From IMG/VR virus record IMGVR_UViG_3300032084_000767, positions 1 through 31,342 of that record: a stretch of 31,342 nt of DNA; one strand, given 5' to 3'. Of the stretch, positions 1 to 31,342 are shown piece after piece. Position 1 is the first letter of the stretch; each line of letters starts with the position of its first letter. The stretch is from a virus. The position numbers were made by a program, and so were the translations under genes. The notes beneath the pieces are model-generated. The model worked only from the letters and a program-made list of their open reading frames with translations, made no database searches and was not told where the DNA came from.

Positions 1-38
1 CTATGTACAGCCGTTTTGCTTCTACATTTGATACCCCC

Positions 39-338
39 CTAGGTATATTTTTTGTCGCGCTCGCTTCTGCTCTTTTTGTTGTGGCAGCTGGTGCACATTG
101 GCTGTAAATTTTCGTGGCTCCACTTACTGCCTCCTAATCTTATCGGCGTAATATGATCCACCACAGTAGCTACAGCTGTGCACTCTCTACATAGTGGCTC
201 ACCTGCTAGAATATATGCGCGGAGCTTACGCCAGTCTCTACTATTGTAAAAGTCAGCGTCCTCTCCTTGATTACCTTTAAAGGTCTTACGCTTTGCTAGC
301 CAAGGTTTATTACTTCCTTTCTTCGGTACGTAAGGCAT
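39..338 (-). CDS. HNH endonuclease
   Basis: This 99-residue protein has the HNH zinc-finger nuclease layout: a first CxxC at about residues 50-53, the VDHI catalytic segment at about 60-63, a central Asn in the HENLQPMC stretch, and a second CxxC followed by HNKKS. In HK97-like phages a small HNH protein acts with the large terminase to cut DNA during packaging and lies next to terS. Here terS is at the opposite end of the window, so the two would be neighbours if the genome is circular. The start is 2 nt downstream of the preceding gene's stop. The family call is strong; the packaging role is inferred from the family and the circular context. Confidence 0.9.
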   Translation of the reverse strand: MPYVPKKGSNKPWLAKRKTFKGNQGEDADFYNSRDWRKLRAYILAGEPLCRECTAVATVVDHITPIRLGGSKWSHENLQPMCTSCHNKKSRSERDKKYT

Positions 339-340
339 TA

Positions 341-523
341 CTATTTGTCTCCGTCGTTTATTAGTCTATCTATTAGCTCCGGGTTATAGTGTCTTACGCT
401 GCGTAGGTTCTTACGCTCTTGCACCTTTGCAGCTTGTACTTCTGCCTTAGTGCTATCTATTCCTAAGTTTTGGAATAGCTGCGCGTTCTGCTCTAGTACT
501 TTGTCTATAGCTTCGTTTCTCAT
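341..523 (-). CDS. hypothetical 60-aa protein
   Basis: This small, probably helical protein has no recognised motif. Its ATG overlaps the stop of the upstream nuclease gene as ATGA, and its stop lies 2 nt before the HNH start, so it is translationally coupled inside the nuclease-HNH run. The N-terminal half (LEQNAQLFQNLGI) could form a short amphipathic helix. The central part is rich in Lys/Arg/Glu. The function is unknown; the position next to HNH and terS suggests a packaging or nuclease accessory role, but nothing in the sequence shows it. Confidence 0.7.
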   Translation of the reverse strand: MRNEAIDKVLEQNAQLFQNLGIDSTKAEVQAAKVQERKNLRSVRHYNPELIDRLINDGDK

Positions 524-930
524 ACCTCTATTTTATTTAAGTAGCTACCATCTTCTATACTCAAGTAAGCTACCTGCTTTAGTATTGGTCTGCGGTCATT
601 AACCGCGTGTATATTGCTCTTAGTCTCGTAGGGCAAATGCTTCTTAATCCATTTTAGATTAAGGTAGGTAAGATCCCAAGCCCAAACTCCTAAAGGAGTA
701 GAACAAACGTATAAAGGTTTATAGCCTCGGTCTGCTGCTCTATTTAATAGCGTTTGGTATTTAGGCCATTCTATAAGCAAGTCTCTATAATGTGAGCGCC
801 TGCACTTAAACTCTACCACTACTTTAGCTCTATGGCAAATAGCATCGAAAGGGCTAACCGTATCTACAGCTACTTTTAGCTCCGGTAGGTAGTGCTCTTT
901 AAACTTATAAAATAATTCGGGCTCGTTCAT
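520..930 (-). CDS. PD-(D/E)XK (VRR-NUC-like) nuclease
   Basis: The 136-residue protein has the core of a PD-(D/E)XK nuclease: Asp29 in SPFDAICH, then a beta strand with Glu40-Phe-Lys42 (VVVEFKCRR), followed by a basic helix. A metal-binding Asp, then E-x-K about 11 residues later, is typical of small phage VRR-NUC or resolvase-like enzymes that cut branched or single-stranded DNA. It overlaps its neighbours on both sides by 4 nt. It is one of five nucleases encoded here. The fold assignment rests on the motif spacing; the substrate is unknown. Confidence 0.7.
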   Translation of the reverse strand: MNEPELFYKFKEHYLPELKVAVDTVSPFDAICHRAKVVVEFKCRRSHYRDLLIEWPKYQTLLNRAADRGYKPLYVCSTPLGVWAWDLTYLNLKWIKKHLPYETKSNIHAVNDRRPILKQVAYLSIEDGSYLNKIEV

Positions 931-1139
931 CCGTCCGTATATTGATTCATAAAGCTAACTACTTTATTTAGGTGCATATCTTTAGCCTCCGTTCTAATAT
1001 CGTTAGCGCTCTTATACTCTCTAGCGTCCCAAAAACCTATAAACTCCAGGAATAAGTCTAACTTAATAGTGGGGCCAAAAGCTTTTGCAGCTTTGGCTCG
1101 GATTGCTTTTTTATACTCGTAGCTGTTATTATTAAACAT
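927..1139 (-). CDS. hypothetical 70-aa protein
   Basis: This soluble, charged protein has no recognised domain. An in-frame TAA lies just upstream, which fixes ATG 1139 as the start. The stop overlaps the ATG of the downstream nuclease gene (GGATGA), which supports real, coupled translation. A 108-nt stretch separates it from the M15 endolysin gene. A competing open frame (1058-1222) covers part of that stretch but overlaps this gene by 82 nt, and is judged less likely. Confidence 0.6.
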   Translation of the reverse strand: MFNNNSYEYKKAIRAKAAKAFGPTIKLDLFLEFIGFWDAREYKSANDIRTEAKDMHLNKVVSFMNQYTDG

Positions 1140-1247
1140 TGGTCTAAAATTTTACTGTTATTTACTTCGTGTAATAGGGGTATAGCGGTAGCGTCGCTTA
1201 TTGGTAGGGTAGTACCTACCTCCATTAGTAACACTACCTCTATTATT

Positions 1248-1748
1248 TTATTTCGCCTTGTAGTACTCATATACAGTACGTCCGTTTACTCTCTTAGCTA
1301 GCAGTACCTCGCCTTTGTTTAGCTTTGGATCGTTGGACCAAGCTACGTGTACCCAGTTAGGGTTAGTACCTTCCTCGTATACGTCTCCTCCAAATTCCCA
1401 AATAACCTGCTTAAACTCTAGCTTAGTTCTTATAAAGTGGAAGAGCTCGGCGTTTGTACCGTTGCCGTAAGTATCGCAGTCTAAGTCAAAGGCTGCCGTT
1501 TTCTCGTCGTTAATCATATGATCCGAAGACAAAGCACCGCCAATACGTTTATTAAGTTCTTTACCTCTAAAGCCGCTACTTACTCTTAGCGGTCCTCCTA
1601 TAAACTCTCTGCAAGGCTCGAAGATAGCGTTAGCTAGTTTCTTTAGTGCTTCTAGTTGGCCTATGTTCGGCTGGTTATCAATTCCGTGCTTTATAGCTGT
1701 AGCGCTATAAGTTGCTTCTTTAAGGGTTAAATGGTCGCTTAGTTTCAT
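1248..1748 (-). CDS. M15 peptidase, probable endolysin
   Basis: This 166-residue protein matches the peptidase M15 (D-Ala-D-Ala carboxypeptidase / L-Ala-D-Glu endopeptidase) family. The zinc ligands are visible as His77 (SSDHM), Asp88 (AAFDLD) and His134 (NWVHVAW), with the catalytic Glu118 in VIWEFGG. The RVSSGFR segment at about 55-61 is the usual substrate-cleft strand. It would cleave peptidoglycan stem peptides and is the only clear lytic enzyme in the window. The spacing between His77 and Asp88 is a few residues longer than usual. It sits in the early/replication unit, far from the holin and spanin candidates. There is no signal peptide, so export would need a holin. Its ATG overlaps the upstream stop as ATGA. 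Confidence 0.85.
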   Translation of the reverse strand: MKLSDHLTLKEATYSATAIKHGIDNQPNIGQLEALKKLANAIFEPCREFIGGPLRVSSGFRGKELNKRIGGALSSDHMINDEKTAAFDLDCDTYGNGTNAELFHFIRTKLEFKQVIWEFGGDVYEEGTNPNWVHVAWSNDPKLNKGEVLLAKRVNGRTVYEYYKAK

Positions 1749-1906
1749 TTTATGGTATTTTCGTTTTCTATGTAATTAACTATATAGTGCCGGCTCGTTA
1801 AATCGCCTTGCTTCTTTTTGTAATCTTTCCACTTTTTTTTTATACGTTCCGCGTCCTTCTCGTCTCTAGCTTGTGCCCAAGTATTTTTAGCTATCTCTAT
1901 CCACAT
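1745..1906 (-). CDS. hypothetical small basic protein, 53 aa
   Basis: This short frame starts MWIEIAKNTWAQ and continues as a Lys/Arg-rich amphipathic helix (ERIKKKWKDYKKK). It fills the space between the Prim-Pol gene and the endolysin. The ATG is 2 nt after the Prim-Pol stop, and the TGA overlaps the endolysin ATG as ATGA, so it is tightly coupled on both sides. The charge pattern could suit nucleic-acid binding. The function is unknown. Confidence 0.75.
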   Translation of the reverse strand: MWIEIAKNTWAQARDEKDAERIKKKWKDYKKKQGDLTSRHYIVNYIENENTIK

Positions 1907-1908
1907 TA

Positions 1909-3873
1909 TTAAAACGGCGGTTCGTCCGTACTTTGATTACTTCCGTTTAAATTTACTAAAATCTTGGGATTTTTTTCATTTGTCAGCATTATATATTTTC
2001 CTGCCTCCATTAAACTAACTGCGGTAGAGGCTTCTACAAGCTTGCAGCTCTCTACGTCTCTTATAAAAGTCTTAGCTTGGTTTATCGTTTTACCTTGTAC
2101 GCTCTTAGCTAGCCTTTCTAGTTCGTCTACGGTCCACTCTTTACCTCCTGGGCCTTCTAACTCCTTTACGCTTATTTCTACGTCTCTGCCTATTACGTTT
2201 AGCTCAAGATCCGGAAAGCTTGCGTTTCTCGTATACAGTCCCTCTATGTACGTACTGTTACCGTCTTCGCTTCTACTTACACCGTATACAGTTTCTGCCT
2301 TTTGTACTAGGTAGCTTCCTAAGTGTCCTTTAGCGCCTCTATCGTTCTTATTTTCGTGCAGGACCGTAACTAGGTTTAGGTTCTTATCTGCGCTTATCTT
2401 CATTAGCTTACTAACCAAAGCTATAGCTTCGGGTTCCTCGTTTACCCCGTTAGCTACATCTACTATACCGTCTATAATACATAAGCTAATACCTTCTATA
2501 CGTCTTAGCGCATATTCTATAATACTTAGCCTATCTGCGTTAGTATCTGCTCTACGTAGTGCGAAGTATTTAAGTCTCTCCTGGCCTACCTCTTTAGGTA
2601 TTCCGGCTAAGTGCAGTATTCTTTGGTTAACCTTTTGCGCGTGGTAGTCTCCTTGTTCAGTATCGAAGTATAAGACGTTACCTTTTACTATTCCAGCTTT
2701 TAGCAGGTTCTCGCTATATCCTTCTCTTATAGCTGCGGCAGCCAAGGCAGAAACAAAGTAACTCTTTCTACTCTTAGCCTTCCCTTGTACTAGGCTTATG
2801 TTACCGGCAGTAGCCAGCGTATAAGTCTCTAGCCCTAGCTTTAACTCTAATACGCTAGGCGGGTTTTTTATTTCTTCCGTAGGATCAAGTAAATACTTCT
2901 CTAGCAGGTCCTCGGTAGGCTCTTCGCTCTCTTGGGGTTCGCTTAGTGCCTCCTCGTACCTTTCTACCTCGTTTAGTTGCTTTGGCTTTTGGGCTCCGTA
3001 GCCTTCAGCTCTTAGAGCTTTAGCACTTTCCCTATAGTCGTTATTATACTCTAAAGCTGTAAGTAGCGTATAGCTGTTATATATCGTTTCTGCTTCTAGA
3101 GCTGTGCTAGTGGTCCATACGTATAAAAGTCCGGAGTCCTTAAATATCTTACCGCTGTCCGGTGCGTCCGTTTGTCCCGGTCTTTTAACGTAGATGAACT
3201 TACTATCTTCTCGTACTATGGTCCAGCCGTGGCTTTGTATTACCGTTAGGCAGTCTACTTTGCTTTTATAATCGTCCCACGGCGTAAGCTCGTCGCTGTC
3301 GTTTAAGCTTGGTTTAGGTGCTTTGTAGGTTACTTCTACTTTAGGCGTTTCGTCTAATTCTCTAGCGCAGTCCAATAGTATAGCCCTTTCTTCCGGGGTT
3401 ATAAACTGTATGTTACTCGCTTTAGTCTCTAGCTTATAGCCGGGAGTAGGCCAGGCGGCTACTTGGCCTCCTATTCCTCTAGTCTCAAAGGTTACCTCTT
3501 TAGCTTTGTTCTTAGCTAGCTTTTGGTTCCCTTCTATTACCTCACAGCGGTACATAAAGTGGAAGCCACCGCTAGGGGTTTCTTGTATTACTAGCTTTGG
3601 TAATATGTCGGGGCCGTTAGCTTCTAGTAGTGCTATGTAGTCTTTAAACTCGTTCCCGGTAAAGTGTTTAGCGTCTATATCTAATACCTCTAGGCCGTTA
3701 TACCCACAAACCAAGCCGAGGCTATCCGTAGTAAATAGGTTTAGATCTTCTATAGGAGCTTCTTTATACTTTGTCCAGTCCTTTAGTAGTGGGCGCTTTT
3801 GTCCACTTACTAGGGGCACCGGGCTAAAGCCGTGCTCTATATATAATTTAGCGGCCTGCTGTATATCTTGCAT
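1909..3873 (-). CDS. Prim-Pol / AAA+ helicase replication protein
   Basis: This 654-residue protein has three parts. Residues 1-175 resemble the bifunctional primase-polymerase (Prim-Pol) domain, with metal-binding Asp65-x-Asp67 (VLDIDAKHF) and a GGFHFMY strand with His105. Residues 195-295 form a linker domain often seen in phage primase-helicases. Residues 335-560 are a RecA-like AAA_25/RepA ATPase with a Walker A variant GKAKSRKS at about 364-371, Walker B LCIID at about 464-468, and an LHENK sensor segment. The second Gly of the P-loop is replaced by Arg, which is a known variant of this ATPase group. It should prime and unwind DNA at the phage origin. It is the main replication gene here; no separate DNA polymerase is seen. 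Confidence 0.85.
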   Translation of the reverse strand: MQDIQQAAKLYIEHGFSPVPLVSGQKRPLLKDWTKYKEAPIEDLNLFTTDSLGLVCGYNGLEVLDIDAKHFTGNEFKDYIALLEANGPDILPKLVIQETPSGGFHFMYRCEVIEGNQKLAKNKAKEVTFETRGIGGQVAAWPTPGYKLETKASNIQFITPEERAILLDCARELDETPKVEVTYKAPKPSLNDSDELTPWDDYKSKVDCLTVIQSHGWTIVREDSKFIYVKRPGQTDAPDSGKIFKDSGLLYVWTTSTALEAETIYNSYTLLTALEYNNDYRESAKALRAEGYGAQKPKQLNEVERYEEALSEPQESEEPTEDLLEKYLLDPTEEIKNPPSVLELKLGLETYTLATAGNISLVQGKAKSRKSYFVSALAAAAIREGYSENLLKAGIVKGNVLYFDTEQGDYHAQKVNQRILHLAGIPKEVGQERLKYFALRRADTNADRLSIIEYALRRIEGISLCIIDGIVDVANGVNEEPEAIALVSKLMKISADKNLNLVTVLHENKNDRGAKGHLGSYLVQKAETVYGVSRSEDGNSTYIEGLYTRNASFPDLELNVIGRDVEISVKELEGPGGKEWTVDELERLAKSVQGKTINQAKTFIRDVESCKLVEASTAVSLMEAGKYIMLTNEKNPKILVNLNGSNQSTDEPPF

Positions 3874-3882
3874 TAGGTTTGT

Positions 3883-4287
3883 TTATAGTAGTAGTTCCCA
3901 GTTGTTTTTATACTGGCTGTATTTGTTGTTATCGTTTTTAGGATCTAGTGTAACGCTGCTTTTTTCTACTTCTTCAAAAGGTATTATATAAAAGGTGTCA
4001 ATGTACCAAATGTATATAGCGTAAAAGTCTACCTCGTTAGCTTGGTACTTTCTATAGGTTGGGTTAGTGCTTTTTATCCTTCTATGGAGCATAGAGCCGT
4101 ATACATTACTTAGGCGCTTATCCTTACTAGCGTATTTTATTTGAATCTTATATAGGTTTCTGCTGTTATCTATTATACAGTCGTAAGCGTAGCCTTCTAC
4201 AGCAGGTACTAATACTTTTAGGTCTAAGCTAATCGCAGTACTTATAAAACGGTATTCAGCTAGAGCTCCTTTATTCCGGGTATTCAT
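3883..4287 (-). CDS. PD-(D/E)XK resolvase-like endonuclease
   Basis: The 134-residue protein follows the small PD(D/E)XK endonuclease pattern (PDDEXK_11 / archaeal Hjc-like). It has an N-terminal helix with Glu11 (KGALAEYRF), Asp36 in GYAYDCIID, and the Q49-x-K51 signature in YKIQIKYA. These residues build the metal site, with Gln replacing the usual Glu. Such enzymes cut Holliday junctions or other branched DNA. Its start overlaps the end of the RusA-like gene by 17 nt, so two possible junction-cutting enzymes are made from one transcript. The nuclease fold is likely; the substrate is inferred. Confidence 0.7.
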   Translation of the reverse strand: MNTRNKGALAEYRFISTAISLDLKVLVPAVEGYAYDCIIDNSRNLYKIQIKYASKDKRLSNVYGSMLHRRIKSTNPTYRKYQANEVDFYAIYIWYIDTFYIIPFEEVEKSSVTLDPKNDNNKYSQYKNNWELLL

Positions 4288-4648
4288 CGGATAGCGTTAT
4301 TATAATTTCCGCCGTGTTCGCTGGTAGTGATTCCTTCCAAACCAAAAGCAAGTGTCGAAAGTATTTAGGGCTGTCGTCCTTAATCCAGCCCAAGGCTTTA
4401 AGAGCGTCGCTAGTAAATTTAACAGCAATAATACTGTTATCCAAATCGTAACGGTAACGAACATTAGCAGTAACTCTAAAGCTATTATAAGCAGGTCCTT
4501 GATTAAAACCCAATTGCTCCTTAACCTCTTTAAGTGCAGCGTCTTTAGCTTTTTTTCTTTTTGTCCAGTGGCTCCCCGCATAAAAACTATTTAAGCTAGG
4601 TACTTTTCCTAGCGTTAGTACTATCTCTTTATTCTTCCTGGTCTTCAT
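4271..4648 (-). CDS. rusA: RusA-like Holliday junction resolvase
   Basis: This 125-residue protein has the RusA layout: an N-terminal strand with a VPSLNSFY turn and a HWTKRKK basic segment, then Asp68-Leu-Asp70-Asn (YRYDLDNS), a Lys a few residues later, and an Asp91-Asp92 pair in GWIKDDSPKY. E. coli RusA uses Asp70, Asp72 and Asp91, so the catalytic spacing is nearly the same. It resolves four-way junctions made during phage replication and recombination. It overlaps the zinc-ribbon gene upstream and the PD-(D/E)XK nuclease downstream. Confidence 0.88.
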   Translation of the reverse strand: MKTRKNKEIVLTLGKVPSLNSFYAGSHWTKRKKAKDAALKEVKEQLGFNQGPAYNSFRVTANVRYRYDLDNSIIAVKFTSDALKALGWIKDDSPKYFRHLLLVWKESLPANTAEIIITLSDEYPE

Positions 4649-4757
4649 ATTCGCACTTGCAGTTATAGTAAGGCTCTACTATTGGCTCGCCGCAATTCTC
4701 GCAAGTTTCCTCTTCCTCCCGGTAGTAGCTTCTTAGGTCGTAGTCTAGTCTATCCAT
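4629..4757 (-). CDS. small zinc-ribbon-like protein, 42 aa
   Basis: This short acidic frame carries CENCGEP and then CKCEY near the C-terminus, which looks like a CxxC...CxC metal-binding knuckle. The ATG lies 4 nt after the preceding micro-gene's stop, and its 3' end overlaps the RusA start by 20 nt. Frame conservation and coupling suggest that it is translated. The function is unknown; a protein-interaction or nucleic-acid-binding role is possible. Confidence 0.65.
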   Translation of the reverse strand: MDRLDYDLRSYYREEEETCENCGEPIVEPYYNCKCEYEDQEE

Positions 4758-4761
4758 TAGC

Positions 4762-4845
4762 TTAATCTTTTTCTATTCCGTTCTCGTCTCGATCTCTTAA
4801 ACAAAGTTCTATAATACTCATAGGCTTATTGCAGTTGCAGCTCAT
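4762..4845 (-). CDS. micro-ORF, 27 aa, Cys-rich N-terminus
   Basis: The frame begins MSCNCNKPM and ends acidic. Its ATG overlaps the stop of the upstream membrane micro-gene as TAATG, and the next gene starts 4 nt after its stop. At 27 residues the coding claim depends on this coupled arrangement alone. The CxC could bind metal. It may act mainly to pass ribosomes along the operon. Confidence 0.4.
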   Translation of the reverse strand: MSCNCNKPMSIIELCLRDRDENGIEKD

Positions 4846-4967
4846 TATAAAGTTATTGTCGGGTGAGCATAAACATAAAGCAAAGCCAGTACACTTAGAG
4901 CGAATATGCAAATCGTAAACGCTAACAAATAGAATAAAATCTTTGTGGCTTTTTCTTGGTCAGTCAT
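4845..4967 (-). CDS. single-pass membrane micro-protein, 40 aa
   Basis: The 40-residue frame has a charged start (MTDQEKATK), then one strongly hydrophobic segment at residues 10-34 with no charged residue, and a short tail. The start overlaps the preceding gene's end, and the stop overlaps the next start as TAATG. It is a likely inner-membrane peptide made with the replication genes. The role is unknown; superinfection exclusion or a lysis helper are possibilities that the sequence does not prove. Confidence 0.65.
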   Translation of the reverse strand: MTDQEKATKILFYLLAFTICIFALSVLALLYVYAHPTITL

Positions 4968-5157
4968 TCTCTTTGGTGTTAAAGGTTTTGTTGTAATAAT
5001 CTTCAATAGTTAAGCCGCTATTAGACCACCCTTCTGTAAAATCATACATTCTCTCTCTCTCTATCTTAAGTAAATCTGTATTAAGCATCCACGCTTTAAA
5101 GTCTGCATTACTCATTAAATTGAAGTTTTCGTAAACTTCTTGAATTGGTGTTTTCAT
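4960..5157 (-). CDS. hypothetical 65-aa protein
   Basis: This acidic, soluble protein with several aromatic residues (MYDFTEGW, DYYNKTF) has no recognised motif. It is coupled upstream to the coiled-coil gene (ATGA overlap) and downstream to the membrane micro-gene (8-nt overlap). Its use of AAT, TTT and TTA looks slightly more AT-rich than the flanking genes. The function is unknown. Confidence 0.65.
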   Translation of the reverse strand: MKTPIQEVYENFNLMSNADFKAWMLNTDLLKIERERMYDFTEGWSNSGLTIEDYYNKTFNTKEND

Positions 5158-5459
5158 CTCTCTTTGGTTTTATTATACTCGTCTACTTCAGCTCGCAACA
5201 TTGCCAGCTCCTCCAGGTCTAAACCTAGTATGAGCTCTACGTTACTTTGTATCTTCGTCAATAGCTCCGGATCTTCTTTGTCTAAAGCAGCTAGCGGAGT
5301 AGTTATAGCTCGCTCTAGCTCCTTCTCCGTATTAGCTAAAAGCTTCTTTAGCTTATGCTTGTAGAGTACCGTTCCCTTTAGCTCGTCCATCTGCTCCAAA
5401 GTGGCCTGCATTAAAGCTACTAGCTTTACCGCTTTTTTGAATAGTTCGAAGCGCTCCAT
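5154..5459 (-). CDS. hypothetical coiled-coil protein, 101 aa
   Basis: The sequence is nearly all helical, with heptad-like Leu/Ile spacing and alternating Lys/Glu (KLKKLLANTEKELERA, LDLEELAMLRAEVDEY). No enzyme motif is visible. It directly follows the N4/N6 methyltransferase gene, with the ATG overlapping that gene's stop region by 1 nt. It could be a structural or partner subunit of a neighbouring enzyme. The coding call is firm; the function is unknown. Confidence 0.75.
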   Translation of the reverse strand: MERFELFKKAVKLVALMQATLEQMDELKGTVLYKHKLKKLLANTEKELERAITTPLAALDKEDPELLTKIQSNVELILGLDLEELAMLRAEVDEYNKTKER

Positions 5460-6463
5460 TAAAAGAGGGTTTTTTGTTCTTCCTCATCTTTAAAGCGTTG
5501 TTTAGCTTCTGCTAAATTTATAACAGCTTGTTTATAGTAGCTATCTTTTAATTCAATACCTATAGCTTTACGGCCTAAACTTACTGGACTGTAAACCTCA
5601 CTACCTACACCCATAAAAGGAGTAAGGACTGTTTCTCCCGGATTGCTCCAAAGATCTACGCACCTATCTATTACGTCTAATTGTAACGGGTGTACGTGTT
5701 TCTCGTCATCGTCTTCCCTTGAATCTCTAAAGGGTAGTACGTTGTTTATTCTAATATCGTCCCAAACCGAGCTAGCGTAGCGTTGCCATATATAATGGTT
5801 TAGCTTAGTAATTCCTTCCGGCTCGTTTACATTATTTAAATGCTCCCATAGCTGCTCTGCGTTAAAGTCGCTCTTATTCGCATTATTCCAAGCTTGTAAA
5901 ATATTCGGTAGTATTGGAATTTCTCCGTAGTATTTATTTAGCCCGTGTTGATGCGTTACTGGTACTTCTGCCTCGCCCTTTCTTTTAAAAATTAAAAGGT
6001 AGTCGGGCTGTGCTGGGAAGCATTGCGTAGCATCTTCTACTATAAGCTTGTGCATTAAGCTTTTTACCATTGTACGCATACGTACTTTAAGTGGCTCCTT
6101 CCAAATAGTTACACGTCCTTTATATTGGAATCCGTGCGCCTGGTGTAATCTTATTACCTCGTTAGGAAAGTCCCAGCTATCGCCGTTATTCTGCACTACC
6201 TCGGTAACGTGTACCGCGTTAATCCTACCGGCCTTGGTTACCCTACTTAATTCTTTTATAAGGTATTCGTACTGTTTTAAAAAATCCTCCTTAGTATCAC
6301 AGTTACTAAAATCTCGGTGCGAGCTGCTGTAGTTATACAGCCCAGCGAAAGGAGGGCTATATACGCTTAAATCTATACTGCTGTCCGGTAGTGTTGGCAT
6401 AACTTCCATACAGTCGCTATTATAAATAGCGTAATTCTCGGTAATTGTTTGTTGCTTTGTCAT
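5459..6463 (-). CDS. DNA N4-cytosine/N6-adenine methyltransferase
   Basis: This 334-residue enzyme belongs to the N4/N6 DNA methylase family in the beta arrangement: the catalytic motif IV SPPF at residues 36-39 comes first, and the AdoMet-binding FMGVG at about 283-287 comes near the C-terminus, followed by AIGIEL. SPP(F/Y/W) is more frequent in N4-cytosine enzymes, but N6-adenine cannot be excluded. It follows the SNF2-type helicase gene with only 1 nt between stop and ATG, and the two probably work together. Likely roles are self-protection against host restriction, or altering phage DNA during replication. Confidence 0.85.
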   Translation of the reverse strand: MTKQQTITENYAIYNSDCMEVMPTLPDSSIDLSVYSPPFAGLYNYSSSHRDFSNCDTKEDFLKQYEYLIKELSRVTKAGRINAVHVTEVVQNNGDSWDFPNEVIRLHQAHGFQYKGRVTIWKEPLKVRMRTMVKSLMHKLIVEDATQCFPAQPDYLLIFKRKGEAEVPVTHQHGLNKYYGEIPILPNILQAWNNANKSDFNAEQLWEHLNNVNEPEGITKLNHYIWQRYASSVWDDIRINNVLPFRDSREDDDEKHVHPLQLDVIDRCVDLWSNPGETVLTPFMGVGSEVYSPVSLGRKAIGIELKDSYYKQAVINLAEAKQRFKDEEEQKTLF

Positions 6464-6464
6464 C

Positions 6465-7883
6465 TTATAAAAAATTAGGTAGTTCTATTTCTTTGTTAAA
6501 TTCTCTTTTTGTCTCGGTGTACGTCTCGTTTACGTTCTTAGTAAGGTTCTCGTAAAGCTCTATAGCCTTTTGCGTTTTTTGCTGTAGTGCATCTATTACC
6601 CTTTTTTGACCGTCGCTAATAACTATATCTATAGTTACTTCCTTGATTTGTCCAAACCTCCAAAAACGTCTAATAGCTTGGTAGTATTGCTCGTATGAGA
6701 AAGTAGGGAAAATAACCGAGTGGCTACAGTGCTGCCAGTTTAAACCGAAGCTAGTCATCTTTGCCTTAGTTATAATTCTCTTTATCTTTCCTGCGCTAAA
6801 GTCCATTAGTATTTGCTCTTTCTTTTCTATTTTCATAGAGCCGGTAATTTCTACCGCTTCCGGATCCATCTCTTTAAGTAGTGCGCTTTCGTTGTTTGTG
6901 TTACACCAATATACCGAAGTCTTACCGGCTGCTAATTCTACAGCTTTACGGCAGCGCTCCTCTTCCGTTTGTTTTTGTTCGTGGCGTATCTCGGTCATTG
7001 TTTTAGCTACTGGTATTACTATACCTATTTGCCCGTTGTGATCGTGCCTAGAAGTATTTACTACAGTATGCGTAACCGTGTTAAGCTTTGGCAATTTATA
7101 GCGCTCATCACTATAGCCTAAATCGCTAGGCATCTTACACATAATAGACCATTGATTAACCCAGGCGAAGAAGTCCTTTTCTGCGTGAGGCTTTAAATAG
7201 TACTTCTCGCCTATATTTCTATTGCGGCTGTCTATGCTGCTTTGGTTGTTCTTAAAAAACTTTGTAAGCATATCAGTATAACCCATATAACCTAAAGCCT
7301 CTGCGCTAGTACCTAGTTCTATAAAGTCATTAGGGCTAGGCGTTGCAGTAGATAAAAACCTATAACGGACCTTTTTAATAAATGTCGTTATTTGGTTTTT
7401 TATCTGCCCTTTAAAATTCTTTAGTATAGAGCTCTCATCCAATATAACAGCCTCGAAGTCTTCACTATTAAGCAGGTGTAAACGCTCGTAATTACATACT
7501 ATTATATCTCCCTTTAACTCGCCTTTTAAAGATTGGTATACATTAGGTATATTCATTTTCTCAGCTTCTTTTATAAACTGAAAACCTACCGCTAAAGGTG
7601 TAAGTATTAGCACCTTCTTACTAGTATACTCTACTACGTTTTTAGCTATTGCTAACTGTATTAAAGTTTTACCTAGTCCAGTATCCGCAAAAATTGCTAT
7701 ACGGCCTTTTCTTACAGCTCGTTCTATTATTTCTTTTTGGAAGTCAAAAGCTATACTAGGAATGTAAACCGGATCAAAACCGGAGCTAGATAAACTGTGC
7801 TTCTTACTTTCTAGAAAATCTAGATAGCTGCTCTTTGTGTCTTTTTTTGTTATGGTTATTCCCATATGTAAAATTTTACTCAT
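6465..7883 (-). CDS. SNF2/DEAD-type DNA helicase or translocase
   Basis: The protein has both RecA lobes of a superfamily 2 enzyme. Numbered from the GTG at 7886, these are: Q-like FDFQKEII, Walker A ADTGLGKT (67-74), DESS box (150-153), motif III TATPSPND (180-187), and motif VI QAIRRFWRFGQ (403-413). The WRFGQ form is typical of SNF2-like proteins. GTG at 7886 and ATG at 7883 are adjacent possible starts; I chose the ATG. A further Met lies six residues in. It is immediately upstream of the methyltransferase, a pairing also seen in phages and in DISARM-like defence. It probably moves along or remodels DNA for methylation or replication. Confidence 0.85.
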   Translation of the reverse strand: MSKILHMGITITKKDTKSSYLDFLESKKHSLSSSGFDPVYIPSIAFDFQKEIIERAVRKGRIAIFADTGLGKTLIQLAIAKNVVEYTSKKVLILTPLAVGFQFIKEAEKMNIPNVYQSLKGELKGDIIVCNYERLHLLNSEDFEAVILDESSILKNFKGQIKNQITTFIKKVRYRFLSTATPSPNDFIELGTSAEALGYMGYTDMLTKFFKNNQSSIDSRNRNIGEKYYLKPHAEKDFFAWVNQWSIMCKMPSDLGYSDERYKLPKLNTVTHTVVNTSRHDHNGQIGIVIPVAKTMTEIRHEQKQTEEERCRKAVELAAGKTSVYWCNTNNESALLKEMDPEAVEITGSMKIEKKEQILMDFSAGKIKRIITKAKMTSFGLNWQHCSHSVIFPTFSYEQYYQAIRRFWRFGQIKEVTIDIVISDGQKRVIDALQQKTQKAIELYENLTKNVNETYTETKREFNKEIELPNFL

Positions 7884-7887
7884 CACT

Positions 7888-8085
7888 CTAAAACCTTAAC
7901 CACCTGCTACGGCGTTCGTACTTCCTCACTAAGCCGCCTAAGTTCTTTAGGTGCTTTTGTACCTCGTAGTTATATTCGGTAGCGCTCGCTACTATAACCG
8001 TGTTTATAATCTCCCAGCGCGTCTCCGCTAGGTACTTGCTTACATACCTCTTATGTAGCTGCTTTCTAAAATACTTCTTTAGCAT
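7888..8085 (-). CDS. hypothetical basic protein, 65 aa
   Basis: This very basic, probably helical protein starts MLKKYFRKQLHKRY and ends in a KYERRSRW segment. No recognised domain is seen. It overlaps the end of the upstream 50-aa gene by 20 nt and ends 1-4 nt before the helicase start. The charge suggests nucleic-acid or ribosome contact, which remains inference. Confidence 0.7.
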   Translation of the reverse strand: MLKKYFRKQLHKRYVSKYLAETRWEIINTVIVASATEYNYEVQKHLKNLGGLVRKYERRSRWLRF

Positions 8086-8218
8086 CTTTCTTACGTTTTA
8101 TTTTGCGCTTCTTCGGCTTACGCTTACCGGGGTAAAGCGTCGCCTTCAGTCGCTTGTAGTCCTTGTTTAGAGCCTTGCTGTTCTTAGCTATATGCTCTAG
8201 TAGTTCTTGCTCATTCAT
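8066..8218 (-). CDS. hypothetical lysine-rich protein, 50 aa
   Basis: The frame could be extended upstream to 8305, but that would run through a GC-rich hairpin and give an unlikely N-terminus. ATG 8218 is therefore chosen, 4 nt after the hairpin's T-run. The protein has a helical first half and a tail of Lys/Arg (GKRKPKKRKIKRKKDAK) like a DNA- or RNA-binding tail. The hairpin directly before the start suggests attenuated or read-through expression. The function is unknown. Confidence 0.65.
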   Translation of the reverse strand: MNEQELLEHIAKNSKALNKDYKRLKATLYPGKRKPKKRKIKRKKDAKEVF

Positions 8219-8229
8219 AAGTAAAAAAA

Positions 8230-8301
8230 GGGGGGCCGTAATAACAACAAAAACATAACTACTACCTGCCGCATAGAAGCGGCATAAAGAGCCGGCCCCC
8301 C
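8230..8301 (-). terminator. nested hairpin with T-run before a start codon
   Basis: On the minus strand a 9-bp perfect outer stem (GGGGGGCCG pairing with CGGCCCCCC) encloses a second perfect hairpin (GCCGC, 6-nt loop, GCGGC at 8268-8283) and unpaired A/T-rich stretches. It is followed by seven T residues, and then after 4 nt by the ATG at 8218. This fits an intrinsic terminator or attenuator. The long interior with its own stem is unusual for a plain terminator and could be a regulatory RNA domain. Confidence 0.65.
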
Positions 8302-8313
8302 ACACCTAACACA

Positions 8314-9090
8314 TCATTCAAAATGATCTCTAATAATATACTGGCTTAACGGTTTACCTTCTTGGAAGTACTCGCGGTAAACGTCAAGAGCTTTCGCTAC
8401 CTTTTCTTTACCGCTCTTAATAAATTCTTGGCCCGTGGTAAATATACCTACGTCGTAGCTGCTTTTATCTACTACCAAAAAAGTAAACTCTTCTAACCCG
8501 AATAGGTGCGTATAGATTGCCGCCTGGGCATCGTAGCCGAAAGTATAAGCATTATACTTAAACTTGTATATATCGGCAGTAGTCTTTAAGTCTACTATAC
8601 GCTGGCCTTTATGTAGTATATCAGCCTTACATCTAAAGGGTAGCCCCATTATATTCCCTATCTGCGGCACTTCCGTAGCAGCTCCGTAGATCATATCGTA
8701 AGCCTCCGGGCAGTCTTTAACCGCTCTAGCTACCTTCTTGGCTGTGGCTATCTCCACCGCTGTAAAGGTGTTCTCCGCTCCGTACTCTAGCGCAGCGTCC
8801 TTATACGCTTTCGCTGTCCTAGCCTTTACGTCTACTACGTGTAAGCTTTCCTCCTTATGAGGTTCCAAAAGAAGCAGGTGTATAAGCTTGCCCTCTCGTA
8901 GTGGCTTGCTTTCTACCTGCGCTTCGTTTAAGCTCGCTTGGTAAGCTTTAGGGCTTTGCAGTAGCTTCTTTAAACTAGAGCTACTTAGTGCTGCCTTGCC
9001 TAGATAACCGTAGTAGAAATCATCGTTAAGCATTTGCTCTAATATTTCTACTCGGTCCCACTCCTTACCGTCTAGTAACTTGATCTTCAT
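8314..9090 (-). CDS. RecB-like PD-(D/E)XK exonuclease
   Basis: This 258-residue protein matches the putative exodeoxyribonuclease VIII C-terminal/PDDEXK_1 pattern. It has His71 in GKLIHLLLLEP, Asp157 in RCKADIL, D167-L-K169 in IVDLKTT, and Gln189 in YDAQAAIYTHL, the RecB-family motif. Such enzymes degrade double-stranded ends to give 3' single strands for recombination. The SSB gene lies 170 nt upstream, and RusA is in the same unit, which supports a phage recombination set. No clear annealase (RecT/Erf) was found; the 57-aa upstream gene is too small to be one. Confidence 0.85.
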   Translation of the reverse strand: MKIKLLDGKEWDRVEILEQMLNDDFYYGYLGKAALSSSSLKKLLQSPKAYQASLNEAQVESKPLREGKLIHLLLLEPHKEESLHVVDVKARTAKAYKDAALEYGAENTFTAVEIATAKKVARAVKDCPEAYDMIYGAATEVPQIGNIMGLPFRCKADILHKGQRIVDLKTTADIYKFKYNAYTFGYDAQAAIYTHLFGLEEFTFLVVDKSSYDVGIFTTGQEFIKSGKEKVAKALDVYREYFQEGKPLSQYIIRDHFE

Positions 9091-9260
9091 AACTTGCTCT
9101 CAAATTCTTGCGTTATAAAATCTACGTTTGTAAGCTCGCTAATTTGCTTTAGGAGCTGTTGCTTCCTTTCGTCGTCGAGATTGCTCCAGTTACTCCGGAG
9201 CATCTCAACGTACATAAAAGCTAACTTTACCTTATCGGTAGTGTAGTTAGTTAAAAACAT
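9087..9260 (-). CDS. hypothetical 57-aa protein
   Basis: A short helical frame starting MFLTNYTTDKVKLAF fills the gap between SSB and the exonuclease. Its TGA overlaps the exonuclease ATG (ATGA), and its ATG is 3 nt past the SSB stop, so it is translationally coupled on both sides. The middle is rich in Asp/Glu/Lys/Gln. It has no known motif. A link to recombination is inferred only from position. Confidence 0.75.
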   Translation of the reverse strand: MFLTNYTTDKVKLAFMYVEMLRSNWSNLDDERKQQLLKQISELTNVDFITQEFESKL

Positions 9261-9263
9261 AAC

Positions 9264-9773
9264 TTAAAAGGGTAAGTCGTCATTACCAAAAGTAGGAGCT
9301 GCCGCAGGTGCTGGAGCTGGTGCAGGAGGCGCTACCGGTGCTGGTGCGCTTTCCGCGTGGCTAGCTTGTTGCACTTGAGGCGCTGCGCTTTCCTTTAACC
9401 ATCCAGCGAAGTAAGTAGATAGGGCTACTATCTGCTCTTTAGTGGCTTTAGATCCATTTAAAAAGGTGCAAGCTGCTGTTAAAGCGTGCTGCTTGCTGTA
9501 GTCCTTTCTATTGGAGCTGTAGCTAGTGCTAGCGCCTCCGCTGTTATTGCCGAAAGTGTTACCCATTGGGTTAGGTCTATTGACCTTTAGCTTACCCGGT
9601 CCTGGTACTTCGTACTCCACTTCCTCACCAATTCCAAAACGGAACTGTGGGCTTTTACTATTTACACTACCGGAGGTACCGTCGCTTAGTGTTACATCGA
9701 AGGTATACAGCACTCCGTACTGTCCTTCCCATTGGCCCGTAGGCTGGGCTGCCGTTACTGTTGCTTTTTGCAT
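9264..9773 (-). CDS. ssb: single-stranded DNA-binding protein
   Basis: The 169-residue protein has an N-terminal beta-rich part (residues 1-65, OB-fold-like), a Gly/Asn/Ser-rich linker, a helical middle (80-125), then an Ala/Pro-rich flexible tail ending in the acidic tip DDLPF. This tip is the hallmark by which SSBs recruit replication and repair enzymes. The OB domain is shorter than that of E. coli SSB, and the extra helical segment is not part of the classic fold, so it is an SSB-like phage variant. It lies between the C5 methyltransferase and the exonuclease. Confidence 0.75.
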   Translation of the reverse strand: MQKATVTAAQPTGQWEGQYGVLYTFDVTLSDGTSGSVNSKSPQFRFGIGEEVEYEVPGPGKLKVNRPNPMGNTFGNNSGGASTSYSSNRKDYSKQHALTAACTFLNGSKATKEQIVALSTYFAGWLKESAAPQVQQASHAESAPAPVAPPAPAPAPAAAPTFGNDDLPF

Positions 9774-9788
9774 TATTATATAATTTAG

Positions 9789-10817
9789 TTAAACAGTTCT
9801 ATTTAAAAGAGGCTTTACTGCCTCGGCTACCAAAGCTACAATATCTACCGTAACCGCGTTACCGCATTGCTTATAGCGTTGGGTGTTGCTCATCTTCTTT
9901 ACTTCCCCATCGTAGTTACCGTACTCCGTATGGTTATCGGGGAAGCCTTGTAACCTCTCGCACTCTATAGGGGTTAGTCTTCTTATGCGGTAGTTAGGTT
10001 GGTCTACTATTGGCGTGTGTCCTCCTCCCATTCCCATAGCGGAAGTAAGCGCAGGGCTTTTCTCCTCAAAGTGTGCTGCATTCTTTTGTAATCCACCTCT
10101 ACAAATTGTTGGCTCTACTACGGCTTCTTTAGAGGTTGCGCTTTTTACTTTTATTTCTTGTGTAGGCTGTTGACCTTCACTAATGTACGCTCCGTTGGTT
10201 CCGTTTTTTGCACAGATGGTATTTGCTCGTAAGTTGTGTCCCTTAATCCTATTATTCTTTTTTGACTCGCTTCCGATAGGAAAAACTCCTCGCCAATCTC
10301 CTCCGGGGGTTGTAGAATATCCGACAAGGTACACCCTCTCCCTATTTTGGGGTAGTACCCAACTTGTATTAAGCAATTGCCACTCAAGTCTATAGCCCCC
10401 AATGTTGGTAAACTCTTGCAAGATTGCCGCAAAGTCTTCGCCATCGTTTGAGCTGAAGCTTCCTTTAACATTTTCCCAAATAAAAACACTTGGTCGGCAC
10501 TCTCTAATAAGCCGTATTGCCTCGGTAATAAGGCCGCTTCGGTCTCCGGAGAGACCTTTACGCTTTCCAGCCAAGCTAAAGTCTTGACAAGGGCTACCGA
10601 AAGTGATAAGGTCGATTCTTGGAAGCTCTTCTCCTCGAACATCCGTAACTGATCCGACATAAGTACTATTTTTAAATCTATGTTTATACACCGCTACCGC
10701 GTGTTTATCTATCTCACTAAAATAACTTTCTACCTCGTAGCCTGCTCGCTCAAAGCCTAGATGGAAACCACCTATACCGGAGAACAAATCTAACTGCGTT
10801 ATTTTTCTTTTAGCCAT
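9789..10817 (-). CDS. dcm: DNA C5-cytosine methyltransferase
   Basis: All main C5-MTase motifs are present: motif I DLFSGIGGFHLGF (10-22), motif IV with catalytic Cys in SPCQDFS (75-81), motif VI ENV (115-117), motif VIII QNRERVYLVG (157-166), a target recognition region at about 190-275, then RRLTPIECERLQGFPD and the motif X QCGNAVTV. It methylates cytosine in a defined site, most likely to protect phage DNA from host restriction. No cognate endonuclease was found next to it, so it is an orphan enzyme. A terminator-like hairpin ends about 14 nt before its ATG. Confidence 0.95.
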   Translation of the reverse strand: MAKRKITQLDLFSGIGGFHLGFERAGYEVESYFSEIDKHAVAVYKHRFKNSTYVGSVTDVRGEELPRIDLITFGSPCQDFSLAGKRKGLSGDRSGLITEAIRLIRECRPSVFIWENVKGSFSSNDGEDFAAILQEFTNIGGYRLEWQLLNTSWVLPQNRERVYLVGYSTTPGGDWRGVFPIGSESKKNNRIKGHNLRANTICAKNGTNGAYISEGQQPTQEIKVKSATSKEAVVEPTICRGGLQKNAAHFEEKSPALTSAMGMGGGHTPIVDQPNYRIRRLTPIECERLQGFPDNHTEYGNYDGEVKKMSNTQRYKQCGNAVTVDIVALVAEAVKPLLNRTV

Positions 10818-10835
10818 TTTAGTAGTGTATTAAAA

Positions 10836-10894
10836 ACCCCCAGCCCTTACCTAATAAACCAAACCAATAAAATATAAATAGCTGGGCCGGGGGT
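10836..10894 (-). terminator. terminator-like stem upstream of dcm
   Basis: On the minus strand ACCCCCGGCCC (10894-10884) pairs with GGGCTGGGGGT (10846-10836) over 11 positions with one G-U pair. The loop is 37 nt and A/T-rich, and the stem is followed by TTTT. The methyltransferase ATG comes shortly after, leaving no room for a promoter. It may attenuate dcm or depend on antitermination. Confidence 0.5.
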
Positions 10895-10905
10895 AGTGTT
10901 TTAGT

Positions 10906-10923
10906 AGCCCCCTCGCGGGGGCT
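10906..10923. terminator. perfect 7-bp GC hairpin
   Basis: AGCCCCC, loop TCGC, GGGGGCT form a perfect stem-loop. On the plus strand it is followed by TTGTTTTATT, a typical terminator tail; on the minus strand the tail is weak. It lies 5 nt beyond the stop of the 50-aa gene at 10929-11081, so it probably protects or ends that transcript. Confidence 0.55.
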
Positions 10924-10928
10924 TTGTT

Positions 10929-11081
10929 TTATTCGTATTCTTTAAATAATGATTTGTAAAAGACTCTTTTTTTACCTTCTTCGTCGTAGCTTACGACTGT
11001 CTTTTTTGTTTCTTTTGAAATCTCTAGTTTGTCTCCTTTGTTCCATAATAACCCGGAGCAATTAAAAGTTACAGTTTTCAT
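10929..11081 (-). CDS. hypothetical 50-aa early protein
   Basis: The frame starts MKTVTFNCSG and looks like a small beta-rich protein with a Lys-rich middle. It is a single-gene unit: its own promoter (11113-11145), an A/C-rich leader with AACAACAACAA just before the start, and a GC hairpin just past the stop. This arrangement suggests strong, independent early expression, perhaps of a host-takeover factor. The function is unknown. Confidence 0.7.
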   Translation of the reverse strand: MKTVTFNCSGLLWNKGDKLEISKETKKTVVSYDEEGKKRVFYKSLFKEYE

Positions 11082-11112
11082 AATAATAGTTATTTGTTGT
11101 TGTTTGTTGAGG

Positions 11113-11145
11113 CTAATATACGGCGTTTCTTTTCATACCACCAAA
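11113..11145 (-). promoter_or_regulatory. Bacteroidota-type promoter
   Basis: On the minus strand TTTG (11145-11142) and TATATTAG (11120-11113) are separated by 21 nt, close to the Bacteroidota sigma-ABfr consensus TTTG / TAnnTTTG (one mismatch). A leader of about 25-30 nt follows to ATG 11081. Related boxes and leaders occur at two other genes in the window. Confidence 0.6.
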
Positions 11146-11174
11146 TAAAAAAGTAAAAAAAGTTATATTTTTTT

Positions 11175-11429
11175 TCAGTCCCAGTTAAAATCCTCGGCCC
11201 ATACTGGGGTAGAGTCTCCTATGTAAGCTCCGAAAATATTATATTCAGCGTGTTTTATAGCTTCTTCTTCGCTCATACCGTTGCGCTCCTGGAGCAGCTT
11301 TATTACTTTGGTCCGGCTGTAAACTACCTGCCAGCTATTAGGATCAAAACCTATAATAGCTTCGTCCAGTCCGTCGGCAAAAAGTACCGGCTCCGTATCG
11401 CTGTAGTATTCTATAATCTTTTCCCGCAT
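11175..11429 (-). CDS. conserved phage protein of unknown function, 84 aa
   Basis: This acidic protein has the pattern DEAIIGFD...VVYS...L..RNGMSEEEAIKHAEYNIFGAYIGDSTPVW. That pattern recalls a widespread small phage family of unknown function with an EEA.....NI.GAYIG.STPV core. It lies about 15 nt beyond a strong terminator that follows the 116-aa gene, with no obvious promoter of its own, so it should depend on read-through. It is followed by an A/T-rich spacer. Confidence 0.75.
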   Translation of the reverse strand: MREKIIEYYSDTEPVLFADGLDEAIIGFDPNSWQVVYSRTKVIKLLQERNGMSEEEAIKHAEYNIFGAYIGDSTPVWAEDFNWD

Positions 11430-11443
11430 TGTATTAAATTAAA

Positions 11444-11467
11444 AAAGCCCCCGGTTAAGGGGGCTTT
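11444..11467 (-). terminator. intrinsic terminator
   Basis: AAAGCCCCC (11467-11459 on the minus strand) pairs perfectly with GGGGGCTTT over 9 bp around a 6-nt loop, followed by further T residues. It lies just past the stop at 11473 and about 15 nt before the next start at 11429. Confidence 0.85.
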
Positions 11468-11472
11468 GGTTG

Positions 11473-11823
11473 TTAGTCTACTAAGGTTACTTTATTTCTA
11501 TTTGGTACAAGGTAGGTTCCTTTGTCGGTTACGAGTAGTGTGTCGTTCCAGCCTATCGTTCTATTTCCTTCATTTATTCCAGTGTAATTAGCGTATTCTT
11601 TTACTTCTAATACTTTAAACTCTAGGGTGTGCTTCCCTGTTGTAATTAAGTCCCCATCAATACCTTTAGCTAGGTTAGCTTCTGCTTTGGCTTTATTATC
11701 CTTATACCAATCACTGCCCGTGGCTATTCTTTCGATATAGTAAGCTAAAGCCTCTTTAGTAGTTTTAACTCTTGCTACTTTGATTGTTTGGCCTGATTCG
11801 ATTTTTGTTACTTGAATTTTCAT
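11473..11823 (-). CDS. hypothetical 116-aa early protein
   Basis: This is a first gene of the leftward unit, with a beta-rich N-terminus (MKIQVTKIESGQTIKVARV), a helical middle and a beta-rich C-terminal half (TLLVTDKGTYLV). No family was recognised. It has a TATATTTG -7 box about 30 nt upstream of its ATG and an A/C-rich leader, and is closed by a strong terminator, so it is likely to be transcribed early and strongly. Possible roles include host modification or anti-defence, without direct evidence. Confidence 0.75.
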   Translation of the reverse strand: MKIQVTKIESGQTIKVARVKTTKEALAYYIERIATGSDWYKDNKAKAEANLAKGIDGDLITTGKHTLEFKVLEVKEYANYTGINEGNRTIGWNDTLLVTDKGTYLVPNRNKVTLVD

Positions 11824-11853
11824 TGTAATAGTTTTTAGTTGTTGTTACTGGAG

Positions 11854-11861
11854 CAAATATA
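11854..11861 (-). promoter_or_regulatory. promoter -7 box for the early gene at 11823
   Basis: TATATTTG on the minus strand matches TAnnTTTG exactly. A -33 TTTG at the usual 19-21 nt is not seen (the nearest is 26 nt away). The leader CCAGTAACAACAACTA resembles that of the gene starting at 29049. Confidence 0.55.
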
Positions 11862-12101
11862 AGCGCTTTATTCGCTTACTTCCTAATCAAATGCAAAAAA
11901 ACTTTACTTTATTTTCATAGTGTAAGCTGTAACCCCTATAAACACTAGCTTTAAGGATATAAAAAAAATGTTGTTTACTGGCGCTCACGCGCTCCAGTCC
12001 CCCCTAAAAAAAAGCTCTAGCAAAAAAAAGTAAAAATAAGTTTATATACCTATTGCATAGTATTTAGAAATTGTGCTTTTTGTCAAACTACTAGAGTAGT
12101 A

Positions 12102-12121
12102 TTACTACTACGTAGTAGTAA
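12102..12121. repeat. perfect 20-bp palindrome
   Basis: TTACTACTACGTAGTAGTAA is a perfect inverted repeat without spacer. It lies next to further TACGTAG-containing repeats. It could be a dimeric protein binding site (operator or initiator box). Confidence 0.8.
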
Positions 12122-12139
12122 CTTAGTTAGATAAATACT

Positions 12140-12176
12140 ACGTAGCTACTTATAGCTAAGGCTAACGTAGCTACTT
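12140..12176. repeat. 12-bp direct repeats (iteron-like)
   Basis: ACGTAGCTACTT occurs at 12140-12151 and 12165-12176, a 25-bp period. Each copy is preceded by a CTA or TA and followed by TA. The shared CTACGTAG core links these to the nearby 20-bp palindrome. Two copies are few for a classic iteron array. Confidence 0.6.
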
Positions 12177-12258
12177 GTATTTATTCCTAAGTAGTTTAGT
12201 TAGTAGCTAAAAAAAGAAAATCAAGAAAAGAAAAAAAGAGATCTTGGAAAGGTGAACG

Positions 12259-12284
12259 TTCCCCGGCATTTATGCAACGGGGAA
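12259..12284. other. nested stem-loop
   Basis: TTCCCCG pairs with CGGGGAA around GCAT-TT-ATGC and AA, which makes a two-tier hairpin. On the minus strand, about 20 nt later, a long pyrimidine tract (CTCTTTTTTTCTTTTC) follows. Flanking GTGAAC copies (12252-12257, 12287-12292) form a short direct repeat. It could end a short RNA started at the minus -7 box near 12343, or be an origin hairpin. Confidence 0.5.
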
Positions 12285-12342
12285 AAGTGAACCGGTTAAA
12301 CAGCGTAGCTATAACCTTGGGGTATACTACATAGCTTAGAAT

Positions 12343-12350
12343 CAAATATA
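12343..12350 (-). promoter_or_regulatory. minus-strand -7 box with no gene downstream
   Basis: TATATTTG on the minus strand matches the Bacteroidota -7 box exactly. A TTTA lies 22 nt upstream as a weak -33. The next minus-strand start is 520 nt away, so a product would be a non-coding RNA or a long leader. Confidence 0.4.
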
Positions 12351-12411
12351 AAGCCTTCCTAATTATAATACATAAACTTTATTACTAAAGTGGACTACTT
12401 ATATATAAGCG

Positions 12412-12443
12412 TTTGTTTTAGTGTCTAATTTATAGTATTATTG
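12412..12443 (+). promoter_or_regulatory. promoter of the plus-strand gene
   Basis: TTTG (12412-12415) and TATTATTG (12436-12443) are 20 nt apart, one mismatch from TTTG / TAnnTTTG. Transcription would start near 12449-12451, about 95 nt before the ATG at 12545 and downstream of the GTG at 12446, so that GTG is unlikely to be used. Confidence 0.6.
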
Positions 12444-12451
12444 TAGTGTTG

Positions 12452-12541
12452 TTATTCGGTAGTGCAGAACCGAGTAATTTAAGAAAGTTTAAAAGCCTTG
12501 CGAGTAGAAGCTGCACCTTCGAAAGCTTGGCTTATTTTTTT
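12452..12541 (+). promoter_or_regulatory. structured leader: kissing-loop and attenuator candidate
   Basis: Hairpin 1 pairs TTATTCGGT (12452-12460) with ACCGAGTAA (12469-12477), 9 bp with one G-U, loop AGTGCAGA. Hairpin 2 pairs GAAG (12507-12510) with CTTC (12517-12520), loop CTGCAC. The loops contain perfectly complementary hexamers (GTGCAG and CTGCAC). Alternatively AAGCC (12493-12497) plus AAGCT (12508-12512) pair with AGCTT plus GGCTT (12524-12533), followed by ATTTTTTT, a terminator form that breaks hairpin 2. The ATG follows 3 nt after the T-run. This looks like a two-state RNA switch. Confidence 0.5.
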
Positions 12542-12544
12542 ATT

Positions 12545-12808
12545 ATGGAACCATTTAAACAATTTGGAACTATTCATACTCCGTTAGAGGAGTTTACAGT
12601 AATTCGAGAGGGTAGCACCTTTAACTACTTCCTGGCCTCTATGCAGGTCGTAGGATGCACTAGAGAGTACTTAGGCTTGTTTGTAAAAACAAAGGACAAA
12701 AGCAAAAGACTAGGAGTAAAGTATAACTTCATAGCTAACTTTAGGATAGGTCCTCACGGAATACCAAGAGAAGTAGCTATAGCTAGACTAAAAGCTAAAG
12801 CCGAGTAA
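12545..12808 (+). CDS. hypothetical 87-aa protein, only plus-strand gene
   Basis: The protein starts MEPFKQFGTIHTP and seems to be an alpha/beta fold with a basic middle (KTKDKSKRLGVKYNF) and a helical Ala/Lys-rich C-terminus. No known domain was recognised. The frame is open back to a GTG at 12446, but the inferred promoter and the structured leader favour ATG 12545. It runs against all other genes, has its own promoter, leader and terminator, and faces the late unit. Such isolated genes are often regulators or early takeover factors, which is inference. Its codon use resembles the rest of the phage. Confidence 0.75.
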   Translation: MEPFKQFGTIHTPLEEFTVIREGSTFNYFLASMQVVGCTREYLGLFVKTKDKSKRLGVKYNFIANFRIGPHGIPREVAIARLKAKAE

Positions 12809-12813
12809 AAGAG

Positions 12814-12836
12814 AAGCCCCTAACGGGGCTTTTTTT
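12814..12836. terminator. bidirectional terminator between convergent units
   Basis: AAGCCCC, loop TAAC, GGGGCTT form a 7-bp hairpin, followed on the plus strand by a run of Ts and on the minus strand by CTCTTTT. It ends both the plus-strand gene and the late minus-strand unit, whose last stop is at 12835. Confidence 0.85.
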
Positions 12837-13242
12837 ATGAGGTAGCTATTCTAACAAAAGCCACTAAAATAACTAGGCCTCCAACATAAACAAAAACCCA
12901 CCACCACCAAGGCACTTTAGTAACCGTCTTTACCTTTGTCGGTAGCTCTATAGTCTTCGTTACTATTACCGTATCTGCTTTGCATTGAGCCTCTACGCTT
13001 ATAGTGTCGTAAGATCTAATTACCCTAGCGCTTACGCGCTCAGTTTCAATTACTATCGTATCTACCGGTAAAGTAATAGTTACAGTATCTACCACCTCCT
13101 TAGGTACGTAGATAGTGTCCGTTATTACTACCTCCGTTTTAGCTGGCGTTAGTGCATTTCTTAGAGCTTCGCAGCTCGTTAAGGATAACATACCACCAAT
13201 AAAAAGAAAAGCCCTTAAACGGGCCGTTATTAATTTACGCAT
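12835..13242 (-). CDS. candidate unimolecular spanin (lipoprotein with C-terminal TM)
   Basis: This 135-residue protein has a basic N-terminus, a hydrophobic signal and a lipobox LTSC with Cys24. A beta-rich Thr/Val domain (residues 35-110) follows, then a C-terminal membrane segment at about 112-131 introduced by PWWWW. An outer-membrane lipoprotein joined to an inner-membrane anchor by a beta-rich periplasmic domain is the layout of u-spanins such as T1 gp11 (131 residues). It would fuse the inner and outer membranes in the last step of lysis of a Gram-negative host. It is the last gene of the late unit and lies close to the holin candidates, which supports the role. Confidence 0.75.
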   Translation of the reverse strand: MRKLITARLRAFLFIGGMLSLTSCEALRNALTPAKTEVVITDTIYVPKEVVDTVTITLPVDTIVIETERVSARVIRSYDTISVEAQCKADTVIVTKTIELPTKVKTVTKVPWWWWVFVYVGGLVILVAFVRIATS

Positions 13243-13438
13243 CTTCTATCTTTCCTTTTAGTTCTATGTCCCGGTAGAGTACGTAAAGGGCTTTTAGTTC
13301 TTCAGCTGTGAGGCTCATAAAAACCTTATCGCCTTTTAGCGCGTAGATTGGTCCCCCTTGTACGAGGTCCCAAACTACGCTTACCTCTACCTCTACGCCG
13401 CTGTGCTCTAAGTGTAGTACTCCGGCCTCTACCTGCAT
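13235..13438 (-). CDS. hypothetical 67-aa protein in the lysis region
   Basis: This small beta-rich protein (EAGVLHLEHSGVEVEVSVVWDL) has a helical C-terminus (TAEELKALYVLYRDIEL). It has no signal or membrane segment. It overlaps the holin-like gene's stop as TAATG and overlaps the spanin start by 8 nt, so it is coupled within the lysis cassette. The function is unknown. Confidence 0.7.
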   Translation of the reverse strand: MQVEAGVLHLEHSGVEVEVSVVWDLVQGGPIYALKGDKVFMSLTAEELKALYVLYRDIELKGKIEDA

Positions 13439-13608
13439 TAGCTTTTAGGTTTAGGATCCTTCACAAAGAAAAGGGTAAAAGCTACACCTAGAAAAGCTCC
13501 CGCTTCCGTTAGTGTAGCCTTTTCCCAAAACACAAAAGCAAAGCTAGCGCACATAAGCACCGCGCCTAGTGCGCTAGTTCTCCAGTTGGTAAATACTCGT
13601 TCAAACAT
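13438..13608 (-). CDS. holin candidate, 56 aa, two membrane segments
   Basis: The frame begins MFERVFTNWRTSALGAV and has two hydrophobic segments at about residues 12-29 and 35-49, joined by a short charged turn (EKATLTE) and ending in a charged tail (KDPKPKS). This is the class II holin shape, and the NWRT-start/TEAGAFL pattern resembles small holin-like proteins of Bacteroidota phages. It lies just upstream of the spanin-type gene. It would make the inner-membrane lesions that let the M15 endolysin out. Confidence 0.65.
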   Translation of the reverse strand: MFERVFTNWRTSALGAVLMCASFAFVFWEKATLTEAGAFLGVAFTLFFVKDPKPKS

Positions 13609-13618
13609 AGTTTTTTTG

Positions 13619-13720
13619 TTAGCTGCCGCAGGCCTCGCAGTCGGGGTTATCTATACTGCATTGCTCCGGCTGTTCCTGGTTCTCTAAATCCTCTACCCAA
13701 TCGTTAAAGCTGTCCTTCAT
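13619..13720 (-). CDS. micro-ORF, 33 aa, Cys-containing acidic peptide
   Basis: The frame starts MKDSFNDWVEDLE, is strongly acidic, and has Cys residues ending in CEACGS. The ATG directly follows the stop of the TM gene (TAAATG). It ends 10 nt before the holin candidate's start. Small acidic Cys-rich peptides are seen near lysis genes of some phages. The function is unknown. Confidence 0.5.
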   Translation of the reverse strand: MKDSFNDWVEDLENQEQPEQCSIDNPDCEACGS

Positions 13721-13876
13721 TTATTCCTTTTCTTTATTCATTAAATACCAACGCTGCGCTGTATAACCTATTGAGGCTATTAGCAGCACTATTTTAAGCG
13801 TAGCTTCTAAGTTACTAAAAGATAATGCCATAGTAGCGGCATTCATAAAATAAACTTTAAGGTCGGTAGTATTCAT
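13721..13876 (-). CDS. small membrane protein, 51 aa (alternative holin)
   Basis: This short protein (MNTTDLKVYFMNAAT...) has a hydrophobic segment at about residues 24-46 (ATLKIVLLIASIGYTAQRW) and a charged C-terminus (NKEKE). A weaker hydrophobic stretch precedes it. Such genes often sit between the tail genes and the holin in Bacteroidota phages and are sometimes called holins. Here it may work with, or antagonise, the two-TM holin candidate. Confidence 0.6.
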   Translation of the reverse strand: MNTTDLKVYFMNAATMALSFSNLEATLKIVLLIASIGYTAQRWYLMNKEKE

Positions 13877-13882
13877 AACTTT

Positions 13883-14098
13883 TTATTCTACTGGCTCCGG
13901 GAACCAATCACTAGTAAGGGTTTCTAATTCGGTTAGCTCTGCTTCGTATTTTTTGTGTTTAAGTATAGCGTAATCTGCTCCGTTAGGATGTTCAATAATT
14001 ACCGCCCAAGTCGTAGTAGTTCCGTTATAACCTTCTCCGCTATTTACCGCTTCGTTATAAGCTATCAATTCTTCTCTATTTTGTGAGGTGTAGTACAT
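13883..14098 (-). CDS. hypothetical 71-aa protein after receptor-binding gene
   Basis: This soluble protein with MYYTSQNREELIAYN at the start has a Thr-rich centre (GTTTTWAVIIEHP). It begins immediately at the end of the tail-tip gene (1-nt overlap). It may be a tail-tip assembly factor or a small decoration protein; no motif confirms this. Confidence 0.65.
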   Translation of the reverse strand: MYYTSQNREELIAYNEAVNSGEGYNGTTTTWAVIIEHPNGADYAILKHKKYEAELTELETLTSDWFPEPVE

Positions 14099-15225
14099 TA
14101 GTATATAGAGTAAAAGTCGTTAATATTGGTTTCTATACCTGTTCGGTTAGATGATTCATCACTATCATATAAAACAAACTCTTGCGTATTATACATTGTA
14201 AACGAACTAAAGCCCATTCTTAAATAGGCATTCATTGAAGAAAAGTTAATATTTGTACTGAATACACTTTGACTGCTTAGATTATCGTAGTAGTCACCAC
14301 GAGTATAGGAAGTAAACTCAACACCATTTGCGTATGCAGCTATTCCATTGTTTTTTCCATCAGAACTATTACCACTGACTGAAAAACCAGTCCAAGGATT
14401 AGAACTATTATCGCTAATAAATAAAGCATTGCTATAGGCGACTACTGAACTAAATACCCAAGCGTTAATACTTAAAGATGTAATTGAGCTAATATCCATA
14501 CCACAGCTACCGCCTACATTTTCTAAAATAGGTTTACCATTTTCAGTAATAGTAGTACCATTACTAACTATTTTAGGTTGTCTTGATGCCGTTAGTTGTG
14601 TAGCATTATTCCCGTCTTCGCTTTGGTCATACCAAGTAGTAACGAAACAGTCCGAACCTAAAGAGAAGGTTTCAAGTGTTGAAGTGTCAAGCTCATCATT
14701 CCTAAAGCCTATATCCTGCTCTTCATTGTCATCACTTCGCCTAACTCGGATAGCACTACCACTATAAGTAGATCTTAACAAACGTAAAGAGTAAGCCGCA
14801 GTAGCAGAGCTATAAGTGTCTAATAAATACTCAAAAGCTGAAGCTACTTGGGCTGTGCTTGCGCTGTTTGCGCTGTCGCTTCCTGCTACATTAGTAGAGG
14901 TTTGCACTACTCTTAAATACTTATTTTCGTCTGCCGTAACAGCTGTATAAGTGGTGTTAGTAGCTCCGCTAATATCTGCCCAGCCCGTAGTACCGTTATC
15001 GCTTCGCTGCCATTGGAAGCTATCGGTAGGCGTTGGTACTCCGCTAACACTAGCGGCGGTAGCCGTTAGTGTTTGTCCTACTTTAGCCGTTCCAGCTATT
15101 GTAGGTACTCCGGTTATTACTGGCGCACTTTCGAAAACTATACCCACAGTTAAGTTAATAGGATCTACTGCCGGTAGCTTTAGCTCTTGCGCTGTAATAG
15201 TGGGTAGAGTTAAATTAACGCTCAT
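14098..15225 (-). CDS. tail tip/receptor-binding candidate: Ig-like plus arabinofuranosidase-like
   Basis: The 375-residue protein has a short N-terminal tail-anchoring part and an Ig-like domain at about 34-130 (PTIAGTAKVGQTLTATA...). A segment then follows with AYSLRLLRSTYSGSAIRVRRSDDNEEQDIGF and FVTTWYDQSEDGNNATQ at about 140-215, a pattern shared with the arabinofuranosidase-B-type lectin-like fold common in Bacteroidota phage tail proteins. The Ser/Asn-rich C-terminal 160 residues are unlike known families and more A/T-rich than the rest of the window. It is the most distal tail gene, so receptor or surface-glycan binding is likely. Enzyme activity is not shown. Confidence 0.7.
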   Translation of the reverse strand: MSVNLTLPTITAQELKLPAVDPINLTVGIVFESAPVITGVPTIAGTAKVGQTLTATAASVSGVPTPTDSFQWQRSDNGTTGWADISGATNTTYTAVTADENKYLRVVQTSTNVAGSDSANSASTAQVASAFEYLLDTYSSATAAYSLRLLRSTYSGSAIRVRRSDDNEEQDIGFRNDELDTSTLETFSLGSDCFVTTWYDQSEDGNNATQLTASRQPKIVSNGTTITENGKPILENVGGSCGMDISSITSLSINAWVFSSVVAYSNALFISDNSSNPWTGFSVSGNSSDGKNNGIAAYANGVEFTSYTRGDYYDNLSSQSVFSTNINFSSMNAYLRMGFSSFTMYNTQEFVLYDSDESSNRTGIETNINDFYSIY

Positions 15226-15584
15226 TAGTCCGTTACGTCTTGCTTTATTATAAAGTTACCGCCGGCCCAGGTTTGTACTGTTGAGTCGGAAATTTTAGTA
15301 GCTTGTATATCGTAGTAATAGAAGCCCGGTACTAGGTCCATCTCAGCGCTAGTCTTATTCATTGTTAAGTTTCCGCTCGCGTCTTTTGTAAAGTCGCTAT
15401 CGGAAAAGCTTAAAAAGTTAGTAAGGTCGCTAGTATTCTTTTTTACTTCAGCTATAAAAGTGTAGGCGGTAAGATCTATTAAAGTGTCCGTAGAGTCCTT
15501 CCAAACCATAGCTAGCCTAAAGGTATCGTTACGCATACACGTTACATTTAACGTCTGCTTTAAGATTAGGTTTGCGTCTGCCAT
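15225..15584 (-). CDS. tail/baseplate protein (BppU-N-like), 119 aa
   Basis: This protein follows the pattern of small beta-sandwich baseplate domains: RNDTFRLAMVWKDS, then IDLTAYTFIAEVKKN, and near the end GFYYYDIQATK...TWAGGNFIIKQD. This resembles the N-terminal domain of upper baseplate proteins. It overlaps the receptor-binding gene start by 1 nt. It probably links the tail tip to the receptor-binding protein. Confidence 0.65.
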   Translation of the reverse strand: MADANLILKQTLNVTCMRNDTFRLAMVWKDSTDTLIDLTAYTFIAEVKKNTSDLTNFLSFSDSDFTKDASGNLTMNKTSAEMDLVPGFYYYDIQATKISDSTVQTWAGGNFIIKQDVTD

Positions 15585-16441
15585 TATAATTTAGTGTAAT
15601 AGTTAGTATACCAAGCTCTTTCTATCGTCTGCATATCCGTAGCCGTTAGAGCTCCTCCTAGTCCAAACATTCCAATAGTGGCCGTACTCTCTAGGTAAGC
15701 GCCTTTAGCTTGTAGTAATACTAGGTTATCGTTTAGTAAGCTACTGCTACTACTTGCCGTATCTTCTGCGCTCTTAACGTTGTTAGCTGCTAAGTCCGTA
15801 CTTCTATAGTTAGCCGTACTCGCGTCCGTTCTATTTTGGAAAAATATAGTATCGTTATCCTTATGGAAGTCGGGCGCTGTGTCGGGGTCTTGGTAGTCGG
15901 CTCCGTTTATCCAGTTACGGTTAGATAAGTCCGCACCGTCTACGTCTATTCTAGGGCTTAAAAAGTTAGCGCTAGCTGGATCCTCATTACCGTAAACGCG
16001 GTTATTCGTTTGGCTAGTCGTACTCATTATAGGAAAAGCTACAAAGGCCCCAGCATCGTTTAGCGTATACTTGTCTCCATCAGTACTAAAGTTAAACGTA
16101 GTGTCTAGGTAGTTGCTACCGCCTCCGTTACTAAATCCTTTGTCAGTTGTAAAAGTAGGCGTACCGCTATTAGCTAACTCAAAAGTAGCCGGAGCTTTCC
16201 AATTAAGTCTAGCGAAGTTTTCCTGCTCGCCAGCTAATAAATAAAATAGGTCTAGCTTGTCCCAAACGCCATAAGCTTTTAGCGTCTTTATTATATTGCT
16301 TTGTAAATTCTGCTGGGTATCGCTAGGAGCTGTAAAGCCTCGCGTAGTAGCTTGGTCTAGTACTGCTTGATAGTCGGAGTCTAAACCGCCACCGCTAAAA
16401 AAGCCTCTGCGTAGCAGGTAGAAGTATTGAGCTTTTTTCAT
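15584..16441 (-). CDS. tail structural protein, 285 aa
   Basis: This beta-rich protein opens with a helical MKKAQYFYLLRRGFF segment and an ATTRGFTAPSD motif, then has a domain containing DKLDLFYLLAG and RLNWKAPATFE. That layout is typical of phage tail proteins from Bacteroidota, with a possible LamG-like carbohydrate-binding fold. The C-terminus has a helix followed by ERAWYTNYYTKL. It has a 1-nt overlap with the next gene. A tail fibre or tip role is inferred from place and pattern. Confidence 0.65.
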   Translation of the reverse strand: MKKAQYFYLLRRGFFSGGGLDSDYQAVLDQATTRGFTAPSDTQQNLQSNIIKTLKAYGVWDKLDLFYLLAGEQENFARLNWKAPATFELANSGTPTFTTDKGFSNGGGSNYLDTTFNFSTDGDKYTLNDAGAFVAFPIMSTTSQTNNRVYGNEDPASANFLSPRIDVDGADLSNRNWINGADYQDPDTAPDFHKDNDTIFFQNRTDASTANYRSTDLAANNVKSAEDTASSSSSLLNDNLVLLQAKGAYLESTATIGMFGLGGALTATDMQTIERAWYTNYYTKL

Positions 16442-16468
16442 ATTCTATTTATTGTATAAACTTAGTCC

Positions 16469-18781
16469 TTATTTCTCTTTCTTTTGTACTATATACCAAT
16501 TTCCCGAATAACCTAGTAAGCTAATACCGTCGTAGCTACGATCCATTACGTAAGTGCTTTCTCCGTCTATAGTTTCGCTGCCGTCTGCGCTTAGTGTTAC
16601 CGTCTTATTAGCTAGCACTGTATCGTCCGTTTTAAACCTTAATAACACTCCATCGCTAGCCGCCGGAAGGTTTAAGGTATACGTACCGTTAGCACCGCTG
16701 TAGCTTATAAAGTTCATATAGTTAGAGGCGCTTATTTCTTCGCTACCTGCCGGGGTTGCAGCTACGGCGTTTACCGCCGTCGTTACGCCTCCGTTAGTTG
16801 ATAAGGTCCCCTCTACGTTAGCTTGCGTAGTGTTTACTATGTCGGCTATTATAATCTCATCCGTACCCTGCTGGCTGCTTACCCTAGCTTGGAAGTCGGA
16901 GCCTCCCCCAGTACCTACCGGAGTGTCTGCCGCTATATCGCTGTCGTCGCTATCTATTGCGAACCATTCAGCGCTCCACTCGTCCATATTAGCGTTAAAC
17001 GTCCCGCCCATTATAAGCCAGTCCGCACTATCAAAAACATAGCGGCGGCCAAATTCAAACGGTCCTACTATAGTGCCGTTATAAATTTCTACGGGCTGGT
17101 GGTGTAAGCTTAATACTTCCGAGGTTAAAAGCTTTAGCAAGCTTTGGTAGCTACCGCTATTACCTCTACGCCATTGCGTAGAAGCTACCCAAGCGCTACC
17201 CGTATAAACGTATAGGCTGCCTTGTATTCCGGTGCTGTCTCCTAGCCTTAACTCGCCAAGATCTAAAATAAGGTTACTCTTTACCGTATTGCCACTATTG
17301 GTAGAGCTGTAAATAGTTATATCGCTTTGCGCTCCGCTATCATTCAAGTAAAGCGCTCTAAAGTTCTTAGCCGTTCTAGTTTCGGTAAAGTAACTAGGTA
17401 CGGTTTGTACGTTATAGCTATTGTCGTAGACGTTGTAAAATTCTACGTCCAGCTCTCCCGTACCGCTTACCGGTATAGGAGGTGTAACTAACCCTACTAC
17501 TTTAGCTAGGTAAACGCCGTCTAGTTCATTGTTAGCGCTACCGCCATCTAAATAGTAGTAGCTTGGTGTAGTGGTCCACGAAGTAGCGCTGTAGATATTA
17601 GCGCCGGGGGCCGTTCCTGGGCTCCAATCTCTTTTAAGGTAGTGGTACGTTCCGGGGTTTAGTACGTCCTCTATGCGTAGTTCTATACGCCATACGGGCC
17701 GCCAAGATAAACCAATAGTTACCGTACCCGCTCCGCCGTTATGCGTGAGCTGGTAAAGTAAGTCTCCTATTACCTCTACTCTAGCGTTATCGCTGTCCGA
17801 CAAAAAGCCTAAGTTTTGTCTTCCGGTGCTAGCCGTAAAAGTCATACCACTAGCTAGCAAGTTATTTGCTCGCTCTTGGTTGTAGCTTACTTGTACTTTC
17901 TGCATAGCAGGCAAGTAAGTATAGCTATTACCCGAAAGCCTAGCCCCTCCAGTAGTCGTACCGTCTAGCGTTACGTCGTCGCTTATGGTTTGAGTAGCTC
18001 CTAAAGTTCCTGCAAATCTATAAGTATATACTACCCTGCTAGCGTTAGCTCTTTCTAGGTATTGCTCGAAATAGTAAATACCGTTCTTTTGGTAGAACCT
18101 AGCGCCAAAGGCTATACAAAGCTCTTTAAGTATTTCTAAGTAATTAGAGTATGTTATAGTTCCGTCCTCATCTTTAGAGCTGTATACCCTAGGATCGAAT
18201 CTAGTAAGCGTAGTAACGTCCGTAGTAGCGCTGTAGGTTTGCTGTATGTCCCAAACATTTACGGAAGTAGCGTAAAATAAGTCGCTCGCTGCGTAAATCT
18301 CGTCTAAGCCTATAGCTCCTACAGCATCCTCTAAGAAGTCCTCTACTGTTTGATTTGTTAGCTCTTGGTATTCTTTGTTAGCCAGTAGGCCTATTCCGTC
18401 CGTAGCTACTATTTGGAATATGCTAGGGCTGCTTTCGTCTTGCTCGCTTATAAGATCTTGAGTAAGTACACCGGTCCAATAAGTACCGTAACCGCTCCCG
18501 CTGTCTAAACTTATCTTAACGTAAAAGAGGTGCTCTTGTCTATTTAAGAGCTTGCTTATAAAGCCGTCTAGCGCTCCGTTTCTATTGTAGGCGTTTATCG
18601 TACACTTAGAGCCAATAATAGGGCTTACTATATCGTCGGTTTCTCCGGAGTAGTCCAAGGTAAAGCCGTCGCTCGCTACCGTAAAAGAAGTAATACCGGC
18701 AGTAAAGCCTTCCTGGTATATCTCTATCTTATAGAGCTTATTGGTTGAGCTGTGGAATTCGCTTTGTAATCTTAAACCCAT
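16469..18781 (-). CDS. large tail hub/tip protein, 770 aa
   Basis: This large beta-rich protein directly follows the tape measure gene. Residues 1-150 (KIEIYQEGF..., TYWTGVLTQDLISEQDES...FQIVATDGIGLLA) resemble distal-tail/tail-associated hub domains. The middle has many aromatic and Thr/Ser strands, with a LHHQPVEIYNGT segment at about 555-567 seen in similar Bacteroidota phage hubs. The C-terminal 100 residues (SYSGANGTYTLNLPAASDG) look like a trimer-forming fibre tip. It probably forms the tail tip around the tape measure and holds the receptor-binding proteins. Confidence 0.75.
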   Translation of the reverse strand: MGLRLQSEFHSSTNKLYKIEIYQEGFTAGITSFTVASDGFTLDYSGETDDIVSPIIGSKCTINAYNRNGALDGFISKLLNRQEHLFYVKISLDSGSGYGTYWTGVLTQDLISEQDESSPSIFQIVATDGIGLLANKEYQELTNQTVEDFLEDAVGAIGLDEIYAASDLFYATSVNVWDIQQTYSATTDVTTLTRFDPRVYSSKDEDGTITYSNYLEILKELCIAFGARFYQKNGIYYFEQYLERANASRVVYTYRFAGTLGATQTISDDVTLDGTTTGGARLSGNSYTYLPAMQKVQVSYNQERANNLLASGMTFTASTGRQNLGFLSDSDNARVEVIGDLLYQLTHNGGAGTVTIGLSWRPVWRIELRIEDVLNPGTYHYLKRDWSPGTAPGANIYSATSWTTTPSYYYLDGGSANNELDGVYLAKVVGLVTPPIPVSGTGELDVEFYNVYDNSYNVQTVPSYFTETRTAKNFRALYLNDSGAQSDITIYSSTNSGNTVKSNLILDLGELRLGDSTGIQGSLYVYTGSAWVASTQWRRGNSGSYQSLLKLLTSEVLSLHHQPVEIYNGTIVGPFEFGRRYVFDSADWLIMGGTFNANMDEWSAEWFAIDSDDSDIAADTPVGTGGGSDFQARVSSQQGTDEIIIADIVNTTQANVEGTLSTNGGVTTAVNAVAATPAGSEEISASNYMNFISYSGANGTYTLNLPAASDGVLLRFKTDDTVLANKTVTLSADGSETIDGESTYVMDRSYDGISLLGYSGNWYIVQKKEK

Positions 18782-18784
18782 CTA

Positions 18785-21214
18785 TTAAAAACCTCTATAT
18801 CTAGTTCTTACTCGTCCTGCTTTCTCGGAGCTTAGGAGGATGTCCTGGCCGCTTATACGTCCGTACACCTCTACAGCTCCTCCGTTGGCTTTGCCTAGCA
18901 TTCCTTGCAGCTTACTTAGTGGCGCTATTACCTCCGGATCCATTCTAGCATTTGGATTGTCTCCCACTACAGCTAAAGTTTCGCCATAGGCTAACCCCCC
19001 TTTCGCTAGTTTTACTTGCTGTTGATTTTCAGCCATTTTAGCCATTTGTGCGCGAGCTACTCCCGCCAAAACTAAAAGAGCCCCCCCAGCTAGTATAGCT
19101 AGTTCCGGCTTTCCTTTTAAGGCTTCGAAAATACCTTTAGCGGCGAAGCCTATACTTATAGCTAGTTTACCTAATTGCTCCGCAGTATTAGCGAAAGCAT
19201 TAAGAATAAAAGTACTAAAGCTTTTAAAGTCAAATTTACCCGTTACTAAAGCCTCGCCTAGTTTCATTAGGCCTTCGTGTATAATGGTATCTACCATATT
19301 GGTAATAGCTCCGGCGGCTTGTTCTGCGTTAGCTTGTACTTGTACAGCGTACTGCTTCCAAGCTAGCCCTACTCTAGATAAGTTGCTAGTAGTCTTTTTT
19401 GCGTCCTCATCGCTATACATATAGTCCTCCAAGGCTGAAGGATCTAAATTAGGTAAGCCACCACCACCACCGCCAGTACTAGTACCCGCACCACCGGCAA
19501 AAGTGAACATACCCGTAAGTTTTGCCCAAGCTTTTTTTACGGGTTCCGTTATATTATCTATTCCCTTTTGTAGTCCCTCCTCAGTAACAAATTCTATTTT
19601 TTCTTTAGGGGTAAAGGTGTTTTCTAGGGCATCGTCGAAATTATCTTTTACTCCCGCAATAGTTTCGTCTACCGTATCAAGTACTGAATCTAACCCTCTT
19701 TTTAAAGCGCGTTTTATTCCTTCCCAATCTCCAGTAAATACAGCTACCCAAAAATCCTTTACACTTTTTAAATACTCTATCAGTCCGTTAAATACAGCTT
19801 TTATAACAGTCCAAAAGTTTTTAAAGCTGAAAATAACATATTGAATAGCCCCTCTAAAAGCCATATTTTCGTTATATAGGTCTATAAAAAAGTTTATAGT
19901 CTTTACTAGTACTGGTCTTATCTCATCCCAAAACTTTATAACGGCAAAAGTAGCTGCGATTATTCCAGCTATAATTAAACCCACCGGGCTAATAATCATA
20001 GGTATAGCAGTAGCTATAAAACCTATAGCCGTCATTATTGGACCGCTAGCCGCTAATACAGCGGTAAGCGTTAGTATTATAGTTTTCGTTTCGGTGCTAA
20101 GATCTCTAAAGCCGTTTATAGCTCTAGTAAGGAAGTTAGCTATTTTAGTAACTAAGGGCAGTAAAGCAGCCCCTAGTTCTATACCTGCGTTTCTTAAACT
20201 GTTAAGCGTTTGCTGAAATTTAAAGCCGCTCGTTTGGCTTACATTTTTAAAGCCATCGTCTACTATTCCGGTGCTGTTGCTTATGTTGTTTAGTACATCT
20301 GCGTAGGCTTCGCCCTGGGCTCCCGCCGTACCCAATACAGTACTAAGGGCTCTTACGTTTCCGAATACACTAACTAGCGCTTCGTCGTTTCCTTTAAAGC
20401 TTTCGGTAAGGAAAGCTAGCGTAGACTGTAGGCCCTCTTCTCCTACCTTATTTCTTAGGTCCTCGGAAGTTAAGCCTAAAGTAGCTAACGCCTTTTCAGC
20501 GTCTTGCGTAGGCTTTAAAAAGCTAGTCATTACACCGCGTAAACCTACTACGGCCTCCTCTGCCGGTACACCCAAGCGCGTAAAGGTCGCTATGTTAGCG
20601 CCTAACTCTTGGAAGCTTATACCTAGCTGCGAACCTATACCCACTATACGCCCAAGGGTAGGAGCTAGGCTTTCCGCTTCTAGGTTACCTTCCCTTACTA
20701 TAGCCGTTAAAGTGTCGGTAGCTTCCGCTGCCGTTAGGCCTTCTTTGCTGTAGGCTTGTAGTACCCCCGTTAAAGCTTGCGCTATTTGTTGGGTATCTCC
20801 TAAGCCAATAGCGGAAGCTTTAGCGCTTCGTTCTAATACCTCGGTAGCTTCTGCCCCTCGTAGACCTGCGGAGGCCACCGTAAAGAGTGCCTCACTTAGT
20901 GCCTGCTGGCTTTGTCCGGTTACAGCGCTTACGCCTTTTACGCTAGTCTTAAAATCGTCTAGCGCCTTGCCCGTAATACCTACAAGATTCTCTATTTTGC
21001 TAAAGCTAGTCTCTAGGTCCGTAGCCATCTTTACACCAGCTGCGCCAGCAGCGGCAAAAGGTAAAGTAACATTTCTAGTAATATTACCGCCTATACGTTT
21101 AGCACTAGCCCCAAACTTTTTAAGGCTGTTACCCGCTATCTTTAGACCTCTTTTAAGGCCGGAAAGGTTAGCGCCTATGCTTACGTTAGTACTCGCTACG
21201 CTCTTTTTTGCCAT
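18785..21214 (-). CDS. tail tape measure protein
   Basis: The 809-residue protein has the features of a TP901-type tape measure protein: a long helical N-terminal part (residues 1-330) with AEAT/EALFTVASAGLRG and GVPAEEAV repeats, a strongly hydrophobic region at about 385-440, a coiled-coil and Gly/Ser-rich middle (GGAGTSTGGGGGG), and an Ala-rich helical C-terminus. It sets tail length and helps pass DNA through the host envelope. It is preceded by the tail chaperone and followed by the tail hub. It overlaps the chaperone extension by 19 nt. Confidence 0.92.
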   Translation of the reverse strand: MAKKSVASTNVSIGANLSGLKRGLKIAGNSLKKFGASAKRIGGNITRNVTLPFAAAGAAGVKMATDLETSFSKIENLVGITGKALDDFKTSVKGVSAVTGQSQQALSEALFTVASAGLRGAEATEVLERSAKASAIGLGDTQQIAQALTGVLQAYSKEGLTAAEATDTLTAIVREGNLEAESLAPTLGRIVGIGSQLGISFQELGANIATFTRLGVPAEEAVVGLRGVMTSFLKPTQDAEKALATLGLTSEDLRNKVGEEGLQSTLAFLTESFKGNDEALVSVFGNVRALSTVLGTAGAQGEAYADVLNNISNSTGIVDDGFKNVSQTSGFKFQQTLNSLRNAGIELGAALLPLVTKIANFLTRAINGFRDLSTETKTIILTLTAVLAASGPIMTAIGFIATAIPMIISPVGLIIAGIIAATFAVIKFWDEIRPVLVKTINFFIDLYNENMAFRGAIQYVIFSFKNFWTVIKAVFNGLIEYLKSVKDFWVAVFTGDWEGIKRALKRGLDSVLDTVDETIAGVKDNFDDALENTFTPKEKIEFVTEEGLQKGIDNITEPVKKAWAKLTGMFTFAGGAGTSTGGGGGGLPNLDPSALEDYMYSDEDAKKTTSNLSRVGLAWKQYAVQVQANAEQAAGAITNMVDTIIHEGLMKLGEALVTGKFDFKSFSTFILNAFANTAEQLGKLAISIGFAAKGIFEALKGKPELAILAGGALLVLAGVARAQMAKMAENQQQVKLAKGGLAYGETLAVVGDNPNARMDPEVIAPLSKLQGMLGKANGGAVEVYGRISGQDILLSSEKAGRVRTRYRGF

Positions 21215-21546
21215 TTGCTTAGTATTGCTTTAGCTTGTTCTTTACTTAGCTTCGCTTCTTTGTGTTTATTTTCCCAAGGAAATACGGTAAGATCTTGGGG
21301 CTTTATCTTTTTGTTTTTTGGTAGCTCTAGGTTCACTAGTATAGTAGTACTCCAGCGCTCCCGCTCCCAACTTTGCTGCTGGTTTATTTCGTACAAATTA
21401 AAAAAGCCTTTCAAGGCATTATTTAACTCTCTAGGCGTAGCATTGTAAAATGCTTCCGGTGTCCAGTTTAACTGCCCAAGGGCTAGCTCCTGGTAGTAGT
21501 CAAAAGTTAAAGGGGCTGCCGAGCTATTGCCCGGCGCCCCGTTTAC
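21196..21546 (-). CDS. -1 frame extension of the tail assembly chaperone (gpT-like)
   Basis: This open stretch lies in the -1 frame relative to the upstream chaperone and runs from the slip site to the tape measure start. It reads KVNGAPGNSS..., then WTPEAFYNATPRELNNALKGFFNLYEI, the usual pattern of gpT-like tail chaperone domains (Trp-Pro...TPxEL...L.G). Only a non-ATG codon (TTG at 21414) is available as an internal start, so it is best read as a frameshift product. The full protein would have about 219 residues (103 + 116). Confidence 0.75.
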   Translation of the reverse strand, partial: VNGAPGNSSAAPLTFDYYQELALGQLNWTPEAFYNATPRELNNALKGFFNLYEINQQQSWERERWSTTILVNLELPKNKKIKPQDLTVFPWENKHKEAKLSKEQAKAILSKWQKRA

Positions 21547-21854
21547 TTTTTTTCCTCTTCCGAGGCTCCAAAGCTTGAGCTAAATACGTTTAGAACCTTC
21601 TCCATAGCTTCGGGCTGTTCGTCTAGCCAGTCCGCTATATCGTCTATGCTATAGCTATAAGGTTTTTTCTCTACCCTAGCCCCGTGCTTTAAACCGCACC
21701 AAACTAAAAAGAGCGCGTCCTTTAGCTTCATATTTTCGCCGAGGTTATCAAGGTCGGCCATAGTGTAGCCGTTCTCCTCGGTAAATTCCATTAAAGCAGC
21801 GAAGCCAAATTTAACCGGTCTTTCTTCGCCTCCTATTTCTACGTATTTAACCAT
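21543..21854 (-). CDS. tail assembly chaperone, short form (gpG-like)
   Basis: The 103-residue protein (GGEERPVKFGFAALMEFTEENG...ALFLVWCGLKHGARVEKKPY...IADWLDEQPEAMEKVL) matches the phage tail assembly chaperone pattern. It lies between the major tail protein and the tape measure gene, the position of lambda gpG. Its gene ends in the slippery heptamer, and a fraction of ribosomes should make the longer fused form. Both forms coat and solubilise the tape measure protein during tail assembly. Confidence 0.85.
   Translation of the reverse strand: MVKYVEIGGEERPVKFGFAALMEFTEENGYTMADLDNLGENMKLKDALFLVWCGLKHGARVEKKPYSYSIDDIADWLDEQPEAMEKVLNVFSSSFGASEEEKK
21546..21552 (-). other. -1 ribosomal frameshift site A AAA AAG
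   Basis: The heptamer A-AAA-AAG lies in the zero frame directly before the TAA stop of the gpG-like gene (codons GAA AAA AAG TAA). It is the classic slippery sequence. Slipping back one base leads into the open gpT-like frame. Placing the stop at once after the heptamer is common for such sites. Confidence 0.8.
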
Positions 21855-21882
21855 TTGCTTTAAGTGTGTTTAGTGTTTACTA

Positions 21883-22293
21883 TTAAGAGATAGTACCGTA
21901 AGTTATAGCGCCGCTTAATTCAAATGTAGCTGAGTAAGTTACATTGTCCTCCATTCCGGAATTTACCTCTAAAGAAGTTACATAAGCTGAAGCCTCCCAG
22001 TAGTGGTCTCCCGTTACTTCAGTAGAGAACTTAATAGTAAGCGTAGTGCGTCCGCTCCAAGCTGTCATAAGATCATCTACGCCGTAAGCTGCGTCTTCTG
22101 CGTATAGTGCAGATACCGAAATAGTACCGCTTTTAGTTGCTTCTAGTAAGTCTCTCGTTCCGGAGCTGTCCTTAGTAGTTGCATCTCTCGTATCCATCGA
22201 AAGAGAGATAGAGCCCTCGGTAGCGTGAGCTATTAGAGTGCCTCCTGCGTAAACCCCTAGTAGGGTTCCGTTCATAATGCCAGTAGTTGCCAT
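21883..22293 (-). CDS. major tail (tube) protein
   Basis: The 136-residue beta-rich protein shows the TP901-1 major tail protein pattern: GTLLGVYAGGTLIAHATEGSISLSMDTRDATTKDSSGTRDLLEATKSGTISVSALY, followed by WSGRTTLTIKF and a VTSLEVNSGMEDNVTYSATFELSG C-terminus. It forms the stacked rings of the tail tube. It is followed by the tail chaperone and tape measure genes, the expected order. Confidence 0.9.
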   Translation of the reverse strand: MATTGIMNGTLLGVYAGGTLIAHATEGSISLSMDTRDATTKDSSGTRDLLEATKSGTISVSALYAEDAAYGVDDLMTAWSGRTTLTIKFSTEVTGDHYWEASAYVTSLEVNSGMEDNVTYSATFELSGAITYGTIS

Positions 22294-22294
22294 T

Positions 22295-22483
22295 TTAATT
22301 TAAATTTATTTGTTCTTCTTCTATTACTTGCGGAGCTTCTGCCGGGGCTTCCTCTCCAAATTTAACAGCCTTTCCCGCTTCTATAAGCTCCTGGCCGTAT
22401 TCGTTTACTACTGATAAAGTTAGACCTTTAGCTAGCTTCTTACCACTAGGAGAGGTTACTTTTTTTGTTAGTGTTATTTTCAT
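22295..22483 (-). CDS. small head-tail module protein, 62 aa
   Basis: This short protein (KITLTKKVTSPSGKKLAKGLTLSV...GQELIEAGKAVKFG) is related in layout to the 66-aa protein at 24317-24517: a strand, a K-x-G turn with a hydrophobic strand, a helix, then an AG-x-A/C-x2-V strand and a charged tail. This suggests two diverged copies of one fold. It starts within the end of the tail terminator gene (4-nt overlap). Confidence 0.7.
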   Translation of the reverse strand: MKITLTKKVTSPSGKKLAKGLTLSVVNEYGQELIEAGKAVKFGEEAPAEAPQVIEEEQINLN

Positions 22484-22869
22484 CGCTTTATTCTTAAAAT
22501 GTATTCCGAGCTGCTTACGAAGGTCTCCGTAGCTGGGTCGTTATCTACGTCCAATTCCGTAAACTGTATGCTATCTACTACTACCCCTTCTACCGTTCCC
22601 GTGTAACGGTCTAAGGCCGTTCTAATTTTCTCCGTAAGGTCCGTTAGTTGGCTGTAGGTTTCTGCTGCTGCTACTATGTCGTAGCGTATTTCGTCTAAAG
22701 TGCTTACCCCGCTTTTAGTGTCGCTAGGGGTGTTATCTTGTAACACATATACCACAAAAGGAAAAGCGGCCCCCTGGGCTGCTACTTGCGGGTAAACTCT
22801 AGTACCTATTAAGGCGCTTACGTCGCTGTCATTAGTTAGAATACTATATATAGCTTTGCCTTCGTTCAT
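22480..22869 (-). CDS. tail completion/terminator protein (DUF3168-like)
   Basis: The 129-residue protein has the DUF3168 pattern: AIYSILTNDSDVSALIGTRVYPQVAAQGAAFPFVVYVL near the N-terminus, a central DEIRYDIVAAAETYSQLTDLTEKIRTALD helix, and a beta-strand end. Proteins of this type cap the tail tube and join it to the head. It overlaps its neighbours by 1-4 nt. Confidence 0.85.
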   Translation of the reverse strand: MNEGKAIYSILTNDSDVSALIGTRVYPQVAAQGAAFPFVVYVLQDNTPSDTKSGVSTLDEIRYDIVAAAETYSQLTDLTEKIRTALDRYTGTVEGVVVDSIQFTELDVDNDPATETFVSSSEYILRIKR

Positions 22870-23414
22870 TATCTACTGAGCTGGTATAAGCTCTGATTTA
22901 GTATTTTTTGTACTTCTCTTAGTAGCTGTGCTTGTGTTTGTGCTGCGGCTTTATTAAAGCCTTTTTCTGCGTAATCTATGTTATTCTTTTTGTCCGGTTC
23001 CGCTTTAGCTTTACCTCTTCCTATTCCATAGTTTACAATAGCTGCGTAGTAACCGTCGAAAGTCTTACCCGCTCTTCTTCCGGTTCTAGCTCCTACATAC
23101 CCTAAAAGCGCTCCTCGTTTTCTACTAGGAAAAAATCCTATAGACTTTTTTAAGTTACCGCTTTTATAAGTTACTTCTTTGTACTTACGTTTTGCAGGAT
23201 CTTTAGAGCGCTTGGTTTGTATACTTTTAGTAACCGCCTTTTTATTTTTAGAATTAGTTATAGAAGCTTTAACAGCTTTTACCATTGGTCTAGCTGCTTT
23301 CTTTATACCGGCCTTAAATTGTCTAGCCTTCTTACGGTCTATTTCTGCTAACCGTTCTAGCTTCATTAAAGCCTTTTCTAAACCTTCTACCTCAAAGTAA
23401 ATACCCTGCCTCAT
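22869..23414 (-). CDS. HK97 gp10-like head-tail protein
   Basis: The 181-residue basic protein has the HK97-gp10 pattern: FEVEGLEKALMKLERLAEID, a run of AARPMVKAVKASI, TGNLKKSIGF-like YKSGNLKKSIGF, and a GYYAAIVNYG.G strand followed by NKAAAQTQAQLLREVQKIL. It forms part of the neck or tail-end structure. The Lys/Arg content is high. It is encoded between the head-tail adaptor and the tail terminator, as in HK97-like phages. Confidence 0.85.
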   Translation of the reverse strand: MRQGIYFEVEGLEKALMKLERLAEIDRKKARQFKAGIKKAARPMVKAVKASITNSKNKKAVTKSIQTKRSKDPAKRKYKEVTYKSGNLKKSIGFFPSRKRGALLGYVGARTGRRAGKTFDGYYAAIVNYGIGRGKAKAEPDKKNNIDYAEKGFNKAAAQTQAQLLREVQKILNQSLYQLSR

Positions 23415-23734
23415 CAGTCCCGAAGTGTAGTATCTATAATTAAGTAACGCTCTCTACCTTCCAAGCTTACGCCCTCTATTTCGTAGGTGTTGCTATTCCA
23501 GCTTATTTTATTGGTAGCGTCTACGTCGCTGCGGTATCTAATAGTAAAGCGTACTTTATTTACGCTCGTAGTTTTAGCGGTTTCTTCCCCTTCTTTGGGT
23601 ATACCTCTATACTCCACTTTAGCCCAAACGTTAGCCAGGTCGCTATAAGTACGCACGTCCTCGCCGAAAGCATCTTTAGCTATGGTAGCGCTTCTAAGCG
23701 TTATACGTCTATCTAGTTTACCGGGATCAATCAA
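23414..23734 (-). CDS. head-tail adaptor (SPP1 gp16-like)
   Basis: The 106-residue protein starts MIDPGKLDRRITLRSATI and continues FGEDVRTYSDLANVWAKVEYRG, the Phage_H_T_join pattern, ending in GVSLEGRERYLIIDTTL. It stops the genome from leaking and joins the connector to the tail. It overlaps the connector gene by 8 nt. Confidence 0.9.
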   Translation of the reverse strand: MIDPGKLDRRITLRSATIAKDAFGEDVRTYSDLANVWAKVEYRGIPKEGEETAKTTSVNKVRFTIRYRSDVDATNKISWNSNTYEIEGVSLEGRERYLIIDTTLRD

Positions 23735-24317
23735 AGCGGAAAACTCTATAAGGGTTTAGCAAGTGCTCGCTAGCCGTTGGTAAGCGGTGTACGCTGTCTA
23801 CTCGCTTCTCGTACATCTCGCCAATAATCAAAAGTAAAGCTACCTTTATATTAGCCGGTACGTCCGAAGCTTGAGTATAGCCGCAAGTATAACGCACTAT
23901 AACAGCGTTTACCGTGTCCTTTGTAGCTTGCCAGCCTTGGTCCGGCATTATACGCGCAGGCTCGCTAACTAAGTCGGTAGCGTAATCGCTAGCGCTTACT
24001 GTTTGCTCGTCTCCGTTGCCGTCTACATACTTAACACTAGCTACGCTTTGTACTGGTCCTCTACTTAAATAGATTATATTTTTGTCCCCTTGGAACGGAT
24101 CTACTCCCGTTTTATACACCGGGAAGAAATCGTAAAATTCTTCTATTACCGTAGTCAATAAGAACCGCCCTAAGTAGTGCTCGCCTATTTGCGTAGCTGC
24201 GTCTATAAGTACCCCAAGTAGAGTATCCTCGTCGCTAGAGTCTACGCGTAAATAGTCCTTAACCTCTTGTACGGTTAAAGCCTTTAAAGTTGCCGGGGTA
24301 ATTATACTATAGCTCAT
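23727..24317 (-). CDS. head-tail connector (gp6/gp15-like)
   Basis: The 196-residue protein matches the Phage_QLRG connector family: VQEVKDYLRVDSSDEDTLLGVLIDAATQIGEHYLGRFLLTT near the N-terminus, a middle LSRGPVQSVASVKYVD strand, and a C-terminal VPANIKVALLLIIGEMYEKR helix with LLNPYRVFRF. It forms the ring below the portal. It is coupled to the 66-aa gene upstream and the adaptor downstream. Confidence 0.9.
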   Translation of the reverse strand: MSYSIITPATLKALTVQEVKDYLRVDSSDEDTLLGVLIDAATQIGEHYLGRFLLTTVIEEFYDFFPVYKTGVDPFQGDKNIIYLSRGPVQSVASVKYVDGNGDEQTVSASDYATDLVSEPARIMPDQGWQATKDTVNAVIVRYTCGYTQASDVPANIKVALLLIIGEMYEKRVDSVHRLPTASEHLLNPYRVFRFD

Positions 24318-24517
24318 TACTTAGCTTTGCGGGTTGTTCTTTTTGTGGTCTTTTTGCTTACTGCTCTCTCAGCTTTAGCCGCTTTCTTCTCCTCTACTAC
24401 CGAGCAAAAGCCAGCATTTAATAGGTCTTGAGCTAGCGCAGTAGGCAGCACTTCCACCTGCCCCTTACGGTAGTGGAAGTCTGCCCCTGCTATAGCTTGG
24501 TTAAAAATAACCTTCAT
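24317..24517 (-). CDS. small head module protein, 66 aa
   Basis: This protein (MKVIFNQAIAGADFHYRKGQVEVLPTALAQDLLNAGFCSVVEEKK) ends in a Lys/Arg/Thr-rich tail. It shares its layout with the 62-aa gene at 22295, and similar short genes often follow the capsid gene in HK97-like phages. The basic tail may bind DNA or a capsid partner. The role is unknown. Confidence 0.7.
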   Translation of the reverse strand: MKVIFNQAIAGADFHYRKGQVEVLPTALAQDLLNAGFCSVVEEKKAAKAERAVSKKTTKRTTRKAK

Positions 24518-24519
24518 TA

Positions 24520-25734
24520 TTAAGAGCCCATTACTAGGTGCTTAATAGCGCTGCCTTGTAGTACGTTTCCGTCGACTCTTCGATAGCCAATGAAGCCCTG
24601 CGAGAGGGAATCAGCGAACCGTTCAGTAAGTCTTAAAATCTGTACGCCTCCAGCTTCGTGGATGTAGTACTGCGAAAGGTCCCCGAATAAAATTACTTTA
24701 GCATCAGCACCAATCGAAGCCATATCTTCGTTAATGTATACCGGCTTACCGAATAACATATCCGGCTCTCCTACGCTCATTCCCGGCACATACGAAGGGA
24801 AATCATTTGTTTGCGCAAAACCTAGAATTCTAATAGCTTTAGCTGTGCTAGAATTCATCATCCACCCTGCGCCAGGAGCGTTACGGTAAGAAGCGTCTAC
24901 ACTATAAAATAGGTCCATTACCTCACTTAACGTAATAGCTGAATTTGAAGTCAATAGCTTACCTTGATTGGATCCGACTACAATACCTTGAGGCGCGTTA
25001 GCATCTCCAGCTCCAGTAGTTAAACCTGCGTTAATACCTCTCTTTAAACGGTTAGCCAATTGGCCACCTACGAAGCTAGCCAAATCGAAAGCGTTATCGC
25101 TTATTAACTGATTAGAAACTTTTACCAAGCCCGAACCGTAAGTAAACGGATCAAATTTAACATTAGTAAAAGTCATATCGCTAACAGTTGCAGCAGTACC
25201 CTCTCCTAAGATAGCAGCTACTACGCTAGTGTCATCGTTAGCAGGTAAGTTAAACGCTTGGCCGTTTGCCGTACGAATAACTGTAGCTACTTGCTCAATG
25301 TCCGATTTAAATAACTCGGTAGCGCTTATAAAGTCGCTCCAGTTCTCCGGTACTAGGAACCCTCCTAAACCGTTATCAGTAGTAATCTGCGTATCAGTTC
25401 CGCGCATCTCACCTAAAGCGTTAGCTTCTGCCGGTGTTAGACCGTTAATGCCCTTACGTAAGTAAGCGTTAAAAGCGTCGCGAGCTTCTACTTTAGCAGG
25501 AGCTGCGCTTTCGCGTACCTCGTCAGCTTTAGAAGCTAGTTCTTTTTTAAGTTCTTCGGCTCTTTCGATACGAGTAGCAGAAGCGCGGAGCTCGTCTACT
25601 TCGTTGTTGATAGTGTCGAACTTTTCGTTTTCCTCGTTTGAAAGGTTACGGCCTTCTGCTTTAGCAGCCGCTACCATTCCTTGCATTTGCTCAATAAGAG
25701 CAGCGCGTTTTTCGCGCAATTGTTTAGCGTTCAT
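24520..25734 (-). CDS. major capsid protein (HK97 fold)
   Basis: The 404-residue protein has an N-terminal helical scaffolding-like domain (residues 1-95, heptad-type Lys/Glu/Ala helices). The HK97-fold part then begins near DNGLGGFLVPENWSDFISATELFKSDIEQVATVIRTA and continues to LFGDLSQYYIHEAGGVQILR and AIKHLVM. The N-terminal domain is probably removed by the prohead protease encoded just upstream, whose stop overlaps this start by 11 nt. The fold assignment is firm; the exact cleavage point is not visible. Confidence 0.95.
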   Translation of the reverse strand: MNAKQLREKRAALIEQMQGMVAAAKAEGRNLSNEENEKFDTINNEVDELRASATRIERAEELKKELASKADEVRESAAPAKVEARDAFNAYLRKGINGLTPAEANALGEMRGTDTQITTDNGLGGFLVPENWSDFISATELFKSDIEQVATVIRTANGQAFNLPANDDTSVVAAILGEGTAATVSDMTFTNVKFDPFTYGSGLVKVSNQLISDNAFDLASFVGGQLANRLKRGINAGLTTGAGDANAPQGIVVGSNQGKLLTSNSAITLSEVMDLFYSVDASYRNAPGAGWMMNSSTAKAIRILGFAQTNDFPSYVPGMSVGEPDMLFGKPVYINEDMASIGADAKVILFGDLSQYYIHEAGGVQILRLTERFADSLSQGFIGYRRVDGNVLQGSAIKHLVMGS

Positions 25735-27013
25735 TTTTAGCTAGTTTAATTAAAGCATTATATAAATTCAAGTTTACCTCCTCTTTGGGTGTCTCTCTTG
25801 CTTCCTCCGCTTCGCCTTCGCCGTTAGGCTCGGCGCTGCGTAGTCCGCTTGAGGCTTGTACGTATGCCGGGTAAACTACGGCGCTGACGTCAAATAAAGA
25901 ACTTACGCTCTCTATATATCTTACGTGCTGGCCGTCCTCTAGGCGCCAGCTATCGTTATCTACAGTAAAGCCAAAACTTGACTGCGTTAAATCTCCTCTT
26001 TTATACAGCTCCAGTAAGTCGTTACCGTAGCTAGTGTTAGGCATCTCAAAACGATAGTAAAGGCCTTTATCGTCCTCCTTAACTTCTAACGTACCGCTAG
26101 CAGTTCTAGCTAGCAGGTAGTTACTATCGTGGTTATAGAGTGCTCGTATATCGTCGTTAAGAGCGTTCTTAAAAGCTCCCGGTAGTATGATCTCTCTAAA
26201 GCCTCCTAAGTCCTCGCTCATTGAATTAAAAACACTAGCGTAACCTTCTACCGTTCTGCCCTCTACAGCTCTTGTTTCGCTGTTGTAGCTTCTTTGCTCT
26301 ACTAGGTTCTCTTTACTGCGTACCTCTGCGCCGTCTACTTTCGTTAACGTGCTGAATAGGTGCGCTACTCTTAGCGGTGGTTTACGCTCCGTAAAAGCTT
26401 GCTCTTCGCTATCGTATTCGTAAATACTTATAAGCGCTGCGGGATCTTCCGCCGTGCCGTTTACTTTAAAGCCGCTATCGCTTTCTATTTGTCCGTTACG
26501 CTCTACTTCTACTATAACCCCTTGGCTACGTCCTCCGGAGCTGTTCCAGCTTACGAAGTCCCCTACGTTTACCTCGTCGGCTTCCGCCCGGTCCTCGTCT
26601 TCCTTATAGCCGGCTTCCTCCATTGGTTCGGATTTGCCGTAGGTTATAATAATTTCGGTAGCTGTTTCTTCTACCTTCTTTATATGGCGCTCGCTTTTTT
26701 CTTCTTTCATATTGTTTAAGGTTCTTTCTGCCCAGCGGTGCATTTCATCACCGCCCCACGCTGCGTACATTATAGAGCCGCATATTTGCTTACCGTCCTC
26801 GTCTTTAAAATTACCTTGGTCGTAAACTTTAGCTCTAGATAAAAAGCTATAAATTCTAGGTAGGCGCTCTTTTGTTACTACCTCTCTATTAGCTATTATT
26901 CGGGCCGATTCCCAGCCTACCGGCGTACCGCAGTCCGTCCCTTCCTCCTCTCGGATTTTTAGAGCTCTCTTAGCGTTATCTACTGCGGCTTGTGGGTAGT
27001 CGGTCCAGGGCAT
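25724..27013 (-). CDS. three-domain prohead protease
   Basis: The 429-residue protein is larger than usual single-domain HK97 proteases. Residues 1-103 form a conserved phage-head domain (AAVDNAKRALKIREEEG.DCGTPVGWESARIIANRE, SFLSRAK, MYAAWGGDEMHRWAE). Residues 148-200 fit the Tudor-like DUF2945 pattern (VGDFVSWNSSGGRSQGVIVEV...EDPAALISIYE). Residues 248-385 are the S78 protease, with catalytic His295 in NHD and the Ser345-Ser346 of QSSFGF. It cleaves the capsid delta domain during maturation. It overlaps the portal and capsid genes, the standard order. Confidence 0.88.
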   Translation of the reverse strand: MPWTDYPQAAVDNAKRALKIREEEGTDCGTPVGWESARIIANREVVTKERLPRIYSFLSRAKVYDQGNFKDEDGKQICGSIMYAAWGGDEMHRWAERTLNNMKEEKSERHIKKVEETATEIIITYGKSEPMEEAGYKEDEDRAEADEVNVGDFVSWNSSGGRSQGVIVEVERNGQIESDSGFKVNGTAEDPAALISIYEYDSEEQAFTERKPPLRVAHLFSTLTKVDGAEVRSKENLVEQRSYNSETRAVEGRTVEGYASVFNSMSEDLGGFREIILPGAFKNALNDDIRALYNHDSNYLLARTASGTLEVKEDDKGLYYRFEMPNTSYGNDLLELYKRGDLTQSSFGFTVDNDSWRLEDGQHVRYIESVSSLFDVSAVVYPAYVQASSGLRSAEPNGEGEAEEARETPKEEVNLNLYNALIKLAKNER

Positions 27014-28233
27014 TAGTCAGCATCTACGTTAGTGTCGTCTTCGCCTGCTCTCTGCATATTAAGAGGCTGTAGGTAAATGTCCCCACCCTCTACCGGGTTA
27101 AGGTTCTCTAAATCTCTAATATCGTTTACCGATAGCCAGCCCCAATTACGCGCTACGGCGTAAGCTTCATACCTAGCCTTTTGGTCTCCTCGCATTAAAC
27201 CCTCTAGGGTAAAGTAAGCATAGTAGTTACTTTCGTCCTCTCTAAATAGCTTACGGTTTAGCTCTACCTCCATACGTCTAACGTAAGGCTGTAGACAGTC
27301 CCTAACAAATACTATACTCTGCTGCTCTACGTTAGCTCTAGTGCTTGAGTTCTCAAGGTCCGCTAAGTAGCTCGGAGGTATTCTAAAGATTCTAGCTATT
27401 TCGTTTACTTGGAATTTACGAGACTGTAAGAACTGGGCCGCCTCCGGATCAAGTCCTACCTTCTCGTACTTCATACCTTCCTCAAGTATCGCCGTACCGT
27501 GGGTATTGCTTAGTCCTGCGTTAGCTCTATTCCAGCTTTGTTTAAGTCGGTTTATAGCTTCTAAAGATAAACGGCCAGGAGAAGTAATAACCCCGCCGGT
27601 ATTCGCTCCATTAGAGTAGAAGCGTGCGCCGTACTCTTGGGCCGCTAGCCCAATAGCTACGGCTTCGCGGGCTACCGTTATAGGGCTCTTACCCGTTAGG
27701 CCGTTGAAGCTTAACCCTACAAAGTGTAAAACTTCGTAGTCTAAGTACGTATGCTTTTTATCGAATATATAGACCTTTTCGCCGTCTACTATTTTAACCT
27801 CTACTAGTAAAGGATTAAGAGGCGTTAAAGATACGGGCCTGCCGGCTCCGTTCATTTCTATCTTTGCATAGCTGTTACCGTGCAGTACCAAGTTAGCCGC
27901 CATACATTCGCGAAAAGTAAACGTAGAGCTCACGCTATTTGGCTGTTCTGCTAATAGCTTTTGGATTGGATGGCCTACCGCTTTTACGCGGGTTTCGCCA
28001 TCTGCTTTATATACGTTTAGAGGTATGCTAGCTATCGTTTCGCTTATGATCCTTACAGCTGCGTAAACAGCGCTAAAGGTTAGCGCGTTGTCTTCGCTTA
28101 CTTGTACTCCCGTTTTGCTAGTACCAAAAAGCCCCGTAAGCCACGCAGCAGGGTTAGCTAGACTAGTGCTGGGGTTTTCCGGGGAGCTTCTAAATAAGCG
28201 GGCTAATAGCCCAGGGTTTTTATTTTCTGCCAA
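27013..28233 (-). CDS. portal protein (HK97 family)
   Basis: The 406-residue protein has the HK97 portal pattern: an NALTFSAVYAAVRIISETIASIPLNVYK N-terminal helix, TFRECMAANLVLHGNSYAKIE, YEVLHFVGLSFNGLTGKSPI, and ARIFRIPPSYLADLENSSTRANVEQQSIVFVRDCLQPYVRRMEVELNRKL. It forms the dodecameric ring through which DNA enters. No ATG is available near the start because an in-frame TAA lies just upstream, so TTG at 28233 is used. A TATATTTG box lies about 24 nt upstream. Confidence 0.93.
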   Translation of the reverse strand: MAENKNPGLLARLFRSSPENPSTSLANPAAWLTGLFGTSKTGVQVSEDNALTFSAVYAAVRIISETIASIPLNVYKADGETRVKAVGHPIQKLLAEQPNSVSSTFTFRECMAANLVLHGNSYAKIEMNGAGRPVSLTPLNPLLVEVKIVDGEKVYIFDKKHTYLDYEVLHFVGLSFNGLTGKSPITVAREAVAIGLAAQEYGARFYSNGANTGGVITSPGRLSLEAINRLKQSWNRANAGLSNTHGTAILEEGMKYEKVGLDPEAAQFLQSRKFQVNEIARIFRIPPSYLADLENSSTRANVEQQSIVFVRDCLQPYVRRMEVELNRKLFREDESNYYAYFTLEGLMRGDQKARYEAYAVARNWGWLSVNDIRDLENLNPVEGGDIYLQPLNMQRAGEDDTNVDAD

Positions 28234-28256
28234 AACTTAGAAGTGTATACTTTATG

Positions 28257-28264
28257 CAAATATA
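28257..28264 (-). promoter_or_regulatory. -7 box upstream of the portal gene
   Basis: TATATTTG on the minus strand matches TAnnTTTG exactly; no TTTG is found 19-21 nt upstream. It could start a head-gene transcript with a leader of about 20 nt before the TTG start. Confidence 0.4.
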
Positions 28265-28301
28265 CAAAAAAAAGTATTTACTTCTTGGTTCGTTGCGTTT
28301 T

Positions 28302-28478
28302 TTATTGTATAGGCAGCCTAGTAATTTTAAAACGGTCGTTCTCGTAGTAGTTGCACTTGGAGTTAATAACCTTGGTTAAAGTACTGTAGTTTAATTTTAA
28401 GGCCTTACAAGCTTTGGTAAGTGTCCTAAAGCCTTCTACCTTTCTAGAGCTCTTAGACTCTACTAAAATGATTCTCAT
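28302..28478 (-). CDS. HTH-like 58-aa protein
   Basis: The frame MRIILVESKSSRKVEGFRTLTKACKALKLNYSTLTKVIN... has a two-helix pattern (TKACKALKLNYSTLTKVI) typical of NUMOD1-like or small helix-turn-helix domains, and a C-terminal strand (RFKITRLPI). The ATG overlaps the upstream stop as ATGA. It probably binds DNA and may regulate the head genes that follow it. Confidence 0.6.
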   Translation of the reverse strand: MRIILVESKSSRKVEGFRTLTKACKALKLNYSTLTKVINSKCNYYENDRFKITRLPIQ

Positions 28479-28597
28479 ATAAATAAAATAGCGTTATCGT
28501 ATTCCTTTTCTATGCAAGCGGCGCAGGCCTGCGGATCTTCGCCAGCTTCCGTATAAATAGCGCAAGCTTCGCAGTAGTAACCTATCTTAGTAAACAT
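28475..28597 (-). CDS. zinc-ribbon-like protein, 40 aa
   Basis: The frame MFTKIGYYCEACAIY...QACAACIEKEYDN has two CxxC pairs (CEAC and CAAC), a small zinc-ribbon layout. It is coupled to the genes on both sides (11-nt overlap upstream, ATGA downstream). Zinc-ribbon micro-proteins in phages often contact DNA, RNA or host proteins. The role is unknown. Confidence 0.65.
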   Translation of the reverse strand: MFTKIGYYCEACAIYTEAGEDPQACAACIEKEYDNAILFI

Positions 28598-28736
28598 AAC
28601 CTAAAAGAATGTACTGTATAAAGCTCATAGCTTTAAATAGTAGGTTCATCATTGGGAAGAATAGCAGCCCGCTAGCTACTACGATTAAGAGCGCTCTCGC
28701 GTCCTTTTGATCCTGGGTTATTACTTTCTTTGCCAT
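28587..28736 (-). CDS. single-pass membrane micro-protein, 49 aa
   Basis: The frame starts MAKKVITQDQKDARA and then has a long hydrophobic stretch (residues 16-33, LLIVVASGLLFFP) and a second weaker one near the C-terminus (FIQYILLGYVY). It overlaps its neighbours. It is a likely membrane protein made with the packaging/head genes. The function is unknown. Confidence 0.65.
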   Translation of the reverse strand: MAKKVITQDQKDARALLIVVASGLLFFPMMNLLFKAMSFIQYILLGYVY

Positions 28737-28882
28737 TGCTTTAAATAAAATTTAGCTTTTTCTAAGCTGTTAAACTTGCGGCTTCCGTAGAAGCTTGGGG
28801 TATTCGGTAAGGCGGTAAAAGAGCCGGGCTGAGTCTCTAAGATCTCAGCGCCGGCGTATTGGATTACTCTCTTTAGTTTCAT
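28721..28882 (-). CDS. hypothetical basic protein, 53 aa
   Basis: The frame MKLKRVIQYAGAEILETQPGSF... ends in a basic helix (KFNSLEKAKFYLKQWQRK). It is coupled by TAATG to the upstream gene and overlaps the next start by 16 nt. No family was recognised; the pattern is that of a small beta-hairpin plus helix. Confidence 0.65.
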   Translation of the reverse strand: MKLKRVIQYAGAEILETQPGSFTALPNTPSFYGSRKFNSLEKAKFYLKQWQRK

Positions 28883-29049
28883 TATACTAACTTAAATAAA
28901 CCTTTAGCTTCTGCTTCTTTTACGTCTTGTATTGTGTTAAACGTGCTAATAGCATCAATAACAGTTAAAAATTTTGACTTTTCAAATTGAGCTGTAAAAA
29001 TAATTTGCTCTCCTGCTTTGTTTCCGCTTACTGTAAATACTTGTTTCAT
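28882..29049 (-). CDS. hypothetical 55-aa protein with its own promoter
   Basis: The frame begins MKQVFTVSGNKAGEQIIFTAQF and continues as a helical C-terminal half (KEAEAKGLFKLV). It follows a full TTTG/TATATTTA promoter and an A/C-rich leader related to those of the early genes at 11081 and 11823, so it is probably expressed early and strongly. The small beta-rich start is similar in style to those two proteins. The function is unknown. Confidence 0.7.
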   Translation of the reverse strand: MKQVFTVSGNKAGEQIIFTAQFEKSKFLTVIDAISTFNTIQDVKEAEAKGLFKLV

Positions 29050-29080
29050 TTTGTAGTAGTTGTTGTTGTTATTACTGGTG

Positions 29081-29111
29081 TAAATATACGGCTACTTTTT
29101 TAATATGCAAA
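29081..29111 (-). promoter_or_regulatory. Bacteroidota-type promoter
   Basis: On the minus strand TTTG (29111-29108) and TATATTTA (29088-29081) are 19 nt apart. The following leader CCAGTAATAACAACAACAAC resembles the leader of the 116-aa gene. It lies at the end of the 57-aa gene downstream of terL. Confidence 0.65.
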
Positions 29112-29265
29112 CTTTCCCGTAAAAATTTTCATTTTTTTTTAGGGTGTAACATTCTCCATCTACCAATATATTAACGCAAGCCCCGCCAGTAGTGAGCTGC
29201 GGAAAAGCTACTATTTTTTTATCCATTAAAAAAAAAGTTAGTTCTTTAGCCTCTTCTACCGTCAT
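29092..29265 (-). CDS. hypothetical 57-aa protein after terL
   Basis: The frame MTVEEAKELTFFLMDKKIV...GGACVNILVDGECYTL is a small alpha/beta protein with a basic end. It starts as TAATG at the terL stop and ends inside the promoter of the next gene, so it is probably coupled to terL. No motif was recognised. Confidence 0.7.
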   Translation of the reverse strand: MTVEEAKELTFFLMDKKIVAFPQLTTGGACVNILVDGECYTLKKNENFYGKVCILKK

Positions 29266-30812
29266 TATAATATAATTAGGTCCCGCTCGTCGTATATACT
29301 GCCTTCCTCGTCATCAGTCCTATGCTTAACTAACCATATACCCACCGCCATAGCCCAAGCCTGCGCGACGTCTATTTTATCCGTGCTCTTAGCTTTGTCA
29401 AACTTTAAATTACCTGCCGGATCACTTTTAGCCTGCACATTACTAACGCACCACCGTAGTAGCCTATTATTGTTATGAGCTATTTGGTTACTCCTTATCC
29501 ATATTTCTAGCTGCTTAATAGCTGGGCTCATACTTGCGAAGCCTTGGCCGTAAGGCTCCACCGGTAGACCTTCCTCTGCTAAGTCCGCTATAAGGCTGCT
29601 ACTATTCCACCTATCGTAAGCTATGGCCCGTATATTAAACAGCTCCGCTACCTCATAAACTACTTTACTTATATAGCGGTAGTCCGTTACGTTGCCCTCC
29701 GTTACGTCTAGCTCGCCAGTACTTATAAAAGCGTTATAGTCCGCTCCGCTCTTACCTTGCCTTCTATCTACTGCCGCCTCGCTTACCCAGGACCAAACCA
29801 AAGTTTTAAAAGGTTCAGCTTCATAGACCGGAGGAAAGACCAATACTAGCGCCGTTAAATCTTCAGTACTTGCAAGGTCTAAGCCTGCGTAGCAGTCTCG
29901 ACCTTTTAAGTCCTCTATATTGTACTCCTCGCTACATCTCATAAAATCCTCATCACTTACCCAGCGTACCTCACTCGTAGTCCATTGGTTCAAGTGCAGC
30001 CTCCTAAAAGTATTCTCATAGGTTACTAAGGCTTTAGCTTTTTGCGCTTGCGCTTTTATATAGTCCTCCTTAATCGTTACACCGTAACCGGGGTTAGCTT
30101 TCTTCCAAGTCTTAGAGCTGTAAATATCGTCCTCCTCGTCAGCTTCGAAGATATGCGGGTAGAAAGTAGGATCTTCTATAATACCGTCCCTTACCTTTTT
30201 AGCGTAGTCGTATACCTCGTAGCAAATGCTCTCCTTATTCGTTCCCGCTGTAGATATACTAAAAAAAAGCGGTTGCCTCCTCGCTCCGCTCGCCGTCTTC
30301 ATTACGTCGTAAAGTTCCCTATTCGGTTGGCTGTGGAGCTCGTCAAATAAAACCGCGTGAGCATTATACCCGTGGGCGGTATCAGCGTCCGCGCTTCGCG
30401 CTTGTATAAAGCTTCCGTCTTTACCTACTATACTGTTACGGTATACCTTTACCTTGTCCATTAGCAAAGGAGACTGTAGCACCATCTGCTTTTGAATTTC
30501 GTGAATCATTCCAGCCTGGCCCCGGTCCGCTGCACATACTATTATTTCAGCTCCTGGCTCGTTATCTGCTACCAATAAGTAAAGGCCTAGAGCTGCTAGA
30601 AAATTAGTCTTACCATTCTTACGAGGCCAAAAGAGGAAAGCCTCCCGCGTTATGCGGAGGCCGTCCTCGTTCACGTTGCCGAATATATCGCTTATTACTT
30701 GCTTTTGAAAAGGCTCTAGTATAAAGGGCTGTTTTGCTAGCTCTCCTTTCGTATGCGTAGTAATGCGCTCTATAAACTTTATTACTCTCTCTGCTTTGTG
30801 TTTGTCGTACAT
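29265..30812 (-). CDS. terL: large terminase subunit (TerL)
   Basis: The 515-residue protein has the Terminase_1 ATPase-nuclease layout: Walker A WPRKNGKT (62-69), Walker B VLFDE (154-158), coupling motif FSISTAGT (about 184-191), and a C-terminal RNase H-like nuclease starting with AGLDLAS (309-315, Asp312), with further acidic residues (AYDRWNS, KIDVAQAWAMA). It pumps and cuts DNA at the portal. It follows terS by 4 nt. The length is normal for the family. Confidence 0.96.
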   Translation of the reverse strand: MYDKHKAERVIKFIERITTHTKGELAKQPFILEPFQKQVISDIFGNVNEDGLRITREAFLFWPRKNGKTNFLAALGLYLLVADNEPGAEIIVCAADRGQAGMIHEIQKQMVLQSPLLMDKVKVYRNSIVGKDGSFIQARSADADTAHGYNAHAVLFDELHSQPNRELYDVMKTASGARRQPLFFSISTAGTNKESICYEVYDYAKKVRDGIIEDPTFYPHIFEADEEDDIYSSKTWKKANPGYGVTIKEDYIKAQAQKAKALVTYENTFRRLHLNQWTTSEVRWVSDEDFMRCSEEYNIEDLKGRDCYAGLDLASTEDLTALVLVFPPVYEAEPFKTLVWSWVSEAAVDRRQGKSGADYNAFISTGELDVTEGNVTDYRYISKVVYEVAELFNIRAIAYDRWNSSSLIADLAEEGLPVEPYGQGFASMSPAIKQLEIWIRSNQIAHNNNRLLRWCVSNVQAKSDPAGNLKFDKAKSTDKIDVAQAWAMAVGIWLVKHRTDDEEGSIYDERDLIIL

Positions 30813-30816
30813 TCGG

Positions 30817-31290
30817 CTACATTTCTATAATATCGTCTATGTCTAAAGTTCGGCCTTCCGGGCGCTCTAGCTTGGATCTACTCGCAGGGGTTAAACCAAA
30901 TTCTATTAGCATCATTCTTATGCGCCTCCAAGCGTCCGCGCTTTGCGCTGCCGCTGGGTGCGCCTTTAATACTTTAGCTCCGTTGCTGCTGAAGGTTTCA
31001 TATATACGGCCTTCCCTTTGTAGCTTGAGTTCTGCGCTGTACCATTCCTGGTAAGCCATAGCCAAAAGCTCTAGCGCTGTATCGTCTATTTGGCTAAGCA
31101 GTCCCATACTATGCAGGTGGCTTACGCTTCGCTCATACATTAGCTTACCCTTTGCTTTTAAGAAGCTGGGCGTTTTATTTACGGGCTTACTTACCGTAGT
31201 ACTTACCGGGTTTTTTGGGGCTCGGTCCTTTCGGGCCGTGCCTCTTTTTTGCTTTAGTGCCTGCGGTGCGGGCCTTCGTCCTTTAGCCAT
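30817..31290 (-). CDS. terS: small terminase subunit (P27 family)
   Basis: The 157-residue protein has the P27 pattern: a basic N-terminus (MAKGRRPAPQALKQKRGTARKDR), then FLKAKGKLMYERSVSHLHSMGLLSQIDDTALELLAMAYQEW, and a C-terminal KAHPAAAQSADAWRRIRMMLIEFGLTPASRSKL. It recognises packaging sites and recruits TerL. It is preceded by an A/G-rich AGGAAG at 8-13 nt, one of the few SD-like sites here. Confidence 0.94.
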   Translation of the reverse strand: MAKGRRPAPQALKQKRGTARKDRAPKNPVSTTVSKPVNKTPSFLKAKGKLMYERSVSHLHSMGLLSQIDDTALELLAMAYQEWYSAELKLQREGRIYETFSSNGAKVLKAHPAAAQSADAWRRIRMMLIEFGLTPASRSKLERPEGRTLDIDDIIEM

Positions 31291-31295
31291 TTTCT

Positions 31296-31342
31296 TTACT
31301 TCCTAGATTCCTCATTCAATTTTGACACCATAAAAACGGAGT
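31296..31342 (-). CDS. possible 3' end of a gene cut by the window edge
   Basis: A minus-strand frame enters from the right edge and stops at 31298-31296, 5 nt before terS, with the end MVSKLNEESRK. If the window is circular, the frame stays open across the junction into the end of the HNH gene region, without a good start codon. It could be a short gene or chance. Confidence 0.3.
   Translation of the reverse strand, partial: SVFMVSKLNEESRK

What the first reader, a model, noticed from the sequence alone, without database searches (positions are those of the whole stretch)
12449..12545. Kissing-loop leader with alternative terminator before the lone plus-strand gene
The inferred transcript starts at a 9-bp hairpin with loop AGTGCAGA. 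A second hairpin has loop CTGCAC, and the loops share perfectly complementary hexamers. The second hairpin competes with a terminator form (AAGCC/AAGCT with AGCTT/GGCTT and ATTTTTTT) whose T-run ends 3 nt before the ATG. Two exclusive folds with a terminator abutting the start look like a cis-acting RNA switch. I know of no described phage element of this exact build.
Basis: partly seen in the sequence, partly recalled or inferred. Interest (0 to 1): 0.7.

Follow-up and report, generated by a model that had tools for sequence, protein, structure and literature searches.

The report
Kissing-loop attenuator leader in Bacteroidota phages
The stretch before this phage gene encodes a folded RNA, shared by many viruses of Bacteroidota bacteria, in which a hairpin at the RNA's start grips the tip of a transcription-stop hairpin just before the gene; it is probably a previously unnamed genetic switch.

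Summary
A Bacteroidota-type promoter starts the RNA at hairpin 1. Its loop word GTGCAG is complementary to CTGCAC, the apical loop of an intrinsic-terminator hairpin whose U-run ends 3 nt before the ATG. The claimed competition between two folds is wrong: hairpin 2 is the tip of the terminator stem, separated from it by a GAGUA/GAAA (loop-E-like) internal loop; the alternative pairing is 5.5 kcal/mol worse and occurs in 2 of 77 relatives. About 80 distinct relatives were found in viral contigs, including cultured Croceibacter phage P2559S. With loops left free in the search, 51 of 55 have a complementary hairpin-1 loop word of 6 nt or more (2% for shuffled loops). All stems covary. The element precedes unrelated genes (HNH and GIY-YIG endonucleases, replication genes), usually 9-20 nt before the ATG. 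Cultured Flavobacterium and Cellulophaga phages have the same topology without the GAGUA loop. Near-identical phages can differ specifically in the kissing word, changed together on both sides. No Rfam family matches and no describing paper was found. Best reading: a mobile transcription-attenuator leader. Its function and trigger are inferred, not shown.

The parts
12412..12415 (+). TTTG, candidate -33 promoter element, 20 nt before the -7 box
   Evidence: Read from the sequence; Bacteroidota consensus TTTG-N19/21-TAnnTTTG is from general knowledge.
12436..12443 (+). TATTATTG, candidate -7 box (TAnnTTTG with one mismatch); L004 has a perfect TATGTTTG at the aligned place
   Evidence: TAnnTTTG 6/6 sits just before hairpin 1 in 44 of 74 relatives against 2 of 220 control windows.
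12451..12478 (+). Hairpin 1 at the inferred 5' end of the RNA (start about 12447-12450, inferred)
   Evidence: stem covaries in relatives.
12462..12467 (+). Kissing word 1, GTGCAG, in the loop of hairpin 1
   Evidence: Perfect complement of 12511-12516; covaries.
12479..12492 (+). A/U-rich linker, variable in relatives
12493..12533 (+). Intrinsic-terminator hairpin: lower stem 12493-12501/12525-12533, apical stem 12507-12510/12517-12520
   Evidence: double changes at all pairs across 21 relatives.
12502..12506 (+). GAGUA, 5' side of the loop-E-like internal loop
   Evidence: Invariant in type-A relatives, partly because searched for; a GAGUA-less type exists.
12521..12524 (+). GAAA, 3' side of the loop-E-like internal loop
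   Evidence: As for GAGUA.
12511..12516 (+). Kissing word 2, CTGCAC, apical loop of the terminator hairpin
12535..12541 (+). U-run of the terminator, ends 3 nt before the ATG
   Evidence: a U-run follows the hairpin in the true hits, whose pattern did not ask for one.
12545..12808 (+). 87-aa gene controlled by the leader; unknown function, confident beta-rich AlphaFold model with one C-terminal helix
   Evidence: no family or fold match.
12814..12836 (+). Terminator-like hairpin (GCCCC/GGGGC plus T7) after the gene
   Evidence: Read from the sequence.

Best explanation
12449-12541 encodes a member of a widespread, apparently undescribed class of phage leader RNA. Shown by sequence comparison: a Bacteroidota-type promoter places the RNA start at a 5'-terminal hairpin; a variable A/U-rich linker follows; then an intrinsic-terminator hairpin whose apical loop is complementary (6-8 bp, kissing) to the loop of hairpin 1; then a U-run and the ATG of an unrelated gene, usually 9-20 nt from the stem. 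Inferred: it is a transcription attenuator. Many RNAs stop at the U-run as a compact ~90-nt leader, and the kissing contact sets how fast or how firmly the terminator hairpin folds, and so what share of polymerases reads into the gene; in read-through mRNA the same hairpin, about 12 nt from the ATG, may also shield the start codon. Phages use it before replication or early operons, and homing-endonuclease genes carry their own copies. What relieves it (host factor, another leader RNA, growth state) is unknown.
For: Unconstrained loops are complementary in 51 of 55 elements against 2.2% for shuffled loops; stems covary at all 18 pairs; sixth loop pair Watson-Crick in 30 of 30 cores. Promoter box directly upstream in most relatives and ATG close behind. 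U-run kept where the pattern did not require it. Unrelated genes behind it, so the leader is a portable cis element. Same topology with other internal loops in cultured phages and in a promoter-anchored topology scan, 62 hits against 2 in reversed sequence. Usually one copy per phage record.
Against: No transcript, termination or reporter data. No conserved antiterminator fold, which classical attenuators have. The short, rather regular stem-to-ATG distance would also fit a translational element. The trigger is unknown. A search by pattern enriches for the internal loop and U-run, so their conservation is partly imposed.
Confidence: 0.6

Rival explanations
1. Self-recognition code: the leader, nascent and as a terminated ~90-nt RNA, also acts in trans through its loops, as plasmid copy-control RNAs do. 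Rising same-word leader RNA changes termination on other copies (dosage feedback, or exclusion of a same-word rival), and words diversify to escape cross-talk.
For: L182 and L239 are 96-100% identical in the flanks but differ at three word positions, matched on both sides; 36 of 82 pairs at least 93% identical downstream differ in word, apical-loop divergence 0.22 against 0.039; two copies in one genome carry different words (G018, G022).
Against: The pairs come from few lineages and are not independent; the linker differs too, so a neutral recombination tract explains L182/L239; different words in one genome are expected anyway from word frequencies; both loops are sequestered in cis in the finished RNA.
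Confidence: 0.15
2. Translation or stability element: the 5'-terminal hairpin and kissing fold protect the mRNA or position the ribosome, and the U-run serves initiation rather than termination.
For: Hairpin 1 at the very 5' end; stem-to-ATG distance mostly 9-20 nt, median 12.
Against: A GC-containing stem followed directly by a U-run is kept throughout, also in GAGUA-less relatives, and some ATGs lie 28-50 nt away.
Confidence: 0.14
3. Independent small RNA: the ~90-nt terminated RNA is the product, and the following gene is incidental.
For: Own promoter and terminator enclose a compact, covarying structure.
Against: A gene start follows closely in almost every case, with very different genes; no conserved unpaired sequence that could be a target site.
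Confidence: 0.08
4. One reading: hairpin 2 and the terminator are mutually exclusive folds.
For: The AAGCU/AGCUU pairing can be drawn in the window sequence.
Against: -8.2 against -13.7 kcal/mol, probability 0.0; possible in 2 of 77 relatives; the nested fold covaries.
Confidence: 0.02

Closest known systems
DUF805b RNA (Rfam RF02914, cis-regulatory; a copy lies in Flavobacterium phage morran9-1)
   Same: Cis-regulatory RNA found in a Bacteroidota phage; consensus contains GAGUAGG and CCGAAAA, which could form the same GAGUA/GAAA module (my reading of the consensus).
   Different: Strand order is permuted (GAAA side first), 35 nt long, no terminator hairpin and no hairpin-1 kissing in the model; the window element does not match it.
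TEG147 (Rfam RF03535, Staphylococcus aureus small RNA)
   Same: Terminator-like hairpin with GAGUAG/CGAAA internal loop.
   Different: 21 bits against a gathering score of 56.1; upstream hairpin not in the model; not found in control genomes.
Plasmid antisense attenuators and copy-control RNAs (pT181, pIP501, ColE1 type; from general knowledge)
   Same: Loop-loop pairing governs a terminator or primer, and loop changes create new specificities.
   Different: There the partners are two RNAs from opposite strands; here both loops lie on one RNA.
Kissing-loop riboswitches (purine, lysine; from general knowledge)
   Same: Two hairpins joined by loop-loop pairing, often with terminator read-out; the lysine type also has a loop-E-like motif.
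   Different: No conserved junction or ligand pocket: linker variable in sequence and length, unrelated downstream genes, no Rfam match.
HK022 put antitermination RNA (from general knowledge)
   Same: Phage-encoded, promoter-proximal, two hairpins, acts on RNA polymerase passage.
   Different: put has no U-run of its own and no known loop-loop pairing; similarity not tested here.

Membership tests
Transcription attenuator (leader with intrinsic terminator) | GC-containing hairpin plus U-run between promoter and first codon | tested here: met
Transcription attenuator (leader with intrinsic terminator) | Alternative antiterminator fold | tested here: not met
Transcription attenuator (leader with intrinsic terminator) | Regulated read-through in cells | not testable with these tools
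   Needs RNA end mapping and reporters.
Any family of Rfam 15 | Match at or above the family's gathering score over the element | tested here: not met
   No match over the element in window or relatives; only a separate DUF805b hit in L335.
TEG147 (RF03535) | Score at or above gathering score 56.1 | tested here: not met
   21 bits.
Metabolite riboswitch | Conserved unpaired ligand-binding core | tested here: not met
   Only the internal loop GAGUA/GAAA is conserved, and it is absent from related topologies.
Antisense-RNA attenuator (pT181/pIP501 type) | Separate antisense RNA from the opposite strand | not tested
   No search for an opposite-strand promoter inside the element was made.
The class defined here (5' hairpin kissing the terminator tip) | Complementary loops of hairpin 1 and terminator, U-run, gene close behind | tested here: met

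The most novel reading that the evidence does not exclude
A new class of phage regulatory RNA in which the kissing word is a self/non-self code: the terminated leader senses its own dosage, or that of a co-infecting same-word phage, in trans, so that phages and mobile endonuclease genes of Bacteroidota fall into compatibility groups as plasmids do, with words kept diverse by selection.
Probability: 0.15. Interest if true: 0.95.

Novelty: new variant of a known kind. Interest (0 to 1): 0.78.

Why it matters
It is a structured RNA class with compensatory change in a loop-loop contact, present in cultured and uncultured phages of a phylum whose phage gene control is little studied, and also carried by homing-endonuclease genes. 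It would offer an orthogonal control part for Bacteroidota, and it poses a testable question: why near-identical phages exchange matched loop words.

Tried and rejected
1. 2. A first exact pattern for both loops gave 31 stretches, about what I estimated for chance; apart from the L002/L108 contig I did not pursue them. Relatives came from synteny and then a looser pattern, from which three unrelated recurring sequences were set aside by eye. 3. Host chromosomes: only 3 of 41 genome-contig matches look real (Dysgonomonas and two Prevotellaceae). In 395 genomes of the class of the Dysgonomonas host, the pattern matched 7, of which only the Dysgonomonas contig looks like the element; the covariance search found the same one but scored only 10 candidates per genome. 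4. Blastn of the leader against annotated phages found nothing meaningful. 5. Function of the 87-aa protein: no family or fold match. 6. Treating the GAGUA type as the whole class: rejected after finding the same topology with other internal loops. 7. An unrestricted scan at every T-run is noisy (48 hits against 28 in reversed sequence), so only promoter-linked or clearly folded cases are used. 8. MAFFT misaligned hairpin 1 across spacing variants, so equally spaced sets were used. 9. An earlier loop-against-stem comparison was biased because pairs had been chosen for similar stems; it was replaced.

Full report
Check of the observation. Hairpin 1 is 12451-12478 (10 bp with two G-U pairs, loop AGUGCAGA). 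The terminator hairpin is 12493-12533, with lower stem AAGCC-UU-GC / GC-UU-GGCUU, internal loop GAGUA / GAAA, apical stem GAAG/CUUC and loop CUGCAC. The U-run is 12535-12541 and the ATG is at 12545. Loop words 12462-12467 and 12511-12516 are perfectly complementary. The 'second hairpin' is therefore the tip of the terminator, not its competitor.

Close relatives. The lone plus-strand gene has orthologues in L002, L004 and L009, later also L190 and L249. In L004 and L009 the hairpin-1 stem differs but still pairs (window TTCGGT/ACCGAG; L004 GTTAGTA/TACTAAC; L009 CCAGT/ACTGG), and the kissing word changes together (GTGCAG/CTGCAC in window and L009, ATGCAG/CTGCAT in L004). Between window and L002 a block of about 149 nt spanning the leader is unchanged while the region is about 94% identical.

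Wider family. A pattern fixing five bases of each loop and the internal loop found 66 stretches in viral contigs. After setting aside three unrelated recurring sequences by eye, 30 distinct cores remain, and in all 30 the sixth loop pair, left free by the pattern, is Watson-Crick (17 A/U, 7 G/C, 6 U/A); many of these come from a few phage families. Of 55 distinct elements from it, which were also required to have a pairing stem, 51 have a hairpin-1 loop with a perfect complement of 6 nt or more to the apical loop, against 2.2% with shuffled loops and 6% with loops swapped between elements. Words include GTAACGG, GTTACGG, GTTGCGG, GTCGTGG, TGGTGG, ATGCGG, GTATCCG and GTGCCA. On 21 equally spaced relatives the stems give 92.6% standard pairs (54.7% shuffled; 31-42% when slid), with double changes at all 18 pairs. 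The kissing helix has two registers, 6 bp with a 4-bp apical stem (as in the window) and 7 bp with a 3-bp stem, so a single-column count understates it.

Promoter and start codon. A perfect TAnnTTTG box lies just upstream of hairpin 1 in 44 of 74 relatives against 2 of 220 control windows, usually ending 3-5 nt before it; the window has TATTATTG at 12436-12443 with TTTG 20 nt upstream. From the stem to the first ATG the median is 12 nt, mostly 9-20. The RNA thus most likely begins with hairpin 1.

Beyond the GAGUA loop. In cultured phages the same topology occurs with other internal loops. Flavobacterium phage morran9-1 pairs GUGAGAAG with CUUCUCAC upstream of genes leading to a primase; Cellulophaga phage Nekkels_1 pairs AUUGGAA with UUCCAAU; Cellulophaga phage phi10:1 pairs GUACGAC with GUCGUAC. 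All three fold at z about -4.2 to -4.5. A topology-only scan behind promoter boxes in held loci gives 62 hits against 2 in reversed sequence; 15 lack GAGUA/GAAA, though a few of these (A/T-only words) look like chance, and they include a recurrent 'type B' (L180, L192, L199, L251). Croceibacter phage P2559S (JQ867099) carries a type-A copy at 33907-33999, and the annotated start of its gene 48 lies inside the element.

Genes behind it. Pfam finds NUMOD4-HNH and GIY-YIG endonucleases, KilA-N, HTH_36, DUF6291, BT4734-like and helicase proteins; many others are unknown (first 110 residues scanned). Most phage records carry one copy; G018 and G022 carry two with different words, and the two in G028 are the ends of one contig. 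Among 395 genomes of the Dysgonomonas host's class, only the Dysgonomonas contig, 25 kb long, carries it, so as far as sampled the element belongs to phages rather than chromosomes.

Word changes. L182 and L239 are about 96% identical upstream and 100% downstream, yet three positions of the word differ in both loops, keeping complementarity; the linker between also differs, so a short recombination tract is possible. Among pairs at least 93% identical downstream, 36 of 82 differ in word, and apical-loop divergence is 0.22 against 0.039 in the flank. These pairs come from few lineages and are not independent.

Mechanism. Shown by comparison: a conserved structured leader with promoter, kissing pair, terminator-like hairpin and gene. 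Inferred: attenuation of the downstream gene, modulated by the kissing contact, perhaps with a second, translational effect because the hairpin sits about 12 nt from the ATG. Not shown: whether kissing helps or hinders termination, what relieves it, and whether the terminated RNA acts in trans. A factor reading the loop sequence is unlikely because words vary freely; a factor reading the shape or the GAGUA/GAAA module, or the RNA alone, fits better. That module seems to recur, permuted, in Rfam's DUF805b RNA, also present in morran9-1; this is my reading of the consensus, not a test.

Novelty. No Rfam 15 family reaches threshold over the element; the best sub-threshold match by bits is TEG147, 21 against 56.1. 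Searches of the open-access library found no description. The paper I would most want to check (10.1093/nar/gkx699) is not held, and PMC8040213 lists thousands of candidates whose tables I did not read, so an unnamed earlier listing cannot be excluded. I file it as a new variant of a known kind (structured attenuator leaders) rather than categorically new, because the function is not demonstrated.

Noticed in passing
L335:4300-4334 (Flavobacterium phage morran9-1): DUF805b RNA (RF02914) above its gathering score, 52.1 bits, before another gene of the phage; its consensus has GAGUA and GAAA strands in permuted order.
   Followed up: partly
L180:430-525, L192, L199, L251: A second recurrent kissing-loop leader type without GAGUA/GAAA ('type B': ..CCTTT.AATGAAT[stem]GTGA....[stem]AGGATTT.AGAGG plus T-run) in contigs that also carry the type-A element.
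   Followed up: partly
L333:7033-7125 (P2559S 33907-33999): Annotated start of P2559S gene 48 (33955) lies inside the RNA element; the likely ATG is just behind the T-run.
   Followed up: yes
window 12835-13242 (-): Looks like a unimolecular spanin: lipobox-like LTSC near the N-terminus and a C-terminal transmembrane stretch; no family match.
   Followed up: no
window 11830-12400: Intergenic region with TACTACGTAGTA-type palindromes and GGTGAACGTTCCCCG..CGGGGAAAAGTGAACC; conserved in L002, the second part lost in L004 and L009. Possible origin or operator.
   Followed up: no
L350 minus strand, scan position 11326 (record G009): Possible further kissing terminator with a 10-nt complementary pair (CCCATCACTT); no gene directly behind it was identified.
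   Followed up: no
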